DNA of 64,000 nt from Candidatus Peribacteria bacterium. GTDB taxonomy: Bacteria; Patescibacteriota; Gracilibacteria; UBA1369; LOWO2-01-FULL-3. Shown here one piece after another: positions 1 to 64,000 of the stretch. Position 1 is the first letter of the stretch, and the number at the start of each line of letters is the position of its first letter. Below the pieces are notes generated by a model. It searched no databases and was not told where the DNA came from. It was given only the letters and a program-made list of their open reading frames with translations. Where the stretch lies: NCBI GenBank assembly GCA_943358175.1, contig CALRGV010000001.1:62001-126000 (forward strand). The letters are read 5' to 3'. Made by a program: the position numbers and the translations under genes.

Positions 1-2687
1 TTATCAGAATACTCGGCAAATGCTGAATATTCGTTTGGTTTTTTGAATCTGAATTCGACTTTGTCAGAATGTAGGTCCTTGTAAATTTCCAGTTTAAATG
101 GAGTGTCTTTGCCATCTATTTTGATGTCGTAAATTTGTCCCGATGGGGTGTCTTTTAAAGGGCCAGTAATTATAATGTTACGTTTGTCAGGACTTTGAGC
201 TTCTGTTTTTAAGGAAGCGGTATCGCTGGCAATTTTCATTATTTCTCCGAGTTTCACGACGATTCTTTTGTCGAGGGCGACTTTGGCTTCTTTATAATCT
301 TTGTATTTAGTTTTTTTTGAGGATGCATCTTTGCTTTCTGAATCGACCTCCAATGTCTGGTCTTTTTTCAGGTTTTCTTTAATTCTGCTTCTTAATGGTA
401 CTATTTCAGCGGTTTTCGGTTCTTTGGCTGGTGTATCAGTGGCTGGTGCTAGACCTTTTTCAATTGCCGGTTTATCTTTTATTGTGGCTTCCAATCTTGC
501 TATTTCGTTTTGAAGGAATTGTTGAGATTTTTCGAAGTCAGCTTTTTTGTATTTATTTTTTACTGCACCACTCTTGTAGATATTTTCCCAGAGATATTTG
601 TAAACAGAGAGACGAAGTTTGTTTGGCGTATCTACTTTAAAATTACCCGATGAGTCTCTTTCGTCTAATATCTTTTGGAATTTTTTTGTGTTTAGGATGC
701 TGCGTTCACTTTCAATGGGGTCGTTTTCACCGTTGGGGATTTCAAATGTCCATTTTATGCTTTTGCCGTTAAGTTCAAATCCCGAGGCTTTTAAAATTTC
801 TGGGATGCTCATTTTATCAGTGAATTTTTCTATTTCGGGTTTTGCAGCTTCAGGTGTTTTTGGTTCTTCTTTTTTTTCTGCTTTAGGTTCAGATTTTGGT
901 TCAACTTTTTTCTCTCCGCCGAAAGTATCAATTAGTAGTTCTGTCACGTCTGGATCTTTGATGTCTTTGTTCAAAGCTTTTGCAATAATTAATTGAATTG
1001 TTTTTTCAATTTTTTCAGAAGATTTGAATGCTTCGATATATTTTACACCCCATAATTCATAGTCTATTTCGATGTCTTTTAGTGCCGTTCGTGGCTCTGT
1101 TCTATCGGCTTTGTCTGTGATAGAGCTTAAGCATTTTGAAAGTGTGTTCTCTGCTTTTTTCATGAAGCCATTTCTATCGCTGATTTTCTGAAAAGCTTCT
1201 AAAAGTTTATTAACATATTCTGCTGTTTTTTTGCGTTCATCTGGGTTTTCTTTAGCAATTTCAGCCGCAGTGTTTTTAGCTTTTTGCTCTAGTTTTTCGG
1301 CAATTGTTTTTATGAAATCTTCCTTTACTTTGTTTTTTGAAGTATCCTCTTTGTCCCAATCTGCTTTAAATGAATTGGTTAAATCTTTGCTTGAAACTAA
1401 GTTACTCATTCTGTCTCCAATTTTTGTTGTAGGGACTTTCTTGTGATGTTCGGAAATGTTTTTTATCGCTGTTGCAGCTTGTTTGTAATACAATTCTACA
1501 TCTTTTTTTGCTTCAGGATCTGTTATTTCCGCAGGTGCCGTTTTCTTTTCGAAATCTGTGCTAATTGAGTCTAAAGTGTCGGTGAAGTTTTTTATTTTTG
1601 GATCTGCTTCTGCATTTTTTGGAGCTTCTTTTCCTTCAATTTTGCTTATTAAGCTTGTTCTGGTTTTTTCGCTTAAGTGTGATCCTGTATCTTTTACTAA
1701 ATCTGCTTTTACTTTTGGATCGGCTTTTTCTAATACTTTTTTGTAAATTGCGTTTGATCCATCTTCTGAGTAAGTTTTTTTGAGTAATAATTGTACGGAT
1801 TCCTTGCTTAGTGCTGCGCAGGCGGCATCATCTAACATTTTGTCATCGAGCGTTTTATTTAGACCTTCTATGTTTTTATTTGAACAAAGGTAATTGATCA
1901 CGTTGTCACAAGTCTTTGTGTTCAACTCGGATAGAGATTTTATATCTTTCAAAATACTGACTAATGCTTTTTCTTTTCTTTCCTCGTTTAATCCAGTATT
2001 CAGCAGTTCTCCTTTTTGCTCTTTGCTGATCTTTGAAAGTAATTCGGTAAAATCTTGTGGGTTTAATTTGTTCGCTATGGTTTTTAGAGATTCCGCGTTA
2101 ATATTTTTGATTGTGTCTTTGTTTTTTATTTCATCAAATATTTGCTTGAGTTTTGCTTCATCATTTTCGGCTGCTTTGATTAAAGTATTGGCTGTTGTTA
2201 CGGTTTCCGCCATTTTTTCAATCAATTTTTTAATGTCTGTTGCATTCGTTATTTTTTCAATGAAAATTTTGACAGTCTTTTCGCTGAATTGATTTACTTG
2301 AAGGTGATTGTCTGTGAATTCTCCGTATAGAGTTTTGATATTTTTTTCGGGCTCTTTGTTTGCGGCAAATGTCGCGAGTGCTTCGATTTGTAGTGTGTTG
2401 AGTTCGCCTTTACTTTCTTTTTCCTTAATGTTGTCTTTTACGATTTGATCAAATTTAGTTTGGTCCAATTTGCTTAAGTCTTCGTTTAGTTTAATTAATT
2501 CTTGAGCGGCTTTTTCGGCTTGAATTTTTCTTTCGGCTTCTGCTCTATTCGTTTCTGCACTTTTGGGATCTGTTTCTACTGCCGCTGGAGGTTTGTCAGC
2601 AGGTTTTTCGTCATACACAAAACGCTGCTCTTTAAAGAGGTTCTTTGAGAGTTTTTCAAACAAGTATAAAAATTTGTGAGTACTCAT
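1..2687 (-). CDS. Large charged Lys/Glu/Asp/Ala-rich protein of unknown function, partial (C-terminus off window)
   Basis: Read on the minus strand from ATG at 2687 (MSTHKFLYLFEKLSKNLFKEQRFVYDEKPADKPPAAVETDP...); open to the window edge (...KKPNEYSAFAEYSD). Missing from the ORF track because no stop lies in the window. No recognised domain. Confidence 0.85.
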   Translation of the reverse strand, partial: MSTHKFLYLFEKLSKNLFKEQRFVYDEKPADKPPAAVETDPKSAETNRAEAERKIQAEKAAQELIKLNEDLSKLDQTKFDQIVKDNIKEKESKGELNTLQIEALATFAANKEPEKNIKTLYGEFTDNHLQVNQFSEKTVKIFIEKITNATDIKKLIEKMAETVTTANTLIKAAENDEAKLKQIFDEIKNKDTIKNINAESLKTIANKLNPQDFTELLSKISKEQKGELLNTGLNEERKEKALVSILKDIKSLSELNTKTCDNVINYLCSNKNIEGLNKTLDDKMLDDAACAALSKESVQLLLKKTYSEDGSNAIYKKVLEKADPKVKADLVKDTGSHLSEKTRTSLISKIEGKEAPKNAEADPKIKNFTDTLDSISTDFEKKTAPAEITDPEAKKDVELYYKQAATAIKNISEHHKKVPTTKIGDRMSNLVSSKDLTNSFKADWDKEDTSKNKVKEDFIKTIAEKLEQKAKNTAAEIAKENPDERKKTAEYVNKLLEAFQKISDRNGFMKKAENTLSKCLSSITDKADRTEPRTALKDIEIDYELWGVKYIEAFKSSEKIEKTIQLIIAKALNKDIKDPDVTELLIDTFGGEKKVEPKSEPKAEKKEEPKTPEAAKPEIEKFTDKMSIPEILKASGFELNGKSIKWTFEIPNGENDPIESERSILNTKKFQKILDERDSSGNFKVDTPNKLRLSVYKYLWENIYKSGAVKNKYKKADFEKSQQFLQNEIARLEATIKDKPAIEKGLAPATDTPAKEPKTAEIVPLRSRIKENLKKDQTLEVDSESKDASSKKTKYKDYKEAKVALDKRIVVKLGEIMKIASDTASLKTEAQSPDKRNIIITGPLKDTPSGQIYDIKIDGKDTPFKLEIYKDLHSDKVEFRFKKPNEYSAFAEYSD

Positions 2688-2779
2688 TTCTGTTTTTGTT
2701 TTTATAAATCTTGTTATTATATCAAATTTTAAAGATTACGTCAATTCACTTAAAGTGATAAATTGTCTATATTGTTTCC

Positions 2780-3445
2780 ATGAAATTACCGGTAATTATT
2801 GTAAATTTTAAGCTTTATGAGCAGGCGACAGGGGATAATGCCTTGGATTTGGCGAGGATTCATGAAAAAGTTGCGAAGGAGACAGGGGCCAGCTTGGCGA
2901 TAGCGGTGAATCCAATTGATTTGGCTAGGGTGGCTGAGGCCGTGGATATTCCGGTTTTTGCTCAGCATTTGGATCCGATAAAATTTGGTGGCCATACGGG
3001 TCATATTTCTCCGGATTTGGTGAAGGAGGTGGGGGCTTATGGCACTTTGCTCAATCATGCCGAATATCCTATCGGGCTTGAAACTATGATTAAATCGATA
3101 GAAAGGTGCAGGGAAGTAGGTCTTTTTACTGTTTTATGTGCAAACACTCCGGAAACTGCGAGGGATTTCGTGAAATATAATCCGGATTTGATAGCTGTGG
3201 AACCACCGGAACTTATTGGCGGAGATATTTCTATTTCCAAGTCCGGTCCTCATATTATTGAGAGAGCCGTGCAGCTGGTGGGAGGTGGGAGGGTTCTTGT
3301 TGGTGCCGGTATTCGTGATCCGGAAGATGTAACTATTGCGCTGTCTCTCGGGGCTGTAGGGGTACTTCTCGCTTCCGGGGTGACTAAGGCCAGTGATCCT
3401 TATTTAGTTCTTCAGGGTCTTGTCAGTGGTCTTAAGCAGACTTAA
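2780..3445 (+). CDS. tpiA: Triosephosphate isomerase, archaeal-type
   Basis: Short 221-aa TIM; LLNHAEYPI, AVEPPELIGG, SKSGPHIIE, VLVGAGIRDPEDV, GAVGVLLASGVTKASDP motifs. Confidence 0.88.
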   Translation: MKLPVIIVNFKLYEQATGDNALDLARIHEKVAKETGASLAIAVNPIDLARVAEAVDIPVFAQHLDPIKFGGHTGHISPDLVKEVGAYGTLLNHAEYPIGLETMIKSIERCREVGLFTVLCANTPETARDFVKYNPDLIAVEPPELIGGDISISKSGPHIIERAVQLVGGGRVLVGAGIRDPEDVTIALSLGAVGVLLASGVTKASDPYLVLQGLVSGLKQT

Positions 3446-4627
3446 TTCCATTAGTAGGACTAAAATTATTAGCAGGTCATTTTTGAAAAATGGGGTGTCT
3501 ATTAAACCGTGGATGAAAAAGTATAGTAATAGGAAGTTTGCAATGATGTGGAAATTTATCGGTTGATTTTTTTTCCAACTGAAAATGTTTTGGATATTTT
3601 TTTTGATGCAGAAAATTAAAAATACCAGTCCGAGAATTCCAAACTGGAATATGAAAAGTAAGAAAATGTTGTGTGGTTGAAGTACGTAATAATCTAGAGG
3701 CTCATGACCAATAATGGCTTTTACATGCTGAAAATATTGTTCTTGGAATTGTCCCAGTCCGACTCCGAAAATTAGGTTTTTTGGTGTTTTTAAAAGAGTT
3801 GCCGAGGTGGTCCAAATTTCTTGGCGCTCGTTTAAGCTGGAATAGTTTGTCTGAATTGTTGGTAAAATTTTGAGGTAGAAAACCGTGGTGGCAACGAGAA
3901 GGCAGATTGTCGCGATGATTGTTTTTGCCGTTTTACTTTTTATTATTTTGTTGTCTTTGGTTTTGAAAAGATAGAAAAGAATTATGATTAAACTTCCGGC
4001 GAGTGAACCCATGGAGAGAGTTGCAAGCATGAGTATTCCCAGGGCGATGGTATATAGAAGATTTGATTTTATTTTGGTGTCTTTGAGAAATTCTAGCGTG
4101 AAGAAAATAAAAAAAGGTGTCAGGTAGTATCCCAGATATACCGCAGCATCCATGGGTCCCTGCAATCTGTGGTCGTGGGCAACATTGTATCCCAGTAGGT
4201 TGTAAATGACGCAGAAAAGTCCGAAGAACATGGCGCCGATTCCGGCGACTTTGAAGACCTTTAGTCTCTCTTCGCTGCTTTTAAATGTTTCGATGAGGAT
4301 GAAGCTAAGGACGCAGGCGAAGATTAGAAATTTTGCATGACGAATGAAATCTATTGATGAATAAAATCCGGTTCCGTTTTGTGTTGCCACTACAATTGCG
4401 GAGATAATGCTTAAACCCGCGAAGCATAATATTACCCAATGTTTTTTTATATTATTGATTGTCTGAATGAAAGCTTTGTTTTTGATGATTTCAAAAAGAA
4501 AGATCATGCATTGCAGGCCAATTAGAACTTCTTGAAGATTGGTGGGGAAAACTCCTATTTTGAATCTGATAAGGTAGGATTGGAGGAAGAATAAATTAAC
4601 GTAAAGCAGCAGTTTTGTGAATTTCAT
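3404..4627 (-). CDS. O-antigen ligase/polymerase-like polytopic membrane protein
   Basis: Many TM segments; GVGLGQFQEQYF...PHNIFLLFIFQFGILGLVFLIF resembles the Wzy_C/O-antigen ligase region. Confidence 0.7.
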   Translation of the reverse strand: MKFTKLLLYVNLFFLQSYLIRFKIGVFPTNLQEVLIGLQCMIFLFEIIKNKAFIQTINNIKKHWVILCFAGLSIISAIVVATQNGTGFYSSIDFIRHAKFLIFACVLSFILIETFKSSEERLKVFKVAGIGAMFFGLFCVIYNLLGYNVAHDHRLQGPMDAAVYLGYYLTPFFIFFTLEFLKDTKIKSNLLYTIALGILMLATLSMGSLAGSLIIILFYLFKTKDNKIIKSKTAKTIIATICLLVATTVFYLKILPTIQTNYSSLNERQEIWTTSATLLKTPKNLIFGVGLGQFQEQYFQHVKAIIGHEPLDYYVLQPHNIFLLFIFQFGILGLVFLIFCIKKNIQNIFSWKKNQPINFHIIANFLLLYFFIHGLIDTPFFKNDLLIILVLLMELSLLKTTDKTLKN

Positions 4628-4717
4628 GTTTTGAGTTTAAGCTGATTATTTTGTTTTGGCAAAATTTTTAGCGTGGTACCTTGGTGTTACTTAGGTGCAG
4701 TCTGGAGTCTGCGCCAG

Positions 4718-5785
4718 CTATCTGGCAACTTTTCTGTATTGCCGGTAGAGCTGATCAATCATGTCCGGCTCGCCGGTTTGGAGTTGCAGTTGCCAGCTTT
4801 TTACCTCTGATTTTTCATTTCGAATGAGCCCGTTGTGAGCAAATTCATGATGGATTTTGCAGAATGGAGTTAGAGATTTGTGAGATTGGCTGTTTGCAAA
4901 ACGATCCTTATGATGGAAAACTTGAGCTGGCCGACAACAACCAGGATATGAGCACTTACCGGCAGTTTTCTGTAAACAATTTCGGCGGAGATGGACGGAG
5001 GTATAGCGGGATTTTGATTTTTTTGGTTTAATTTTTGCTGTTGAAAAAGTGTCCCCGGGGATAACTTTTACAGATTTATGGTGGACAGATTTTGCACTTT
5101 TCCACCTTTGAACTTCCTGCGTATCTATTTTTGTGTCCACTCTCTTCACGTTTTCTAATTCGCTTCGTAAATTTCCGCCCAAATTCTCCTCGAAAATCTT
5201 CTGCATCACTTCCCGATTGGATAGACCTTGCCCGCCGGCAGGCAGGTTTTTTCCATACTTTTTCTTCAATTTCAAAAACATGAAGAACAGATCACCTTCG
5301 AGATTAATTTTGATCTGTTGGGGAGCGGTAGCGCAAAGGGTAGTTTTGCAATTTGTTAATCTGTCAGCCCCATCAACTCCAAATAAATTTTCATTCTTCC
5401 ATCTGACCTCTTTGCTCAATTCCTGAATTGCCGGTTTGCTCATATTTTTTACTTTGTCCGCCCAAGCGGCATCAGTTTCAATAGTCGCTAAGCTGGCTAC
5501 CAGAGCCACTTTATGCACACCCTCGGTAGTGATGGCTTCTCTCAAATTCGGCTTATCCTTCAAGTATTTTTCCAGTCTCAATCTCTTCTTTACCACCGGT
5601 TCACTGAGCCCACCGAATTTTCCGGCATATTCTTCGATGGTTCGCGCGTATTTTTTATAAATTCCACGTTCGAAAATTTCCGGCAGAATTGCTAAAAGTT
5701 CGTTCGTTAAAAGTCGACGACTATTGCCAAGTTTTACGAAAGTTCGGTGGAGATCTTTGTCGGTGGAATTATCTTTTATTACCAT
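4718..5785 (-). CDS. HNH endonuclease domain protein
   Basis: C-terminal CSYPGCCRPAQVFHHKDRFANSQSHKSLTPFCKIHHEFAHNG is an HNH motif with paired Cys. Confidence 0.75.
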   Translation of the reverse strand: MVIKDNSTDKDLHRTFVKLGNSRRLLTNELLAILPEIFERGIYKKYARTIEEYAGKFGGLSEPVVKKRLRLEKYLKDKPNLREAITTEGVHKVALVASLATIETDAAWADKVKNMSKPAIQELSKEVRWKNENLFGVDGADRLTNCKTTLCATAPQQIKINLEGDLFFMFLKLKKKYGKNLPAGGQGLSNREVMQKIFEENLGGNLRSELENVKRVDTKIDTQEVQRWKSAKSVHHKSVKVIPGDTFSTAKIKPKKSKSRYTSVHLRRNCLQKTAGKCSYPGCCRPAQVFHHKDRFANSQSHKSLTPFCKIHHEFAHNGLIRNEKSEVKSWQLQLQTGEPDMIDQLYRQYRKVAR

Positions 5786-6341
5786 ATAATTTTGCTGTCA
5801 GTTTGTAATTTGTAATAAAAATTATATTCTTATTTTAGGCTTCCACAAGGGTTGAAGTGTTATTGCGCAATACTAAAAACGGTCGAGGCAATGTGGTCGG
5901 AATTTTTACGGAAATTTAGCTAAAAATCTGCCTGCAGGACTTGCTCAAATTACGGAAATGAAAATTGTCCTGAAATTTTCCGAAATATCAAAATTCAGCA
6001 AAATTCTCCACTAAAATCTCGCCCTCCAGAAACCGTCAAGTCGAAGAGTGAGCATGGGCGATCTGGAAAATTGGGTAAAAAGTCAAAGATTGAGGAGCGC
6101 ATGATTAGAAAGAGTGGGTGAAGTAAGAAACTATCCCCGGGGATAGTTTTGAGGCATGAGGATACAGGGTAGGTGTTGAAGAGTGGAGACTTGAAAAAAG
6201 GGGAGTGATGGTTGAGCAGAAGCAAACGGGACAAGTGGGAAAAAATCAAAAAGTGATGAATGGCGGATTGACCAGCGGCAATTCTTGGCGAGCATTAAAC
6301 AAAAAGTTTTCTCTGGGATAACTTTTTGTTATATTGTTTCC

Positions 6342-6707
6342 ATGGAGATTATTTCAGGAAAAATAGTGAAGGGTGCCGGGCTTGGAAAAGGATTTGGATT
6401 CCCTACTATTAATATTCCATATTTTGGGCATCTTTCCGGAGTTTTTGCCGGTATTGTAGCTATGGCGAATAAGTCATATCCGGCTGCGATAAATATTGGG
6501 AGTAGACCTACGGTGGATGATAAACAAAATATTTGTGAGGCCTTTCTGTTGACTTGGAATTCTGATGAAAATATTCCCCTTGGTACTACAATTGAAATTG
6601 AATTAAAAGAAAAAATTCGTGACACTAAAAAATTTGCAAATTTTGAAGATTTAAAGCTGCAGATTGCCAAAGATGTGGAATTTGTGAAAACTTGCTATAA
6701 TCTGTGA
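6342..6707 (+). CDS. Stand-alone riboflavin kinase domain
   Basis: MEIISGKIVKGAGLGKGFGFPTINI...GVFAGIV...AAINIGSRPTV matches the RibF C-terminal flavokinase domain; no adenylyltransferase domain. Start moved from 6285 to ATG 6342. Confidence 0.8.
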   Translation: MEIISGKIVKGAGLGKGFGFPTINIPYFGHLSGVFAGIVAMANKSYPAAINIGSRPTVDDKQNICEAFLLTWNSDENIPLGTTIEIELKEKIRDTKKFANFEDLKLQIAKDVEFVKTCYNL

Positions 6708-6722
6708 AGAAATAAAATTCCC

Positions 6723-8072
6723 ATGAAACGTTTACTTGCAAAAATTTTTCCGGAGAGACATCCTTTTAGGCTTCTATATCATAAAATAATGGGGGTGATT
6801 GCCGCTGTGATTAATGGTTTTCCGGGAAATAAAATGATTGTCATTGGCGTGACCGGTACTAAGGGAAAGTCTACTACGGTGAATTTCATTACCAATATTT
6901 TGAATTGTGCCGGATATAAGGTGGGTATGACTTCCACTATTAATTTTCAAATAGGAAATCAGCGGTGGGTGAACGCAACCAAAAAAAGCACTCAGAGTCC
7001 TTTTGTTTTGCAGAAAATGTTAAAGGAGATGTTGAAGGCCGGTTGTAAGTATGCGGTGCTTGAGGTGACTTCTCATGCTATCGATCAGTCCAGGATTTTT
7101 GGGATTAATTTTGATGTGGCGGTGGTGACAAATATTGCACCGGAGCATATTGAATACCATGGTAATTTTAATAATTATATAGCGACTAAGGCGGAATTAT
7201 TTAAAAAAGTTTCGCGTGGTCGCAAGAAATTCGGTATTCCCAAGATTTTGGTTGCTAACGCGGACGATCAATATTTTAGTTATTTTGATCAGTTTGTAGC
7301 TGATAGAAAAATTACTTATGGTTTGAAGTCCGCTACCGTTTATGCAGAAAATGTTCAGAAGCATCCTGAAGGGTCTCATTATATTATGCATGTTCCAAAT
7401 AACTCTTTGCCAATTGAATTGAAGATTCCGGGAATGTTCAATGTTTATAATTCCTTGGCTGCTACAGCCGTTTGCATGTCTTTGCAGGTGCCGTTGTCAA
7501 TTATTAAGCAGGGTTTGGATGAGAGTTCTTCAATTGCCGGCAGATTTGAACACGTACGTTGTGGGCAGAAGTATAGCGTGATTGTGGATTATGCGCATAC
7601 TCCCGAGTCTTTGGAAGGTTTGTTGAAATTATATAGGGGTCTTACTCTCGGAAAACTTTTTGCGGTTTTTGGGGCTACCGGTGGCGGTAGGGATAAATCG
7701 AAAAGGCCGAAAATGGGGGAGATTGCTAATGAATGTGCCGATTACGTGATACTTACGGATGATGATCCATATGAAGAAGATGAATGGGAAATTATTGAGC
7801 AAATTGCGAAAGGTGTGCCTCGTCAGGAAGGAAAGAATTTTTGGAAAATCCCAGATAGAGAAGAGGCGATTCGTCTGGCTCTCACTTTGGCTCACGATGG
7901 TGATTGCGTAGTGGTGGCAGGCAAGGGTTCTGAAGAAGTTATTAAACTAAGAGGGAAGACTATTCCCTGGAATGATAAAAAGGTTATTACTCGGCTTTTG
8001 GAACGTGAGATAGAGGTGAAAATCGATGGTGGAGTTTGGGAGAAACGTGAAAATGTTTGTAAAGATTCTTAA
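6723..8072 (+). CDS. murE: UDP-N-acetylmuramyl peptide synthase (Mur ligase, MurE-like)
   Basis: GVTGTKGKST P-loop, EVTSHAIDQSR, NIAPEHIEYHG, YAHTPESLEGLL, TDDDPYEEDE, VAGKGSE; the usual N-terminal UDP-binding domain is replaced by a short hydrophobic leader. Confidence 0.85.
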   Translation: MKRLLAKIFPERHPFRLLYHKIMGVIAAVINGFPGNKMIVIGVTGTKGKSTTVNFITNILNCAGYKVGMTSTINFQIGNQRWVNATKKSTQSPFVLQKMLKEMLKAGCKYAVLEVTSHAIDQSRIFGINFDVAVVTNIAPEHIEYHGNFNNYIATKAELFKKVSRGRKKFGIPKILVANADDQYFSYFDQFVADRKITYGLKSATVYAENVQKHPEGSHYIMHVPNNSLPIELKIPGMFNVYNSLAATAVCMSLQVPLSIIKQGLDESSSIAGRFEHVRCGQKYSVIVDYAHTPESLEGLLKLYRGLTLGKLFAVFGATGGGRDKSKRPKMGEIANECADYVILTDDDPYEEDEWEIIEQIAKGVPRQEGKNFWKIPDREEAIRLALTLAHDGDCVVVAGKGSEEVIKLRGKTIPWNDKKVITRLLEREIEVKIDGGVWEKRENVCKDS

Positions 8073-8073
8073 T

Positions 8074-8970
8074 ATGCGTGGTTTTATTATGGTAGATAAG
8101 GGTAGGGGTATGACTTCTTTTGACGTGGTTTATAAGGTGAGGAAATGGGCTAATGAAAAGAGAGTGGGTCACGCGGGGACTTTGGATCCTTTGGCGACGG
8201 GCTTGTTGATTGTGGCGGTTGGTGAGGCTACGAAGGTTTTGGAATATTTAATTGGATTTGATAAGGAATATGTGGTGAAAGGTTTTTTTGGGGCGGTGTC
8301 GGATACTTTTGATGCTGAAGGTAGAATTGAGGTCTTGAGTGCAGAAAAAGCGAAAAAGTATGCTGGGATGACACGAAAGGATTTCGAGAAGACTGTTTTA
8401 CCGAAGTTTTTGGGGGAAATTAATCAAGTGCCACCAAAATATTCCGCTTTGAAAATTGATGGAAAGAGGGCTATGGATATGGCTCGTAATGGGGAGAAAT
8501 TTGAAATGAAATCACGTAAGGTCATGATTTATGATTTGAAAGTGGTGGAATTTAATTGGCCCGAAGTAGTGATAAAGGTGAAATGTGGGTCGGGAACTTA
8601 TATCAGATCTTTGATTAACGATATGGGGCAGGAGATTGGTTGTGGAGCGTATGTGAAGGAGTTGAGGAGATCGGAGATTGATAGATATACTGTTGGTGAC
8701 GATAAAGTGATTGATGTAAGCCAAGGTTTTGATTTTGCGAATAAAAATATTGAACAGTATTTGATTTCGCTGGAAGTGATGTTGAAGCATTGGCCTCGAG
8801 TTGAATTAACGGATGAAGAATTTGCGATTTTGAAGAATGGCGGCGCAGTCTTGTATAAAAAAAATGAACTAGATGGAGTGTTATTGGCCTATTTCAAAGA
8901 TAAAATTGTAGGAATTTTGGAAAAAGGTAGGGATTCTGCTACTATCAAATTTAGAAAACAGATTTTCTAG
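8074..8970 (+). CDS. truB: tRNA pseudouridine(55) synthase
   Basis: VDKGRGMTSFDVV, GHAGTLDPLATGLL, GSGTYIRSLINDMG. ORF-track start 8026 overlaps murE; ATG 8074 follows the murE stop directly. Confidence 0.9.
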   Translation: MRGFIMVDKGRGMTSFDVVYKVRKWANEKRVGHAGTLDPLATGLLIVAVGEATKVLEYLIGFDKEYVVKGFFGAVSDTFDAEGRIEVLSAEKAKKYAGMTRKDFEKTVLPKFLGEINQVPPKYSALKIDGKRAMDMARNGEKFEMKSRKVMIYDLKVVEFNWPEVVIKVKCGSGTYIRSLINDMGQEIGCGAYVKELRRSEIDRYTVGDDKVIDVSQGFDFANKNIEQYLISLEVMLKHWPRVELTDEEFAILKNGGAVLYKKNELDGVLLAYFKDKIVGILEKGRDSATIKFRKQIF

Positions 8971-8976
8971 TTCACT

Positions 8977-10029
8977 ATGAATTTACAAAATATTTTTTTA
9001 CAGTTTTATCAGCCGGCAATTTTTGCTTTTTTACTGGCAATGGTTTTTATTCTGCTGGCCTTGTGGTTTTTTCCGAAGTTAAAGTTGATGGATAGGCCTC
9101 GTAAGTATGGGCTTGATCGTGCGCCGATTCCTTATTATGGAGGGCTGGCTATTTACTTTGCTTTTTTGATTTCTTTATTTATTTTTGTACCGCTTGAAAA
9201 ACATGTTGTTGGTTTGATTATTGGTTCGTCTGTAATTGTATTACTGGGTTTTTTTGATGATCTTTTTGGTTTAAGTCCCTGGTTAAGGCTTGGTGTGCAG
9301 TTTTTGGCTGCTGTTGTTTTGGTGATTTTTGGAATTGGCATTTTATCTATTAAGTTGCCATTTATTGGGACTATTGGATTTGATCATTTTTTGTGGAATG
9401 GCGTCTATCTGTTAAGTGCTTTGTTTACAATTTTGTGGGTAATGACGATTTTGAATACCATGAATTTCGTTGACGGTGTGAGTGGTTTGGTTAGCGGAGT
9501 GAGCTTTGTGGCCGGTTTGACGATTTTCTTTTTGAGCGTAAATCCGGGATTGCATGAGAATCCTCAGACTCAATTGCCTGTGGCTTTGATAGCTTTGATT
9601 ATGGCGATGGTGAGTCTGGCGTTTCTGATTTTTGATTTTCCAGCTCCGAGGATTCTGATGGGAGATACGGGAAGTACTTTGTTAGGTTTTATGTTGGCGA
9701 GTTTGGCCATTTTTTCAGGTGGAAAGGTGGCGACAGCTTTTCTGGTCTTGGGAATACCTATTCTTGATATGATTTGGGTGGTTTTTAGGCGAATGATGTC
9801 CGGAAAGAAATTTTGGCAGGGGGATTTGATGCATTTGCATCATCGTTTGCTCAATTTGGGTTTTTCCAGACGACAAGTGGTTTTATTATATCTTTTGATT
9901 ACTGCGGCTTTTGGTTTTTCGGCGGTAATTTTGGTTAGCAGCCAGCAGAAATTTTTTATGGTTATTGCTTTGACCATTTTGATGCTTCTTTTGGCTGTGG
10001 CTTTAGTGATTGTTCCAGCCAAGAAATGA
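8977..10029 (+). CDS. MraY/WecA/TagO-family undecaprenyl-phosphate glycosyl-1-phosphate transferase
   Basis: FFDDLFGLSPW, NTMNFVDGVSGL, MGDTGSTLLGF, DLMHLHHRLLNLGFS. Confidence 0.85.
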   Translation: MNLQNIFLQFYQPAIFAFLLAMVFILLALWFFPKLKLMDRPRKYGLDRAPIPYYGGLAIYFAFLISLFIFVPLEKHVVGLIIGSSVIVLLGFFDDLFGLSPWLRLGVQFLAAVVLVIFGIGILSIKLPFIGTIGFDHFLWNGVYLLSALFTILWVMTILNTMNFVDGVSGLVSGVSFVAGLTIFFLSVNPGLHENPQTQLPVALIALIMAMVSLAFLIFDFPAPRILMGDTGSTLLGFMLASLAIFSGGKVATAFLVLGIPILDMIWVVFRRMMSGKKFWQGDLMHLHHRLLNLGFSRRQVVLLYLLITAAFGFSAVILVSSQQKFFMVIALTILMLLLAVALVIVPAKK

Positions 10030-10040
10030 TTTACTTGTAA

Positions 10041-11840
10041 GTGAGTTATTTTTCGATTATAACTCCAGGTACTATGGCTGATGTTGTTGATGATATAAAA
10101 AGCAGGCTGGGGATTGAAGAGGTTGTTTCTCAGTATGTTCAGCTAAAGAAGTTTGGCAGAAATCTGAAGGGGCTTTGTCCTTTTCATGGTGAGAAAACTC
10201 CAAGTTTTGTGGTGAGTCCGGAAAAACAGATTTGTCATTGTTTTGGTTGTAACAAGGGTGGAGATATATTTGCTTTTATTCAGGAGATTGAAGGTGTTAG
10301 CTTTGTTGAGTCTATGCAGATTTTGGCTGATAGATGTGGAGTCAAGATTGATGAGGATAAATTGGAAAAGAAGGTCGCGAAGTCTGAAAAAGATATTTAT
10401 TTCAAGGCTCATGATCTGGCCTGTGACTTTTTCGAACAACAATTGTATACAACTGACGACGGCAAGAAAGTGTTGGAGTATTTATATCGTCGCGGTTTGA
10501 AGGATGAGACTATTAAGGAATTTAGAATTGGCTTTGCGCCGGATAAGTATGATGAATTGTACCCAATTCTATTGAATAGAGGAATTAGCAAGGATGTTTT
10601 GATGAAATCAGGCTTTGTTTCAGCGAAAAATTTAGCTTCCGACAGTATTTATGATAAGTATCGTGCGAGGTTGATGTTTCCAATTCTCGATGCTGTCGGT
10701 AGAGTTTGCGGTTTTGGTGGTCGTGCTTTAAAGCATGATCAAGCTCCGAAGTACCTGAATTCTCCTGAAAATCCTATTTATAGCAAGAGTCGTTTGCTTT
10801 ATGGGCTTTACCATAGTAAAAAGCATATTAAGGATCAGGATCAGATTGTTTTGGTTGAGGGTTACTTTGATGTGATTTTGCCGTTTCAGGCCGGAATTAA
10901 AAATTTGGTGGCGAGTTCCGGGACAGCTCTGTCTAATGAGCAAGTGCGTATTATCAAGAGGCTTACCGCGAATGTCGTTACTTCTTTCGACACAGATGGA
11001 GCTGGTATTGAAGCTACAAAACGCGCTTATGTTCTTTTTCAAAATGAGGATATTTTAGTAAAGACTTTGACCGGTATTGATAAAAAGGATCCTGCGGATT
11101 ATGTGCTTGAACACGGTGATAAATTCAAGGAATTAGTGGATAAGGCTGGAGATTTTATTAGTTTTATGATTGTGAAGGTGATTAGTGATAACGACATCAC
11201 TTCTTTAACGGGCCGTCGCAAAGTGGTTAAAGAACTTTTGCCTTATTATCATGGAATGTCTCCTACGACTCGTGATTTTTGCGTGAAAGAACTTTCTCAG
11301 CGTCTGGGAATGAGTGAGCAGCATCTTAATGAGGAGATTGAGAGTTATAAATTGCCTGCAAATCATCCAATGAGACAGGCGGCTGAAATTGGTGATGGTA
11401 AAGTGGTTGCCAATAAATTAAATCCTGAGGAATTGATTTTGGGTTTAATTTTGGAAAACCCGAATTTATTTGAAAATGCTAACAAAGTTCTGGATTTGGG
11501 GATGGTTTCGGAATGGACGAAAAATGTTTACAATGATCTATTAGAACAGTATAATTCGGCCCGAGCAAATTTTAAAAACTGGAATTTCGAAACTGGCTTT
11601 TTGTCTCAAGATAGAGAGAAAATCGATGTCTTACGTCTTTATGCCGAAGAGTTATATAATGGATTTTCCCATGAAGCCTTAGGTAATGAGGTGGAAAAAC
11701 TGGTTGACAGGTTTAAAAAAGATCGTAAGGTAAAGAGTCTCAGTGAGTTGCAAATTAGCATAGTTGAGGCTGAAAAAGCTGAAAATAGAGATGAATTGAA
11801 AAAATTATTATTAGAACAGCAAGAGCTTTTAAAAAGTTAG
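10041..11840 (+). CDS. dnaG: DNA primase
   Basis: CPFHGEKTPSFVVSPEKQICHCFGCNKGGDIFAF zinc motif; EGYFDVI, SSGTALS, SFDTDGAG TOPRIM motifs. Confidence 0.95.
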   Translation: MSYFSIITPGTMADVVDDIKSRLGIEEVVSQYVQLKKFGRNLKGLCPFHGEKTPSFVVSPEKQICHCFGCNKGGDIFAFIQEIEGVSFVESMQILADRCGVKIDEDKLEKKVAKSEKDIYFKAHDLACDFFEQQLYTTDDGKKVLEYLYRRGLKDETIKEFRIGFAPDKYDELYPILLNRGISKDVLMKSGFVSAKNLASDSIYDKYRARLMFPILDAVGRVCGFGGRALKHDQAPKYLNSPENPIYSKSRLLYGLYHSKKHIKDQDQIVLVEGYFDVILPFQAGIKNLVASSGTALSNEQVRIIKRLTANVVTSFDTDGAGIEATKRAYVLFQNEDILVKTLTGIDKKDPADYVLEHGDKFKELVDKAGDFISFMIVKVISDNDITSLTGRRKVVKELLPYYHGMSPTTRDFCVKELSQRLGMSEQHLNEEIESYKLPANHPMRQAAEIGDGKVVANKLNPEELILGLILENPNLFENANKVLDLGMVSEWTKNVYNDLLEQYNSARANFKNWNFETGFLSQDREKIDVLRLYAEELYNGFSHEALGNEVEKLVDRFKKDRKVKSLSELQISIVEAEKAENRDELKKLLLEQQELLKS

Positions 11841-11864
11841 TTTTACACTATTATCCAAAAATAA

Positions 11865-13046
11865 ATGGCCAGGACAAGTAAATTTATTGCTCACCCTTCC
11901 GATGAACAAATGGATAGGTTTCCAAAGGAAGTTCAGCATCTTATAAAAAAGGGTAAGGAACAGGGTTTTGTGACTCATCAGGAGTTGCTTAAGGCCATGC
12001 CGCATATTGAAGATGATCTAATTTTGTTGGATGAGATTTATAGTCTTTTTATGGAGATAGGCGTGGAAGTGCTTGATACAAAGGATGCTTTGGCGGTTGA
12101 TGATGATGAATGGAAGAAAACTGAGGCTTTGGCTAAGGTTGAAAATATTGTTGAACCCGATGAGGACCTTTCTCTCAAAGAGAAAAAGGCTAAGAAAGTT
12201 AAGCGTGAAGCTGAGTTTAAAGAAATAGCCAATGATTCTATCAGATTGTATTTGTGTGAAATTGGTCGTGTGGATCTTTTGACAGGAAAGGAAGAGGTTG
12301 AATTGGCCAGGCGTATTGCAAAAGGCGATCAGGCTGCCAAGGGTAAACTGGCTGAAGCTAATTTACGTTTGGTTGTAAGTATTGCGAAAAAATATATTGG
12401 TAGGGGTTTGTCTTTCTTGGATCTTATTCAAGAAGGAAATATTGGTCTTTTTAGAGCGGTGGAAAAATTTGATCCAAATAGGGGTTTTAAATTTTCTACT
12501 TATGCTACTTGGTGGATTCGTCAGGCTATTACTCGTGCGATTGCGGATCAAGCCAGGACGATTCGTATTCCGGTACATATGGTTGAGACAATCAATAAAC
12601 TTACACATGCTCAGCGTAGATTGGTACAGGAGCTTGGGCGTGAGCCTTTGGTGGAAGAATTGGCTGCGGAAATGGATATGGATGTGAAGAAGGTTCGTCA
12701 TATTATGAAAATTTCTCAGGATATAGTTTCTTTGGAAGCTCCTGTAGGTACAGAGGAAGATAGTAAATTGGGAGATTTTATTGAGGATGATGAAGCTCTT
12801 TCACCTGCGGAATCTACCAATAGACAGCTTATCCGTGAAAATATTCATGAAATGTTGCAGTACCTTTCTCCACGTGAAAGAAAAATTATTGAGATGAGAT
12901 TTGGTTTGAAAGATGGAGTTGGACATACTTTGGAAGAAGTAGGTCAGGAATTCCACGTTACGCGTGAGCGTATTCGTCAGATTGAGGCTAAAGTTCTGCA
13001 AAAGTTGAAAGAGCACCCAACTAGTGTTAAGATCCGTCCACACTGA
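11865..13046 (+). CDS. rpoD: RNA polymerase primary sigma factor (sigma-70)
   Basis: [83 protein letters not shown]. Confidence 0.95.
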
Positions 13047-13087
13047 TTTCCAGTTGGATTCCTTTATATAATTTAACCTATAAATAT

Positions 13088-13666
13088 ATGACTATGATGG
13101 ATGATGATGAGGATTTTGATCCGGAAAATATTGTTCCTGATGATGCTACGGATGAGGATGCTCACATGGGTGATGATTCTTCTCAGAGCTCAAATACTAA
13201 AGTTACTCTTGTTACCAAGGAGGGTTTTGATAAGTTGAAGGAGGAATTAGAGCATTTAAAGTCTAAGAAAAGAAGAGAGGTTGCAGAAAGAATCAAGGAA
13301 GCCATTTCTTTCGGTGATCTTTCTGAGAACTCTGAGTACGAGGAGGCGAAGAATGAACAAGCTTTTGTTGAAGGACGTATTCTTGAATTGGAAGATAAAG
13401 TTAAACACGCCAAGATTATTGTTGAGAATCATAAAACAAAGTCGGTACAGCTTGGTAGTACTGTGCATTTGAAGAATGTTACTAAGGGTAAGGATGAGTT
13501 GGAGGTTTATACTATTGTTGGTTCTACAGAATCAGATCCGTTTTCCAATAAAATTTCCAATGAATCACCGGTTGGAAACGCCCTTCTTGATAAGCAGAAA
13601 GGAGATAAGGTAAAGGTGATTGCGCCTGCCGGAAGTATTGAATATACTATTATGAAGATTGACTAA
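13088..13666 (+). CDS. greA: Transcription elongation factor GreA with acidic N-terminal extension
   Basis: LTKEGFDKLKEELEHL-like N-terminus, GDLSENSEYEEAKNEQAFVEGRI, SNESPVGNALL. Confidence 0.92.
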   Translation: MTMMDDDEDFDPENIVPDDATDEDAHMGDDSSQSSNTKVTLVTKEGFDKLKEELEHLKSKKRREVAERIKEAISFGDLSENSEYEEAKNEQAFVEGRILELEDKVKHAKIIVENHKTKSVQLGSTVHLKNVTKGKDELEVYTIVGSTESDPFSNKISNESPVGNALLDKQKGDKVKVIAPAGSIEYTIMKID

Positions 13667-13670
13667 AAAT

Positions 13671-13786
13671 TCAGCAAAGGTATCATCTACTTCGTCGAAA
13701 GTTAAAATTTAATCCTCGTGTACTACTTGTACACTGCGGTTAAATTTTAACTTTCTCCTCGTATCTGACACCTTTGCTGATTTTTT
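13671..13786 (+). repeat. Copy 1 of four-copy structured element, ending in a T6 tract
   Basis: Outer stem TCAGCAAAGGT(13671-13681)/ACCTTTGCTGA(13770-13780); middle stem GAAAGTTAAAATTTAA(13697-13712)/TTAAATTTTAACTTTC(13740-13755); apical GTGTAC/GTACAC; loops TCTACTTCGTC and TCCTCGTATC. Confidence 0.9.
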
Positions 13787-13809
13787 CATGTCTCTATATG
13801 GGGCAATCA

Positions 13810-14229
13810 CTACCTTTTTTTCTTGTTTGGAAGGTATTTGTGTACTTTGTTTGTGTTTATGTCTACTGTGAGATTTTTCACGTTTTCTTTTTCGCGTGGG
13901 TAATCTTTTATAAAGGTTTTTATTGTTCTGAAGGTGAAGTATCCCAGCCATGCAAAACCTAAAACAAGTAATATTCTTGCTGAGAAGTAGGGGATGCCCT
14001 CGTAGCGTACGGCAAAGAGAAATAGAAATAAAATTGCGAAAAGTGATAGGTGTAGTGCTTTTTTGCGGAAAAGGCGTTTGAAAGCAAAATCGTATTTCTT
14101 TTTACGGTCGTAAATTATGGATACAGCTACCGCCATCGTGAATAGCAGAAAAATTAATATTGCTAGGGGAATATAGAATCTAAACTCTATGCCTGGATTT
14201 GGTGAAAGAAAATATTTTATGAATTTCAT
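13810..14229 (-). CDS. Hypothetical membrane protein
   Basis: 139-aa ORF with hydrophobic segments (PLAILIFLLFTMAVAVSII; HLSLFAILFLFLFAV); abuts lgt. Confidence 0.65.
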   Translation of the reverse strand: MKFIKYFLSPNPGIEFRFYIPLAILIFLLFTMAVAVSIIYDRKKKYDFAFKRLFRKKALHLSLFAILFLFLFAVRYEGIPYFSARILLVLGFAWLGYFTFRTIKTFIKDYPREKENVKNLTVDINTNKVHKYLPNKKKR

Positions 14230-14244
14230 GTGTCTGAAGATAAA

Positions 14245-15048
14245 TTAAATTCGTTTAGAATGCAAGCGGGATCTTTTTTTGTGAAATCTGGTGTATAATA
14301 TGGTGATTGTCCAAATCATTGTAATCAAGGATAAAATTTGAGCAATTTTGATGTCAAAAATCATTAGCGAGTCATCTCCACGTACAAATTCTTCCAAAAA
14401 GTAAAATAGGCAAAAGCCTGCAATACCTATCAAACCGACGACTCCCGATGCTTCCAGCTGTTTAATTTTTTGATTTTGGCCGATAAACATTAGCGTGACG
14501 AAAATGATTGATGAATAAAGGAAGGCGTAGATCTGAGTTGGGTGGATTGGGACGGAATATTTGATTGCGGCATTGTCAAAATTTACCGCCCAAGGTAGGG
14601 AGGAAGGTGTGCCGTAGTTTGTACCGTTGAAAAAAGATCCGATATCTCCAATTGCCAGTGCTAAAATTGTTGCCGGAACTATTACATCAAGCCATTTCCA
14701 GAAATTTTGATCACTTTTTTTGCATAAGATGTAGAAATATATTGTTGCTGCAATTATGGCTCCCCAGATTTCAAATCCTTTATCCCAAAAGTAAAATATC
14801 CGTAGAAAGTTGGTGAGACTTATTTCGTTGAAGTAAGTGGTATAATTTGTTGCTATAGACCAGATTCTGGCACCAATTAATCCCCAAATGATTATTTTCC
14901 AGGCATTTTCATTGATGAATTGTATTTTTAGCCTGTTTGCCAGGGCTAATCTGATTAAAACAATTGTTGCGGTAATGATAGCAATGGCAAAAAAGATCCA
15001 AAGGGTATGTAGTTCAAAGAAATTTGTACTGAATACTATCGGGAACAT
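14245..15048 (-). CDS. lgt: Prolipoprotein diacylglyceryl transferase
   Basis: GLIGARIWSI, GDIGSFFNGTNYGTPSSLPWAV, PIHPTQIYAFLYS, FCLFYFLEEFVRGDDS. Confidence 0.9.
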   Translation of the reverse strand: MFPIVFSTNFFELHTLWIFFAIAIITATIVLIRLALANRLKIQFINENAWKIIIWGLIGARIWSIATNYTTYFNEISLTNFLRIFYFWDKGFEIWGAIIAATIYFYILCKKSDQNFWKWLDVIVPATILALAIGDIGSFFNGTNYGTPSSLPWAVNFDNAAIKYSVPIHPTQIYAFLYSSIIFVTLMFIGQNQKIKQLEASGVVGLIGIAGFCLFYFLEEFVRGDDSLMIFDIKIAQILSLITMIWTITILYTRFHKKRSRLHSKRI

Positions 15049-15051
15049 GAT

Positions 15052-16452
15052 TTAAAAGTTAAGTATTGTGATTATACTGCCAAAAATAAATATTGGGGGA
15101 ATAATGAAATTTGCGGTCGCGGTATTGCGAAAAAAATTCACTTTTAGGGCACTACTGCAGTGAAGCAAGAAAGTGATTACCAAGATGTATTTGAAAAGAT
15201 GGGTTTCGTAGATGTGGAAAAAATTTGGAACTGAAGCTAGCCCAAAATATTTTGTATTTAGATAGAGAGATACGAAATAATAGATAATGTAAAATCCCAG
15301 TAGCCAGCCTGTGAGTGCATTTACTTCCTTAATGAACGAAAAAATAACTTTTTCATCATATTTTTCTGTATTTTTTTGATCTTTTAGGTGATTTTTTACT
15401 ACTTTAAGGTTTTCCACTGCCCTTTTTCTGGCTTGCCAAATGGTTTTCAAGGTGTTTTTTACCTTTTCTTTGTATTCTGGGGTTGGTTCTTTGAAGTAAA
15501 GTTTTACGAATTCCCAGAGTTGTTTATTATAGGTAGAGATCTGCATTTTTATTGCTGCTACTTCAGGTGGAGTAGTGAAAATATTTTTAATTTTTATCAA
15601 AATGTTGTTGATGATTTTTGATCCTGTTGAAGTTTTTTCAGTATTTTCCAGGTGATCTTTTTGCCAGTTTTGAATTTTAGCTATTACGTCTTCACTTAAG
15701 CTTTTTTTGTGCTCCTCTTGGTTGAGAGTTTGGAGCATTTTTTGAGTTTGAAATTGAAATTCAAAGCGTTTTTCTTGATGGGTGTTTTCCTTTAGAGCTT
15801 TTTCCTGATCTTCAAGGAATTTCAATAATTCGTTGGCACTTTCGAGGATATAGTCTACGTTAGTGCTATTTTTGATACGTAGTAATTTATCAATTTTTTT
15901 ATTAATTTCAACTTTTTTGTCCGGAGATATGTCCTGATCGAATTTTTGCAGTAATTCATTTACTGATTTTAGAGTGAGTTCTATTTTTTCTTTTACGAAT
16001 TGGCTCTTTTTCTCTTGTTCAAGATTGAGTAGTGGTTTTTCAGCTTCGGTTTTTTGTGTTTGTTGCGAATTTGCCGGTTGTGTTTGTAGTTGATTTTGTA
16101 ATTTTTGTTGTCCTTCTTTGCGGGCGGTTTCAATTTGTTCTTTTGTTGATCCTTCTTTCCAGATCGCACTGATATTTAATTCGTATTCGGTTTGAAGTTT
16201 GCTGACTGCTTCTTCACTGTTTTTTGCTGGGATTGTGCCGCTGACAAGTTTGGAATTTTTATCGATGGCTTCAAAAACAAATTTATCTAAAGTTGAATCT
16301 GTTTTTATGGCTTCCTTGGTTTCTTGAAGTAGTAATATTGAAAAACCAAGATTTTCTAACTCAAGGCGAGCGGTATTTTCATCAGGTGCCTCAACGCTGC
16401 CACTGAGTTTTTTACCTTCCTTATTGGCTATTGTATATTTGAAAATTGCCAT
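15052..16452 (-). CDS. Protein with two GspF/PilC N-terminal-like segments, long coiled coil and C-terminal TM helices
   Basis: FKYTIANKEGKKLSGSVEAPDENTARLELENLGFSILLL and FVFEAIDKNSKLVSGTIPAKNSEEAVSKLQTEYELNISAI both resemble the GspF N-terminal motif; no T2SSF core follows. Confidence 0.6.
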   Translation of the reverse strand: MAIFKYTIANKEGKKLSGSVEAPDENTARLELENLGFSILLLQETKEAIKTDSTLDKFVFEAIDKNSKLVSGTIPAKNSEEAVSKLQTEYELNISAIWKEGSTKEQIETARKEGQQKLQNQLQTQPANSQQTQKTEAEKPLLNLEQEKKSQFVKEKIELTLKSVNELLQKFDQDISPDKKVEINKKIDKLLRIKNSTNVDYILESANELLKFLEDQEKALKENTHQEKRFEFQFQTQKMLQTLNQEEHKKSLSEDVIAKIQNWQKDHLENTEKTSTGSKIINNILIKIKNIFTTPPEVAAIKMQISTYNKQLWEFVKLYFKEPTPEYKEKVKNTLKTIWQARKRAVENLKVVKNHLKDQKNTEKYDEKVIFSFIKEVNALTGWLLGFYIIYYFVSLYLNTKYFGLASVPNFFHIYETHLFKYILVITFLLHCSSALKVNFFRNTATANFIIPPIFIFGSIITILNF

Positions 16453-18071
16453 TAAGATTTTATTTTTTTTGCAGCCTCTATAAATCCTTTGAATAATGGA
16501 TGAGCCTTTGTTGGGCGAGATTTGAATTCCGGATGGAATTGGCTACCTATCATAAATGGATGATTTTTCAATTCAGCAATTTCTACGAGATTTTCTTTTT
16601 CATAGGTTCCGGGGAAATCCATGCCGGCTTTTTCTAATTGTTTTTTGAATTCATTGTTGAATTCATAACGGTGACGATGTCTTTCTTCAATTTCTGTAGA
16701 TTTATATAGATCGAAGGTTTTTGTGCCTTTGCTTATCTTACACGGATATTTCCCGAGTCTGAGAGTGCCTCCTTTATCTCTATTTTTGTGTTGTCCTGGT
16801 AGAAAATGAATTACATATTTTGAGGCGTCTAATTTAGCATCTTCATCGAATTCTTCAGATGTAACAGAATTGTCTTTTAGTGCAAAACGGGCGAATTCAA
16901 TGCTCATAATTTGCATTCCGAGACAAAGCCCGAGGTATGGAATTTTATTTTCGCGAGCATATTTGGCAGCCATGATTTTGCCTTCTATTCCGCGTTTACC
17001 GAAACCGCCGGGTACTAAAATACCATCTGCCGTACGTAAATTTTCCCAGGTTTCTTCGTCTTTATCTTCCAGCTTTTCAGATGAAATCCACATAATTTTT
17101 GTGTCGCAACCGGTATGATATCCGGCAATTTTGATTGATTCAATTACGCTGAGATAAGCGTCGTCGAGCCCGGTATATTTGCCAACAATGGCAATGCTTA
17201 GTGGAGTTTTCTTTGCATTAATTTTCTTTTCCAGGTCTTCCCATTCTTTAAGATCAGGTTTTAGTTTTCCGAGATTTAATTTGTTCGCAATTAATTGAAC
17301 GATGTTGTGTTTCTGAAAATTCAGGGGTACTTCGTAGATTGATTTTAGCGTTTGCGCAGGTATTACATAGTCTTCCTGAACATCACAGAAGAGAGAGATT
17401 TTCTTTAATAAATCTTTTTCTATGTGATAATCCGCTCTAGCTAGGATGAAGTCCGGTTGAATACCAATTGATCTTAATTCTCTGACAGAAGCTTGGGTTG
17501 GTTTAGTTTTTAATTCTTTAGATCCACCAAGGTAAGGAAGCAAAGTGCAGTGAACAAATAATGTGTTCTCTGTGCCGAGCTTATAGCGTAATTGTCTGAT
17601 TGCTTCAAGGAAAGGAAGACCTTCAATGTCTCCGACTGTGCCTCCAATTTCTATCATCATTATGTCGCAACCCGAGGATTTTGCCGCTTCCGTGATTTTA
17701 TTTTGAATAGCGTCTGTAATATGGGGAATAATCTGAATTGTGCGTCCAAGGAATGTTCCTTTACGTTCTTTTTCCAATACTTCACTATAAATTCTTCCGG
17801 TTGTTACGGAAGAAAGTTTACTTAAGCTGGTATCGATAAATCTTTCGTAGTGTCCCAGATCGAGATCCGTTTCGCCACCATCATCTGTAACAAAAACCTC
17901 TCCATGTTGAAATGGACTCATAGTTCCGGGGTCGACATTGAGGTAAGGATCGAGCTTCTGAGTGAACACTTTCAGCCCTGAGGCTTTGAGGAGTGCTCCT
18001 ATAGAGGCTGAGGCTATTCCCTTACCTAATGAACTACATACGCCACCGGTGACAAAGATATATTTACACAC
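16452..18071 (-). CDS. pyrG: CTP synthase
   Basis: YIFVTGGVCSSLGKGIASAS, KLDPYLNVDPGTMSPFQHGEVFVTDDGGETDLDLGHYERF, PYLGLCLGMQ. Confidence 0.97.
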   Translation of the reverse strand: MCKYIFVTGGVCSSLGKGIASASIGALLKASGLKVFTQKLDPYLNVDPGTMSPFQHGEVFVTDDGGETDLDLGHYERFIDTSLSKLSSVTTGRIYSEVLEKERKGTFLGRTIQIIPHITDAIQNKITEAAKSSGCDIMMIEIGGTVGDIEGLPFLEAIRQLRYKLGTENTLFVHCTLLPYLGGSKELKTKPTQASVRELRSIGIQPDFILARADYHIEKDLLKKISLFCDVQEDYVIPAQTLKSIYEVPLNFQKHNIVQLIANKLNLGKLKPDLKEWEDLEKKINAKKTPLSIAIVGKYTGLDDAYLSVIESIKIAGYHTGCDTKIMWISSEKLEDKDEETWENLRTADGILVPGGFGKRGIEGKIMAAKYARENKIPYLGLCLGMQIMSIEFARFALKDNSVTSEEFDEDAKLDASKYVIHFLPGQHKNRDKGGTLRLGKYPCKISKGTKTFDLYKSTEIEERHRHRYEFNNEFKKQLEKAGMDFPGTYEKENLVEIAELKNHPFMIGSQFHPEFKSRPTKAHPLFKGFIEAAKKIKS

Positions 18072-18151
18072 GCTTCTGTTTGTTTAAGAACATTGAATAT
18101 ACTCTAGATAATTTAGACTAGGGTCTTGAAAAGAGCAATAGCTGAATTTGG

Positions 18152-19120
18152 CTAAATATAGCCAATCTTCTTTTTTGCCATTTCTAAAGTGTTAGCAGCT
18201 ACTTTTTTAGCCCTTTTCGCGCCGTCCTCCAGTACGTCATAAACGTAGTCTTTTTTTGGTAGGATCTCATTGTATTTCTGGCGAGCTTCCGCGAAGTATT
18301 CCATTAATTTCGAGAGCAAAGTTTTTTTCGCATCGCCATAGCCAAATCCTCCGGCTTTGTATTTTTCCGCCAGCTCCTCAATTTCTTTTTTGTCGGCAAA
18401 AAGTTTGTAGAGTTTGAAAACGTTACAAGTCTCCGGATTTTTTGATTCTTCGAGTGGGGTGGAATCTGTAATGATTCCCATGACTTGTTTTTTTAATTCT
18501 GCGTCTGTGCCAAACAGGTCGATAGTATTACCATAGGATTTGCTCATTTTTTGGCCGTCTGTTCCCGGGACTACGGCGACTTCTTCCTTGATTAGTGGTT
18601 CAGGTAATTTGAAGGTTTCGCCAAAGGTTTGGTTGAAATTAGTGGCAATATCTCTAGCGATTTCTACGTGTTGTTTTTGATCCTTGCCGACAGGAACGAT
18701 GTCCGGCTGGTAAAGTAGAATATCGGCTGACATTAAAATTGGATAATTAAATAGTCCCACGGTTACTTCTTTTTTCCCCTTTGCTTGAGCATCTTTCCAG
18801 GCGTGGGCTCTTTCTAAAAATGGCATTTTGGTAATGCAGTCGAAAATCCAGCAGAGTTCAGTGTGTTCAGGAAGAGCTGATTGTTTAAAGAAAGCTGTTT
18901 TGTTTGGATCAAGACCGAGTGCCAGATAAGCTACGGCCAGTTCATAGGTTTGTTGGCGCATTAATTCTGCGTTGCGTACTGTTGTCAGGGCATGAAGATC
19001 GGCAATAAATAAAAAACATTCGTGATCTTTCTGCATTGCTATGTGTTGGCGAATGGCACCAAGATAATTGCCGATATGTGGTTTGCCGCTGGGTTGGACG
19101 CCGGAAAGGATTCTTTTCAT
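18152..19120 (-). CDS. trpS: Tryptophanyl-tRNA synthetase
   Basis: ILSGVQPSGKPHIGNYLGAI, DLHALT, KMSKSYGNTI. Confidence 0.95.
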   Translation of the reverse strand: MKRILSGVQPSGKPHIGNYLGAIRQHIAMQKDHECFLFIADLHALTTVRNAELMRQQTYELAVAYLALGLDPNKTAFFKQSALPEHTELCWIFDCITKMPFLERAHAWKDAQAKGKKEVTVGLFNYPILMSADILLYQPDIVPVGKDQKQHVEIARDIATNFNQTFGETFKLPEPLIKEEVAVVPGTDGQKMSKSYGNTIDLFGTDAELKKQVMGIITDSTPLEESKNPETCNVFKLYKLFADKKEIEELAEKYKAGGFGYGDAKKTLLSKLMEYFAEARQKYNEILPKKDYVYDVLEDGAKRAKKVAANTLEMAKKKIGYI

Positions 19121-19163
19121 AGGATAGGAGGTGTTCGCTGTCGCGAACGGTTATTTTGATATG

Positions 19164-19185
19164 GCCCGACTAAGGTCGGGCTTTT
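19164..19185. terminator. GCCCGAC-taag-GTCGGGC-TTTT hairpin
   Basis: Perfect 7-bp stem, 4-nt loop, T run on +; abuts the priA stop. Confidence 0.6.
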
Positions 19186-21184
19186 AAGTCGTGCTGACAG
19201 GGTCTATATCAATTTTGATATCTGAGTCCATTATATATTCTTTTGGAAGTTTTTCTAATAATTTGTGAATTATGTCGTGGTTAGCGGATGATTTCATGAG
19301 AATTATATATCTATATTTTCCTCTAAGGCGTGCTAGATAAGCTGGGTAGGATCTGATTTCGAAGAGGTCTATCGTTTCTATTTTTTTGAGAGCTTCACTC
19401 TCTGCGCAGAGTAAGTTTTCAAGTTTTTCGGTAATTTTTTGGCATTCCGAGAGGGATTTATTTTCAATTACTAATTTTCCCAGTCGAGAAAATGGTGGAT
19501 TGTTGAGGATTTTTCTTTGGGTTCTTTCATAATTGAAAAATTTTTCATAATTATGTTCTTGAGTGCAGATGAGTGAAAAGTGGGCTGGATTGTAAGTTTG
19601 AATAATTACTTTTCCTTCATTACTGGCGCGACCGGCACGACCGGAGACCTGGGTCATGAGTTGAAAATTGCGCTCTTCGCTGCGGAAATCCGGGATGTTG
19701 AGGCCAATGTCAGCGAGAATTACGCCAACTAAGTTTACGTTTGGTAGATGTAATCCTTTAGCAATCATTTGTGTGCCGATCAGTATATCAGCTTCCTGAT
19801 TGCGAAATTTTTTGTAGATTTCTTTGAAGCCGTGTTTAGTGCTGGTGGTGTCTTTGTCTGCTCGGAGTACTCTGGCTTGAGGAAAGGTTTTGTGAACTTC
19901 TTCCTCAATTTTTTGAGTACCTATTCCGAGGAAGCGAATGTTGGCGCCTTTGCAGGTGGGACAGGTGCTAATTGGTTTACTGATTTCTCCGCAATGATGA
20001 CAAATCAAAGTGGGTTTTTGTAGAGTTTTGCTGTGATAGGTGAGTGAGGTTTCGCATTTTGTGCATTTGGCAGTGTATCCGCAATCGCGGCATACTATTG
20101 AGGAAGCGGAACCGCGTCTGTTTAAAAAGAGTATGACTTGTTCTTTTTTTGCCAAGGTATTTGTTATTTCTTCGTGTAGGCGTTCGCTGAAAATTGAATT
20201 GTTATGTTTTTTGAATTCGTCGCGAAGGTCGATGATTTCTACTTTTGGTAAAATGGTTTGAGAGAAGCGTTCTTTGAGGATAATTGTGGAATCTTTTAGT
20301 TCTTCAGAAGTTTCTATAGAAGGAGTTGCACTGCCTAGTATTACTTTGAGAGTGGGATCTTGTTCTTGTAATTTATTAGTAATTTGGTGAATGTTGTAGC
20401 GAGGTGATTTGTCTTGTTTGTAGGAATTTTCGTGTTCCTCATCGATAATTATCATTCCCAGATTTTGAAAAGGAGCGAAAATCGCGGAACGGGAACCAAT
20501 TATAAGTTTGCTTTCGTTATTCCAAATATTTTCCCAGGCCAACTGTCTTTCGCCCTCGGAAATTTTGCTATTGATGATAGTGGCTGAAATGCCTAAGGAT
20601 TTTTCAAAATATTCAATAATTTGGGGTGTGAGAGATATTTCCGGCACCAAAATTAGTACCTGTTTGGATAAATTATTTATACAATGTTTTGAAAGGTGAG
20701 TGTAGATTTCAGTTTTTCCCGATCCTGTAATCCCATGTATTAAAAATTTATTCTTATTTGCTGTTGAGATTGTGCGGAAAGCTGCTTCTTGTTCGGAGCT
20801 TAATTTTTGCGTACTAAAATCTTGTACTTTTGGTGGTCTTTGAGTAAGTTTTTTTGGTAAAGTTTTATTCAAAAACACTCTTTTTGGTATAAAATATTTG
20901 ATCAGCTTGTGGATAGGGCAGAAGTAGTATTTGCTCATCCAATTGATTAGCTCTATCTGTTTTGATGAAATTAGGGGCTTTTTTGTTGGAATTTCGCTAA
21001 TTTCTAGGGTTCTAAAGCTTGGTTCTCTATTGTTTATGTTCCAAACTATGCCAAAAACACTTTTTCTACGTAAATTTACCATTACTATCTGTCCGAGTTC
21101 CAGCGTAGCGGTTTCAGGTATTTTGTAGGTAAGGGTCTCCTTATCGTGGCCTATTTTTTGAGGTATGAGTATTTCTGCGTACAT
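19184..21184 (-). CDS. priA: Primosomal protein N' (PriA helicase)
   Basis: LIHGITGSGKTEIY, IIIDEEHENSYKQDKSPRYN, LFLNRRGSASSIVCRDCGYTAKCTKCETSLTYH, QVSGRAGRASNEGKV. Confidence 0.95.
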   Translation of the reverse strand: MYAEILIPQKIGHDKETLTYKIPETATLELGQIVMVNLRRKSVFGIVWNINNREPSFRTLEISEIPTKKPLISSKQIELINWMSKYYFCPIHKLIKYFIPKRVFLNKTLPKKLTQRPPKVQDFSTQKLSSEQEAAFRTISTANKNKFLIHGITGSGKTEIYTHLSKHCINNLSKQVLILVPEISLTPQIIEYFEKSLGISATIINSKISEGERQLAWENIWNNESKLIIGSRSAIFAPFQNLGMIIIDEEHENSYKQDKSPRYNIHQITNKLQEQDPTLKVILGSATPSIETSEELKDSTIILKERFSQTILPKVEIIDLRDEFKKHNNSIFSERLHEEITNTLAKKEQVILFLNRRGSASSIVCRDCGYTAKCTKCETSLTYHSKTLQKPTLICHHCGEISKPISTCPTCKGANIRFLGIGTQKIEEEVHKTFPQARVLRADKDTTSTKHGFKEIYKKFRNQEADILIGTQMIAKGLHLPNVNLVGVILADIGLNIPDFRSEERNFQLMTQVSGRAGRASNEGKVIIQTYNPAHFSLICTQEHNYEKFFNYERTQRKILNNPPFSRLGKLVIENKSLSECQKITEKLENLLCAESEALKKIETIDLFEIRSYPAYLARLRGKYRYIILMKSSANHDIIHKLLEKLPKEYIMDSDIKIDIDPVSTT

Positions 21185-21219
21185 AAATGCATCTTAACAG
21201 GTTTATTAACAACGAACAC

Positions 21220-21247
21220 TTGACAGTTATTGGTTTTAATGTATAAT
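21220..21247 (+). promoter_or_regulatory. Sigma-70-like promoter TTGACA-16-TATAAT
   Basis: TTGACA 21220-21225, TATAAT 21242-21247. Confidence 0.7.
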
Positions 21248-21270
21248 TGCAGGCTTTAACCAAACACCTG

Positions 21271-21867
21271 ATGACTTTGTCAGATCAAAATATGCTTATC
21301 GAAAGATATGTCAGGGGCCGAGAGGCTAAGCTGATAGATCGCTATATTGTTGATGGTCCCACGGCTTTGAAGGAGAAAATGGAGCTTTCTGATGAGCAGT
21401 GGAAGGTGATTTTTGATCATTTGGTCTTTGAACAGAATCTCTTATATAAGACTGTGGTGCAAGCGAAGGATTTCTTTCTTGATAACTATATTAAGCATGG
21501 TATGGCTCATGTGAGGGAAATTATGAATGCTGTTGATGATTCTTACAATTTGCCTTTAGAGATAGTTTTTGATTTTTTGGCTATTTCGAATGATGGACTC
21601 TATTATCACGTGTTGCAAAATAGAGATCGTTATATGATTGCTTTTAAGGCTAGAGGTGGCGATTTTGTGCGGAAGGTCTTGGGTATTTGGAAGGAAAAAT
21701 ATGAAGAAAATTGGGCTAAAATACTGGATCTTTTGCTGCACTCTGTGTGTGACGATATTTTTGATGAGAGAAATTTTGATGAAGGATTGAAGGCGTTTTC
21801 TTTAATGATGAATTCAACTAGGTTACATAGACCGGTGGAAAAGTCGGAGATGTTTAGGGTGAAGTAA
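21271..21867 (+). CDS. Hypothetical protein
   Basis: ORF after a good promoter; the track start (TTG 21247) lies in the -10, so ATG 21271 (MTLSDQNMLIERYVRG...) is preferred. Confidence 0.7.
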   Translation: MTLSDQNMLIERYVRGREAKLIDRYIVDGPTALKEKMELSDEQWKVIFDHLVFEQNLLYKTVVQAKDFFLDNYIKHGMAHVREIMNAVDDSYNLPLEIVFDFLAISNDGLYYHVLQNRDRYMIAFKARGGDFVRKVLGIWKEKYEENWAKILDLLLHSVCDDIFDERNFDEGLKAFSLMMNSTRLHRPVEKSEMFRVK

Positions 21868-21912
21868 ATGGCTTCTATTAAAGGTGTTTTGTGCGTGATA
21901 AGTTTTTTGTGT

Positions 21913-21941
21913 TTGACAATTTAAATTATTTTCTATATTAT
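21913..21941 (+). promoter_or_regulatory. Promoter TTGACA-17-TATTAT ahead of yerC/his genes
   Basis: TTGACA 21913-21918, TATTAT 21936-21941. Confidence 0.65.
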
Positions 21942-21966
21942 TGTTTTAGCACATTAAAACAGAATT

Positions 21967-22257
21967 ATGAATATTGAATCAGAATTCAATAAGAAAGAAG
22001 TGAAAGAACTTTTTGAAGTTATTGCACAATTGAAAGATGTGCAGGAGTGTAAAAAGTTTTTTAGGGATCTTTGTACTTTTGGTGAATTGCAGGCTATGTC
22101 TGAGCGTTTGCAGGTGGTAAAACAAGTAAGGAAGAATGTGCCATATCGTAGAATTGCCGAGAATACAGGTTCAAGTACCGCTACTATCACTCGTGTTGCC
22201 CATTGGTTCCATCATGGCATGGGGGGGTATAAATTGGTCTTGGATCGGCTTAAGTAA
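21967..22257 (+). CDS. TrpR/YerC-family transcriptional regulator, candidate histidine regulator
   Basis: LCTFGELQAMSERLQVVKQVRKNVPYRRIAENTGSSTATITRVAHWFHHGMGGYKLVLDRL. Confidence 0.85.
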   Translation: MNIESEFNKKEVKELFEVIAQLKDVQECKKFFRDLCTFGELQAMSERLQVVKQVRKNVPYRRIAENTGSSTATITRVAHWFHHGMGGYKLVLDRLK

Positions 22258-22280
22258 AGCAATTCATGATTAGTTTCTTA

Positions 22281-22302
22281 CTCCGCAGTGACGGGGTTTT
22301 TT
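22281..22302 (+). terminator. CTCCG-cagtga-CGGGG-TTTTTT terminator/attenuator-like hairpin between yerC and hisG
   Basis: Short stem with one G-U pair followed by T6. Confidence 0.5.
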
Positions 22303-22324
22303 ATTTCATTTTTTAATTAAATAT

Positions 22325-22954
22325 ATGAGTAATGTGAGAATAGCAGTTCAAGGTAAGGGCAGAATGGCTGATAAAAGCCTGGAATTTCTGTATTCACTTG
22401 GTTTGAGGTTTACAGCTAATGGTCGTAACTGCATAGCTAAGTGTGATAATTATAATTTGGATATTTTATTTTTGCGCGATGATGATATTCCAAAATATGT
22501 AGAAAGAGGTGTGGCGGACTTTGGAATTGTCGGTGAGAATGTGATTTTAGAACAAAATTCTAGAGTTAAGATTTTGAAAAAACTTGGTTTTTGCTCTTGT
22601 TCTTTGGTTATTGCGGTATTGGAAAGTTCTATAATTTCTAAAATATATGATTTGGAAGGCAGGAGAATTGCAACTTCTTATCCTGAGTTGTTAAAAGCAT
22701 TCTTGGCTGAAAAACGGATTGAGGCGGATGTATTTACTTTGGAAGGATCGGTGGAAATAGTACCAAGTTTGGATTTGGCAGATGCAATTTGTGATCTAAC
22801 TCAGACTGGGAAGACGCTTAAGGATAATAATCTTAAGCCGATTTCTACGATTCTAGATTCGCAGGCTGTGCTTATACAGTCGCCATTTTTGACGAATAGG
22901 GCGATTAAGGCTTTCGAGCTTTTGTTTTTAAATAATTCACTAGTAACTTTATGA
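22325..22954 (+). CDS. hisG: ATP phosphoribosyltransferase, short form
   Basis: VRIAVQGKGRMADKSLEFL, GVADFGIVGENVI, DAICDLTQTGKTLKDNNL; 209 aa. Confidence 0.93.
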   Translation: MSNVRIAVQGKGRMADKSLEFLYSLGLRFTANGRNCIAKCDNYNLDILFLRDDDIPKYVERGVADFGIVGENVILEQNSRVKILKKLGFCSCSLVIAVLESSIISKIYDLEGRRIATSYPELLKAFLAEKRIEADVFTLEGSVEIVPSLDLADAICDLTQTGKTLKDNNLKPISTILDSQAVLIQSPFLTNRAIKAFELLFLNNSLVTL

Positions 22955-24237
22955 AAATATTAAATTTAAAACAATTAGGATTTGATGAAACTATGAGAGT
23001 GGTAGCTGAGGCTAGGAGTAAGGACGCTGATGTAAAAGCTATTGTTGAGCCTATTTTGCAAAGAGTAAAGAAGGAGGGAGATTCTGCTTTATTTGAGTTG
23101 GCAGAAAAGTTTGATGGGGTGAAATTGAATAAATTATTGGTTAGTAAAAGGGAGATAAATGAAGCTTATGAAGAAATTGATAAGGAGTTGTTTGAGGCTA
23201 TAAAAAGGGCAAAAAGAAATATTGAAAATTTTCATTTCAAAAGTTTTACGTCAAAAAATGCAGTGGTAGAGACTGTGCCTGGTGTGAAGGTTTGGCGGGA
23301 ATTTAGACCGATTGAAAGAGTTGGTTTGTATGTGCCTGGTGGAAAGGCGGCTTATTTCTCAACAGTTTTGATGTTAGCAGTACCGGCTGTTTTGGCTGGA
23401 TGTGAGGAGATTGTTATGTGTACGCCTTGTTCAAGAGAGGGGAAGGTGAATGCTGCGGTGTTGGTGGCGGCGAATTTATGTGGAGTGAAAAAGATTTTCA
23501 AGATTGGTGGGGCGCAGGCTATTGCGGCTATGGCTTATGGAACTGAATCTATCCCTAAGGTTTATAAAATTTTTGGACCGGGCAATCAGTACGTTTCTAC
23601 AGCCAAAATGATGGTGTATGGAGAAGTGGATATTGATATGCCTGCGGGACCTTCGGAGCTAATGGTGGTGGCAGATAATAGTGCAAATGTGAAATGGATA
23701 GCGGCAGATTTATTGTCTCAATTAGAGCACGGAGAAAATTCTCAGGCAATTTTGGTGGCATTTTCTGCTGAATTTACGGAAAAAGTAATTGCTGAAATGC
23801 GCTTACAGAAGGGGAGTCTAAGTAGACTACCTTTAATTGAGAAATCTTTTGAGAGAAGTTTTGCGATTATTGTTGATAATTTGCAAATGGCGATTTCTGT
23901 GGTGAATGAATATGCACCGGAGCATTTGGAAATTGTGATTCGAAATTCAGAAAAGGTTTTGAGGAAAATTGTGAATGTTGGTTCGATTTTTCTTGGACCA
24001 TATTCTTCTGAACCTTTGGGTGATTATGCTACTGGTGCGAACCATACATTGCCAACTTCTGGCTTTGCTAAGATGTTTTCTCCACTTTCGGTTGATTCGT
24101 TTGGCAAGATGATTCAGATCCAGAAAGTGTCGAAAGTTGGAATTGAAAATTTGAGAAATGATGTGGAAAAAATGGCATTGGCTGAAGGTTTAGATGCACA
24201 CAAGAATTCTATAACTGTAAGATTTTATGATAAATAA
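22951..24237 (+). CDS. hisD: Histidinol dehydrogenase
   Basis: RVGLYVPGGKAAYFSTVLM, IGGAQAIAAMAYGTESIPKVYKIFGPGNQYV, DMPAGPSE, ANHTLPTSG. Confidence 0.96.
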   Translation: MKILNLKQLGFDETMRVVAEARSKDADVKAIVEPILQRVKKEGDSALFELAEKFDGVKLNKLLVSKREINEAYEEIDKELFEAIKRAKRNIENFHFKSFTSKNAVVETVPGVKVWREFRPIERVGLYVPGGKAAYFSTVLMLAVPAVLAGCEEIVMCTPCSREGKVNAAVLVAANLCGVKKIFKIGGAQAIAAMAYGTESIPKVYKIFGPGNQYVSTAKMMVYGEVDIDMPAGPSELMVVADNSANVKWIAADLLSQLEHGENSQAILVAFSAEFTEKVIAEMRLQKGSLSRLPLIEKSFERSFAIIVDNLQMAISVVNEYAPEHLEIVIRNSEKVLRKIVNVGSIFLGPYSSEPLGDYATGANHTLPTSGFAKMFSPLSVDSFGKMIQIQKVSKVGIENLRNDVEKMALAEGLDAHKNSITVRFYDK

Positions 24238-25294
24238 TTTGATTCGTAAAAAATTGGTAAATTTAATGCCTTATGCATGTGCACGTGATTTGTATAGTGA
24301 GGGAATGTTTTTGGATGCGAATGAGAATTCCTTTGGGAGCACTGTCAAAATTCCCTATAGGAATGAGCTAAATCGTTATCCTGATCCTTATTGTTTGGAT
24401 CTCAAAAAGGCAATTTTAAAGTATTTAAATTTGCCTTTTTTGAAGCTTGAAAATATTTTTGTTGGCTCCGGTTCTGATGAAATTATTCGTTTATTGATTA
24501 ATCTTTTTTCTAACACTGATGATGAAATTATTATAAACGAGCCAACTTATGGGATGTATAGAGTGGCAGCGGATATCTGTGGAGTAGGGGTTAAGGTTGT
24601 AGGTTTAGATGATAATTTTCAGTTGGATGTGAAGGAGTTAAAGCAGAAAATTACTAGCAATACTAAGCTTGTTTTTTGTTGTTCTCCTAATAATCCGACT
24701 GGTAGCTTATTGAGAGTTGAGGATATTGTGGATCTTTGTAATGTCTTTAAAGGATTTCTGGTTTTGGACGAGGCTTATGTGGAATTTTCATCTAGTGGTT
24801 CTATGGTTGGATTGCTCGAAAAATGTTCTAATTTGCTAATTTTAAGAACCTTTTCTAAGGCATGGGGATTAGCTGGTTTGAGAATTGGTTATATGATTGG
24901 AAATGAGGAGGTTGTGGCTTATTTAAATAAGATTAAGTTACCTTATAATGTTAATTCTTTATCACAATCGTTGGGAGTTAGGGCTTTGGAAAATGTGAAA
25001 ATAATGAACGAAGTGATTTCTAGAATTTTAGATGAGAGGAGGTGGCTGGAGGTGGAGTTAAGAAAGTTGGGATTGGAAGTTTTTCCGAGTGAAACCAATT
25101 TTTTAATGGTTAAGGTGGAGGGTAGTGGTAGTGATGATTTGGCCAAGAGAATTGTGAAATATTTAGCTGAGGATGAGGGAATAATTGTGCGTGATTTTTC
25201 TTCTAAACTTGGTTTGAAAAATTGTTTTAGAATAACGGTGGGAACACCAAAACAAAATAAATTGTTGATTCAATCTTTAACTTCAATTTTATGA
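24227..25294 (+). CDS. hisC: Histidinol-phosphate aminotransferase
   Basis: LDANENSFG, NRYPDPYCLDLK, FCCSPNNPTGSLL, VLDEAYVEF, RTFSKAWGLAGLRIGY. Confidence 0.95.
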   Translation: MINNLIRKKLVNLMPYACARDLYSEGMFLDANENSFGSTVKIPYRNELNRYPDPYCLDLKKAILKYLNLPFLKLENIFVGSGSDEIIRLLINLFSNTDDEIIINEPTYGMYRVAADICGVGVKVVGLDDNFQLDVKELKQKITSNTKLVFCCSPNNPTGSLLRVEDIVDLCNVFKGFLVLDEAYVEFSSSGSMVGLLEKCSNLLILRTFSKAWGLAGLRIGYMIGNEEVVAYLNKIKLPYNVNSLSQSLGVRALENVKIMNEVISRILDERRWLEVELRKLGLEVFPSETNFLMVKVEGSGSDDLAKRIVKYLAEDEGIIVRDFSSKLGLKNCFRITVGTPKQNKLLIQSLTSIL

Positions 25295-26307
25295 AAGTGG
25301 CTTTTTTGGATAGAGATGGGACATTGATTTTTGAGCCTCTAGATACCAAAAAAATCGATTCCTTGGATAGATTGAAAATTTTGCCTGGGGTGGTGCAAGG
25401 TTTGAAAATGTTGATTGCTAATGATTATAAATTGGTTTTGGTTTCGAATCAGGATGGGAGTGGATTTGAAATTCCTCAAGAGAAGTTTTTAGAAATTTTG
25501 AGAGATGAGGGAATAGAATTTTATAAAATCTTCATTTGTCCTCATTTATCTGATGCTAATTGTCTTTGCAGAAAGCCAAAGATTGGACTTGTTGAAGAAT
25601 TTATTAAATCTGAAAATATTGATTTTGAAAAATCATTTATGCTTGGTGATAGGGATACTGATTTGGAATTTGCGAGCAATATTGGTGTAGCTGGTTTTCG
25701 TATGGTGACTAATTCCCTCTTTCCTAGGATGGATTTAGTGAGCCGTGAAACTAATGAAACAGAAGTTTTTGTTATGGTAAATTTGGATGGTTGTGGAAAT
25801 TGTAAAATCGATACTGGTGTGAAGTTTTTAGACCATATGCTGGAGCAATTTTCTAAACATTCATTAGTTGATTTGGTTGTAAAAGCTCGTGGTGACTTGC
25901 AAATCGATGAGCATCACACAGTTGAGGATGTTGCGATAGTTTTGGGCCAGGTTCTCAATAGGGCTTTGGGCGAGAGAATGGGTTTGCGACGTTTTTCTTT
26001 CACTTTGCCTATGGATGATACTTTGGTTGAAGTGGCTTTGGACTTGGGAGGACGTAGTTATTTGGTTTTTAATGCGAAATTTACGAGGGAAAGAGTGGGA
26101 GATTTGTCGACGGAATTAGTTGAACATTTTTTTAGATCAATGAGTGAGAATTTGCGCTCTAATATACATATAAATGTTCGTTATAGTCGCAACGAGCATC
26201 ACCAAATTGAGGCCATTTTCAAGGCCTTTGCGAGAGCTTTTAGGCTTGCTGCTGAGATAGACGAGCGTTTATCAGATCAATTACCATCAACAAAAGGACT
26301 TTTATGA
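25291..26307 (+). CDS. hisB: Bifunctional histidinol-phosphatase/imidazoleglycerol-phosphate dehydratase
   Basis: HAD domain (VAFLDRDGTLIFE, MLGDRDTDLEFA) fused to IGPD (GVKFLDHMLEQFSKHS, IDEHHTVEDVAIVLG, RNEHHQIEAIFKAFARA). Confidence 0.95.
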   Translation: MKVAFLDRDGTLIFEPLDTKKIDSLDRLKILPGVVQGLKMLIANDYKLVLVSNQDGSGFEIPQEKFLEILRDEGIEFYKIFICPHLSDANCLCRKPKIGLVEEFIKSENIDFEKSFMLGDRDTDLEFASNIGVAGFRMVTNSLFPRMDLVSRETNETEVFVMVNLDGCGNCKIDTGVKFLDHMLEQFSKHSLVDLVVKARGDLQIDEHHTVEDVAIVLGQVLNRALGERMGLRRFSFTLPMDDTLVEVALDLGGRSYLVFNAKFTRERVGDLSTELVEHFFRSMSENLRSNIHINVRYSRNEHHQIEAIFKAFARAFRLAAEIDERLSDQLPSTKGLL

Positions 26308-26939
26308 AAACAATTGCCATAATCGATTATGGTGCTGGTAATATAAAAAGTGTTACCAACGCACTAACAAAATTAGAACAGAAATTTCAGGTTGTAAAGT
26401 CTGCTATTGAGTATGAGCGATTTGAGGCTGATTTTGCGAAATTTAGTAGGGTGATTTTACCAGGTGTGGGTGCGGCAAAGTTCGCTATGAATCAATTAAA
26501 TACTAGGGGTTTTACTAAAATTTTGCAAAATTTGACTATTCCTTTTTTTGGCGTCTGTCTCGGTATGCAGTTGCTTGCGGGGTACTCCGAAGAGGGAAAT
26601 ATTGATTGTTTGGGAATTGTGTCAGGGGTGGTGAAAAAGTTTAGAAACTTTAGAAAGTCTAAAAATTTTTCACTAAAAGTTCCTCAGGTGGGATGGAATA
26701 AAGTTTGTATTATGCGAAAATCTCCTCTTTTGGAGGGGATTACTGACAAAGAGTATTTTTATTTTGTTAATTCGTATTTTCTGCCGGTGAATGGAGAAAA
26801 TTTGTTAGCAAAAAGTTGTTATGGAAATGACTTTTCTGCGGTGATTCAGTGCGGAAATTTCTATGGGGCACAGTTTCACCCGGAAAGGTCAGGGGAAATC
26901 GGTCTAAAATTACTAAATAACTTTTGTACTAAATGTTAA
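26304..26939 (+). CDS. hisH: Imidazole glycerol phosphate synthase, glutaminase subunit
   Basis: [45 protein letters not shown]. Confidence 0.95.
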
Positions 26940-28405
26940 TCATACCTGCTATCGATATCATTAATGGTGAATGTGTGAGACTCACTCAGGGAGATTATGA
27001 TCGTAAGGAGATTTATTCAAAAAATCCTTTGAGTGTTGCGCGTGATTTTGTCCTTGCTGGAGCCAAATTTCTGCATATCGTTGATTTGGATGGTGCGAGA
27101 TCTGGTGAGCCAATAAATCAGAATTTAATTATTGAATTGTGTAATTTTGTTGATGTTCCAATTCAAGTTGGTGGCGGAATTCGCGAGATTTCTACGATTA
27201 AGAAGTATCTTAATGCTGGAGTTTCGCGAGTAATTCTTGGAACTAAAGCAGTAAAATATCCTGATTTTTTAAAAGAGGCTTTGAGTCTTTTCGGCTGCGA
27301 TAAAATCGTAGTTGCATTAGATGTAAAAGATGGGAAATTAATGGTGGATGGTTGGCTAAATTCTGCTCGAGAAGACTTGGATTATTGTTTATTAAGATTG
27401 AAAGCTGTCCGTGTTAAAAATTTGATGGTGACGGATGTGACGAAGGATGGGACTTTGGAAAAACCAAATGTTGAATTGATGCAATACGTACGGGATTTTG
27501 GTTTTGAAGTAATTGCTGCCGGTGGAATTACGAGTGAGGTTGACTTGAGAGGTTTGGAAAAAAGTTCTCAGGCAGTGGTTTTAGGAAAGGCTTTGTATGA
27601 GGGGAGATTGGATTTGAAGAAAATTTTGGCAAATCTTGAGCCAACCTCTTCTTTAACGAAACGTATTATCCCATGTTTAGATGTGAAAGATGGTCGTGTG
27701 GTAAAGGGTGTAAATTTTCTGAATTTGAAGGATGCAGGTGATCCGGTGGAGTTGGCGAAGTTTTATGCTGTTGAAGGAGCAGATGAATTAGTTTTCTTGG
27801 ATATTTCTGCGTCGGTGGAGGGTCGTAAGACGATGATTAGTATTGTAGAGAAAGTGGCTAAGGAAATTTTTGTTCCCTTTACGGTTGGGGGTGGAGTTGG
27901 AAATTTAATGGATATCAGAGAATTGTTGAACGCCGGTGCGGACAAGGTGGCTATAAATTCTGCAGCCGTGGCGATGCCTGAATTGATTACTGAGGCTGCA
28001 GAGCAGTTTGGTTCACAATGTATTGTGGTGGCTGTGGATGTGAGGTTGGTAGGTAATAAGTGGAAGGTTTTTGTGAAGGGTGGTGGAGAGGAATCTGAAT
28101 ATGAAGTTTTAGAATGGGTGAAGAAAGTTGAGAAACTTGGGGCAGGTGAAATTCTCCTGACTTCTATGGATAGAGATGGAACGAGGAGAGGTTTCGACTT
28201 GGAGCTGTTGAAGCTTGTTTCGACAAGCGTACGAATTCCGGTAATCGCTTCTGGTGGAGCTGGAAAAATGGAAGATTTCAGGGATGCTTTTCAAATTGGT
28301 AGGGCTGATGCTGCTTTGGCGGCGAGTTTATTTCATTTTGGTGATATTTCTATTAAAAAACTTAAGAATTTCATGAATTTATCCAATATTTCCACAAGAT
28401 TATGA
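26933..28405 (+). CDS. hisAF: HisA-HisF fusion: ProFAR isomerase plus IGP synthase cyclase subunit
   Basis: HisA half [22 protein letters not shown]...VGGGIRE...[10 protein letters not shown]; HisF half [21 protein letters not shown]...FTVGGGV...VAVDVR...[13 protein letters not shown]; one uninterrupted 490-aa ORF. Confidence 0.95.
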
Positions 28406-29016
28406 ATAAAAAATTATTAAAACAGGTTAATTGGAAGAAAATGAATGATTTGGTTCCCGCTATTATTCAAGATGCAAATTGGTCGAGGGTTTTGATGTTG
28501 GGTTATATGAATAAAGAATCCTTAAAAAGGTCTTTAGAGGAAGGAAAAGTTTGGTTTTATAGTCGTTCCAAGCAAAGATTATGGCAAAAAGGGGAAAAAA
28601 GTGGCAACTTTTTAAAAGTTGAGAATATTTATTTAGATTGTGATAAAGATACTTTGCTAGTAAAAGCAGTGCCGCAAGGGCCTGTTTGTCATACTGGAAA
28701 GGTGGATTGTTTTGGAATTGGGAAGGACGAGATTGTTTTGGAGGCTTTTATGGATTTATTTAATGTTATTGAGCAAAGGAAAAAGTTAATGCCTCAAGTT
28801 TCTTATACGACTTCCTTGTTCAAGGAAGGGTTGAACAAAATCTGTACCAAAATTGGTGAAGAATCCGGAGAGGTGATTAAGGCGGCAACAAAAGAGACCA
28901 AGCAGCGCCTGGTCTCAGAAAGTGTGGATTTAATGTATCACTTGTTCGTAGCTTGTGTGGAGAGAGGTGTGGGGTTTTCCGATCTGGTTGGAGAGATTAA
29001 TAAGCGTAAAAAATAG
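28402..29016 (+). CDS. hisI: Bifunctional phosphoribosyl-AMP cyclohydrolase/phosphoribosyl-ATP pyrophosphatase
   Basis: [38 protein letters not shown] and [16 protein letters not shown]...[11 protein letters not shown] (HisIE). Confidence 0.94.
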
Positions 29017-29039
29017 ATTTACTCGTGATATAGCTGTAA

Positions 29040-29101
29040 ACAAAAGAGACCAAGCGCTGCTTGGTCTCGGAGAGTGTGGATTTGGTGTATTTATTCGTAT
29101 T
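29040..29101 (+). pseudogene. Duplicated remnant of the hisE 3' coding segment
   Basis: ACAAAAGAGACCAAGCGCTGCTTGGTCTCGGAGAGTGTGGATTTGGTGTATTTATTCGTAT aligns to hisIE 28888-28952 with a 3-nt gap; the hisE frame still reads [20 protein letters not shown]. Confidence 0.75.
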
Positions 29102-29372
29102 TACCTACATGCAGCCAATCATCGTCATGTGCATGTCCAAAGCTAGGAGGGTTGGTAGGTAAAGATATCTTAAATCTCTCTTGGCTTGGTACTGATCTTC
29201 CAAAGTGTTCCTTTCCAACTGTGCTTGGTTGAATGCCTGATAATGCTTGTCTTATTTGATTTTGCGTTTGGTCAGCATCGGTTGGTTCAGCAATTTGGTT
29301 AACTGCTGCTTCAGGCTGAGTTCCTATCATTGAGCTGGTGTCTATATCTGGGATTGCTTCACGATCTGCCAT
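29091..29372 (-). CDS. Small hypothetical protein
   Basis: 93-aa ORF MADREAIPDIDTSSMIGTQPEAAVNQ...; no domain recognised. Confidence 0.5.
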   Translation of the reverse strand: MADREAIPDIDTSSMIGTQPEAAVNQIAEPTDADQTQNQIRQALSGIQPSTVGKEHFGRSVPSQERFKISLPTNPPSFGHAHDDDWLHVGKYE

Positions 29373-29471
29373 ACATTTGTTGATTAGAATTTTAATTTAA
29401 CGAGATGGATTATAACAATTTTTTTTTTCAGGTCAATGCAAAAGGAAAAGAACATGCGACTAAGTCGCATT

Positions 29472-29546
29472 TGGTGCACCCGGGGGGAATCGAACCCTCA
29501 TTGCTGGTTCCGAAGACCAGAGCTTTATCCGTTAAGCTACGGGTGC
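29472..29546 (-). tRNA. tRNA-Arg (anticodon TCG), CCA encoded
   Basis: Minus strand GCACCCGTAGCTTAACGGATAAAGCTCTGGTCTTCGGAACCAGCAATGAGGGTTCGATTCCCCCCGGGTGCACCA; 7-bp acceptor stem, loop CTTCGGA, TTCGATT T-loop. Confidence 0.93.
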
Positions 29547-29559
29547 ATGTTGGTGATAT

Positions 29560-29593
29560 TTTAAAGGCGGCTCTTTAGCTTGCCGCCTTTAAA
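29560..29593 (-). terminator. 12-bp perfect hairpin between secDF and tRNA-Arg
   Basis: TTTAAAGGCGGC(29560-29571)/GCCGCCTTTAAA(29582-29593). Confidence 0.6.
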
Positions 29594-29626
29594 TTCTATT
29601 GGATTTTCTGAGATTTTTCAATCTCT

Positions 29627-32600
29627 CTATTTTTTCAACTTTTTATCACTCCAGTATACGATTAGTGGCGCGGCGATGAAGATTGAAGTGTAGCCCGCTA
29701 TAATTACGCCAAGCATAAGAGCTAATACAAAGTAGAATATTGAAGCGTGGCCGAAAATCAGAATAGCGAACATTGTTAGCGCAATTGAAATAGATGTATT
29801 GATAGATCTGGCCAAAGTTTCGTTGAGAGCTTTGTTGGCAATTTCTTTTACATTATCAAGTGAGCTGGTAGTTAATGTTTCTCTTAGACGGTCGAAGATT
29901 ACAATCCTATCATTAACCGAATATCCAAATAGTGTAAGCATAGCTGTCGCAAAGAGGGCGTCAATTTCTACGTCGAGGAATTTACCAAGTACCGCGAAGA
30001 TACCCATGATAATCACTACGTCGTGTATCAAAGTAACGATAGCACTGGCACCAAAACGCCATGGGCTAATTTCTTTTGGAATTTTGCGGAAAGCAAAGTA
30101 GAGATAAATGACGATCATTATTATAGAAATCACTCCGGCAACGATGGCTTTGTTTAGTAAAGTTTCACCAAGGATTGGGCCGATAGTTGTGAAGCGAGTT
30201 TCTTCAAATGCTGATAATTTTGTTTTTAATGTTGTTAGTAGTAATTCATGGTTAGCAGGGGTGAGATAGTTGGTTTTAACTATGAATTCGTTTTTAGCTG
30301 AAGTTACTATATTAATAGAGCTGAGATTGAATTTTTCTTCATCTGTAGTCTTAATGATTTTATCATTTACTGTGCTTGGAGGAAGGGTTTCTGTTGGTTT
30401 TGTCGGAATAGTTGTTTTATTGTTTAATTCAGTACCGGTAGTCTCTAATGCTTTGAAAATTTGATCCTTTGTAATCGGATCTTTGAATTTCAAGGCCATT
30501 AATGAACCTCCTTTGAAATCAATGCCTAAATTTAAACCAAAGGTGAAAATTGCCAAGAGGGCTACCATGAAAGCAACTGCTGAAGTGGTAAACCAAATTT
30601 TGCTTTTACCGATAAAATCAAAAGATGAATCTTTTTTATCTCCGCTAACTCCCAGTAATTTTAGATTGTTAGTGATGTTTGTACTAGCAAGACCTTGTAA
30701 GAGAAGTTTGGTAATTGTTATAGCCGTAAACATGGAAACAAGGATACCTGCTGCAAGATTGAAGGCAAAACCTCTAATGATTGAGCTTCCGAAGTAAAAG
30801 AGGATACCGCAAGTAATTAATGAGGAGAAATTTGAATCTCTGATGGCGCTCCAGGCTCTGTTGAAGCCAATCTCTATGGCAGTGTTTAGTTTGTTGCCTG
30901 CTCTTAATTCTTCTTTGATTCTTTCGAAAATAAGTACATTGGCATCTACGGCCATACCGAAAGATATAATGATACCGGCAATACCGGCTAGTGTCAGTAC
31001 TACTCCACTCTTCAAGAGGAAAGTTAAGAAGAAGAATCCTACACAGCTCAATATGAATGAGAATAATTTTTCCCAACCAGGTTCACGGCCATTAATAATT
31101 TTCCAAACAATGAAGCCAAAGATAACAATGGCAATTAATAATGCCAAACCAAGATTTAGATGAGCTTTGATTAAGAAAAGGAGAAGTATGCCATAAATAA
31201 TTAAAGCTGCGCTGGCAACTAAACCAGGTAGGCGATAGTAAACGATCATGAAGACCATGACTAATAATATACCAATGAAACCGGCCATGAGACTTTGATT
31301 CAGGGCTTCTTTTCCTAGGGTAGCGCCTAATGTGTATTCTCCTGTAAGAACGATTGGTGCCGGGATAGCACCTGTATTCAAGTCTCTTGCAAGATTTTTC
31401 GCTTCTTCGTTGCTGAAGCTACCATTTATTTGGGCTTTTCCGCCGGAAATTTTTTCATTTACTCTTGGGCTGGAAATCATTTCTCCACCTACGAAGATGG
31501 CAATTGGTTTGCCAACGTTTTTTGCGGTGAGATCTTCAAACATTTTTGCACCTTCATCATCGAATTGGATATTCACATAAGGTTGAAAAAAGTTGTCTAC
31601 TTGTACATCTGCATGAACGAAGTGTTTACCGTTTAAATCCGTATCTTTCCATTCGTTAGGGTTTGTGGAATAGCTCAGTATTTCGTATTTGTACTTTTGT
31701 TGTTTAACATTTATTTGAACAGAGTCGGCACGGATTATATTGTAGCCGTTTTGGGTTTTTACAATGTCACTCATGTCTCCATCTTTCGCGAGGCTCAAAG
31801 ATGCTTTTTCAAAATCATATGGATATGAGCCATTACCGGTTATAGGGTTTTCCAGTTTTCCTCCGTTGGCGGCGCTGTCGGTATCGTCAGAGTATTTTTT
31901 AGCTAAATCTTCGAATTTGTCGCCTTTATCCAATTTATCTTTTACTTCTTTAGCAAGTTTATAAGCTTCATCTTCATTTCTAGTTACAGTAGCGGTGGCT
32001 TTTTCAGCTCCCTTGTAGGCTAGAAGAATGTTACTTACTTCTACTTGTTTTTGATCTTTAACTTCTTCTTTAATATCAATTAATTTGATAATATTTAAAC
32101 TGGTGTCTTGTACGGCCTGTCCGCTTGCATTTAAGGCAAAAGTGCCGCTGGATTCTACGAGTTTCTTTGTAACCTCTCCTGTTTTCATTTTGCCAAGAGT
32201 GTCTTTCAAATAAGTTGGAAGATCTGAGCCGAAAGCGTAGTCCGATTTTTGATATTTAATTTTGTCAGCGGCTGATTGAGATTCTTCTTGAGCTACTACT
32301 ATAAAATCTGCTCCTCCATTGATTTTATCTTGAGTTGATTGAGCGGCTTGCTTTATTTTCTCTTTTTCTTGAGGATCAAGTTCGGTTTTTTGTTCTTTGA
32401 ATTCGAGCTGGATGGTTTTCCCTACCGCTTCTTTTGCTTTTTCAATACTGACTTCTTTTTTCTCGTCGTCTGTAATACTTGCCAATACTTTGTCTTTGCC
32501 GAGATATTTATCCACATCAAGCTGTCCTATGACGGCATTGTTTGCTAATTCTACTATTATATGAGCTTCTTCGGCGATTGTAGAATTATAGATATTTGGT

Positions 32601-32878
32601 TCTTCCACTCCTAAACTGTCTACACGTTTTCTGATAACTTCCTGTACTCCATCTATGATGCTTTTACGATCTTTTTCCGGAACGCTACGAAGATCAATTT
32701 TATAATCCAACTGTGAACCACCTTGCAAATCGAGTCCGAGGTTTACTTTTGCCTTCAAAATAGATTGAGGAGTAAACGGAGCGATTTTTTGTTGAATGTT
32801 GCTAGGTAAATCAAAAAAGCCAAGAGCTAGAGTTGCTATAAGAATGGTTAGCAGTTTCCAGGAGAGATGTTTTTTCAT
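29627..32878 (-). CDS. secDF: SecD-SecF fusion with parvulin-like (PpiC) insertion(s) in the SecD extracytoplasmic domain
   Basis: LGLDLQGGSQLDYKID, GMAVDANVLIFERIKEELRAG, DFKGGSLMALKF, GYSVNDRIVIFDRLRE; inserted VSNILLAYKGAEKA...GDKFEDLAKKYSDDTDSAANGGKLENP...SLSLAKDGDMSDIVKTQNGYNIIRAD. Confidence 0.92.
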   Translation of the reverse strand: MKKHLSWKLLTILIATLALGFFDLPSNIQQKIAPFTPQSILKAKVNLGLDLQGGSQLDYKIDLRSVPEKDRKSIIDGVQEVIRKRVDSLGVEEPNIYNSTIAEEAHIIVELANNAVIGQLDVDKYLGKDKVLASITDDEKKEVSIEKAKEAVGKTIQLEFKEQKTELDPQEKEKIKQAAQSTQDKINGGADFIVVAQEESQSAADKIKYQKSDYAFGSDLPTYLKDTLGKMKTGEVTKKLVESSGTFALNASGQAVQDTSLNIIKLIDIKEEVKDQKQVEVSNILLAYKGAEKATATVTRNEDEAYKLAKEVKDKLDKGDKFEDLAKKYSDDTDSAANGGKLENPITGNGSYPYDFEKASLSLAKDGDMSDIVKTQNGYNIIRADSVQINVKQQKYKYEILSYSTNPNEWKDTDLNGKHFVHADVQVDNFFQPYVNIQFDDEGAKMFEDLTAKNVGKPIAIFVGGEMISSPRVNEKISGGKAQINGSFSNEEAKNLARDLNTGAIPAPIVLTGEYTLGATLGKEALNQSLMAGFIGILLVMVFMIVYYRLPGLVASAALIIYGILLLFLIKAHLNLGLALLIAIVIFGFIVWKIINGREPGWEKLFSFILSCVGFFFLTFLLKSGVVLTLAGIAGIIISFGMAVDANVLIFERIKEELRAGNKLNTAIEIGFNRAWSAIRDSNFSSLITCGILFYFGSSIIRGFAFNLAAGILVSMFTAITITKLLLQGLASTNITNNLKLLGVSGDKKDSSFDFIGKSKIWFTTSAVAFMVALLAIFTFGLNLGIDFKGGSLMALKFKDPITKDQIFKALETTGTELNNKTTIPTKPTETLPPSTVNDKIIKTTDEEKFNLSSINIVTSAKNEFIVKTNYLTPANHELLLTTLKTKLSAFEETRFTTIGPILGETLLNKAIVAGVISIIMIVIYLYFAFRKIPKEISPWRFGASAIVTLIHDVVIIMGIFAVLGKFLDVEIDALFATAMLTLFGYSVNDRIVIFDRLRETLTTSSLDNVKEIANKALNETLARSINTSISIALTMFAILIFGHASIFYFVLALMLGVIIAGYTSIFIAAPLIVYWSDKKLKK

Positions 32879-32940
32879 AAAAGTCGGTAGTTATAGATGT
32901 TATTTATTAGTAATAATTTGGGATATGGTATTTCTTTCTC

Positions 32941-33372
32941 TTATTTTGACAGCTTTGCTGTCTGGCTCCGCAGTCTGTTGTTTAGTTCTTTATCTAGTGT
33001 TTCATTGTTTCCCTTACCGCTTCGTCCGTAGTCATCGTGTAATTTTACTACATCTTCCAGGTCGGGTGTGGATACTTCGAAAACTTCTGTGTCTTCCAAG
33101 GCCTCTAAGCGGTGGATAGTATATGGAGTCACGTCAATTTTGTCACCTTCATTTAAGATTTTCTCTTGCAGGTTTGACTGGTCTGTGCCGTAAGTAAGTT
33201 TGACTTGTCCTTTATATACATACTGTGTTTCGAGTTTTTTTTCGTGATATTGCAGGCTGTAGCGATGGCCTTTTTTTATTTGAAGAATTTTGCCGGCGTA
33301 TCTATCGGTATGGGCAAACCAAATTTCTTGGCCCCAGGGTTTTGGTTTAATTTCAATTTTATGATCTTCCAT
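32941..33372 (-). CDS. Type II mannose-6-phosphate isomerase-like cupin
   Basis: KPWGQEIWFAHTDRYAGKILQIKKGHRYSLQYHEKK...LNEGDKIDVTPYTIHRLEAL. Confidence 0.8.
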   Translation of the reverse strand: MEDHKIEIKPKPWGQEIWFAHTDRYAGKILQIKKGHRYSLQYHEKKLETQYVYKGQVKLTYGTDQSNLQEKILNEGDKIDVTPYTIHRLEALEDTEVFEVSTPDLEDVVKLHDDYGRSGKGNNETLDKELNNRLRSQTAKLSK

Positions 33373-33414
33373 AGGAAAGAAGTAAATTTTTCTGGGGTAC
33401 TATAACAGGTTTGT

Positions 33415-34452
33415 CTACTGATTCAAGTCTTTTACTCTTTTGCTGTCTTCTTTGTTGCAAACCAGTAGGCCGTTTGGGCTGTCTATGATCACGGTGTCAG
33501 TGAGGCTGATGCCTGCGACGCGTTCATTGTTGTCTGAATAGATTAGGCAGCCGGAGCAGCCGATCAGTTTCGTGTCACCTCTGGTGATGTTTTCTTCTTT
33601 GGTTTTAGCTAATTCTTCCCAGATTGCTTTGAAACTGCCAATGTCCGACCAACCCAGATCGGCTTTAATGATTCTGACGATGGAGGGATCGAGTTTTTCC
33701 ATAATTGCATAATCAAGAGAATTTTTTTCTAAAGTTCCATAGAGAGTTTGGGTTTCTTCCGAAATCTCTCCTGTAGAGGAAACCATTTTTTGAAGTTTTT
33801 CGTAGGTTTCAGGTTGAAATTTTTGATAATATTGTAGAATGGTGTCAGCTTTCCAGACGTAGAGACCTGTGTTCCAGAGATAATTACCGTCTTCTAAGAA
33901 TTTTTTTGCTGTTTCCAGATTCGGTTTTTCTTTAAAGCAATCTAATTGGTAAATTTCGGTGTTGTCTATTTTTTCAACTACCGGACCGAGTTTTACGTAG
34001 CCGTAATTGATGTTTGGCTCAGTGGCTTCCACTTCAATAATATTCAAAGTGTCCTTTGCTTGAGCAAGTTTTTCAGCGAGTTTTAATTTTGCCTGAAACT
34101 CAGCCTTGTTTTTAATCAGATGGTCGGCGTAAATGATGGCCATTACTTCGCCAGGATGTCTTTTGGCGATTATTGTTGAAGCAAAGCCAATGCAGGGGGC
34201 TGTGTCGCGTAAAGCAGGTTCGATAATAATATTTTTTCCGGGAATGTTTGGGCAGAGTTCACGGACAATGCCAAGATGTTTTTCGTTAATGGCAATATAA
34301 ATATCTTCAGGTTGCAAAAAATCCAGCCTTTCGACTGTTTCTTCCAGCATGGTTTTGTCAGAAACCAGTTTTTGAAACTGTTTCGGTCTTTCCGGTGTGG
34401 AAAGGGGCCAGAGTCTGGTGCCCCCGCCTCCTGCGAGTATTACTGCTTTCAT
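33415..34452 (-). CDS. manC: Mannose-1-phosphate guanylyltransferase
   Basis: MKAVILAGGGGTRLWPLSTPERPKQFQKL, EPALRDTAPCIGFA, YADHLI, NYGYVKLG, LGWSDIGSF. Start moved from 34488. Confidence 0.9.
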   Translation of the reverse strand: MKAVILAGGGGTRLWPLSTPERPKQFQKLVSDKTMLEETVERLDFLQPEDIYIAINEKHLGIVRELCPNIPGKNIIIEPALRDTAPCIGFASTIIAKRHPGEVMAIIYADHLIKNKAEFQAKLKLAEKLAQAKDTLNIIEVEATEPNINYGYVKLGPVVEKIDNTEIYQLDCFKEKPNLETAKKFLEDGNYLWNTGLYVWKADTILQYYQKFQPETYEKLQKMVSSTGEISEETQTLYGTLEKNSLDYAIMEKLDPSIVRIIKADLGWSDIGSFKAIWEELAKTKEENITRGDTKLIGCSGCLIYSDNNERVAGISLTDTVIIDSPNGLLVCNKEDSKRVKDLNQ

Positions 34453-34530
34453 ATGATGGGATTGTATCAGGTGTTTTACTTTTTGCAATATGCCAAATAT
34501 TTGCTATTTTTAAGTAAATAACCCAAATCT

Positions 34531-35241
34531 ATGTATAAACTGGTTTTAATCAGACATGGTGAGAGTACTTGGAATAAGGAGAATCGTTTTACAGGATGGA
34601 CTGATGTTGCTTTATCCGAGAAAGGTGTGAGTGAGGCTCATGAAGCCGGAAAGCTTTTGAAAAAAGAGGGTTTTAGTTTTGATTTGGTTTTCACTTCTTT
34701 ATTAAAGAGGGCTATTGGAACGATGCAGATTGTGCTTGAAGAAATGGGTTTGCAGGATTTGCCTGTCAATAAATCGTGGCGTTTAAATGAAAGGCACTAT
34801 GGGGCTTTACAGGGCCTGAATAAAGCTGAAACTGCGGAGAAATATGGTGATGAACAGGTACAACTCTGGCGTAGAAGCTATGATATTCGTCCGCCTGCTT
34901 TGACTAGGGATGATACTAGATATCCGGGAAATGATCCTGTCTATAAGGATTTGAATGAGCAGGATTTACCGTTGACGGAATGTTTGAAGGATACTGTTGA
35001 GAGATTTTTGCCTTGTTGGGAAAAGAAAATTATTCCGGAAATAAGAGCCGGAAAAAATATTTTAATTGTGGCGCATGGTAATAGTCTGAGAGCCTTGGTG
35101 AAATATTTGGATAATGTTTCTGATCAGGAAATTGTTGGGCTCAATATTCCAACCGGGGTTCCTTTCGTCTATGAATTGGATAAAAATTTAAAACCTATTC
35201 GCCATTATTATTTGGGTGAGGCTACATCAAAAGGGTATTGA
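34531..35241 (+). CDS. gpmA: 2,3-bisphosphoglycerate-dependent phosphoglycerate mutase
   Basis: [67 protein letters not shown]. Confidence 0.95.
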
Positions 35242-36079
35242 AGTACCAATTCAGAATTTCTTGTCCTAAAAAGATGGAAGTGACTGTTCCAATTATCAGG
35301 AATGGTCCGAATGGAATGGTACTTTTGCGATGGATTTTTTTTGCAGCAATTAATATGAGACTGAGGACTCCTCCTAATAAATAGGCTATAAGGAGAGCAA
35401 GAATTGCTATCATCCATCCGGAAAAAATTCCGGTGGTCCAGCTTAGTAAAATGCCCATAAGTGCTCCAAGTCTGAGGTCTCCACCGCCAATCCAAGTTCC
35501 TTTTGAAAAGAAATATTGGAGGAAAAAGAAAAGGAAAATTATGCCACCGCCGATTAACATATTGATTACTGTTTGCATCACCGGGTTGAAAGAAATTATG
35601 CCGGCGATTGCGATGGCAATGGCTGGTAATGATAATTTGTCCGGAATTTCTTTGTGACGTAAATCAAAGAAAAATATTGCCATAAGAAAACTGAATTCTA
35701 CGAGGTAAAAAGCTAATATCGAGAGAGTTCTCCAGTCGATGATATAGTTGAAAAATTGTGAATTAACGAGTGATGGAATAGTGATTATGAAATTCCAATG
35801 AAGAAAACTAATTAGGAAAAGTGCTCCGGTTAAAAATTCCAGGAGGAGGTAATGAACGGAAATTCTTTTGTTGCAATAAGCGCATTTACCGCGGAGAAAA
35901 ATCCAGCTGAGAACCGGAAAGAGGTGGCGCCATTTTAATTTTTTCTTGCAGGCCGGACACATGGAATTACCTGTGAGAATGCCTTTTTTATTGGCTTGTA
36001 GACGATAAATAACAACACTTAAAAAGCTGCCAATTGCGGAGCCGAGGATGAAAATTATCGCTGAAGCTAGGAGTTCCAT
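35222..36079 (-). CDS. Type IV prepilin peptidase
   Basis: [75 protein letters not shown]. Confidence 0.9.
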
Positions 36080-36110
36080 AGGATGATGGTTAGTGATTTT
36101 ATTGTAGTTC

Positions 36111-37535
36111 TTAACGGGGGATTGGACCGTTTTGATTTAGAAAATTGTAACGTGTGGCGGCGAGTTTACTAATCGAATTGCCACGACCCAGTGCGTAGGC
36201 TCTTTTATAATAAGCTTTTGCTTGATTATTGTCGCCGGATTTTTCAGAGAGCCAGCCATAATTCAGGTTTGCTGCGTCGAGATTTGGTTGCATGGAAATG
36301 GCGGTATCGAGATTTTTTTTCGCTTCATCGTATTCCCCCAATGCCGTATACGACCAGCCAAGTAGATTGTAGCTCATGGCATCATTTGGATGTGTTGATA
36401 GGGCTTGTCGGCTTAATATTAGGGCTTTTTCAGGTTGATCCAGATGTTCGATATTTAGCCATACTGCGCGCACAAAAATATCCATATTTTTGGTGTTTTT
36501 TGTTATTACTTTTTCGTAATTATTGGATGATTTTTGATAATCTTGTTTGAGTAAATAGAGGTCGCCGAGTTTAAGATTGATTTGATCTTTTGGCTCGTAG
36601 CCATTTTTATCAGCTTTTTCAATATAGTAAATTGCTTTGTCGAGGTCGTCTTTGGCAAAGTAGGCGAGGCCCAAATAAAAGAGAGTTTCCGGTTTTTGAG
36701 GAGTGAGATCTCTTGCTTGAATGAGTGCGTCTATCGCATCGTTTGGCATGTTGATATTTAAATAAGCATAGCCGAGAACGATCCAGGCGTCGCGGTAATT
36801 ATTTTTGGTATTGAGAATGTCGTAGAGCAGGGGAATCGCTGCCTGATACTCGTTTGTGGCTGTCATGGCTTTTGCTAGTAGCAGTTCCAGAAAGGTTTTT
36901 TCAGATCCTTTGTAGTATGAGAAATTCTGATAGGCGTCGAGGAATTTTTGATTATTTTCCAGGAGTGATTGTGCCGGAGCGGGAATTGTCTTGGCGATTT
37001 CTTGGAAGATTTTTTGAGCACCGTCGAAGTCTTTATAGAGTATTGTAATTATGCCTTTGTAATATTGTACGCGAGGATTTTCTTGGGCCAAATTCCAGAT
37101 TATTTTTTTGGCGTTTTCTATTTGGCGTATGCTTAAGTAGGTCCGGGCCAGGGCGATATTCAGATCAATTGAATCTGGTTTTGATTTTGTGGCTTGAGTG
37201 AAGAGTTCACGAGCTTCGTCGGTTTGGTTGTTTTTCAAATAAGTATCGCCCAGCTTGAGAATTAGGTCTGTGGAATCAGGTTTTATTTCTAAGGCTTTTT
37301 GATAATTGGCGACGGCGTTTTCAAGGTCGTCTTTATTTAAAAAGTCATCTCCGTTTTTTTCATAATTTTCGTTGCCATTTTGGATATTTTTTCCGCGAGA
37401 AATTTTTTGGTCGAGATTAGTGGTAATGGGTGAAAGATTTTCTAGTTGATCGGATTTCGGTTTTGAAAAATGTAGTGTAATGAAAATTACAGAAGCGATG
37501 ATTATTATCCATAATGTTGCGAGCAGTTTTTTCAT
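36111..37535 (-). CDS. TPR-repeat protein, membrane anchored
   Basis: N-terminal TM; repeated TPR motifs (ENAVANYQKALEIKPDSTDLILKLGDTYLKNNQTDEA...). Confidence 0.85.
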   Translation of the reverse strand: MKKLLATLWIIIIASVIFITLHFSKPKSDQLENLSPITTNLDQKISRGKNIQNGNENYEKNGDDFLNKDDLENAVANYQKALEIKPDSTDLILKLGDTYLKNNQTDEARELFTQATKSKPDSIDLNIALARTYLSIRQIENAKKIIWNLAQENPRVQYYKGIITILYKDFDGAQKIFQEIAKTIPAPAQSLLENNQKFLDAYQNFSYYKGSEKTFLELLLAKAMTATNEYQAAIPLLYDILNTKNNYRDAWIVLGYAYLNINMPNDAIDALIQARDLTPQKPETLFYLGLAYFAKDDLDKAIYYIEKADKNGYEPKDQINLKLGDLYLLKQDYQKSSNNYEKVITKNTKNMDIFVRAVWLNIEHLDQPEKALILSRQALSTHPNDAMSYNLLGWSYTALGEYDEAKKNLDTAISMQPNLDAANLNYGWLSEKSGDNNQAKAYYKRAYALGRGNSISKLAATRYNFLNQNGPIPR

Positions 37536-37542
37536 GTGGGAA

Positions 37543-38034
37543 TTAGGCGAAAGTGGCTTGCTTTAGGGCTAAAGAATTTGCGAGACAAATAGCTGCGGCG
37601 ATGGCGTCGGCGGCGTCATCAGGTTTTGGAGTGGTCTTGAGGCTGAGAATTATTTTTACCATTTGTTGGACCATTTTTTTGTCGGCTTTGCCGTAACCAC
37701 AGACGGCGGATTTAATTTCCAGTGGTGTGAACTCGTTTATTTGCAGACCAAAATTCGTTAATGTATGAAGAATGACACCACGAGCTTCCGAGACGGACAT
37801 TGCCGTTTTTACATTTTTTTGAAAAAATAATTTTTCGATTGAAGCGGTTTGTGGATGCCATTTTTCTATTAGAGTTGAAAGGTCTGTGGCGATTTGTTGT
37901 AGACGAATGTTTTGTGGAAGGCCGGCTTGAGTTTTTATACAGCCATAATCTTTTAAGTGAAATTTGCCATTTTCGTGGTCGAGGATGCTATAGCCTGTTG
38001 TTGCTGTACCTGGATCTATTCCTATGATTCTCAT
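37543..38034 (-). CDS. ruvC: Crossover junction endodeoxyribonuclease RuvC
   Basis: IIGIDPGTATTGYSIL, IEKLFFQKN, DDAADAIAAAICLA. Confidence 0.93.
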   Translation of the reverse strand: MRIIGIDPGTATTGYSILDHENGKFHLKDYGCIKTQAGLPQNIRLQQIATDLSTLIEKWHPQTASIEKLFFQKNVKTAMSVSEARGVILHTLTNFGLQINEFTPLEIKSAVCGYGKADKKMVQQMVKIILSLKTTPKPDDAADAIAAAICLANSLALKQATFA

Positions 38035-39449
38035 ATAGTTATGTTCGAAATTATTTTCTCTTTTTTGCTGGCGTTAGCGAGGATGACGATTTTGTTTTTT
38101 GGTTTAACTATTTTGTTTTTCTTGAGAATTTGAACGATTTGTTCGATCTTGTTTTCTTTAGTCAAAGTGTGCGCAAAAATATTGTTCAAGCCCCAGACGA
38201 GAGTGAGTTCACGAGCGGTTTCTTCTTTCTCACAAATGGTGATAATTGGTGTATGTGGACGATGCCTGGCTAGTTCGCGGGCGGTGTATCCATCAGATGT
38301 ATAAATAACCAAATAGTCAGCCTTGGTTTCTTCGGCCAAGTCGCAGGCGTTGGCGCAGTGAGGATTGACCACTTCACGACTATGTATAAAAAAATTGTTC
38401 TCAAGTTCGCTGTATTTTCTTAGCTCTTTTTCTACGGTGCTGGCGACGCGGCTTAGGGTGGCTGCAGCTTGAGCGGGAAATCTACCAATAGCGGATTCGT
38501 TTGAGAGCATGATGGCGTCGGTACGATCGTAGACTGCATTGGCGGCATCGGAAATTTCTGCACGAGTGGCGCGAGGATTGTTCACCATAGAAAGTAGGAC
38601 TTCTGTCGCGGTGATGACCGGCTTGGCATATTTATTGGAAAGGGCGATGATTCTTTTTTGAATAATGGGAACTTGTTCGGCCGGGATGTCTATGCCGAGA
38701 TCGCCGCGTGCAACCATGACTCCGTCGACAGTTTTAATAATTTCTTCGAGATTATCAACCGCGAGTTTCAATTCTATTTTGGCAATAATTTTTGTAGATT
38801 TTTTTTGTTTTGTGATTAATTTGCGAAGATTTTTTATGTCATTTGCATCTTTGACGAATGAGAGGGCAACATAATCGACATTATTTTTCAGACCAAAAAC
38901 GAGATCTTTTTTATCTTTTTCGGTGATCGTTTCAATATTTTGGGTAATACCCGGGAGGTGAACTCCGGCATGTCCACGTACGAGACCGCCGCATTTCACC
39001 AGACATTTTACATTTTCTTTATCAATGACTTGGAGAACCTGATTTTCAATTAGGCCGTCATTGAAAAGTATCATGTCATTTTTTTTCAGGCCTTTAGTGA
39101 AGGGTTTGAATTGGATGGGCAAGTGCGACGAAGGAGCATTTTTTTTCGATTTGTTTTTCGCTGAAGTTAAAATAAAAGTATCACCTTTTTTCAATTGCAC
39201 TCCTTCTGCCGGCAAATCTCCAAGACGAATTTTTGGACCTTGTAGATCCTGCAGAATGCCAATACGTTTGCCGGTATTTTTTTCGACAGTGTGAATATTG
39301 TTGATTAATTCCAGATGACTTTTGTAATCGCCATGTGAAAAATTGAGACGAGCTACATTCATCCCGGCCTGCACTAATTTGGTAATTTCTGTAACGGAAT
39401 TACTCGCAGGTCCAAGCGTACAAACAACTTTCGTATTTTTGATATGCAT
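38031..39449 (-). CDS. pyk: Pyruvate kinase
   Basis: KVVCTLGPASNS, NVARLNFSHG, DLQGPKIRLG, VARGDLGIDIPAEQVPIIQKRII. Confidence 0.96.
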   Translation of the reverse strand: MHIKNTKVVCTLGPASNSVTEITKLVQAGMNVARLNFSHGDYKSHLELINNIHTVEKNTGKRIGILQDLQGPKIRLGDLPAEGVQLKKGDTFILTSAKNKSKKNAPSSHLPIQFKPFTKGLKKNDMILFNDGLIENQVLQVIDKENVKCLVKCGGLVRGHAGVHLPGITQNIETITEKDKKDLVFGLKNNVDYVALSFVKDANDIKNLRKLITKQKKSTKIIAKIELKLAVDNLEEIIKTVDGVMVARGDLGIDIPAEQVPIIQKRIIALSNKYAKPVITATEVLLSMVNNPRATRAEISDAANAVYDRTDAIMLSNESAIGRFPAQAAATLSRVASTVEKELRKYSELENNFFIHSREVVNPHCANACDLAEETKADYLVIYTSDGYTARELARHRPHTPIITICEKEETARELTLVWGLNNIFAHTLTKENKIEQIVQILKKNKIVKPKNKIVILANASKKEKIISNITI

Positions 39450-39606
39450 GAGGAGGGGAATGATGGGGAAGTTTCTGAAAATGATTATATCAGAGTGTGG
39501 TATGATATAAAATATTTATTGCTGAATTGTGTTTAAATCTTTTCAATTGGCCTTTTCCGGTTGATTTTACTAAAATGGACAGGATTATTTATAATTTCAC
39601 TAGATT

Positions 39607-40905
39607 ATGGCTCAGAAAATTTTTCTAAAGGATTTGCGCGATTATGTGGGGCAGGAAATTATGATGGAAGGTTGGATGTTTAATAAGCGTGGTGCCGGTA
39701 AAATTTATTTTCTAGAACTTCGTGATGGTAGTGGAATTGTGCAGGGAATTGTGTTTGTGAAAGCGGTTTCGCCGGAAGTTTTTAAAATTGCCGAGGAGCT
39801 AACTATGGAATCTTCTGTGCGTGTGACTGGTGAAATAACCAAGCATCCAAAAAATGAGGATGAATACGAATTGCAGGTGAAAAATATTGAAGTGATTCAG
39901 CTGGTGAAGGAAGATTATCCGATTGCGAAGAAAGAGCATGGTCCGGATTTTCTTTTACAAAATCGGCATTTATGGCTGCGTTCTCCGACACAAAGAGCAA
40001 TTCAAGTGGTGAGGAATACCATTATTAATGCGATATATGAATATTTAAATACTAATGGTTATATAAAAATTGATTCGCCGATTTTGACACCGAACGCTTG
40101 CGAGGGCACGACTGAACTTTTTGAAATTGATTATTTTGAGGAAGGAAAAGCTTACCTTGCTCAATCCGGACAGCTATATATTGAAGCGGCGATTTTTTCT
40201 GTTGGCAGATGTTTCGATTTTGGTCCGGTGTTCCGTGCGGAAAAATCAAAAACTCGTCGTCATCTGACGGAATTTTGGATGATGGACGCTGAGGCGGCTT
40301 TTGTGGAACATGAAGAAAATATGCAAATTCAGGAAGGGTTGGTGGAATTTGTGGTGGAAAAAGTTCTCGAGAAAAATTTAAAAGAATTAGCAATTTTGGA
40401 AAGAGATATCGAGCCATTGAAAAAAATTAAGGCTCCATTTATTCACAAAACTCATACGGAAGTGGTAAAAGAACTCCGTGAAATGGGCTCGGAAATTCAG
40501 GAAAATCAGGACCTTGGTGCGGCCGATGAAACTATGCTGACTATGAAATATGACAAGCCGATTTTTGTTGAAAAATATCCGGCAGAAGTGAAAGCATTTT
40601 ATATGAAACGCACTCTGGATGATAAATTTGCGCTTTGTGCAGACCTTTTAGCGCCTGAAGGTTATGGTGAAGTTATTGGCGGAAGTCAGCGTGAGGATGA
40701 TTATGGTGTTCTGCTTGGTCGTATAAAAGAGCATAAATTATCAGTGGAAGATTTCGATTGGTATTTGGATTTGCGAAAATACGGTTCGGTGCCACATAGT
40801 GGATTTGGAATTGGCCTCGAACGTTTGACCGGCTGGATTTGTGGTCGTCAGCATATTCGTGAAACTATTCCATTCCCAAGAACTATTGGCAGAATCAAGC
40901 CATAA
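39607..40905 (+). CDS. asnS: Asparaginyl-tRNA synthetase
   Basis: Class II synthetase: EGWMFNKRGAGKIYFLELRDGSG, GPVFRAEKSKTRRHLTEFWMMDAEAAF, GGSQREDDYG, GFGIGLERLTGWICG...RETIPFPRT. Confidence 0.9.
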   Translation: MAQKIFLKDLRDYVGQEIMMEGWMFNKRGAGKIYFLELRDGSGIVQGIVFVKAVSPEVFKIAEELTMESSVRVTGEITKHPKNEDEYELQVKNIEVIQLVKEDYPIAKKEHGPDFLLQNRHLWLRSPTQRAIQVVRNTIINAIYEYLNTNGYIKIDSPILTPNACEGTTELFEIDYFEEGKAYLAQSGQLYIEAAIFSVGRCFDFGPVFRAEKSKTRRHLTEFWMMDAEAAFVEHEENMQIQEGLVEFVVEKVLEKNLKELAILERDIEPLKKIKAPFIHKTHTEVVKELREMGSEIQENQDLGAADETMLTMKYDKPIFVEKYPAEVKAFYMKRTLDDKFALCADLLAPEGYGEVIGGSQREDDYGVLLGRIKEHKLSVEDFDWYLDLRKYGSVPHSGFGIGLERLTGWICGRQHIRETIPFPRTIGRIKP

Positions 40906-41025
40906 GAGTCTTTGATTAGTATCATCTACTTCGTTGTCAGATAAATTTTGATCCTCATTTGCTTACAGCAAACTCCGGTCAAAATTTATCTGACGCCTCG
41001 TATCTGATACCAATCAAAGACTCTT
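40904..41025 (+). repeat. Copy 2 of four-copy structured element
   Basis: Outer stem AAGAGTCTTTGATTAGTATCA/TGATACCAATCAAAGACTCTT; middle stem GTCAGATAAATTTTGA(40936-40951)/TCAAAATTTATCTGAC(40979-40994); apical TTTGC/GCAAA; loops TCTACTTCGTT and GCCTCGTATC. Confidence 0.92.
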
Positions 41026-41040
41026 GGTACTAGCTAGCCT

Positions 41041-41068
41041 TTGATTTTGGCTTGATTGTGTGTATAAT
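41041..41068 (+). promoter_or_regulatory. Promoter TTGATT-16-TATAAT, ATG about 7 nt after the -10
   Basis: TTGATT 41041-41046, TATAAT 41063-41068, ATG 41075. Confidence 0.6.
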
Positions 41069-41074
41069 TCCCGC

Positions 41075-41836
41075 ATGCGAAAGATTAAAGTACCATTGTT
41101 GTATGAGGATGAATACATGTTCGCGGTGAATAAACCGCCGCGTGTAATGAGTGTTCCGGCTGATCATGGCATTAAAGCTGGGTCACGTGCTATTCCACAG
41201 AAATCGGTTTTGGAAATTCTTCAGGATCGTTACAAAGATAAAGGTTTTAAGCCATATCTTTTGCATCGTTTGGATATGAACACTTCCGGAGTGATGCTTT
41301 TTGGAAAATATGAAGAGAATCGTAAGGATTTGGAGGGAATTTTTAAGGATGATAGAACAAGAAAAGTTTATTTGGCTTTGCTTCGTGGTGTACCTGAGTC
41401 CGGTTCAATTAAGCATGGATTGGATGATAGGTATAAGGGAGAAAGAGGAGATAGAAAAGGCGAAGAAGATGCTGAAGGAGCTTCAAAAGATAAAGTTTCT
41501 GCACATACTGAATTTAAAGTTTTTAAAACTTTTAGGGTTTTCGATAAAGAGAATTGCGCTCTTACTTCAGCGGAAATTACTACCGGTCGTAAACATCAAA
41601 TTCGCCAGCATTTTGCGCATATTGGTTTTCCGGTTGTGTTGGATGAGCAATATGGCGATCCAAAATGGAATCGTAGATTTCGTTTGAAGTTTTGGCTTGG
41701 AAGGCAGTTTTTGCATTCCGAGCGTATAGAATTTTTTCATCCGATTTTGAAGAAAACTATCAGTATTCAGACAGAAATGCCGCCTGATTTGACTCAAGCA
41801 TTGAATAGAATTAGGAGCGGGAAGTGGAAAGAATAA
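41075..41836 (+). CDS. RluA/RluD-family pseudouridine synthase
   Basis: LLYEDEYMFAVNKPPRVMSVPAD, LLHRLDMNTSGVMLFGK, TGRKHQIRQHFAHIGFPVVLDEQYG. Confidence 0.9.
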   Translation: MRKIKVPLLYEDEYMFAVNKPPRVMSVPADHGIKAGSRAIPQKSVLEILQDRYKDKGFKPYLLHRLDMNTSGVMLFGKYEENRKDLEGIFKDDRTRKVYLALLRGVPESGSIKHGLDDRYKGERGDRKGEEDAEGASKDKVSAHTEFKVFKTFRVFDKENCALTSAEITTGRKHQIRQHFAHIGFPVVLDEQYGDPKWNRRFRLKFWLGRQFLHSERIEFFHPILKKTISIQTEMPPDLTQALNRIRSGKWKE

Positions 41837-43615
41837 TTATTTCACCGTCACACTCTTTGCCAGGTTTCTTGGCTTGTCTGGGTCGTTTTGGCGAAGGACA
41901 GCAAGCTGGTAAGCAAGAATTTGTACGGGGATAATATTTACGATTGGGGAAGTTTCGCCAGTGTCCGGTACACGAATCCAAAAATCAAAAACTTCTTCGT
42001 TTGTTGGGGAGACACCGATGATGTAGCCGCCACGAGCTTTGACTTCTTGAGCGTTGGAGAGGATTTCTTTGCGACAATCGTCGTTGGCTACGAGGGCAAT
42101 TACCGGTGTGTTTTTGGTGATTAGCGCGAGTGGGCCGTGTTTCAATTCGCCGCCGGCAAAACCTTCGGCATGAATGTAGGAGACTTCTTGAAGTTTAATT
42201 GCGCATTCCAGAGCCATTGGGAAATTTGCTCCACGACCGATAATATACATTGATTCAATGTCTTTTAGTTTGTTTGCTATTTTCTTAATATGTTCCGCAT
42301 AACGAGGATTTAACATATCGTTTATTTGGCTTGCTGTACGGATAAGTAGCTGTTTAGCAATTTCGACGCCTCCGTCGCAGGCATAGGCAAGCATAGTGAG
42401 AATAGCGAGCTGCGAGGTGGTGGCTTTGGTAGAAGCTACGCCAATTTCCGGTCCTGCTTTGATTGGAATAACCATGTCGGCGGTACGGGCGATAGTAGAG
42501 CTTTCGACGTTTACAATTGCTGCAACTTTTGCGCCTTTTTCTTTGGCGATTTCAATAGCTTCCAACGTGTCGGCGGTTTCACCCGATTGCGAAACGCAGA
42601 CGATGAGAGTTTTTTTATTTATGAACTCTTTGTAGTTTTGGAATTCTGAACCGAAGACGAAACGTATTTGTTTTTTTGAAATTTTGGCAAAGAGATATGC
42701 GCCTACCATAGCTGCTTTTCCGGCGGTACCGCAGCCAACAAAATAGGTATCTTCTGCGCTTTCAATAGCTTTTGCGACTTGTTCAATTGTTTTTGGATCT
42801 TGGTTAATGGCGCGATTAAGGGTTTCTTTTTGTTCCATGATTTCTTTCATCATGAAATGTTCAAATTCACCTTTTTCAGAACTTTCTATGTCTAAATCAA
42901 TTTCAATAATACGTTTTTTAATTTCTTCGTTCGTGGCGTTGTCATAGAAATTTATTTTTCTATTTTCAATTACGCAAATTTGATTGTCATCGAGATAAAT
43001 TACTTTGTTGGTATGTTTTAGAAACGCAGGAATGTCGGAGGCAATAAAGTATTCGCCATGGGTTTTGCCGACGCCTATGATGAGTGGTGAGCCTTTGCGA
43101 GCCGCAATAATTTTGTCTTCATCTTTTTTCATGACGACGATGGCATAACGACCCTCAATTTCTTTGACGGCTAGCTTTACACTATCTTCAAAGGAATGTT
43201 TGCGAGTGTGTTGTTCTATTAGATGAGCCAAAACTTCCGTGTCTGTTTGGGAAACAAACTTGTGACCTTTTTTAATTAAATCCTTTTTTACTTCTGAATA
43301 ATTTTCGAAAATACCGTTATGTATCAGGACAATTTCTTTATTCTCGGAAAAATGTGGATGAGCATTGGCTTTAGTAACTCCTCCATGGGTGGCCCAGCGT
43401 GAATGAGCCATGGCTACGCCGGATTCTCCCAATTCGAGATCCTTGGTTTTTATGTCGCCGATTTTGCCAATTTCTTTATGAATGATAATTTCCGTTGGAG
43501 TTTTGTAAGCAATGCCCCAAGAATCATATCCGCGATATTCCAAATTTTTCAGGCCTTCAATAACCAGCTCCGGGGCATTTTTTTTCTCTCCGTAATAGGC
43601 AAATATTCCGCACAT
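41837..43615 (-). CDS. glmS: Glutamine-fructose-6-phosphate aminotransferase (isomerizing)
   Basis: MCGIFAYYGEK, LEYRGYDSWGIAY, HSRWATHGGVTKANAHPH, GCGTAGKAAMVG, AEGFAGGELKHGPLALI, LAKSVTVK. Confidence 0.95.
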   Translation of the reverse strand: MCGIFAYYGEKKNAPELVIEGLKNLEYRGYDSWGIAYKTPTEIIIHKEIGKIGDIKTKDLELGESGVAMAHSRWATHGGVTKANAHPHFSENKEIVLIHNGIFENYSEVKKDLIKKGHKFVSQTDTEVLAHLIEQHTRKHSFEDSVKLAVKEIEGRYAIVVMKKDEDKIIAARKGSPLIIGVGKTHGEYFIASDIPAFLKHTNKVIYLDDNQICVIENRKINFYDNATNEEIKKRIIEIDLDIESSEKGEFEHFMMKEIMEQKETLNRAINQDPKTIEQVAKAIESAEDTYFVGCGTAGKAAMVGAYLFAKISKKQIRFVFGSEFQNYKEFINKKTLIVCVSQSGETADTLEAIEIAKEKGAKVAAIVNVESSTIARTADMVIPIKAGPEIGVASTKATTSQLAILTMLAYACDGGVEIAKQLLIRTASQINDMLNPRYAEHIKKIANKLKDIESMYIIGRGANFPMALECAIKLQEVSYIHAEGFAGGELKHGPLALITKNTPVIALVANDDCRKEILSNAQEVKARGGYIIGVSPTNEEVFDFWIRVPDTGETSPIVNIIPVQILAYQLAVLRQNDPDKPRNLAKSVTVK

Positions 43616-43725
43616 AATTTATTGTTTTTAGTACGGTGATTTTACTGTACTTTAACCTAAAAGGGGAGGAGGATTTATTGACAAAATTTGTAAAAGGTGT
43701 ATCTTGCGTGCTAATTATAAAATTT

Positions 43726-44040
43726 ATGAGTGAGTCTGCGGATCATATTGATGATGAGTTAGTATCTGAGGTTGTAACTTCATTGACTAGAAATGAAGTT
43801 GAATATTTGGAGCGTTTGATTCATGTGTCGTCACCTTTGGTAGATAAAAAGGGTGATAAGTTTTCTGTAAATGTGGAATTGCGTGGACCTTTTATTGCGG
43901 CGTCTATAGGGAATATAGGTAGCAGGGTGAGTGTTTCATTTTCGTATAATACTCAGTTGGAAAGGTTTGTATATCTACAAGGAGCAGATGCCGAGTGGGT
44001 GAAAAAATTTCTTAATCAATATAGAATTCTGGAGGATTAA
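43726..44040 (+). CDS. Hypothetical protein
   Basis: MSESADHIDDELVSEVVTSLTRNEVEYLERL...; ATG 43726 preferred over the track start 43636. Confidence 0.5.
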   Translation: MSESADHIDDELVSEVVTSLTRNEVEYLERLIHVSSPLVDKKGDKFSVNVELRGPFIAASIGNIGSRVSVSFSYNTQLERFVYLQGADAEWVKKFLNQYRILED

Positions 44041-45158
44041 AGGATTATATCCTCTAACTGCTTTGGAATTTTTGTGAGGTTTTTATTGCCGGATTTTGTC
44101 ACCAGAATCATGTCTTCGATGCGGACTCCGAATTCGCCTTCGAGGTAGATGCCGGGTTCTACGGTGACGATAGTGTTTTCTTTGATAGGGCCTTTGTAGC
44201 CGGAGGCGAGTGAGGGGATTTCGTGTATGTCTAAGCCAATGCCGTGGCCGCCAGCGTGGCCGTATTGTTCCTTATAGCCAGCTTTGTCAATGATGTCGCG
44301 AGAGAGTTTATCGGCGTCTACACCGGAGATTCCGGCTTTGATTTTCTTAATTGCATTTTCTTGAGCGGCGAGGACGAGATTGTAGATTTGGGCTTGTTTT
44401 GTTGTTGGGGTAGCGGTGAAGAGCATTCTGGTCATATCGGAGCAATAACCTTTATATTTTACGCCCATATCAACAAGAATGATGTCGCCTTTTTTTAATG
44501 CTGTTTGGTCTGGCTCGTGATGAGGTCTTGCGCTATGTGGGCCAAAGCCAACGATTGGTTCAAAGGAAATATCTTCCGCCCCAAAATCATGAGCAAATTT
44601 TTTGATCGACCAGGCTAGATCGCATTCTTTTAATGATGTTTTTCTATCTGATTTCAACCACTTTTGTATAATTTTTTTGATCTCTAGGAAAACGCGCCCA
44701 TTGATGTTCTGGCTTTCGGTGATTATTTTTATTTCTTGGGGAGTTTTTATAGCGCGAATTGATTCAATTTTGTCGGAAATATCAATGAATTTTGGAGATT
44801 TTTTTCCGTTACTGCTCATTTTTTTGAATTTTTTGTAGCGTGTTACAGTGAGGTCGGATTCTTCCACACCAAGAGTTTTAATTTTGTGGTGGCTGAGAAT
44901 TTTTTGCCAACTGGCGGTGAGTTCTTTTGGATTTCGCCAGACACGGGTGATGTTTACCAGTTCTATATCTTTTTTGATAATGCTTTTTGCTCTTTCAATG
45001 TAGCGGAAGTCAGTAAAAAGATATTTCTTGGTTTTTGTGAGAAGCATGAATCCGGCTGAACCGTTGAAGTTTGAAAGATAGGTGACGTTGGTTTTGTTGG
45101 TGATTAATTGGGCATCGCTGGTATGTGCTGCTGTTTGTGCGACGGATTTATTTGACAT
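44037..45158 (-). CDS. M24 family (Xaa-Pro) aminopeptidase
   Basis: VGFGPHSARPHHEPDQTALKKGDIILVDMGVKYKGYCSDMTRM, GHAGGHGIGLDIHEIPS, VTVEPGIYLEGEFGVRIEDM. Confidence 0.92.
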   Translation of the reverse strand: MSNKSVAQTAAHTSDAQLITNKTNVTYLSNFNGSAGFMLLTKTKKYLFTDFRYIERAKSIIKKDIELVNITRVWRNPKELTASWQKILSHHKIKTLGVEESDLTVTRYKKFKKMSSNGKKSPKFIDISDKIESIRAIKTPQEIKIITESQNINGRVFLEIKKIIQKWLKSDRKTSLKECDLAWSIKKFAHDFGAEDISFEPIVGFGPHSARPHHEPDQTALKKGDIILVDMGVKYKGYCSDMTRMLFTATPTTKQAQIYNLVLAAQENAIKKIKAGISGVDADKLSRDIIDKAGYKEQYGHAGGHGIGLDIHEIPSLASGYKGPIKENTIVTVEPGIYLEGEFGVRIEDMILVTKSGNKNLTKIPKQLEDIIL

Positions 45159-45172
45159 ATTGTTTTTGTGAT

Positions 45173-45223
45173 TTGTTATTCACCGCATGCGGGACTTTTT
45201 GATCTGTAAATTTCGACAAGTGT
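45173..45223 (+). repeat. Dispersed repeat R2, copy 1 (CACCGCATGCGGG-TTTTTGATCTGTA)
   Basis: TTGTTATTCACCGCATGCGGGACTTTTTGATCTGTAAATTTCGACAAGTGT; near-identical to 54640-54692. Confidence 0.85.
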
Positions 45224-45232
45224 AAAAGTAAT

Positions 45233-45820
45233 TTAATTATTTTTTAAAAAGTAGGTTATTACTTCTTCCGCTTCGGTGATTTCTAGAGGGAGTCCACGTA
45301 GAGTTTTCGTGACTTGGTGTCGTTGGTAGCCGAGGCGAATTAGGGCATCCATAGCGTCTGGATGCGGATCAGAGCTGGAGCTGGATTTGTTGCTGGTTGT
45401 GGAGTTTCCCAGATCTTTAATGTCCTCCATTTCTATTTTACTTTTCAATTCTAAAATCATTCTTTTGGCAGTTTTTTCACCAATGCCGGGAACTTTTTTA
45501 ATATAATTATGATCTTCATTGAGAATGGCTAATTTTATTTTTTGAACGTCGCCATTCATAATTTCTAATCCTGTTTTTGGGCCGATACCACTGACGCTAA
45601 GGAGGGTTTTGAAAAATGTAAGATCGTTGTAATTTGCAAAACCATAGAGATCGAAAGCGTCCTCGCGGATGTTGCTATGGATGAAAAGTTCGATGGATAA
45701 TTCTTTTAAGTTCTCTAGTAAGGTGGCTGGTAGATGCACTAAATAGCCCACATTGCCGGTGTCTAAAATAATTCCTTTTTCGATTTTTTTGAGGACTGTT
45801 CCTTTGAGGTAGGCGATCAT
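45233..45820 (-). CDS. ruvA: Holliday junction DNA helicase subunit RuvA
   Basis: MIAYLKGTVLKKIEKGIILDTGNVGYLVHLP, REDAFDLYGFAN, VSGIGPKTGLEIM, VPGIGEKTAKRMILELK. Confidence 0.93.
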   Translation of the reverse strand: MIAYLKGTVLKKIEKGIILDTGNVGYLVHLPATLLENLKELSIELFIHSNIREDAFDLYGFANYNDLTFFKTLLSVSGIGPKTGLEIMNGDVQKIKLAILNEDHNYIKKVPGIGEKTAKRMILELKSKIEMEDIKDLGNSTTSNKSSSSSDPHPDAMDALIRLGYQRHQVTKTLRGLPLEITEAEEVITYFLKNN

Positions 45821-45849
45821 GAGAATTTTCAATTATTAATTATCAATTT

Positions 45850-47037
<1,188 letters not shown>

Positions 47038-47070
47038 TTAGCACAAATTCATGGTATTTAAGAAGAGTTT

Positions 47071-48006
47071 TTAATGGTGGGCATGAGCTGCGTGCGCATC
47101 ATGTCCGTGGGCATCGCCATGAGCGTCGTGTGCTGCGGCTGGTGCAGACATGGATCTTCCGCCTAGAGGTGAAGTTATAATGTCGGCTATATTTGTGACT
47201 GCAGCTACGGCTTGTTTTATACCGCTGCTGATCCATTTGAAGGGACTGGTAATTCTACCAACAACCGGAATACGCTCAATTTGAGGGCTTATTTGTTGAA
47301 TTGTACGATCAATGCCACGATCGGCTATATCATTTAATGCACGTGGAATTGCCATTATGGCATTTTTGAAAAATTTACCTAGTGAAGCAACTGTTTCACC
47401 GACATGTTTTTTTGCCTCTCCGTTTGTTAAATTCGATGGTTTAAGAATTGTGCCAACTGTGGTGCTAATAAATGATCTAATTGTGGAAAGTGCCGGAGAT
47501 AATACTTCCATACCGCGGCGACCTACGTTTAGTACTGCACCATCAATTACGTGTCCGGCCGCATAGAATGGAGTTTCAATTAAGGATTGTTTTTCTACTG
47601 CCGGCAGGTCTCCGGACCTTAAGGCAGTATTGATTTTAGCTCCAAATTCGCTTGTGGTTGTGGCTAGACTATTGCTGATTTCAAAAATACTATCTCTGAA
47701 AGCAATAATTGGTGATTTTCCTCTGGTTGCTGGATGAGCGCCATGTTCCGTTTTTGCATGGGCTTTATGTTCTCCGTGAGCGTCGCCATGGGTAGCATGA
47801 GCAGGAGCATGTTCCTTGTTATCATTGGCAGCTTTGGGACCATGGGCGCCGTGAGCTGCGCCATGTTCTTTGTTGTCATTGGCTGCTTCGTGACCATGTG
47901 CACCGTGAGCAGGGGCACTGTGAGCCGCAGGCGCATGATCATCATGACCATGGGCTGGAGCGGCGTCGTGGTGTTCTTCTGCATGTGCGTGAGCTTCTGC
48001 ACTCAT
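47071..48006 (-). CDS. Protein with His/Ala-rich N- and C-terminal tails, unknown function
   Basis: MSAEAHAHAEEHHDAAPAHGHDDHAPAAHSAPAHGAHGHEAANDNKEHGAAHG...; ends AAAHDAHGDAHGHDAHAAHAHH; start moved from 48054. Confidence 0.7.
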   Translation of the reverse strand: MSAEAHAHAEEHHDAAPAHGHDDHAPAAHSAPAHGAHGHEAANDNKEHGAAHGAHGPKAANDNKEHAPAHATHGDAHGEHKAHAKTEHGAHPATRGKSPIIAFRDSIFEISNSLATTTSEFGAKINTALRSGDLPAVEKQSLIETPFYAAGHVIDGAVLNVGRRGMEVLSPALSTIRSFISTTVGTILKPSNLTNGEAKKHVGETVASLGKFFKNAIMAIPRALNDIADRGIDRTIQQISPQIERIPVVGRITSPFKWISSGIKQAVAAVTNIADIITSPLGGRSMSAPAAAHDAHGDAHGHDAHAAHAHH

Positions 48007-48082
48007 GTATTTGTGTGGTTTTAAGAGTACTACATCATAACAAAAACTCCACAAAAGTCAAGGGTTATGGGCTTGTTTTTGT

Positions 48083-49165
48083 CTATCTTAAGCTGTTTTG
48101 AACTAATTGCTGTAGCCACTTATCTGCTAATACCAGAGCGGCCATAGATTCGGCTACAGGGATGATTCTTGGTGCCAGACAGCAATCGTGGCGGCCGAGT
48201 GTGGCTATTTCAGTGTTTTTGCCTTCTTTGGTGATGGTTTTTAGTTTTTTGCTTATGGAAGGGACAGGTTTGATACCTAATCTGATGATTATGTCTTCGC
48301 CGGTGGAGATTCCGCCGAGGATGCCGCCTGAGTGATTGGACAGAAATTTGACTTTGCCGCCTTTCGCCTGCATTTGGTCGTTATTTTCGCTACCTTTCAT
48401 GGTGGCTACGCTGAATCCGGCGCCAATTTCTATCGCTTTTACTGCGCCGATAGACATCATGGCTTTGGCTAAATCGGCTTCAAGTTTATCAAAGACAGGT
48501 TCGCCGAGGCCTTTTGGAGGGTTCTTGATGATAATTTCTATGATGGCACCGATAGAATCTCCTTCGGTAAAACGGATTTTTTCTATCATCTTTTGCATTT
48601 TTACAGCGACGACGGGATCGGCACAGCGCAGTTCGTTTTGTTCAATAAAAGATTTTTCGAAAGTTTTAGCTTTTATCTCTCCAATCTGGATAGTATGACC
48701 AAAAATCTCTGTTTTAGACTTTAATTTAAGAATTTTTTTTGCAATTGCTCCGGCCATTACACGAGCTAGAGTCTCACGACCAGATGAACGTCCACCTCCA
48801 CGATAGTCACGAAAACCATATTTCAAATCATAAGTGTAGTCGGCATGGGCCGGGCGATACTTATCTTGAATATTGGAATAATCTTTGGAACGGGTATCTT
48901 CATTTTGCACCATAATAGAAATTGGCGTGCCGGTAGTTTTGCCTTCGAAAACGCCGGATAAAATATGGACTTGGTCCTTTTCTCTTCTGGTAGTGGTGAT
49001 TTTTGAACCGGCTTGTGGGCGGCGGCGTTCTACTTCTTTTTGAATTTCGGCCTCAGTTAAAGTGAGGCCGGCAGGGCAGCCATCAATAATTACACCTGTT
49101 GATGGTCCGTGAGATTCGCCCCAAGTAGTGATTCTGAATAATGTGCCAAAGGTATTTCCGGGCAT
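48083..49165 (-). CDS. aroC: Chorismate synthase
   Basis: MPGNTFGTLFRITTWGESHGPSTGVIIDGCPAGL, RRRPQAGSKITTTRREKDQVHILSGVFEGKTTGTPI, DYRGGGRSSGRETLARV. Start moved from 49216. Confidence 0.95.
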   Translation of the reverse strand: MPGNTFGTLFRITTWGESHGPSTGVIIDGCPAGLTLTEAEIQKEVERRRPQAGSKITTTRREKDQVHILSGVFEGKTTGTPISIMVQNEDTRSKDYSNIQDKYRPAHADYTYDLKYGFRDYRGGGRSSGRETLARVMAGAIAKKILKLKSKTEIFGHTIQIGEIKAKTFEKSFIEQNELRCADPVVAVKMQKMIEKIRFTEGDSIGAIIEIIIKNPPKGLGEPVFDKLEADLAKAMMSIGAVKAIEIGAGFSVATMKGSENNDQMQAKGGKVKFLSNHSGGILGGISTGEDIIIRLGIKPVPSISKKLKTITKEGKNTEIATLGRHDCCLAPRIIPVAESMAALVLADKWLQQLVQNSLR

Positions 49166-49232
49166 GAGAATGCTTAAAAGTGGCTTAAATATAAGCGATT
49201 TTTGCCTAAATTGCAAATTTGCATTATGAAAT

Positions 49233-49260
49233 AAAAAACTGACTCTTGCAAATCAGTTTT
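49233..49260 (-). terminator. Intrinsic terminator downstream of rpmE
   Basis: Minus strand AAAACTGA-tttgcaagag-TCAGTTTTTT. Confidence 0.75.
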
Positions 49261-49296
49261 AGGATTTTTAATTGTGGAGAGATTGATGCTCGGCGT

Positions 49297-49587
49297 TTAT
49301 GCCTCTGCTTTTACTTCCGGCTCTTCTTCAGTATCTTCTCCCTTCTTTGCCTTAACTTTCTTTACCTTCTTTTCAGCTGTAGCTTGAGCTTTTTTCATTC
49401 TGGCTACGAATTTATCGACACGACCGGAACTATCCATTAATTTTTGTTTACCTGTGTAGAAAGGATGACAGGCTGAGCAGATTTCAGTTTTGAAATCTTC
49501 TTCCATCGTGGAACCTGCTACATAAACCGCTCCGCATGCGCAGGTAAAATTGATAGTTTTAAAATTTGGGTGAATTTCTGGTTTCAT
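49297..49587 (-). CDS. rpmE: 50S ribosomal protein L31 with charged C-terminal extension
   Basis: [60 protein letters not shown]. Confidence 0.93.
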
Positions 49588-49590
49588 AGC

Positions 49591-50844
49591 TTATAAATTT
49601 AACTTATTTTCTTGGTTTTCTTGATCTTTTCGATCTTTAGCTTCGGCAATATACTTGAAGTATATTACAAGCGCAAGCAAAATTGTAGCTATGGCAAGGC
49701 CGAGATCTTTGTAAAGTCCAATATTTAAAACGGATACTGTGAAATTCTGACTAACGGATTCACCACTATTGTCTGTTGTGGTTAATTTTACGTTGTGTTC
49801 TCCTACTGTTTCGAAAGTTTCAGTGAGTGCATTGCCTTCTTTGACTTCTTTTCCGTCAACTTCCCATTTGTAATTAACTATATTGCCATCTTCATCGGTG
49901 GAAGGAGTTGCGTCAAAGGTTTGGGTGGAAAACAGGTCTACTGTGGTTTTTCTATTTTTTAATTTGATTACAGGGGCCTTGTTTAGGGGAAATTTGTCTT
50001 GAGTGTTGATGATTCCGTCATTGTCTCTATCTGTGTCTGTATTGTTTCCAATTTTGTCTTTATCCGTATCTATCGATTCTTTTGGATCCAGAGGAAAGGC
50101 GTCTTTGCCATCTATTATGCTGTCACCATCCGTGTCGGCTTTGAGGGGATTGGTACCGATTTTTTCTTCTTTGGAATCAAGAACTCCGTCATTGTCGTCG
50201 TCTGTATCTGCGATGTTGCCAATACCGTCATGATCGGTGTCGATAGTTTCATTGGCATCTAAGGGTAAATCGTCAAATTCGTTTGGGACGCCATCATTGT
50301 CCATATCAAGATCGGCATTGTCTCCAACGCCATCTCCATCAGTATCTTTTGATTCTTTAAGGTTTAGAGGAAAGGCATCTTTTTCATCCGGAACATTATC
50401 GTTATCATCGTCGGGATCTTTATCATTTGGGATGCCATCGCGATCCGTATCTTGAGCCACATAAACTTTAGTGGATATAGTGTTGTCTACCGGGTCATCA
50501 ATTTTTGCGTTCCAAGGTAAAATTTTGGCTGAGATTGTTTGTTCTCCGAATGGAGGATACCAGTCAATAAAAACTCCGTCGGTTTTTTTTGCAAAAAGGG
50601 AAATGACCTGATCTCCGCCAATTTGGCCTTTACTGTCGTAGAATTTAACTACTCCAAGCAAGTCTTGATTGCTTTTATTTGTGGCTGTAGCATAAATACG
50701 AACTTTTCCTCCTTCAGTTAGATTATTGGTAGAGAAAGTGATGTCATTTTCATTGATAGCAATATCGCCGGTGTAAGCCAGAGCAATATTGGAGATTGAG
50801 ATGAAGCTAACCAGACCTGCGACGATAGCAAAAATTTTTTTCAT
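49591..50844 (-). CDS. Exported surface protein with thrombospondin type-3-like repeats, PKD-like domain and C-terminal TM helix
   Basis: Signal peptide; repeated DTDGDGVGDNADLDMDNDGVPNEFDDLPLD-type motifs; DATPSTDEDGNIVNYKWEVDGKE...; terminal TM. Confidence 0.85.
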   Translation of the reverse strand: MKKIFAIVAGLVSFISISNIALAYTGDIAINENDITFSTNNLTEGGKVRIYATATNKSNQDLLGVVKFYDSKGQIGGDQVISLFAKKTDGVFIDWYPPFGEQTISAKILPWNAKIDDPVDNTISTKVYVAQDTDRDGIPNDKDPDDDNDNVPDEKDAFPLNLKESKDTDGDGVGDNADLDMDNDGVPNEFDDLPLDANETIDTDHDGIGNIADTDDDNDGVLDSKEEKIGTNPLKADTDGDSIIDGKDAFPLDPKESIDTDKDKIGNNTDTDRDNDGIINTQDKFPLNKAPVIKLKNRKTTVDLFSTQTFDATPSTDEDGNIVNYKWEVDGKEVKEGNALTETFETVGEHNVKLTTTDNSGESVSQNFTVSVLNIGLYKDLGLAIATILLALVIYFKYIAEAKDRKDQENQENKLNL

Positions 50845-50874
50845 AGGCGCTTTGCTAATTGTGAAATGAGAGAA

Positions 50875-53514
50875 CTATTTTTTCTTGCTTACCACTTCTT
50901 CTTCGATTGTTTCCTGCATATCATCCATGCTTTCCTGATCGGACTCTTCTTCAGGATTAATGCCGGCTAAAGCAGCGGCGGCCTGTAATTCTTTATTATC
51001 AATTATGGAGATTGAGGCAACTTTATCATTTGGGCGCATTCTCATCAGATATACTCCCTGAGTAGTACGACCCTGTGAAGGAATTTGTTTTGAATGGAGA
51101 CGAATTACTTGACCGGCTTTGGACATAATTACCAAATCGGCGTCGGTGTCTTTATCGAGCACTTTTGCGCCGACTATTTTACCTGTTTTAGCAGTTAGAT
51201 TGGCGGTTTTTACACCTGAGCCGCCACGAGCCTGGAAACGATATTCTTGAACCGTAGTCATTTTGCCAAGACCATTTTCCATGATTACAAGAAGTTCAGC
51301 GATATTTGGATCTTTTACCACATCCATTTCCACTACTTCATCGCCGCTCTTGAGTTTCATGCCGCGCACACCTATAGATGGACGTCCTAATGGGCGGGCA
51401 TCTTCTTCATTGAAACGTATACCTTTGCCTTCGTGACTGACCATGACTATTTCGTTGCCCGGAGAAGTTTCTTTGATCCATTCCAGTGAGTCTCCAGGGC
51501 GGAGCTTCATTGCAATGAGGCCACTCTTTCTTACATTCGTAAAATCTTCCACTGGAGTTTTCTTAATGGTACCTTTTTTTGTTGCCATAAAGAGATATTT
51601 GCCTTCGAATTTTTCACCACTGTTTAAAATTGCGGTGACCATTTCATCTTCTTGTAATTGTAGAAGGTTGACGATGGCTTGGCCTTTTGCTTGACGTGAA
51701 GTCTTTGGTATTTCATAGGTAGGTAGACGGAAAACACGACCTTGATTTGTGAAATATAATAATTCGTCGTGGTTGAAAGCAAATTTGATTAATTTGATTT
51801 CGTCTTCATCTTTTGTAGTACCTCCAACTATGCCCTTGCCACCGCGGTGTTGAGCACGGAAAGTATTTGCAGGAATGCGTTTGATGTAGTTTTCACGACT
51901 GAGCATAATAATAACCGCTTCATTTGGAATGGTATCTTTTTGAGAAATAGAATCTACGGCATGTGGAACGATTTGCGTCCGACGTTCATCGCCGTATTTT
52001 TCTTTAATTTCCGCAAGCTCATTTTGCATGATTTTTAGAACTTTTTTAATGTCGCCGAGAATGCTTTCAAAGTTTTTAATCTCAGCTAATTTTTCAGCTA
52101 ATTCATCTTCGATTTTTTGTCTTTCCAGTCCGGCAAGAGTTTGCAGTCTCATTTCGAGAATGGCTTTGCCTTGCAGTTCGCTGAGCTTGAATTTCTTCAT
52201 GAGTTCCACTAAAGCTTCTTCTTTTGTCTCGGAAGCGCGAATGGTTTTGATAACTGCATCAATATTGTCCATCGCAATTTTCAAACCTTCCAAAATATGC
52301 GCTCTGGCCAGAGCCATTTTTAGATCAAATTGTGTACGGCGAGTGATAACTTCTTTACGATGAGAAATGAAATGTTCGAGTACTTGTTTAAGGTCGAGTA
52401 GGTGAGGTTGAATTTCGTCTACCAGGGCAATCATGTTCATGTTGAAAGCGGACTGGAGCTGAGTCATTTTGAAAAGCTGATTCAGAATTTTCTTTGGATA
52501 ACTGTCTTTTTTGAGTTCGATTACGACGCGGATACCATCTTTGTTTGATGATTCATCTCTAATATCGGTGATACCCACGATTTTTTTCTCTTGAACCAAT
52601 TCCGCCATTTTTGTAATTAAATTGGATTTATTTACCTGGTAAGGAATTTCAGTAACAAGAATTTCAAATTTGCCATTTTTCTTTTCAATGATTTCAGTTT
52701 TTGAACGAAGCACCATACCTCCACGTCCGGTAGCGTAGGCTGTTTTTATATCGTTGACATCATAAAGAATACCCCCGGTAGGGAAGTCCGGTCCCTTGAT
52801 GAATTTCATTAATTCGTCAATTGTGGCTTCAGGATTATTGGAAAGGTGCATGACTCCATCGATAACTTCACTAAGATTGTGTGGTGGAATGGAAGTGGCC
52901 ATACCAACGGCAATACCGGTGGAACCGTTTAATAAAAGTTGTGGAAGTTTTGTAGGAAGAACTACCGGTTCTTTGTAACGGCCGTCGTAATTGTCGCGCC
53001 AGTTTACAGTTTCCTTGTCGATATCGTTCATCATTTCGTCCGTGATTTTTTCCATTTTTGCCTCGGTATAACGCATGGCGGCTGGAGAGTCTCCATCGAT
53101 AGAACCGAAGTTACCCTGGCCTCTGACCAATTGATATCTCATAGCGAAGTCCTGGGCCATTCTCACCATAGAGTCGTAAACGGCAGTATCACCATGCGGA
53201 TGGTACTTTGCGAGCACCTCACCCACTACAGCGGCGGATTTGCGGAAGGAGCCACTGGATCTCAGGCCAATTTCATTCATGGCGTGGAGAATACGGCGGT
53301 GAACAGGTTTGAGACCGTCGCGTACGTCCGGTAGAGCACGGGAAACTATTACGCTCATGGCGTATTCCAAGTAGGAAGTTTCCATTTCTTCAGTGATATG
53401 TCTATCAATTAATGAATCCGGTTTGACGAAAAGCTGTGGAGTTTCTTGCGATGAAGCTTCGTCTTTTTCATTTTCCTCTTGATCGTCCTGATTTTTTTTG
53501 TCTTTCTTAGCCAT
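50875..53514 (-). CDS. gyrA: DNA gyrase subunit A
   Basis: EMETSYLEYAMSVIVSRALPDVRDGLKPVHRRILHAM, YHPHGDTAVYDSMVRMAQDFAMRY, QGNFGSIDGDSPAAMRYTEAKM. Confidence 0.96.
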   Translation of the reverse strand: MAKKDKKNQDDQEENEKDEASSQETPQLFVKPDSLIDRHITEEMETSYLEYAMSVIVSRALPDVRDGLKPVHRRILHAMNEIGLRSSGSFRKSAAVVGEVLAKYHPHGDTAVYDSMVRMAQDFAMRYQLVRGQGNFGSIDGDSPAAMRYTEAKMEKITDEMMNDIDKETVNWRDNYDGRYKEPVVLPTKLPQLLLNGSTGIAVGMATSIPPHNLSEVIDGVMHLSNNPEATIDELMKFIKGPDFPTGGILYDVNDIKTAYATGRGGMVLRSKTEIIEKKNGKFEILVTEIPYQVNKSNLITKMAELVQEKKIVGITDIRDESSNKDGIRVVIELKKDSYPKKILNQLFKMTQLQSAFNMNMIALVDEIQPHLLDLKQVLEHFISHRKEVITRRTQFDLKMALARAHILEGLKIAMDNIDAVIKTIRASETKEEALVELMKKFKLSELQGKAILEMRLQTLAGLERQKIEDELAEKLAEIKNFESILGDIKKVLKIMQNELAEIKEKYGDERRTQIVPHAVDSISQKDTIPNEAVIIMLSRENYIKRIPANTFRAQHRGGKGIVGGTTKDEDEIKLIKFAFNHDELLYFTNQGRVFRLPTYEIPKTSRQAKGQAIVNLLQLQEDEMVTAILNSGEKFEGKYLFMATKKGTIKKTPVEDFTNVRKSGLIAMKLRPGDSLEWIKETSPGNEIVMVSHEGKGIRFNEEDARPLGRPSIGVRGMKLKSGDEVVEMDVVKDPNIAELLVIMENGLGKMTTVQEYRFQARGGSGVKTANLTAKTGKIVGAKVLDKDTDADLVIMSKAGQVIRLHSKQIPSQGRTTQGVYLMRMRPNDKVASISIIDNKELQAAAALAGINPEEESDQESMDDMQETIEEEVVSKKK

Positions 53515-53656
53515 AGCTGTTGGTTACGGATAGAGTTTTACTGGAGGATTCTAGCACAAATTATTGTATTTGAAAAATTAAAAATTTTTGAGTGATTTTT
53601 CGGTATTGTTTATGAGGTTTTCCGGCTTAATTGACAGGAAAATCAGGTTTTTACCC

Positions 53657-53684
53657 TTGACTTCCGACTCCGGCCGAGTATGAT
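53657..53684 (+). promoter_or_regulatory. Promoter TTGACT-16-TATGAT ahead of the structured non-coding region
   Basis: TTGACTTCCGACTCCGGCCGAGTATGAT read directly. Confidence 0.65.
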
Positions 53685-53690
53685 GGTGGA

Positions 53691-54668
53691 CAATTGTTTT
53701 TACGATGAGAGAAACTTTAGGCATAGAGTTCTTTACGAAATGAGTTCGTGAAAGATTTCCTACCTGAGGTTTGACTCGGGTCTGCAATGCGGTAGTAGAT
53801 TTCGCTATCAATATGATGAGTGACTTCTCCCAAATTCATGCAGGTTTTGACAACAAGGTAAGAAATAAACGAAGTCGGACGTGAGTTTTTTTGTGCGCTT
53901 GGTAGTGCGGTGCGTGGCGCAAAAAGATTGATGTCCGGCTTCGTAAGAATGTTCCGGTGTGGTGTTGACTGTCCTCAAGGTGAGGATGGTAGTGGGAAGT
54001 GTTCCCTAGCTTAAGTGTTGGGGATTTACTGTGAAGTGGGGTGTGCGATGCTGACTGGTGCTTTGGGCCTTTACTTGGTCGTGTTTTTGTTGATCGGCTG
54101 GTTGATTGTGCGTTTGTACAATCGGAAACATCCTGGTGCTGATCTTTCTCAAGGCGCGGTGCAGCCCAAGGAGCATCTGCGTAGTGATCTGGCCATGGGT
54201 CCTATCACGGAGCGCAATGGTCACAAGGTGGTGCTTTTTCGCCCGGATGGTGGCGAGGCTGACCCCACCTGGGTTCAGTCGCATCAGGCTGATCGCAAGG
54301 GTTCTGGGAGCTGGTTCTGAGAAACGCCCTCTGCTGACCGAGGTTGCTCGACAGAAGGTGACTGAGGTCATGCAGGTGCGTGATTGATGGAGGGGGCGGT
54401 TGTTGCGTTGGCGGAAAAGCTGACGTGGCGACTGCCCCCTCCTGAGACCTTTTCCGGTCTCTATCTCTATTCCTTCTGCATTTTGCAGATTTCTCATTGT
54501 AGACCTATTTCGGTCACACTTCCTCACTTTTGTACTTCAGTACAAGCTTTTATCATCAACTCTACTCGGACAATTCTTCTTTCTTACCTTGTTGTCTTTT
54601 TTCTGTTTCATATTTCTGTTGACGTATTTTAATTTAGGCTTGTTGTTCACCGCATGCGGGGGTTTTTG
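53691..54668 (+). ncRNA. Candidate large structured non-coding RNA (boundaries approximate)
   Basis: 17-bp inverted repeat GACAACAAGGTAAGAAA(53849-53865)/TTTCTTACCTTGTTGTC(54580-54596); stems 53712-53721/53763-53772, 53870-53880/53933-53943, 54389-54408/54423-54442 whose G-U pairs are valid on + only; no convincing single CDS. Confidence 0.55.
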
Positions 54669-54692
54669 ATCTGTAGATTTTGACAAAGGTGT
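54640..54692 (+). repeat. Dispersed repeat R2, copy 2
   Basis: TTGTTGTTCACCGCATGCGGGGGTTTTTGATCTGTAGATTTTGACAAAGGTGT, compare 45173-45223. Confidence 0.85.
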
Positions 54693-54725
54693 TTTTGGCT
54701 CTTTGGGAATGGGGTAGTGCCTATC

Positions 54726-54754
54726 TTGTCATTCAAGGCGTTTTTTGGTATAAT
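54726..54754 (+). promoter_or_regulatory. Promoter TTGTCA-17-TATAAT ahead of the VirB4-like gene
   Basis: TTGTCA 54726-54731, TATAAT 54749-54754. Confidence 0.65.
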
Positions 54755-54796
54755 GTTGTGATGGTTTCAGATGGGAAATAAAAATTGAAAATAAAA

Positions 54797-57280
54797 ATGG
54801 ATCAAAATCAAACAGCGACAACAGATACGGCAACTGGAACAGCGACTCAGCCGGTTCTGACAGAACAAGTTGTTACGGCAGTTCAACCGGTGGCAGATGT
54901 CGCGACAGCTGTGGCGGAACAACCGGTTGTGCCAGTGGTTCCGGAATCCGGTAAAGAGGTTTTTAGTATGGATTCCACTCCGAAAACTGATACGCCTGTT
55001 TGGCTTCAGGAAGCCGGTAGTGCGGCTGAGGATAAAATTGTTGATGCAGGTTCATCTATGGATAATGTTGTTGGTCCTTTGAGTCATTTTCGTCAGGAAA
55101 AGCCAACTGAAACAGAATTGGGAGTGAATCCCGGTTCTTTGATTGAAATTACTCCTTCTTTTGAAGTGGTTGAAAGAGTAGATAAGGAGGCTGCGTCTAA
55201 AATGACTAATGCCGGATATGATCCTAATACGGGGAAAAAGATTGAGGAAAAGGATACCGTGGAGGCGACTCCGAAAGCTGATGCTTCTTCTATCGCGGCT
55301 CAAGCGGCTGCGGCCCCAACTCCAGAAGCGGTAAAAGCTGCTAACGCTGCTGAAGAAGTAAAACTTACCGCTCAAGAACAGGCAAAAGCTCAGGAGACAG
55401 TGGCTCAGAAGAAATCTATTTTAGGTAATTTGACTTCGCTTTTTTCATTCAGCACAAAAGCTCACAAAGACGCGGTGGAAAAAATTGATACAAATTCCAA
55501 GGACAAAATTTCTCAAGAAGAGAAAAATAAATATATCGAAGCTGAAAAAATTTACCAGGAAGGTTTGGCTTCAATTAAAGATTTGATTGCGCCGGCTTCA
55601 ATGGAAATTCTCTACGATAAAATTCATATGGATGGCCAATTTGTTCAGTCTTTCTATGTGTTTGCTTATCCTCGTTATTTGGATGTGAATTGGTTAGCGC
55701 CAATTATCAATTTTGATGTGACGATGGATATTTCACAATTTATTTATCCTATCAGTTCCGGTGATATTATGAAAATTTTGCGTAAAAAAGTAGCGCAAAT
55801 GGAATCCAGTATTCGTATCGATGCCGAAAAAGGTATGGTGCGTGATCCGGCTATCGAAACAGCGCTGGAGGATGCGGAACAATTGCGTACGGAAATTCAA
55901 CGCGGTCAGGAAAAGTTCTTCCAGTATGCGATGTATTTTACACTTTATTCCAATAGCGAAAAAAAATTGGAAAAAGTTACCAAGCAATTGGAAAGTCTCC
56001 TTGCCGGTAAGCTTGTGATGGTAAAGAGAGCGCAGATTCAAGCGGAGCATGGATTCAATTCTTCGATTCCACTTTGTCTGGATGAACTTTATACAATTCG
56101 TAATATGAATACTGGACCGCTTTCCAGTACTTTCCCGTTCACTTCGTCTGATCTTACATCTGATAAGGGAATTTTGTACGGAATTAATCGCCATAATGAT
56201 AGTTTGATTATCTTTGACCGTTTTGCTTTGGAAAATGCCAATAGTGTGGTGTTTGCGAAGTCCGGTGCCGGTAAATCTTACGCTGTGAAATTGGAAATTT
56301 TGCGTATGATGATGATGGGCACGGACGTGATCATAATCGATCCGGAAAATGAGTATCAGGCTCTTGCCAATACTGTTGGTGGGACTTATTTAAAATTAAG
56401 TTTGAATAGTGAACGTCGTATTAATCCTTTTGATTTGCCTAAGCCTATCGCCGGCGAAGACGTGCAGCCGGGAGATCTTTTGCGATCAAATGTGATTAGT
56501 TTGCATGGGTTGCTGAAATTGATGCTTGGGGATTTAAATCCGGCGGAAGAAAGTATTTTGGATAAGGCTTTGATTGATGTGTATGCACTAAAAGGTATCA
56601 CTATGGACGTGGTAGATCCATCTGCTTATCAGCCGCCGACGATGGAGGATTTATCTCAAATTTTAAATTCTTTGGAGGGTGCGCAGGGACTCGTGCAGAG
56701 GTTGTCTAAATTTACGACAGGTTCTTATTCCGGAATCTTTAATAAACCTACTAATCTTGATCTTACCAGTGGAATGATGGTGTTTTGTATTCGTGATTTG
56801 GAAGATGCTTTGCGTCCAATCGCGATGTATATTATTTTGAATTACATCTGGAATAGAGTGCGTAGCGAGATGAAAAAAAGGGTGCTTGTGATTGATGAGG
56901 CCTGGTCAATGATGCAGCATGAAGATAGCGCCAAATTCCTTTTTGGTCTCGTGAAAAGAGCACGTAAATATTATCTTGGCGTGACTACCATTACTCAGGA
57001 TGTGGAGGATTTCGTGAAGAGTGATCATGGGAAAGCGATTATTACGAACTCTTCGATGCAGCTGTTATTAAAGCAAGCTCCTTCAGCTGTAGATATGCTG
57101 GCTAAAATTTTCAATCTTACAGAGGGAGAGAGATATGTACTGTTAAATAGTGGTGTAGGTCAGGGGTTATTCTTTGCCGGTTTAAAGCACGTTGCGGTAC
57201 AGATCATTGCCTCATTTACGGAGGATAAGATTGTGACCACTAATCCGGAGGAACTTTTGAAACAGAAGGAGAGCGTTTAA
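54797..57280 (+). CDS. VirB4/TraC-like type IV secretion/conjugation ATPase family protein with long low-complexity N-terminus
   Basis: SVVFAKSGAGKSYAVKLEILRMMMMGTDVIIIDPENEYQALA (Walker A), KKRVLVIDEAWSMMQHEDSAKFLFGLVKRARKYYLGVTTITQDVEDF. Confidence 0.88.
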   Translation: MDQNQTATTDTATGTATQPVLTEQVVTAVQPVADVATAVAEQPVVPVVPESGKEVFSMDSTPKTDTPVWLQEAGSAAEDKIVDAGSSMDNVVGPLSHFRQEKPTETELGVNPGSLIEITPSFEVVERVDKEAASKMTNAGYDPNTGKKIEEKDTVEATPKADASSIAAQAAAAPTPEAVKAANAAEEVKLTAQEQAKAQETVAQKKSILGNLTSLFSFSTKAHKDAVEKIDTNSKDKISQEEKNKYIEAEKIYQEGLASIKDLIAPASMEILYDKIHMDGQFVQSFYVFAYPRYLDVNWLAPIINFDVTMDISQFIYPISSGDIMKILRKKVAQMESSIRIDAEKGMVRDPAIETALEDAEQLRTEIQRGQEKFFQYAMYFTLYSNSEKKLEKVTKQLESLLAGKLVMVKRAQIQAEHGFNSSIPLCLDELYTIRNMNTGPLSSTFPFTSSDLTSDKGILYGINRHNDSLIIFDRFALENANSVVFAKSGAGKSYAVKLEILRMMMMGTDVIIIDPENEYQALANTVGGTYLKLSLNSERRINPFDLPKPIAGEDVQPGDLLRSNVISLHGLLKLMLGDLNPAEESILDKALIDVYALKGITMDVVDPSAYQPPTMEDLSQILNSLEGAQGLVQRLSKFTTGSYSGIFNKPTNLDLTSGMMVFCIRDLEDALRPIAMYIILNYIWNRVRSEMKKRVLVIDEAWSMMQHEDSAKFLFGLVKRARKYYLGVTTITQDVEDFVKSDHGKAIITNSSMQLLLKQAPSAVDMLAKIFNLTEGERYVLLNSGVGQGLFFAGLKHVAVQIIASFTEDKIVTTNPEELLKQKESV

Positions 57281-57390
57281 ATGCTGCCATCTACTTCGTT
57301 GGAAGGCAAATTTTGATCCTCATTTACCGCCGGTAAACTCCGGTCAAAATTTGCCTTCCGCCTCGTATCTGACAGCATTTAAACACTCTC
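57269..57390 (+). repeat. Copy 3 of four-copy structured element
   Basis: Outer arms GAGAGCGTTTAAATGCTGCCA/TGACAGCATTTAAACACTCTC; middle stem GGAAGGCAAATTTTGA(57301-57316)/TCAAAATTTGCCTTCC(57344-57359); apical TTTACC/GGTAAA; loops TCTACTTCGTT and GCCTCGTATC. Confidence 0.92.
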
Positions 57391-57408
57391 CGTAGAGTGC
57401 TAGAGCGC

Positions 57409-59133
57409 TTAGAACTGAGCCAGGGCGCTATTTAGTTGAGTGTCCACTTTTGGATCTGTTCCTTTTTCTATGATGATATCTGGACTAATTCCTTCGCCGT
57501 TAAGACTGGCGCCATTTGGCGTGAGCCAATTGGAAATGGTGTACTTGAGGAGGGAACCGTCTTTGTAGGTGCGAAGTTCTTGAGCGACGCCTTTACCAAA
57601 AGTTTTTTTACCAACCAGGGTGGCGATACCGAAATCCTTCAGGGCGCCGGCGACAATTTCGGCAGCGGAGGCGGAGCCTTCATTGATTAATACTACTAAT
57701 TTATAGCCTTTTAATAAGCCGTTTCCATTGGTTTTTGTTTCTTCAGTCTTTTTATCCACGAATTCCATTTTTACGGCTGTTTTTATTTGGTCCGTGAAGA
57801 GGCTGATGATGTTTATGGCTGTGTCTACGTAGCCGCCGGGATTGTTCCTCAAATCGAGAATAATACCGTCCGGTTTGTTTTTAATTAACTCTTTTGCCGC
57901 CGTGCTGAACTCTTCATCCGACCCATCGCCAAAATCTGTAAGTAAAATATAGCCTATGTTTTTGCCACTAGTTGTTTTTAAATTTTCCGTGCTTACTCTT
58001 TCAATGGTTATTGAACCTCGGGTTATGGTGAATTCCATTTCTTTTTCCGCACGCATGATTGTTAATTTTACTGATGATTTGGAAGGACCTTTGATTTTTG
58101 CAGACACTTCTTCCAGGCTCAATCCTTCAGTGATTTGATCATCTACTTTGCTGATAATATCTTGTCCTTGGATGCCTGCTTTTTCCGCAGGAGAATCGTG
58201 GAAAGGAGTTATTACCGTGACTTTTTTCTCTATTAATTCTATTACTATGCCTATGCCTTCGTATTTATTGGAAAGTTTGGTGAGAGTGGTGCTTGTTGAG
58301 GAAGGAGTATCAAAAACGGTGTATTTGTCTTTGGCTTCGGAAACCATTCCTTTGATCGCGGCTTGGATTAATTTGTCATCGTCCAGTTTATCTTTGTAGA
58401 GAAATTTTGTTTTCAGGGTGGACCAAACGTCTACCAAAGTTGAAAAATTTTTGTTATTAGTGAGGTCGTTTGACGAAGTCTTGGAATTTTTATTTGTGAT
58501 TGTAATTGTGACTGCTGAGTCTATGTTTTGCTTTATTTTATAGAGATAATCAACAGCTTCACCTTTGGTGATTTTTTTGTTTTTCAGAAATTTAGTTGGC
58601 GAGGCGCTCTCTATTATATTTAATTTTGCCGCTTTGTTTGCCAGGGGAGCAATGGCTGAATCTAATGAAATATCCGTGAATGGAAAATCTTCTTTGACGA
58701 AAAAATAATTTGTACCAATACCCAAGCTATTAAACATAGCGGTGAGGGCGGCGAGTTTTGTGACTTTGGTGTTGATTCCAAAAACACTTTTTCCGGATGG
58801 GGTTTTGATAAGTTTGTTGTCGAGAATTGTCTGAATGTATGGAGCGTAAGGTGAGTCGTTGGAGATGTCGGTGTATGGCAAATCGATGTTTTCCGATGGG
58901 GTTCCCATTCCTTCGGTGATGATCAATTTGTATAATTCTCCTTTTGTCAGTAGGTCGTCCGGGTGAAATTTATTGTCGATTTCTACAGGTAGGCGACCGA
59001 GTTCATAAAGAGTTTTTATGGAATTGTAATACTTATTTGTTTCCGGAACGTCTGAGTAAAAAGCAAAGGAGCTTGTGGTTTGAAGGAGAACCAAAGTCAG
59101 GCCGACTAAAAGATTTATGAGAAATTTTTTCAT
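57409..59133 (-). CDS. S41 C-terminal processing protease with N-terminal SLH-like repeats and PDZ domain
   Basis: SLH-like FYSDVPETNKYYNSIKTLYELG..., YTDISNDSPYAPYIQTILDNKLI..., FTDISLDSAIAPLANKAAKLNII; PDZ GIVIELIEKKVTVITPFHDSPAEKAGIQGQDII; S41 LDLRNNPGGYV, NEGSASAAEIVAGAL, GKKTFGKGVAQE. Confidence 0.9.
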   Translation of the reverse strand: MKKFLINLLVGLTLVLLQTTSSFAFYSDVPETNKYYNSIKTLYELGRLPVEIDNKFHPDDLLTKGELYKLIITEGMGTPSENIDLPYTDISNDSPYAPYIQTILDNKLIKTPSGKSVFGINTKVTKLAALTAMFNSLGIGTNYFFVKEDFPFTDISLDSAIAPLANKAAKLNIIESASPTKFLKNKKITKGEAVDYLYKIKQNIDSAVTITITNKNSKTSSNDLTNNKNFSTLVDVWSTLKTKFLYKDKLDDDKLIQAAIKGMVSEAKDKYTVFDTPSSTSTTLTKLSNKYEGIGIVIELIEKKVTVITPFHDSPAEKAGIQGQDIISKVDDQITEGLSLEEVSAKIKGPSKSSVKLTIMRAEKEMEFTITRGSITIERVSTENLKTTSGKNIGYILLTDFGDGSDEEFSTAAKELIKNKPDGIILDLRNNPGGYVDTAINIISLFTDQIKTAVKMEFVDKKTEETKTNGNGLLKGYKLVVLINEGSASAAEIVAGALKDFGIATLVGKKTFGKGVAQELRTYKDGSLLKYTISNWLTPNGASLNGEGISPDIIIEKGTDPKVDTQLNSALAQF

Positions 59134-59196
59134 ATGAAGAGTTATTTTTAAACTCGCTCATACTAGCCTTTATTGGGAAATTTGTTAACTCAATTT

Positions 59197-59321
59197 AAGA
59201 GAGTGTTGACTTAATGCCATCTACTTCGTTGTCGGAAAATTTTGGTCCTCATTTACTTGTAGTAAACTCCGGTCAAAATTTTCCTTACGCCTCGTAGCTG
59301 GCATCAATTCAACACTCTCTT
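59197..59321 (+). repeat. Copy 4 of four-copy structured element
   Basis: Outer arms AGAGAGTGTTGACTTAATGCCA/TGGCATCAATTCAACACTCTCT (2 mismatches); middle arms GTCGGAAAATTTTGG/TCAAAATTTTCCTTAC (1x2 internal loop); apical TTTACT/AGTAAA; loops TCTACTTCGTT and GCCTCGTAGC. Confidence 0.9.
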
Positions 59322-62300
59322 TAGGCCGCCTTGCGTTTCAGGAGATTTGTTTTATCTTTTTCTCTACTTTTTGCGCTCTTTTTCAAGTGGTCTTTTTCTT
59401 GAATAATTGAGAGAAGTGTGAAGAGTCCTTCTGATTTCGTTTCAGCAATGCCTATTTCCTGCCCTTCAAATTTTTCTCCAAAATCGTAAGTAGTTTGGGC
59501 AAAATCATAAGCTGCTTTTAGAGCGGTGGTGCTTGTATATGGACATTTTGTTCCATCGAAAATTGTTTCATCTACTTGTAGATTGTTTTCAAGCGCGAAG
59601 TGTATAATGTGGCCCATAAATCCGGATGTTTGGTAGACTGTTTGGGGGTCATTTGCAAATTCGGGATATTTTTTATTCATTTCAATAAAGGTTTGTATTG
59701 CCGCATCTATTTTCGCCTGTGGTTCTATTTGCTGGCTTAGTTCCAAATATAGTGATTGTAGGGTCTGAACTTTTGCAACCAATTCCGTGGAAGGTTCCGG
59801 TCTTTCCACTATCGTTACTTCTTTTGAATCACCTAGACCAATTGGGCGCTTATATCTTGCGGTATTTGGCGCGGTCGGCATTGTAATATCTGTCGCGAGT
59901 TTTTCGTCTCGTACGCGGCGTTTTCCGTTTAGTGTGTGATTCTGTTTTCGGCGTAGGACTTTGGCTAGAATGTGCAGACCATTAATTTTTCTTTGGACTT
60001 CTCCAAAACCCAGATCAGTATAGCCTTCCGCATATTGTATAGCTTTTTCAATTGCCGGAAGCTGCATATATGGTTTTTTTTCATTGTCATAAATTTGTGA
60101 ATCTACCTCTAGGTCATTCAGGTTCGCAATGTTTAGTATGTGCCCTATGTAGCCCATGAAATAATAGTGAATCATTCCTTCCCAGGCGCCGGCCAGTCCT
60201 TTTTGGGCGGTATTCATATAGTTGAAATCTTCCATGCTAGTGGCTACCAATTGAGCTAATTCATCTTTGTGAACCGGATCTTTTTGGGAGTGCAATTCTA
60301 AAGCTAAAATCCCGATTGCGCGGATGCGCTGCATTCTCAGAATGTATTGGTATTGATTGCTTTCCATGTCCTTTTGAGACAAAGATTTGGACATACCTTC
60401 GTTACTGTATGTGCTGATGGCTTCTCTTAACAATGTTAATTTTGCTTCGCTTGCGTCTTCTGAAAGTGATAATGCTTGAATTATTTGGGTGTCGCCTTTT
60501 AGTTTTGCACTTCTGGCCGCGGAGTCGTTGAGGCCAAGCTGATCGTTAATTCTCCAGGCTTCGGCAAAAAGTTTTACCGCCTCTTCGTGTTGGCCGAGGA
60601 AGGCTTTTACTCCCGCTTGTTGTTCAACGATTTTTACTTCTGAATTGGAATCAAAACCTAGTGGATGGGCACGTCTTGTTCTTTCGATGGTATTCAATAT
60701 TTGCTCAATTTTTTGCATAGTTGCCAGGTCTTCCCCGGTCAATGAATTTGGCTGCATGATGACATCATCATCGAAGAATTGGCCCTCAATTTTAGTGCCA
60801 AGTCGTAATTTTTCGTAGGGGTTTCTTGCTTCGCATATACGACGTAATTCCAGTTGTTGTGGAGAGGGGTGTCTGTGGTTTTTGGCATAGGCGTTTGCTT
60901 CCGATTCAATTTGCACTTTGTTTTTTTGATAAATTTTGTCTACGTCGTCGTAACGTTCTTCAAAGTGGGCCAGAAGAATATCCAGGATTGCTTTTTCCGT
61001 TGGTGGAATTGATGTGCCGCATTGCACGATGGCTTCATGGGCGGCTTTCATTTGCGGTATATTGTACTGCATGCATGCTCTATCGAAGGTTATGCGATGC
61101 ATGCGGAGAACATTTATTCGTGAGGGATTGTGGGAGTGGATTTTCTTAATTTCCTGCAGATCTTTTTCTGTTGAGTCGAATTTACCTGCAAGCATGCTGT
61201 TTTCGGCTTTTTTGAAAAGATAATTTACGGTCATTTCAATGATGTCCGAATCGTATGGACAGGATTCACTTTTTAGTGATTTAAGGCAATCTTGGATATT
61301 AGGAAGAGCAAGGCCTGTTTCGGCTATTTTTTGGATGCTTTCAATATCGTGACGAGCATCTGCTTGTTGCAGTAGGCTTTTGCTTAAATTATTGTATTCA
61401 CTCCAGAAAATTTCCGTTTCTTCGTCCGGTCGAAAATTTGCCGGTATTGATTGAGCGATGATTGTGGCAAGATTGTATTTGATTTGCTGGTCTACGCCTT
61501 CATTGTCTTTAAAAAGTTCGTAAAGATTTTTGGCCATTACGGCTTTTTCGGCCGGAGGGATGGAGTCCAGGACTATATCTCTGGTTGTTTCGTGTTGAAG
61601 GTTGCAGTATTCAGCTCTTTTGCTATCGTGCTTTATGTAGCCGCGATTTTGGAGGATCTCGGTGAGTCTTCTGTATGCGTCATTGTCCAATCCCATGATG
61701 TTATGTAGGATCATGTATCCATCCATAGCTCCTAATTTTTCTCCCATTAAGGCGATGTATTGCAGAAAGGATTTGGAGGTTTTGTCCAGAACAGCCAATC
61801 TTTCTTGATAAAATTTGGTTAAATCACTTTCAGAGTTAATTTCAGTGATTCTTTTTAATACTTCATCTTTTACTTTGATGTGCGTGGAAGTTATTTCGAG
61901 GTTTGGGTATGGTTCTGAGGCTGAACCATATTGGCAAATTTGATCCATGAAATTTTTCATGATCCACGGAGAGCCATTTGCTTTAACGGCCAGAGTTTTG
62001 TACCAATCAGTAATTTCTAAATTTTCACCTTTTTCATTTCTGCGAATTTCCAAAGGTAGGGAATGGAAGGCGAAGGCTTTGGCTAAATGGTTTTCGGTAA
62101 GCATTGGTAGACCATTTAGCGTAACTGTTTGTAGCCCTTTTTTATGATCGTTTTTGAGTTTTATGAAAGCTTGGGATTGATACATTTCCTTTGGTCTGGT
62201 GGTGACAAGTGCTTTGCCGGGAATTTCTGTGCCAATTCTGGAAAATTCTTGGATTAATTCAATGAGGCGCGGTTCGGAAATGCGATCGGCGTGATGTAGA

Positions 62301-63568
62301 TCTTCCAACACGAAAAGTGTTTTTGGATTTTTTGCCAATTTTAATTTTTGCATTGCCATAAGGCATAAATCCTTGATTATATCGGGATTTATAGCGGTGA
62401 ATTCTATGCGTTGGGCATGAGATAATTGATTGAATTCATGGAGAGTTATTGTGCGATCTGCGTAGATGAATTCTCCGGCATTTGTAATGTCTACAAGTTC
62501 TTGGTAAGTAATTTGTTCTTCCGTGCTTGAAGGCATTTCCGATTTGGCGATTTCTTCCAATTGCTGAGCAATAGTTGCCAAACTTGAGCCTTGGACATTT
62601 TTATCTGATGGATTTACCGAACAGAGAATGGAGTTTGGAAGTTTTGATAATAATTCCGTGCGCAGACGGGATTTACCCATGCCGGCCTCAGCTTCCAGGG
62701 AAAGGATATGGCTTTCGTCGTCGCCGGCGAATTCGAGTAGCGTGGAGAGTTCTGATTCATAGCCGATCATTTTATCCGGTCCACCAAGTTCTTCCGATAC
62801 TCTGGAAATAGCTTCTATAAGTACGGTTAATTTTGGGTCCGGGTGGATGATGGTGCGGAGCTTTATACTGCTACCTGTTCTTAAGTTCGGATTTGCGATT
62901 TTTCCGGCGAGACGATTGCTGACGTAGGTGATGCCACTGGATTTGGCCGTAAGAATATTTGCAGTTGCCTCGTCAAGGTTGGAATCAGATAGGGTTAGTT
63001 CATTCTGATCGTTGTAGAGATTACAATCTCCAATGAGTATATTGGCGGATGGAATTTTGTTGCGAATAGAGCTTTCTATGTCAAATAATTTTTCCACACC
63101 ACCTCTTTCGGTGAGGGAGAAAATTATTAGGTTACCCTCATTGTCTTGGGTAATGATAAAATCGTGGGAGTGCGTGATGACCGAGATTTCTTCTTTAAGA
63201 AATTTTTGATTTGAAGGATTGTTGATGGTGGCAGCATCCAGAATGAAGTAAGTCGCACTGCATTTTGATTCAGTTTCTACTCTCGGTGCTGATGGTAATC
63301 CCAGTTTGTGGAAAATTTCTGCGTGGTTGAGGTGGGGAAGGGATAGCCTGAAAGAATTTGGATTTTCATCCGCTTCCATGGCAGCGTCAATTGCGGCTTG
63401 GATTTCATGAGTTGGAACTCTTTGGGTGTCTCCTAAGTCAGGCGCTTCAACTTCTGGTGCGGGATCTGGATTCTTTTCTGGTCGTCCATCTTCTCCTATT
63501 ACTAATATTGGTACTTTAGTAGTGGATTGTGGATCTTTTGGATCTGTTTCTGGTGCTGTTTTAGACAT
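59321..63568 (-). CDS. Large AAA/STAND-like ATPase with possible degenerate class III cyclase-like N-terminal domain and helical repeat C-terminus
   Basis: MIGYESELSTLLEFAGDDESHILSLEAEAGMGKSRLRTELL (Walker A), TLFVLEDLHHADRISEPRLIELIQEF (Walker B-like), then long TPR-like helices; 1415 aa. Confidence 0.75.
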   Translation of the reverse strand: MSKTAPETDPKDPQSTTKVPILVIGEDGRPEKNPDPAPEVEAPDLGDTQRVPTHEIQAAIDAAMEADENPNSFRLSLPHLNHAEIFHKLGLPSAPRVETESKCSATYFILDAATINNPSNQKFLKEEISVITHSHDFIITQDNEGNLIIFSLTERGGVEKLFDIESSIRNKIPSANILIGDCNLYNDQNELTLSDSNLDEATANILTAKSSGITYVSNRLAGKIANPNLRTGSSIKLRTIIHPDPKLTVLIEAISRVSEELGGPDKMIGYESELSTLLEFAGDDESHILSLEAEAGMGKSRLRTELLSKLPNSILCSVNPSDKNVQGSSLATIAQQLEEIAKSEMPSSTEEQITYQELVDITNAGEFIYADRTITLHEFNQLSHAQRIEFTAINPDIIKDLCLMAMQKLKLAKNPKTLFVLEDLHHADRISEPRLIELIQEFSRIGTEIPGKALVTTRPKEMYQSQAFIKLKNDHKKGLQTVTLNGLPMLTENHLAKAFAFHSLPLEIRRNEKGENLEITDWYKTLAVKANGSPWIMKNFMDQICQYGSASEPYPNLEITSTHIKVKDEVLKRITEINSESDLTKFYQERLAVLDKTSKSFLQYIALMGEKLGAMDGYMILHNIMGLDNDAYRRLTEILQNRGYIKHDSKRAEYCNLQHETTRDIVLDSIPPAEKAVMAKNLYELFKDNEGVDQQIKYNLATIIAQSIPANFRPDEETEIFWSEYNNLSKSLLQQADARHDIESIQKIAETGLALPNIQDCLKSLKSESCPYDSDIIEMTVNYLFKKAENSMLAGKFDSTEKDLQEIKKIHSHNPSRINVLRMHRITFDRACMQYNIPQMKAAHEAIVQCGTSIPPTEKAILDILLAHFEERYDDVDKIYQKNKVQIESEANAYAKNHRHPSPQQLELRRICEARNPYEKLRLGTKIEGQFFDDDVIMQPNSLTGEDLATMQKIEQILNTIERTRRAHPLGFDSNSEVKIVEQQAGVKAFLGQHEEAVKLFAEAWRINDQLGLNDSAARSAKLKGDTQIIQALSLSEDASEAKLTLLREAISTYSNEGMSKSLSQKDMESNQYQYILRMQRIRAIGILALELHSQKDPVHKDELAQLVATSMEDFNYMNTAQKGLAGAWEGMIHYYFMGYIGHILNIANLNDLEVDSQIYDNEKKPYMQLPAIEKAIQYAEGYTDLGFGEVQRKINGLHILAKVLRRKQNHTLNGKRRVRDEKLATDITMPTAPNTARYKRPIGLGDSKEVTIVERPEPSTELVAKVQTLQSLYLELSQQIEPQAKIDAAIQTFIEMNKKYPEFANDPQTVYQTSGFMGHIIHFALENNLQVDETIFDGTKCPYTSTTALKAAYDFAQTTYDFGEKFEGQEIGIAETKSEGLFTLLSIIQEKDHLKKSAKSREKDKTNLLKRKAA

Positions 63569-63646
63569 ATCTTGTATGAGTTGGGGATCATTATAGCAGT
63601 ATTGTCAAGTTTGCGAAGCGGAAAAAGAAAAACTCCCCTTAAGCGC

Positions 63647-63675
63647 TTGACTTTTATGCTCTTTTGTTTTATACT
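63647..63675 (+). promoter_or_regulatory. Promoter TTGACT-17-TATACT
   Basis: TTGACT 63647-63652, TATACT 63670-63675. Confidence 0.7.
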
Positions 63676-63701
63676 AAGCATAGTAATTTAACAAAAACAA
63701 A

Positions 63702-64000
63702 ATGAAAAATTCATCTCTGCCTAATATTCAATTACATCCAATGGTAATTTTCTGGTTGGGAATTTTGACCGGGGCTTTGGTTGTAGGATTGATTTTCTTC
63801 TATAGGGCAATGTCTCCATATCAGTATTCATCAGATATTTTGAGAAGTGATTTGGACTTACGTTCGACTTTGGAGATTGATGCACCACTTGAGGTACCGG
63901 TTGAACCGGCAGTTGATTCATTGAGAATGGAGGAGACTATTGATTCAAGGGATTATTCAACAGATTATGATGCAACTTTTAATGAATTTCCTACGCCTCC
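63702..64000 (+). CDS. Membrane-anchored hypothetical protein, partial (C-terminus off window)
   Basis: MKNSSLPNIQLHPMVIFWLGILTGALVVGLIFFYRAMSPYQYSSDIL...; open to the window end; absent from the ORF track. Confidence 0.8.
   Translation, partial: MKNSSLPNIQLHPMVIFWLGILTGALVVGLIFFYRAMSPYQYSSDILRSDLDLRSTLEIDAPLEVPVEPAVDSLRMEETIDSRDYSTDYDATFNEFPTP

Follow-up and report, generated by a model that had tools for sequence, protein, structure and literature searches.

The window, by which we mean the whole 64,000-nucleotide stretch of DNA analysed, carries a gene for a SecDF fusion protein with two embedded parvulin domains (Table 1). The fusion of SecD and SecF, already proposed by a sequence-only reading of this DNA, was confirmed by the profile searches, as the protein scores above the cut-offs of the NCBIfam models for both secD (TIGR01129, 344 bits against a cut-off of 244) and secF (TIGR00966, 267 bits against 160). 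The full-length SecDF models of the PRK13024 group, which are name-giving models for particular SecDF subgroups and no definition of SecDF, give at best 570.7 bits, below their cut-off of 721. In the Pfam search, SecD_SecF_C and Sec_GG were each found in two stretches of the 1083-aa protein, and SecDF_P1_head at aa 412-507.

Table 1. Features of the SecDF gene, in window coordinates, and motor-less paralogs, in coordinates of their own loci
Feature	Position	Strand	Basis or remark
SecDF fusion gene with two embedded parvulin domains	29627..32878	-	1083 aa; ORF, Pfam, NCBIfam
SecD P1 base, aa 46-160	32399..32743	-	alignment with T. thermophilus SecDF ends at Tt residue 132
Parvulin domain A, aa 161-272, divergent	32063..32398	-	Pfam 25.3 bits, hhalign, AF2 secondary structure
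Parvulin domain B, aa 275-392, PpiC/PrsA/Pin1 type	31703..32056	-	Pfam, solved-sequence matches, Foldseek
Asn at aa 283 of domain B, first dual-motif His site	32030..32032	-	62-sequence alignment
Asn at aa 380 of domain B, second dual-motif His site	31739..31741	-	62-sequence alignment
SecD P1 head, aa 405-515	31334..31666	-	PF22599, 97 bits; alignment begins again at Tt residue 160
SecD membrane part, aa 520-731	30686..31321	-	contains the motor motif GMAVDANVLIFER with invariant D645
Two extra predicted TM helices, aa 574-624, between SecD TM3 and TM4	31007..31159	-	
SecF half, aa 745-1083	29627..30646	-	D996 and R1024 of proton path invariant
Motor-less SecD P1-parvulin paralogs	L168:950-2371, L199:803-2320, L169:881-1966, L162:928-1857		some with lipoprotein or secretion signals

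The SecDF motor is, by its sequence, intact: all of 49 sequences share D645 of SecD and D996 and R1024 of SecF, residues that line up with the proton-path motifs of Thermus thermophilus (Tt) SecDF. The genome search returned this protein as the sole SecD_SecF_C protein of the genome; it serves as housekeeping SecDF in this ultra-small member of the Patescibacteria, a bacterium of the Peregrinibacteria type. With T. thermophilus SecDF (PDB 3AQP/5XAN) it shares the full fusion, the base and head of P1, Sec_GG and the proton-path residues, whereas it differs in the two parvulins described below and in the extra pair of predicted TM helices, which is conserved across the order and present neither in Thermus nor in the SecD of other Patescibacteria classes. 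A segment of the SecF periplasmic domain (window 30335-30415, reverse strand, about aa 822-848) has a pLDDT below 50 and is probably disordered. The neighbours of the gene are sugar-nucleotide and histidine genes. In an ORF of 490 aa (window 26933-28405, forward strand), HisA and HisF are joined, TIGR00007 spanning residues 3-230 and TIGR00735 residues 241-489.

Two parvulin domains in the P1 arm

A strong PpiC-like block, preceded by a second, weaker one, had been read from the letters within the extracytoplasmic domain of SecD, with a profile search named as the check. In the genome (1.38 Mb, 99% complete), the stronger block, here domain B, matches the Pfam model Rotamase (PF00639) with 70.5 bits (E 2.2e-19), and the weaker one, domain A, lies just above the cut-off of 21.7 with 25.3 bits (E 2.8e-5); this whole-genome Pfam search gave no Rotamase match elsewhere. 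When the SecDF protein was searched alone, Rotamase was found in two stretches, the best being 297-385, with a whole-protein E of 4.8e-23. The solved sequences nearest to domain B are the PrsA foldases 1ZK6 and 5HTF (E 1e-12). Domain A lacks the dual-His motif, and from its profile it counts as a genuine, though divergent, parvulin, since the profile of its family aligns with domain B in hhalign at 93.7% (E 2e-7), whereas the four control comparisons of A or B with the P1 base or head reach at most 8%.

The insertion begins directly past the P1 base strand KTIQLEFKE. When a profile of 49 relatives was aligned to T. thermophilus SecDF (3AQP), the P1 base matched up to Tt residue 132 and the match picked up again inside the P1 head, from Tt residue 160 on, with about 240 profile positions in place of about 27 Tt residues. 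Both blocks lie between P1 base and P1 head, and the extracytoplasmic location initially assigned to them holds. A known expansion of P1, considered as another explanation of the segment, was rejected, as the insert is absent from every solved SecDF and uncovered by the NCBIfam SecDF models.

AlphaFold2, which had also been suggested as a check, yielded a parvulin fold. The model of P1, for which 62 sequences were used as input, has a mean pLDDT of 79.6 and a pTM of 0.48, and the full-length model a pLDDT of 77.3 and a pTM of 0.60; the domain folds can be taken as fairly reliable, but at pTM values of 0.48-0.60 the mutual arrangement of the domains, including how the parvulins sit on the arm, cannot. 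Searched with Foldseek, the P1 model matches SecDF (E 4e-11), SurA (E 3e-7), Pin1 (E 8e-7, with an rmsd of 1.5-2 A over about 112 columns) and also PrsA, and domain B has, as modelled, a parvulin fold of the PpiC type.

These matches allow a comparison with the known parvulin systems. Like SurA from Escherichia coli, which is the best structural match to the P1 model after SecDF itself, the window protein has two parvulins in tandem, one of them degenerate. However, SurA is made as a free, soluble protein of the periplasm, its parvulins flanked by N- and C-terminal chaperone segments, whereas the window parvulins lie inside SecD. PpiD from E. coli is likewise a membrane-tied parvulin, acting together with SecDF on chains as they emerge (PMC9643414), but it is encoded by its own gene, with a single TM anchor and the partner YfgM, and is unfused to the motor. 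PrsA, the foldase of Bacillus and Staphylococcus, is the closest solved parvulin by sequence; contrary to the window parvulins, it is a separate lipoprotein.

The active-site pocket of domain B

Among 62 aligned sequences, the histidines of the dual motif are present in domain B in 57 at the first site and in 58 at the second. In all four members of the window genus, aa 283 is Asn or Arg and aa 380 is Asn, and the usual active-site Met is Tyr in the window protein and Tyr or Gln within the genus. In a wider survey of relatives, both histidines were lost only in this genus and in one other genome. Domain B of the window protein (N283, N380) therefore does not show the dual-histidine motif by which a parvulin prolyl isomerase is recognised. 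The loss of the histidines does not by itself prove the loss of activity because, according to the studies reviewed (PMC6983177), the dual histidines of Pin1 have a mainly structural role, the single mutants H59N and H157N are viable, and a double Leu mutant retains about 15% of the activity.

A search of the organism's genome for the FKBP and cyclophilin families turned up two proteins, trigger factor and a lipoprotein cyclophilin. The latter (L149:1483-2112, contig C17), with the lipobox LVGC, is probably the exported prolyl isomerase of the window organism. Of 60 relatives, 43 have a cyclophilin, and so do all four genus members. It is missing from six of the eight genomes with a Met pocket, versus a minority of those with a Tyr pocket; a strict link between cyclophilin and pocket decay is not claimed, as the lineages are few and several genomes are incomplete.

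That domain B would still be a true prolyl isomerase in the window organism, Asn/Asn having replaced His/His without loss, is unlikely. The remaining pocket residues Ser330/Asp331 and Phe356 are kept, Pin1 tolerates Asn singly at either position (PMC6983177), and most relatives have both histidines. However, both are changed in every genus member, Arg being an unlikely functional substitute, the usual Met is also replaced, and all four genomes have a cyclophilin, with its lipobox in the window genome. The isomerase activity of domain B has likely been lost in the window genus, as judged from these substitutions.

Even so, domain B shows no decay. Genus members are 81-84% identical in it, with a dN of about 0.1 and a rough omega of about 0.07 where dS is unsaturated, and in most genus pairs the SecF half has diverged further than this domain; by these estimates it is under strong purifying selection. 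The coupling of translocation to prolyl isomerisation or chaperoning that the sequence-only reading had envisaged is plausible, and its two halves fare differently. Isomerase activity is doubtful in the window protein, where both motif histidines are Asn and the usual Met is Tyr, whereas chaperoning is favoured by the strong purifying selection together with the precedents of SurA and PpiD in E. coli.

Distribution of the fusion and its motor-less copies

The nearest named genomes are those of Candidatus Peregrinibacteria and Peribacteria. Among 60 relatives, 53 have the P1 head, and an architecture search for SecD with Rotamase found both in the same ORF in 51 of these, the gene being cut by contig ends in the other two. 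An assembly or binning artefact fusing two genes is of negligible probability and is ruled out by many independent assemblies, since the identical continuous architecture recurs in dozens of independent genomes at 42-88% identity. Two genomes of the same order, rated 97-100% complete (G042 and G052), gave no match to P1 head or Rotamase, which represents either an assembly gap or a real loss. Two contigs titled Nitrospirae/Nitrospirota (L047 and L092) carry a Peregrinibacteria-type SecDF (58% and 56% identity) and look like misassigned bins.

In the class as a whole, Rotamase was found in 112 of 194 genomes, and at least 100 of these 112 encode it together with a listed P1 head in a single ORF. 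No Rotamase match came from those families of the class whose SecD reading frames contain TGA. In three Rotamase-negative families whose readable SecD frame was examined, an insert of 145-230 residues is still present, perhaps a decayed copy.

Outside the class, most Patescibacteria have an ordinary SecD of about 390-530 aa, devoid of parvulin, so that the fusion is dispensable for Sec function; if they have a parvulin, it is mostly encoded on its own, at about 300-360 aa, as in many of the Patescibacteria with a plain SecD. SecD and parvulin nonetheless share one ORF of 565-740 aa in at least 22 sampled genomes outside the class, several of them confirmed by Pfam. Most of the loci fetched have a secF-like ORF downstream, and some a SecA-like one upstream. 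These other classes have one or two parvulin copies at an identical insertion site, which favours one origin. One genome (G471, contigs C7 and C27) has both a Rotamase-bearing SecD of 716 aa and an ordinary one of 498 aa, a case of paralogy or contamination.

The distance from base strand to head in 69 proteins is stepped, with up to 30 residues in 17 proteins, 126-167 in 13, 207-260 in 27 and 345-350 in seven, and five falling between or above these classes, roughly as expected of zero, one, two and three domains. In Peribacteria, homology links the first unit to domain A (98.9%) and the last one to domain B (100%). On the SecD core tree, the insert state must have changed four times or more, and the parvulin domain tree, with too few columns, has limited resolution; these trees cannot tell one gain followed by losses from repeated gains.

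The module also occurs without the motor. Genomes of one family (f8) encode a paralog of 473-505 aa that consists of a P1 base-like segment, two parvulins and the P1 head, one of these proteins having a lipoprotein signal (FLTGC) and the other an N-terminal hydrophobic segment. In another genome of the class, a parvulin tandem of about 309 aa is encoded as a secreted protein, and a third, more distant lipoprotein of the P1-parvulin type was also found (L169). In the domain tree, at its limited resolution, the f8 paralogs and the tandem of about 309 aa fall inside the Peregrinibacteria SecDF branch, which suggests that the P1-parvulin module may work apart from the motor.

These data also bear on the possibility that the parvulins are mainly structural, a spacer that makes the P1 arm long enough for the envelope and touches no substrate. 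The stepped insert lengths, the degenerate domain A and the class relatives that keep an insert with no recognisable Rotamase would all suit such a spacer, but the retention of the dual-His motif of domain B in most of the order, the strong purifying selection on this domain and the existence of its soluble and lipoprotein forms apart from the motor make it quite unlikely.

A proposed chaperone tandem at the Sec exit

The homology of the domains, their position, the intact motor motifs, the class-wide conservation and the purifying selection are established, and with a probability of roughly 0.7 we read the window protein as a SecD whose P1 arm has been enlarged by a parvulin tandem acting as a chaperone at the Sec exit, catalytically weakened in this genus. 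The parvulins would be placed at the exit of SecYEG, beside the P1 head, where they would bind unfolded stretches of the emerging chains. During the proton-driven movement of the P1 arm, the bound chain would be held or handed on, limiting its back-sliding and aggregation. Moving along with the arm, the tandem would thus act as a chaperone of the PpiD, SurA or PrsA kind, in cis rather than recruited. In most relatives, domain B with its dual histidines may plausibly isomerise prolyl bonds as well. In the window genus, it would most likely be a non-catalytic or weakly catalytic chaperone, isomerase activity on exported proteins being left to the lipoprotein cyclophilin.

Alternatively, the module could be a docking platform for partners such as YidC, lipoproteins or proteases instead of substrates. 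The parvulin-like domains of SurA and PpiD can be non-catalytic. In E. coli, moreover, SecDF P1 has been proposed as a recruitment site: SurA binds the holo-translocon, and AlphaFold models set its parvulin domains on the P1 head of SecDF (PMC9987972). Against docking, which we regard as very unlikely, the window gene is adjoined by the sugar-nucleotide and histidine genes and by no conserved partner gene. The E. coli systems are equally precedents for the chaperone at the Sec exit, and PpiD, which touches the periplasmic domain of SecD, acts jointly with SecDF late in translocation (PMC9643414).

More tentatively, and at somewhat less than even odds, the fusion may be an integrated motor-chaperone, in which a SurA-like tandem, tethered to the P1 head, swings along with it under proton drive. 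Pulling and holding, and in most relatives isomerisation too, would then belong to one cycle. The copy number (zero, one, two, perhaps three) would vary among lineages, and the module would have been released more than once in the form of lipoprotein or secreted chaperones.

Both SecD/SecF and parvulin are known families; their combination is new as far as we found and lies outside the NCBIfam SecDF models. No description of a SecD with an embedded parvulin was found in the open-access literature, subscription journals being outside the scope of the search. The combination points to a chaperoning function that is physically built into the protein-export machine. The field has yet to settle how chaperones take over emerging proteins from SecYEG, and the contact between SecDF and chaperones in E. 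coli rests on binding, cross-linking and modelling. The occurrence of chaperone and SecDF in one protein throughout much of a bacterial phylum provides a Rosetta-stone argument that SecDF and parvulins work jointly, and the single polypeptide allows this coupling to be tested. The comparison of His/His relatives with the Asn/Asn genus would further make the isomerase separable from the chaperone function in such tests. These findings also bear on the secretion biology of the Patescibacteria, few members of which have been cultured.
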